Of a DNA stretch of 6,766 nucleotides, positions 1-6,766 are shown in pieces. Where the stretch lies: contig JALWSI010000101.1 of assembly GCA_027080315.1 (NCBI GenBank), positions 1 through 6,766 on the forward strand. Reading direction: 5' to 3'. Both the position numbers and the translations under genes were made by a program. Under the pieces are notes generated by a model. It ran no database searches and had not been told where the DNA came from. It saw only the letters and a program-made list of their open reading frames with translations. Each line of letters opens with the position of its first letter. Positions within the stretch are counted from its first letter, which is position 1. The DNA comes from a bacterium. Its GTDB lineage: Bacteria; Thermosulfidibacterota; Thermosulfidibacteria; Thermosulfidibacterales; JALWSI01.

Positions 1-504
1 CACCCCATTCCCCTTCAGGGCCGAGATAAAGACCATCTGCGATTCCCCAAAGGTCTCTTCAAGTTCGGTTTTTGTCCTCTCAATCTCCTCCGGGGTGGCA
101 AGATCAACCTTGTTCACCGCCACAATGAGCTGCTCAAGCCTCGCCTTGGCCAGTATCCTTTTAAGGGCCTCTCTGTCCTCGTCGGTGATTCCCCTTGCGT
201 CAACCATAAAGAGAATCACATCAACGTCTGCTGCGGCCCTCAGGGCCACCTCTACCATGTACTTGTTTATCAGGTGTTTGTGCTGGTGTATTCCCGGGGT
301 GTCCAAAAAGACGATCTGCACCTTTCCCAGGGTTTTAACCCCCGCTATTCGGTTTCTTGTGGTTTGGGGTTTGGGGGTCACAATGGCCACCTTGCGGCCC
401 AGTATGGTGTTTAGCAGGGTAGATTTGCCAACATTGGGCCTTCCCGTAATGGCCACAAAGCCCGAGCGGGTATCCCAATCACAGTTCTGGTTCATATTCA
501 GCAT
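1..504 (-). CDS. era: GTPase Era, N-terminal part (runs off the left edge)
   Basis: Era is a membrane-associated GTPase that binds the 3' end of 16S rRNA and helps mature the 30S ribosomal subunit. The reading frame covers 168 codons from ATG at 504-502 and is open at the window edge. The full protein is usually about 300 aa, so the C-terminal KH RNA-binding domain lies outside. All five GTPase motifs are visible: G1 GRPNVGKS (residues 21-28), G2 region TTRNRI (48-53), G3 DTPG (68-71), G4 NKVD (131-134) and G5 SALKG (161-165). The TPKPQTTRNRI stretch around G2 is typical of Era rather than Der or other TrmE-Era-family GTPases. The start was chosen because GAGGAG (plus-strand 511-516) lies 6 nt upstream; the next in-frame ATG (495-493) is less well placed. 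The gene is transcribed divergently from the HIT gene. Confidence 0.95.
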   Translation of the reverse strand, partial: MLNMNQNCDWDTRSGFVAITGRPNVGKSTLLNTILGRKVAIVTPKPQTTRNRIAGVKTLGKVQIVFLDTPGIHQHKHLINKYMVEVALRAAADVDVILFMVDARGITDEDREALKRILAKARLEQLIVAVNKVDLATPEEIERTKTELEETFGESQMVFISALKGNGV

Positions 505-552
505 TAAACTCTCCTCGCTTTTAGACCTTCCAAGAAGGATGCACTCTGGTGT

Positions 553-580
553 ATTGTATCTCTTAAGAGAGGAAAGGCAA
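553..580 (-). promoter_or_regulatory. Probable sigma70-type promoter of era with a palindrome in the spacer
   Basis: On the minus strand there is a -35 box TTGCCT (580-575, 4 of 6 consensus matches), a 16-nt spacer and a -10 box TACAAT (558-553, 5 of 6). This predicts a transcript start near 546 and a leader of about 40 nt before the era ATG. The spacer contains the perfect 12-nt palindrome TCTCTTAAGAGA (559-570), placed where a dimeric repressor or activator could bind. GTATC (556-560) and GATAC (581-585) form a further inverted pair around it. The promoter for the plus-strand HIT gene must also lie in this 98-nt gap, or upstream inside era. Only a weak candidate (TATTGT at 552-557) is visible for it. 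The boxes are seen in the sequence; their activity is inferred. Confidence 0.5.
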
Positions 581-602
581 GATACCCGTTGGGAGGAGAG
601 CT

Positions 603-1010
603 ATGGACTGCATATTTTGCAAGATAGTTAAGGGAGAGCTTCCCTGCGAGAAGGTGTTAGAGACAGAGAATGTGCTGGCCTTCATGGATCTCTACCCTGT
701 GAACAAAGGGCATGTGCTGGTTATTCCCAAAAAGCACTACTTCAGGCTTGATGAGATAGACAACCCTTCGCTGCACCAGATGATAGAGGCTGCCCAGAGA
801 ATCGCCTCTGCCCAGGTGTATGCCCTGAGCGCCGAGGGATACAACTTGCTCATGAACAATGGAGAGGTGGCAGGGCAAGAGATTCTTCACGCTCACCTGC
901 ATGTTATTCCTCGGTTCTCTAACGACCAGATGCGCTTTGGCTGGAGGCATCTTGAGTACAGCGAGGGTGAGCTTGCCCAGTACGGCCAGAGGTTAAGAGA
1001 GTCCCTTTGA
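603..1010 (+). CDS. HIT-family nucleotide hydrolase/transferase
   Basis: This is a 135-aa histidine-triad protein, the usual length for single-domain bacterial HIT/Hint proteins. Such proteins hydrolyse nucleoside phosphoramidates, AMP-lysine or dinucleoside polyphosphates in the cytoplasm; the exact substrate cannot be read from sequence. The triad is HAHLHVIPR with H96, H98 and H100, the middle of these histidines normally being the nucleophile. The upstream NLLMNNG..AGQ segment (81-91) is the usual phosphate and ribose contact region. The N-terminal CIFCKI (C3, C6) is the common zinc-binding pair of this subgroup. The GHVLVIPKKH segment (36-45) supplies a conserved strand and a likely further zinc ligand, H45. 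The ATG follows GGGAGGAG (591-598). The gene is divergent from era, and the next gene starts 18 nt after its stop, so the two are probably cotranscribed. Confidence 0.94.
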   Translation: MDCIFCKIVKGELPCEKVLETENVLAFMDLYPVNKGHVLVIPKKHYFRLDEIDNPSLHQMIEAAQRIASAQVYALSAEGYNLLMNNGEVAGQEILHAHLHVIPRFSNDQMRFGWRHLEYSEGELAQYGQRLRESL

Positions 1011-1028
1011 GCCTCTTTGGAGTCATAA

Positions 1029-2426
1029 ATGCCTGAGATACGCTTTGGCACCTCGGGATGGAGGGCCGTTATTGCCCAAGACTTCACCTTTGACGCCGTC
1101 AGGCTGGTAACAAAGGCCATTGCCCTTCATCTCAAGAACCACGGCCACAAAGGGGAAGAGGTGGTAGTGGGCTACGACACCCGGTTCTTAGGAGACCAGT
1201 TTGCTCTGGAGGCTGCCCGGGTTCTCAAATCTGAAGGGCTTGAGCCTGTGCTTAGCCATCGCGATGTACCCACCCCTGTTGTGGCCTACGAGATTGTGCG
1301 ACGGGGTGCCGCAGGGGGAATCAACATCACCGCAAGCCACAACCCTCCAGAGTACAGCGGAATAAAGTTCTCGCCGGCTCAAGGGTGTCCTGCCCCTGTT
1401 GAGGTGACAGCCGAGATTGAGGAGATAATCGCAGGGCTTCAGAGACAAGGTGGGCTCTCTGTTCCGGCTGAAAATATCGCCACCCACGATTTCGCCCCTG
1501 CCTACTGCAACAGGGTTAAGGAGCTAATTGACTTTGATGCTCTCTCACAACGGCCCCAAAAGGTGGCCTACAACCCCCTTTGGGGCACGGGACGGGACTA
1601 CGTTGACAGACTCTTGAGAGAGGCGGGGTGGCAGGTTGATTGTGTTCACTGCAAGGTGAACCCCGGCTTTGGGGGCAGACGCCCCGAGCCCAGCCCCTCA
1701 GAGATGCCCGATTTCGTTGAGATGCTCTCTGCTGGCCATTACGCCCTTGGCCTTGCCACAGACGGAGACGGGGATCGCTACGGGGTGATTGACTCAGACG
1801 GAGGCTTCATACCTCCAAACCAGGTGCTGGCCTTGCTCTTTCACTATCTCATCACCCAAAGGGGCTTTGAAGGCGGTGTGGCGCGCTCTGTGGCCACCTC
1901 TCATCTGGTTGACAGGGTGGCCTCGTTTCACAACCGTGAGGTTTACGAGACCCCTGTGGGCTTCAAGCACATCGCAAAATACATAATGGATGGCACCGTG
2001 GCCATTGGGGGAGAGGAGAGCGCCGGGCTTACCATAAAAGGGCATGTGCCAGAAAAAGACGGCATAATTGCCTGCCTGCTGCTGGCAGAGATGGTGGCGA
2101 AGACGGGTGCGTCCCTCAATAAGCTTAGAGACGAGCTTTTTGACAAGGTGGGCAGGCTATATTCAGAGCGGGTTGATATTCCTCTATCTTCTAAGAGAAT
2201 TGACGAGATAAGAGACCGGCTTAACGAGGTTGAGAAGATTTTTGCCCACAGGGGGGTTGACCATCTCACCTCTCTTGATGGTAGAAAAGTGGTGTTTGGC
2301 GATGGGTCGTGGGTGCTTTTCAGACCGTCGGGGACGGAGCCTGTGGTTCGTTTTTATGCAGAGGCGGCTTCAGAGGATGTGTTGAAGGGGTTGATTGAGG
2401 AGGGTATAAGGTGGCTGAAGGGTTGA
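1029..2426 (+). CDS. Alpha-D-phosphohexomutase (phosphoglucomutase/phosphomannomutase type)
   Basis: This 465-aa cytoplasmic enzyme should interconvert hexose 1- and 6-phosphates, feeding sugar nucleotide, glycogen or cell-envelope glycan synthesis. The four-domain family hallmarks appear in order: N-terminal FGTSGWR (6-12), active-site phosphoserine loop TASHNPPEYSGIK (S103), Mg-binding loop DGDGDR (245-250), sugar-specificity loop GEESAG (328-333) and C-terminal phosphate-binding loop RPSGTEP (432-438). The length matches bacterial PMM/PGM-type enzymes. GEESAG occurs in phosphoglucomutases and PMM/PGM enzymes, which argues against a dedicated GlmM. Whether glucose or mannose phosphate is preferred cannot be decided here. 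The start has a modest GGAG (1018-1021) 7 nt upstream and directly follows the HIT gene. A strong ribosome binding site for a further, apparently decayed frame lies inside the last codons (2397-2404). Confidence 0.93.
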   Translation: MPEIRFGTSGWRAVIAQDFTFDAVRLVTKAIALHLKNHGHKGEEVVVGYDTRFLGDQFALEAARVLKSEGLEPVLSHRDVPTPVVAYEIVRRGAAGGINITASHNPPEYSGIKFSPAQGCPAPVEVTAEIEEIIAGLQRQGGLSVPAENIATHDFAPAYCNRVKELIDFDALSQRPQKVAYNPLWGTGRDYVDRLLREAGWQVDCVHCKVNPGFGGRRPEPSPSEMPDFVEMLSAGHYALGLATDGDGDRYGVIDSDGGFIPPNQVLALLFHYLITQRGFEGGVARSVATSHLVDRVASFHNREVYETPVGFKHIAKYIMDGTVAIGGEESAGLTIKGHVPEKDGIIACLLLAEMVAKTGASLNKLRDELFDKVGRLYSERVDIPLSSKRIDEIRDRLNEVEKIFAHRGVDHLTSLDGRKVVFGDGSWVLFRPSGTEPVVRFYAEAASEDVLKGLIEEGIRWLKG

Positions 2427-2680
2427 GGACGATTGCCCTTCTGGTTGCAGGGTGGTAATATGGGAGCGGAAAAAGTGAGAGAGAGCGGTTTGCCTCTTGA
2501 CAGTTGGGAGGGTAGAGAATACTTAGAAGAGCCAAGGTTGAAGGAGGAGGCTGTTTCAAGAGCAGGTTTGGAAGGAAAAAAGAGAAGGTTAGGTTTGGAA
2601 AACGTATGATAGACTGGATAATGGATGTTGAGTCTAAAAAGTGTGGAAGGGAGGTGGTAGCCGCCGGTGGTGAGGCGTGA
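2411..2680 (+). pseudogene. Possible decayed gene with P-loop remnant downstream of the mutase
   Basis: GAGGAGGG (2397-2404), 6 nt before GTG at 2411, makes a well-formed start overlapping the end of the mutase gene. It encodes MAEGLRTIALLVAGW and then stops at TAA (2456-2458). The same frame resumes as YGSGKSERERF. If the stop codon is skipped, the join reads GWYGSGKS, which fits a Walker A P-loop (GxxxxGKS) right after a hydrophobic strand. Two other short open stretches follow. The first is a 49-aa frame (2460-2609) rich in Glu, Arg and Lys. The second is a 24-aa frame (2606-2680, MIDWIMDVESKK...) starting at an ATGA overlap with it. Together they look like a small P-loop NTPase or kinase gene broken by a stop and frameshifts. 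The alternative is chance: the region is about two-thirds purine, which keeps frames open and creates Glu/Lys/Arg/Gly-rich peptides. No family assignment is made. Confidence 0.27.
2497..2523 (+). promoter_or_regulatory. Weak candidate promoter for the paralog array
   Basis: A perfect -35 hexamer TTGACA (2497-2502) is followed after 15 nt by AATACT (2518-2523, 4 of 6 matches to TATAAT). The spacing is shorter than ideal, and a transcript starting near 2530 would have a leader of about 230 nt before the exported protein gene at 2760. A competing weak pair lies closer to the gene: TTGGGA (2705-2710), a 16-nt spacer and TAAATC (2727-2732). Neither is convincing alone. A promoter is expected somewhere in this gap, because no clear terminator or coding continuity links the mutase to the array. 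Confidence 0.25.
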
Positions 2681-2759
2681 GGTTTAAAATCGTTGTTTTC
2701 TGGTTTGGGAATAGGCAAAGAAAGACTAAATCTATATGGTAAAAGAGGAGGTATAGAGG
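2681..2759 (+). other. Leader of the first array gene
   Basis: This is the remainder of the 333-nt gap between the mutase and the first exported protein. It is A/T-richer than its surroundings and ends in a perfect AGGAGG (2746-2751), 8 nt before the ATG. I see no tRNA, riboswitch fold or intrinsic terminator in the gap. A sigma54-type -24/-12 element was looked for around TGGTTTGGGAATAGGCA (2701-2717), but the spacing is wrong. Confidence 0.5.
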
Positions 2760-4514
2760 ATGAGTAGGAAGTGGATAAGCGGTTTGCTAGCGTCTCTCTT
2801 CGTTGTGGCGCTATTAGTGGCTGTTCCCGCCCACAAAGCACAGGCGGTGATCAGCATTGAGCCCACAGGAGAGACCCCGGGAGATGTTGCTATCTTCCCC
2901 TTCTACGATGTTAGCTCAGACACAAAGTACAACTACTTTTATCTGGTTAACACCACAGGCTACTGGATTCAGGTGCACCTGCGCTTCAGGACCATGGAGT
3001 GTTCCATTGAGTGCCTGGACTTTGATGTCATCATGAGCCCCTACGATGTGTTTGTCTTCTGGGTGATGCCTGACATTGATGGCCTTGGCCCTGGGTTCTA
3101 CAGCGACGACAGCAACACAATAGACTACTCCGGGCTTATGCCTGCGGATTGGAAGTCGGGGAGTCCCACCATTGCCAAGACCCCATTTGACGACTCCCGT
3201 CTGCTTGATCTGCACATCAGTCAGGACGATACTCAGGAGATGCTGAAGAAGGGCTATGTTGAGGCCATAGTTGAGGGTCTTATTGACAAGACCTTCTGGA
3301 CCAAGTGCGGTCCTTTCAAGAGCCTTCTGGCTGCTGCCAAGACCGATGCTGCTGAAAGCTGCAGTTGGGACAAAGGTCAGAGTGGTACTTGGGCAAAGAT
3401 GGGTGGTGACCTTGATAACGTTGGTAAGGCCGGTCATTATTGGAACGGCACAGCCTGGAATACGGTGGGCGATGATAACATTCAAGACGGCACCATCATC
3501 TTTGGAAACGAGTACTTCTTGGACTTTGCCGCCCTCACCGGTTACGGGGTGAACGCCGCCACCATTACGGGCTTCAGGGTGTACAACAGTACTGATGATA
3601 CTGTTCAGGGGACTCCTGCAAACGTTACTCACATTGACGATAACTTCACCTACGCTGCTTTTGGGTCTGTTAGGAGTGGGTACAACGGGTTGATCTTGCA
3701 TCCCGATTACTATGCAACTTACACCAATGACGATAACCCCTACTTCAGGCCTGATTGGGCAACCACCTTTGGTCCCACCCTTGCCTTTGGTGACGACTTT
3801 GACAACTACACCCCAACCGTTTACGGAAGCGTGGATGATATTGAAGAGAACTTTGCTACTTACATGATGGACTCTGGTAGCCGCTATGCTGCCCACTACC
3901 TCTCTGACCTCAGCGGTGTTTACACCTATGTGCTGCTCAACTTCTTCACCAAGCACTACCACTACTTTGTGAAGCTGCTTTACGATCCCGCTGTGGCCAC
4001 CACCTTTACACATGGATACAGAGGAGCCACTGGTAGCTATGTGAGCGTGAACCGTAAGGTTGACACCGACTACAACTTCAACCTGCCAGCTATTGCTCCC
4101 TGCAACACCGACTACTGGAATGTGAAGTTCAGGTTCTTGGCCTACGACATCTCTGAGAACGTGCCTCCGGGCCAGGTCTCACCGGGAACCCTGGTGAGCT
4201 TCAATCAGGAAGCCGAGCTGCTTGCAGTTGGTCCCGGCGCCGACAAGCTGAACACCGGCAGCTTCGTGAACGGCTGGTTCAAGCTGGGTGGCTTTGTGCT
4301 GGATATTGACAGCGCAAGGGCCGACAAGGCTGCAAGTGCAACAGGTTCTAAGGCTCAGTGGGATATCGGCAACCTCTACGACGATCCGCTTGATGCTTCT
4401 ACACGCTACATCTTTGCCATTGGCTACTCCTATGTGGATATCCCCGGCTACGGCCAGTGGAAGTGGGATCTTACCATCTTGGATAGCCCCAAGGGTCCCT
4501 CGCCCCAGCCGTAA
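2760..4514 (+). CDS. Exported array protein 1, SIEPTG family, function unknown
   Basis: This 584-aa protein has a Sec signal peptide: basic start MSRK, hydrophobic core about residues 8-22, and cleavage expected after A29 (AHKAQA|VISIEPTG). The mature protein is soluble-looking, acidic and rich in Tyr, Phe and Asp. It has no second membrane segment, lipobox, sorting signal or heme motif. Blocks shared with the 608-aa neighbour are SIEPTGETPGDV (32-43), YFYLVNTT (59-66), LDFDVI plus SPYDVF (86-98), KGYVE (164-168), CGPFKSL (183-189), ESC.WDK (199-205), GYGVNAATIT (261-270), NPYFRPDWATTFGPTLAFG (326-344), NFFTKHYHYF (394-403), FNLPA.APC (440-448) and VGPGAD..NTG (490-500). Cysteines 81, 183, 201 and 448 are conserved between the two, and C85 is extra. 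From memory, the core resembles a widespread proteobacterial secreted family of unknown role. It is probably periplasmic, surface or extracellular, possibly structural. The strong AGGAGG site implies good translation. Confidence 0.9.
   Translation: MSRKWISGLLASLFVVALLVAVPAHKAQAVISIEPTGETPGDVAIFPFYDVSSDTKYNYFYLVNTTGYWIQVHLRFRTMECSIECLDFDVIMSPYDVFVFWVMPDIDGLGPGFYSDDSNTIDYSGLMPADWKSGSPTIAKTPFDDSRLLDLHISQDDTQEMLKKGYVEAIVEGLIDKTFWTKCGPFKSLLAAAKTDAAESCSWDKGQSGTWAKMGGDLDNVGKAGHYWNGTAWNTVGDDNIQDGTIIFGNEYFLDFAALTGYGVNAATITGFRVYNSTDDTVQGTPANVTHIDDNFTYAAFGSVRSGYNGLILHPDYYATYTNDDNPYFRPDWATTFGPTLAFGDDFDNYTPTVYGSVDDIEENFATYMMDSGSRYAAHYLSDLSGVYTYVLLNFFTKHYHYFVKLLYDPAVATTFTHGYRGATGSYVSVNRKVDTDYNFNLPAIAPCNTDYWNVKFRFLAYDISENVPPGQVSPGTLVSFNQEAELLAVGPGADKLNTGSFVNGWFKLGGFVLDIDSARADKAASATGSKAQWDIGNLYDDPLDASTRYIFAIGYSYVDIPGYGQWKWDLTILDSPKGPSPQP
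3735..3790 (+). repeat. Near-identical 56-nt block shared by array genes 1 and 2 (copy 1)
   Basis: This block encodes the NPYFRPDWATTFGPTLAFG region of protein 1. It matches 5559-5614 in protein 2 with a single silent difference (T at 3755 against C at 5579). Synonymous positions are conserved here far beyond the rest of the pair, suggesting recent gene conversion or strong constraint on the nucleotide sequence. Confidence 0.85.
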
Positions 4515-4530
4515 CCTGAAAGCGATTTAC

Positions 4531-4553
4531 GGGGCGGTCTCAAAGGCCGCCCC
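4531..4553 (+). terminator. GC-rich hairpin between array genes 1 and 2, no T-tract
   Basis: GGGGCGGTC pairs with GGCCGCCCC (9 bp including one G-T wobble) around a 5-nt loop, 16 nt after the stop of the first array gene. The sequence after it is TTGTGAAGGAAG, not a run of T, so it is a poor intrinsic terminator on the plus strand. It is more likely a partial terminator or an mRNA-stabilising 3' hairpin, with readthrough into the next gene, which starts 39 nt further on. No separate promoter is evident in the 78-nt gap. Confidence 0.5.
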
Positions 4554-4592
4554 TTGTGAAGGAAGAAAAAAGGTTTAGAAGGAGGAAAGAGT

Positions 4593-6419
4593 ATGAGCAG
4601 ATGGTTCAAGAGGTTGGCCGTACCTGCGCTGGCGGTGCTGATGGTTGGAATGTTCATCAGCTCTGCTCAGGCGGTAAGGTCCATAGAGCCCACCGGGGAG
4701 ACCCCGGGAGATGTGGTGATCTATCCCTACTACGATGTGAGTGCCGCCACCAGCCTCAACTACTTCTATCTGGTGAACACCACAAAGTTTTACCTGCAGG
4801 CGCACATGAGGTTCAGGACGGCAGAGTGTTCAATAGAGGTTCTGGACTTTGATGTGATACTAACTCCCTACGATGTGTTCACCTTCTGGGTGTTGCCTGA
4901 GGTGACTGATGCAGACGGGATCACCGGTCCTGGTTTTTACAGTGCCGATGCCCACACATTGGCAGTTAGTGGGTTGATCCCCAGCAAGTACTTTGACAGC
5001 AATGGGTATGTTACCATAGCCTTCAACACCCGCAGGCTGCTTGATCTGCATATAGCTGCTGACGATGCGGCGGATATGCTGCCCAAGGGCTATGTTGAGG
5101 TGATAGCGGAGGGGTTGATTCAGAGTGATTTCTGGTCCAACTGTGGTCCCTTCAAGAGCCTTGTGGCTGCTGCAAACGCCGACTACGCTGAGAGTTGCAC
5201 CTGGGACAAGAACAATCCCAGTGGCGTCTTCTCAGATTCAGACGCCATATTCTATGGTACAGGTTATGATAAAGCTGGGGTTGATCATGTGGGTAAGACC
5301 ACCAATGGAAAAGATGGGTACACCCGCATAGACAACGGCGAGTTGCTGTACGGCACCGAGTACTTTGTGGACTTTGCCAGTGCCTCTGGTTACGGCGTGA
5401 ATGCTGCAACCATCACTGCTTTCAGAACCTCTGACAACGACTCCGACTACGACAGGCACATTGATGACAACTATACGGCACCCGGCACTAAAGTGCCCAG
5501 CGGTTACAACGGCCTCATTCTTCACGCCGACTATGTTGGCAGTGACATGACCAATGGTAACCCCTACTTCAGGCCTGACTGGGCAACCACCTTTGGTCCC
5601 ACCCTTGCCTTTGGCGATGACATGGACGCTGAGGCTGCAGGTGTCCGACTGGTGTACGGCAGCGTGGATGACCTTGAGGAGAACTGGTACGCCAACATGA
5701 TGAACGAGAACAGCCGTTACACTGCACCCTACTTCAGCACCAATCAGGCTGATAGTCTCATCACCTACCTTATGCTCAACTTCTTCACCAAGCACTACCA
5801 TTACTTCACCAAGCTGCTCTATGATCCATATCGCACCACCTACAACACCCACGGCACCTCCTCTTCGGCTTTGGACAGGCTGGTTGACAACGTTTACAAT
5901 TTCAACCTGCCAGCCGTAGCTCCCTGCGGCGGTAGCTTCTGGAATGTGAAATTCAAGTGGACTGCAAGGGACACCGACGAGCACACGGTGCCTGGAACAG
6001 CATCACCTGGCAAGCTGCTTTCCATAACCCACGAGGCCATGTTTGAGGCTGTGGGTCCTGGAGCAGATCTGCTCAACACCGGTACCTTCAGCGAGGGCTA
6101 CTACCTTGTGGGCGACTTTGAGCTTGACCACGACGATGCCAGGGCAGAGCAGACTTGCACAGGTGACTTTATAGGCATAAACAATGATGGGAGCGGTGCC
6201 GGCTGTGAAGAGATCTACGATGTAAAAGAAGACGCGGTTGATGATATCAACTTTGTGCCCGCCATAGGCTTTGATGTGATCAGGGTGAGTGGAGTTGGCG
6301 ACTACGAGTACGATCTCACAATCTACAACTCACCTTGGGCCACTGTTGCCTTCAATCCTGCCAACAATCTCACCAACGCCAGGCAGGAGGGCAACGGCAC
6401 GGCGCCTGCTGCTCCGTAA
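4593..6419 (+). CDS. Exported array protein 2, SIEPTG family, function unknown
   Basis: This 608-aa paralog of the preceding protein starts after AAGGAGG (4579-4585, 7 nt spacing). The signal peptide is residues 1-27 (MSRWFKR, hydrophobic core 8-22, cleavage SSAQA|VRSIEPTG). The shared blocks come in the same order: SIEPTGETPGDV (30-41), YFYLVNTT (57-64), LDFDVI plus TPYDVF (84-96), KGYVE (165-169), CGPFKSL (184-190), ESC.WDK (200-206), GYGVNAATIT (266-275), NPYFRPDWATTFGPTLAFG (323-341), NFFTKHYHYF (396-405) and FNLPA.APC (437-445). Cysteines 79, 184, 202 and 445 match the paralog. C522 and C538 flank an Asn/Asp/Gly-rich loop (GINNDGSGAG) that is absent from protein 1 and could be a disulfide-closed or metal-binding insertion. 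The protein ends in a longer Asn/Ala/Pro-rich tail (588-608) without an anchor. It is probably cotranscribed with protein 1, and an intrinsic terminator follows it. Function is unknown. Confidence 0.9.
   Translation: MSRWFKRLAVPALAVLMVGMFISSAQAVRSIEPTGETPGDVVIYPYYDVSAATSLNYFYLVNTTKFYLQAHMRFRTAECSIEVLDFDVILTPYDVFTFWVLPEVTDADGITGPGFYSADAHTLAVSGLIPSKYFDSNGYVTIAFNTRRLLDLHIAADDAADMLPKGYVEVIAEGLIQSDFWSNCGPFKSLVAAANADYAESCTWDKNNPSGVFSDSDAIFYGTGYDKAGVDHVGKTTNGKDGYTRIDNGELLYGTEYFVDFASASGYGVNAATITAFRTSDNDSDYDRHIDDNYTAPGTKVPSGYNGLILHADYVGSDMTNGNPYFRPDWATTFGPTLAFGDDMDAEAAGVRLVYGSVDDLEENWYANMMNENSRYTAPYFSTNQADSLITYLMLNFFTKHYHYFTKLLYDPYRTTYNTHGTSSSALDRLVDNVYNFNLPAVAPCGGSFWNVKFKWTARDTDEHTVPGTASPGKLLSITHEAMFEAVGPGADLLNTGTFSEGYYLVGDFELDHDDARAEQTCTGDFIGINNDGSGAGCEEIYDVKEDAVDDINFVPAIGFDVIRVSGVGDYEYDLTIYNSPWATVAFNPANNLTNARQEGNGTAPAAP
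5559..5614 (+). repeat. Near-identical 56-nt block shared by array genes 1 and 2 (copy 2)
   Basis: This is the partner of 3735-3790, with one silent mismatch in 56 nt. A second, shorter shared tract of 27 identical bases lies over the LNFFTKHYH codons in both genes (around 3945 and 5775). Such tracts could serve as recombination points between the tandem copies. Confidence 0.85.
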
Positions 6420-6442
6420 GCTCATAGGCTAAAAACTCATAG

Positions 6443-6470
6443 GGCGGGGAGAAATCCCCGCCTTTTTATT
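6443..6470 (+). terminator. Intrinsic terminator after array gene 2
   Basis: A perfect 8-bp stem GGCGGGGA / TCCCCGCC closes a GAAA tetraloop and is followed directly by TTTTTATT. It lies 23 nt past the stop codon. This is a textbook Rho-independent terminator and marks the end of the transcript carrying array genes 1 and 2. A short direct repeat CTCATAGG (6421-6428 and 6436-6443) precedes it. Confidence 0.93.
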
Positions 6471-6651
6471 TGGTTAGCCAGGCGTGGTGCCATTAGGTGG
6501 GCAGTGGTGGTTTAGGGGTATCTTCTATTCATATTGTGCCTGCTACTTGATCAAATTGCGCTTGCGTTCTGATTAGAGATGAGGTAAATGGGTTTTATGC
6601 TTGTGAGGCGAATAGGATGAAGGTTCATCAATAACTCAAAGGAGGGTCTGT
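6471..6651 (+). promoter_or_regulatory. Intergenic region before array gene 3, promoter expected
   Basis: Because a strong terminator closes the preceding unit, the third paralog needs its own promoter in these 181 nt. No strong sigma70 pair stands out. The best I can find is TTGCGT (6562-6567), a 17-nt spacer and TAAATG (6585-6590), each with only 3 of 6 consensus matches. A strong AAAGGAGGG (6638-6646) sits 5 nt before the ATG. I see no RNA gene here. Confidence 0.4.
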
Positions 6652-6766
6652 ATGAGAAGAGGAAAGTGGTGGTTGAGCGGGTTGATGGTGGTCATTATGG
6701 CTTTTGCCATGGTTGTTGCCACCCCTGCGAAGAGGGCTCAGGCGCTTTCTATTGAGCCCACGGGAG
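6652..6766 (+). CDS. Exported array protein 3, SIEPTG family, N-terminal fragment
   Basis: Only 38 codons lie inside the window. They encode a Sec signal peptide (MRRGKWW, hydrophobic core about 8-24, cleavage expected after A31 in AKRAQA) followed by the mature start LSIEPTG. The same SIEPTG sequence directly follows the signal peptide in the two upstream proteins, and the preceding xxAQA cleavage site is also shared. This identifies it as a third tandem paralog even though most of the protein is missing. The start is supported by AAAGGAGGG immediately upstream. The gene is expected to be about 580-610 codons long if it resembles its neighbours, and the array may continue further right. Confidence 0.85.
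   Translation, partial: MRRGKWWLSGLMVVIMAFAMVVATPAKRAQALSIEPTG

Follow-up and report, generated by a model that had tools for sequence, protein, structure and literature searches.

NpdA forms the S-layer of Paracidovorax citrulli, as demonstrated by deletion, proteomics and cryo-EM (PMC10765051). The npdA gene is located downstream of ~12 gsp genes for type II secretion, in a neighbourhood described as 'largely conserved', and Comamonas odontotermitis is listed among the npdA carriers (PMC10765051). NpdA has been described in the Beta- and Gammaproteobacteria, including Delftia, Paracidovorax, Comamonas and others (PMC10765051, PMC3110197). Some 110 orthologs are counted for NpdA (WP_011797163). 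Slr4 (EAR28894) of Pseudoalteromonas tunicata is another proven S-layer protein, the gene for which lies near a T2SS cluster (PMC7821379). The locus described here is, with reasonable probability, a tandemly expanded and divergent set of NpdA-type surface-layer proteins, predicted to form a lattice and encoded apart from the usual secretion cluster.

The stretch of DNA analysed (the window) is the whole of contig C101 (JALWSI010000101.1, 6766 bp), which ends inside ORF C; the MAG from which it derives is 1.84 Mb in 253 contigs, 94% complete and 2.8% contaminated. The features of the window are listed in Table 1. No gsp cluster is found beside the array and the genes to the left are of the housekeeping type; from general knowledge of the families and their motifs, these were taken to encode an Era protein, a HIT-family protein and a phosphomannomutase/phosphoglucomutase-like enzyme. 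The original prediction had described two complete and one partial exported paralogs arranged head-to-tail, and this arrangement is present as claimed, with A and B sharing 51% identity over 605 aligned residues (535 bits, BLASTP). A, B and C each open with a Sec-type signal peptide whose last residues are A-x-A, and the common mature N-terminus that had been noted reads (V)xSIEPTGETPGD in A and B and LSIEPTG in C. The ribosome binding sites that had been reported are readable upstream of the three genes as aggagg, aaggagg and aaggagg. The description of the products as aromatic and acidic was also borne out, mature A and B having a pI of 4.32 and 4.24 and an aromatic content (FWY) of 15.7% and 13.9% respectively, while no hydrophobic stretch was detected by hydropathy beyond the signal peptide in A or B. 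The A-B pair is probably co-transcribed.

Table 1. Coordinates of features in the window, with exporter and family-member loci of relatives in the last row.
Feature	Position	Strand	Basis
era GTPase gene (presumed), 3' part lost at contig end	1..504	-	translation (GRPNVGKSTLLN...)
HIT-family protein gene (presumed)	603..1010	+	translation, HLHVIPR motif
phosphomannomutase/phosphoglucomutase-like gene (presumed)	1029..2426	+	translation, TASHNP and GTEP motifs
ORF A, 584 aa exported protein, NpdA-like N-terminal region	2760..4514	+	ORF translation, BLASTP, profile comparison
signal peptide of A (MSRKWISGLLASLFVVALLVAVPAHKAQA)	2760..2846	+	read from translation; hydropathy
A: NpdA-type homologous region, mature N-terminal beta domain and GYVE motif	2847..3290	+	profile comparison
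GC-rich hairpin in A-B spacer, without T tract	4531..4553	+	sequence; spacer near-identical in C202
ORF B, 608 aa exported paralog of A	4593..6419	+	ORF translation, BLASTP
signal peptide of B (MSRWFKRLAVPALAVLMVGMFISSAQA)	4593..4673	+	read from translation; hydropathy
terminator-like hairpin and T tract after B	6441..6464	+	also 3' of C202 and C253 copies
ORF C, first 38 codons of third paralog, A-like, cut by contig end	6652..6766	+	ORF translation, genome protein search
ABC-2 exporter, Wzt and family-member loci	L171:408-1925; L144:4782-5639, 7911-9263; L145:4939-5733, 7726-9579, 14325-15545		

A search of the proteins of the same genome, as the original prediction had proposed, identified five substantial copies in addition to C. 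On contig C202 (3393 bp), an A-like gene that lacks its 5' end (A') precedes a complete B-like gene of 626 aa (B'), matching the window in order and orientation. The A-B spacer and its short flanks are identical between C202 and the window in 98 of 104 columns, and the hairpin-plus-T-tract located 3' of B is identical in the two contigs. Contig C253 terminates within another B-like gene, the third (B''), which lies before tRNA-Pro and a SurA/PpiD-type isomerase gene (ppiD), then pyrR and pyrB, the last two named by reading of the sequence. Amino-acid identity is 72% for A/A', 89% for B/B' and 88% for B/B'', and 50-56% between A-type and B-type proteins. The same gene order and the near-identical spacer in C202 make it probable that A and B were duplicated together on at least one occasion; B has one further copy. 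ORF C has an A-like leader and may supply the start that A' lacks; if it does, the genome has a minimum of five genes. A scan of the same genome with a wider profile detected no further divergent copies. C101, C202 and C253 would appear to form one array; some contig ends lie in stretches that are identical between copies, which is where a real array would break the assembly.

Sequence searches of Pfam, NCBIfam, PHROGs and the PDB returned no family for A or B, and neither SLH nor CWB2 cell-wall-binding repeats were found in Pfam and NCBIfam; the proteins had been predicted to have no enzyme motif or anchor, and both the lack of matches in the libraries (Pfam, NCBIfam, PHROGs) and the lack of a late hydrophobic segment agree with this. 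No relatives of the array proteins were found in viral contigs and phages. In a profile search, a single relative was identified in the same order, a protein of 504 aa encoded in genome G002 (JALVZS010000039.1, MAG T10_metabat1_scaf2bin.053), which carries a second paralog; the contig from G002 was the only match in scans of genome contigs, and nothing was matched in the seven other sequenced members of the order. G002 is likely to be from a deep-sea vent, because its MAG follows a naming scheme used by a study of vent deposits (PMC9793634).

When the G002 protein was used in tblastn, matches were obtained to a 'cell surface protein' encoded on a plasmid of Comamonas odontotermitis (E 1e-4) and to proteins encoded on Nitratiruptor plasmids. 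A single small gene separates the Comamonas gene from a gspE-F-G-...-M-...-D cluster upstream of it. Given this neighbourhood and the listing of the species among the carriers, the product was presumed to be the NpdA ortholog and stood in for the NpdA sequence itself in all comparisons. A profile of the five copies from the window genome matched G002 (hhalign probability 98.0, E 2e-13), the Nitratiruptor plasmid protein (probability 93.9, E 1.6e-7) and the Comamonas protein (probability 92.8, E 4e-7, 144 columns, residues 15-176 of B). As controls, the best of 60 shuffles of the Comamonas protein gave E 0.02, and unrelated exported proteins gave probabilities <1%. Compared directly, A matches the Comamonas protein only weakly (E 0.6 by tblastn against the plasmid collection; BLASTP E 0.001 with an assumed database size), the criterion of PMC10765051 being full-length homology or BLASTP-level orthology. 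BLASTP aligned the G002 and Comamonas proteins along almost their entire length. Serine-rich neighbours from Nitratiruptor were at first included in the family alignment and were dropped as non-homologous. These profile comparisons show the N-terminal ~150 residues of the array proteins to be homologous, as judged by sequence, to NpdA-type proteins, and the array proteins are part of a broad superfamily for which none of the libraries searched has a model. The earlier description of 'unknown function' is thereby narrowed. A distant branch with the N-terminal module (ATLLLPYFEVD...LDFxxxLTGYDV) was observed in two large genomes, G090 and G360 (L144:7911-9263 and L145:7726-9579), the two proteins sharing 33% identity.

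Over the C-terminal ~400 residues the proteins are for the most part lineage-specific. The C-terminal half of the window genome's copies gave no signal against single relatives; against a profile of six relatives the probability was 7% with a score of 29.2, a score reached by none of 200 column shuffles (maximum 27.4), and the blocks LNFxTK / D..E / SPG / GY are collinear. These data weakly suggest that the C-terminal half may also be homologous to, and collinear with, that of the relatives. AlphaFold models made with three sequences were too poor for a structural reading (pLDDT 28.7 at full length and 49 for the N-domain); the low-confidence model of the N-domain has six strands, as in a small beta-sandwich, and Foldseek returned nothing significant for it.

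The neighbourhoods of the relatives contain recurrent genes. In four lineages the family gene adjoins a homologous small lipoprotein (BLASTP E 3e-4 to 5e-9 in five of six pairs), for which the representatives (L031:7813-8334, L029:3278-3727, L028:3361-3729 and L023:962-1474) have no significant Pfam match and which is a candidate partner for S-layer assembly or secretion. A profile of this lipoprotein found no match in the window genome, in a search that had no positive control. A PPIase gene lies near the family gene in Nitratiruptor, Comamonas and, on a weak Pfam match, G002; G002 and Nitratiruptor also have S8 peptidase genes nearby. A Nitratiruptor plasmid of 35 kb (L169:1-35300, NZ_AP023064.1) encodes two NpdA-type paralogs, each with a PPIase and a small upstream gene in the position of the lipoprotein, together with a T2SS, an S8 peptidase and glycosyltransferases, and looks like a portable S-layer island. 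Genes for ABC-2 (Wzm-like) exporters occur near family members in G090, in G360, where Wzt is also encoded, and near the second paralog of G002, and an ABC permease/ATPase pair adjoins the Comamonas gene. The recurrence of ABC-2 exporters suggests a connection with O-antigen of the kind seen in S-layers anchored to LPS. Exported proteins of ~270 aa encoded near the family gene in two lineages (L031:640-1431 and L023:91-942) are homologous to each other (BLASTP E 9e-11) and have no Pfam match. In the window genome, secretins are encoded on three contigs, on one of which a T2SSF gene follows.

As the MAG is fragmented, with 2.8% contamination, and the contigs are unlinked so that the joins are unproven, the additional copies on C202 and C253 could derive from a related strain or a contaminant and stand outside one array. 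C101 by itself, however, contains A and B in full and the first part of C, the contig ends within copy-identical sequence are expected of a real array, and a mixture of strains is judged unlikely because copies that are 72% (A/A') and 89% (B/B') identical are too divergent for strain variants. The set might alternatively be antigenically or functionally diversified, with different copies deployed one after another, or as a defence against phage and grazers. There are several copies, and their differences cluster in three stretches (alignment columns ~211-260, 301-345 and 571-600) where loops vary in length and sequence. The B copies (window 4593-6419; L012:1392-3272; L016:8526-9896) are also mosaic, their third-position identity falling from ~1.00 near the ends to as little as 0.53 in mid-gene, and this suggests recombination or gene conversion between copies. 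Nevertheless, dN/dS (NG86) is 0.19 for A/A' and 0.18-0.20 among the B copies, which argues against overall diversifying selection and indicates purifying selection. Each gene whose start is visible also has its own start and ribosome binding site, and neither silent cassettes nor invertible promoters were noticed, although there was no dedicated search. On account of the dN/dS of ~0.19 the antigenic-variation reading, which the original prediction had offered, was set aside as very unlikely; the length-variable loops do exist, and some diversification of exposed loops may occur.

A more serious, if somewhat doubtful, alternative is that these are exported surface or matrix proteins, such as an adhesin, biofilm matrix or sheath, which share the NpdA-type N-terminal module and form no regular lattice. 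The strong match is confined to the N-terminal ~150 residues, the C-terminal ~400 being largely lineage-specific, and the module also occurs in G090 and G360 within proteins of a very different kind; yet the C-terminal halves give a collinear signal that was not reached by shuffles, and the other relatives retain an S-layer-like genetic context. A family of secreted enzymes appears highly improbable: the proteins are secreted, large and aromatic-rich with possible disulfides, and the N-domain model gave weak Foldseek matches to glycosidases (E 0.58 or worse), but these are not significant, the model is poor and no family was matched in Pfam, NCBIfam, PHROGs or the PDB. The interpretation offered in the original prediction was supported in part. 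Its 'abundant structural or surface material', in the form of a layer, fits the NpdA-type N-terminal homology, the lack of an enzyme family or anchor and the codon adaptation of the array genes, for which CAI is at percentile 73-91 among 589 ORFs, moderately raised and not extreme, and Nc is low (reference set of three motif-identified genes, EF-G, AtpD and GroEL; codon statistics covering 0.82 of the 1.84 Mb).

On the preferred reading, that of a tandemly expanded NpdA-type surface-layer set, A and B would be exported by Sec, would probably cross the outer membrane via a type II-like secreton encoded elsewhere, and would build an S-layer or S-layer-like coat at the cell surface. The framework for assembly or anchoring would be supplied by the N-terminal beta domain together with the C-terminal blocks, both conserved, the loops of variable length would form the exposed surface, and A and B may work together. 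A more specific and only tentative proposal is a multi-component S-layer of A-type and B-type NpdA-like subunits, with genes that were amplified in tandem and separated from an ancestral secretion cluster; if true, this would be a two-subunit bacterial S-layer based on the NpdA fold. The profile links carry the NpdA-type N-terminal module to plasmids of the Campylobacterota, to the lineage of the window and to other lineages, provide testable S-layer candidates in uncultured bacteria, and supply candidate partner genes for cultivable strains, namely the small lipoprotein, the PPIase, the S8 peptidase and the O-antigen exporter.

With respect to known systems, Slr4 resembles the array proteins by description only, being likewise exported, of comparable size, annotated as hypothetical and free of Pfam domains; it may work alike, but is predicted to be an RsaA-like beta-helix. 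The members from G002, which belongs to the order of the window genome, and from the plasmid of Nitratiruptor YY08-26 have the N-terminal module in common with the array, and more than one paralog is found in each; their genes cluster with a small lipoprotein, a PPIase and an S8 peptidase, joined on the plasmid by a T2SS, whereas the window array is located among housekeeping genes. The array differs from npdA in consisting of tandem multicopy A-B pairs with no adjoining gsp cluster, in occurring in a lineage outside the Beta- and Gammaproteobacteria and in its divergent C-terminal region; its lattice is predicted, that of NpdA proven. Like NpdA, however, the array proteins are exported with a Sec signal peptide and have no transmembrane anchor and no Pfam family, their C-terminal blocks appear weakly collinear, and their N-terminal region is homologous to that of the presumed Comamonas ortholog through the motifs GDxxIxPYY..., NYFxxVNT, LDFxVxLSPYD and GYxE.
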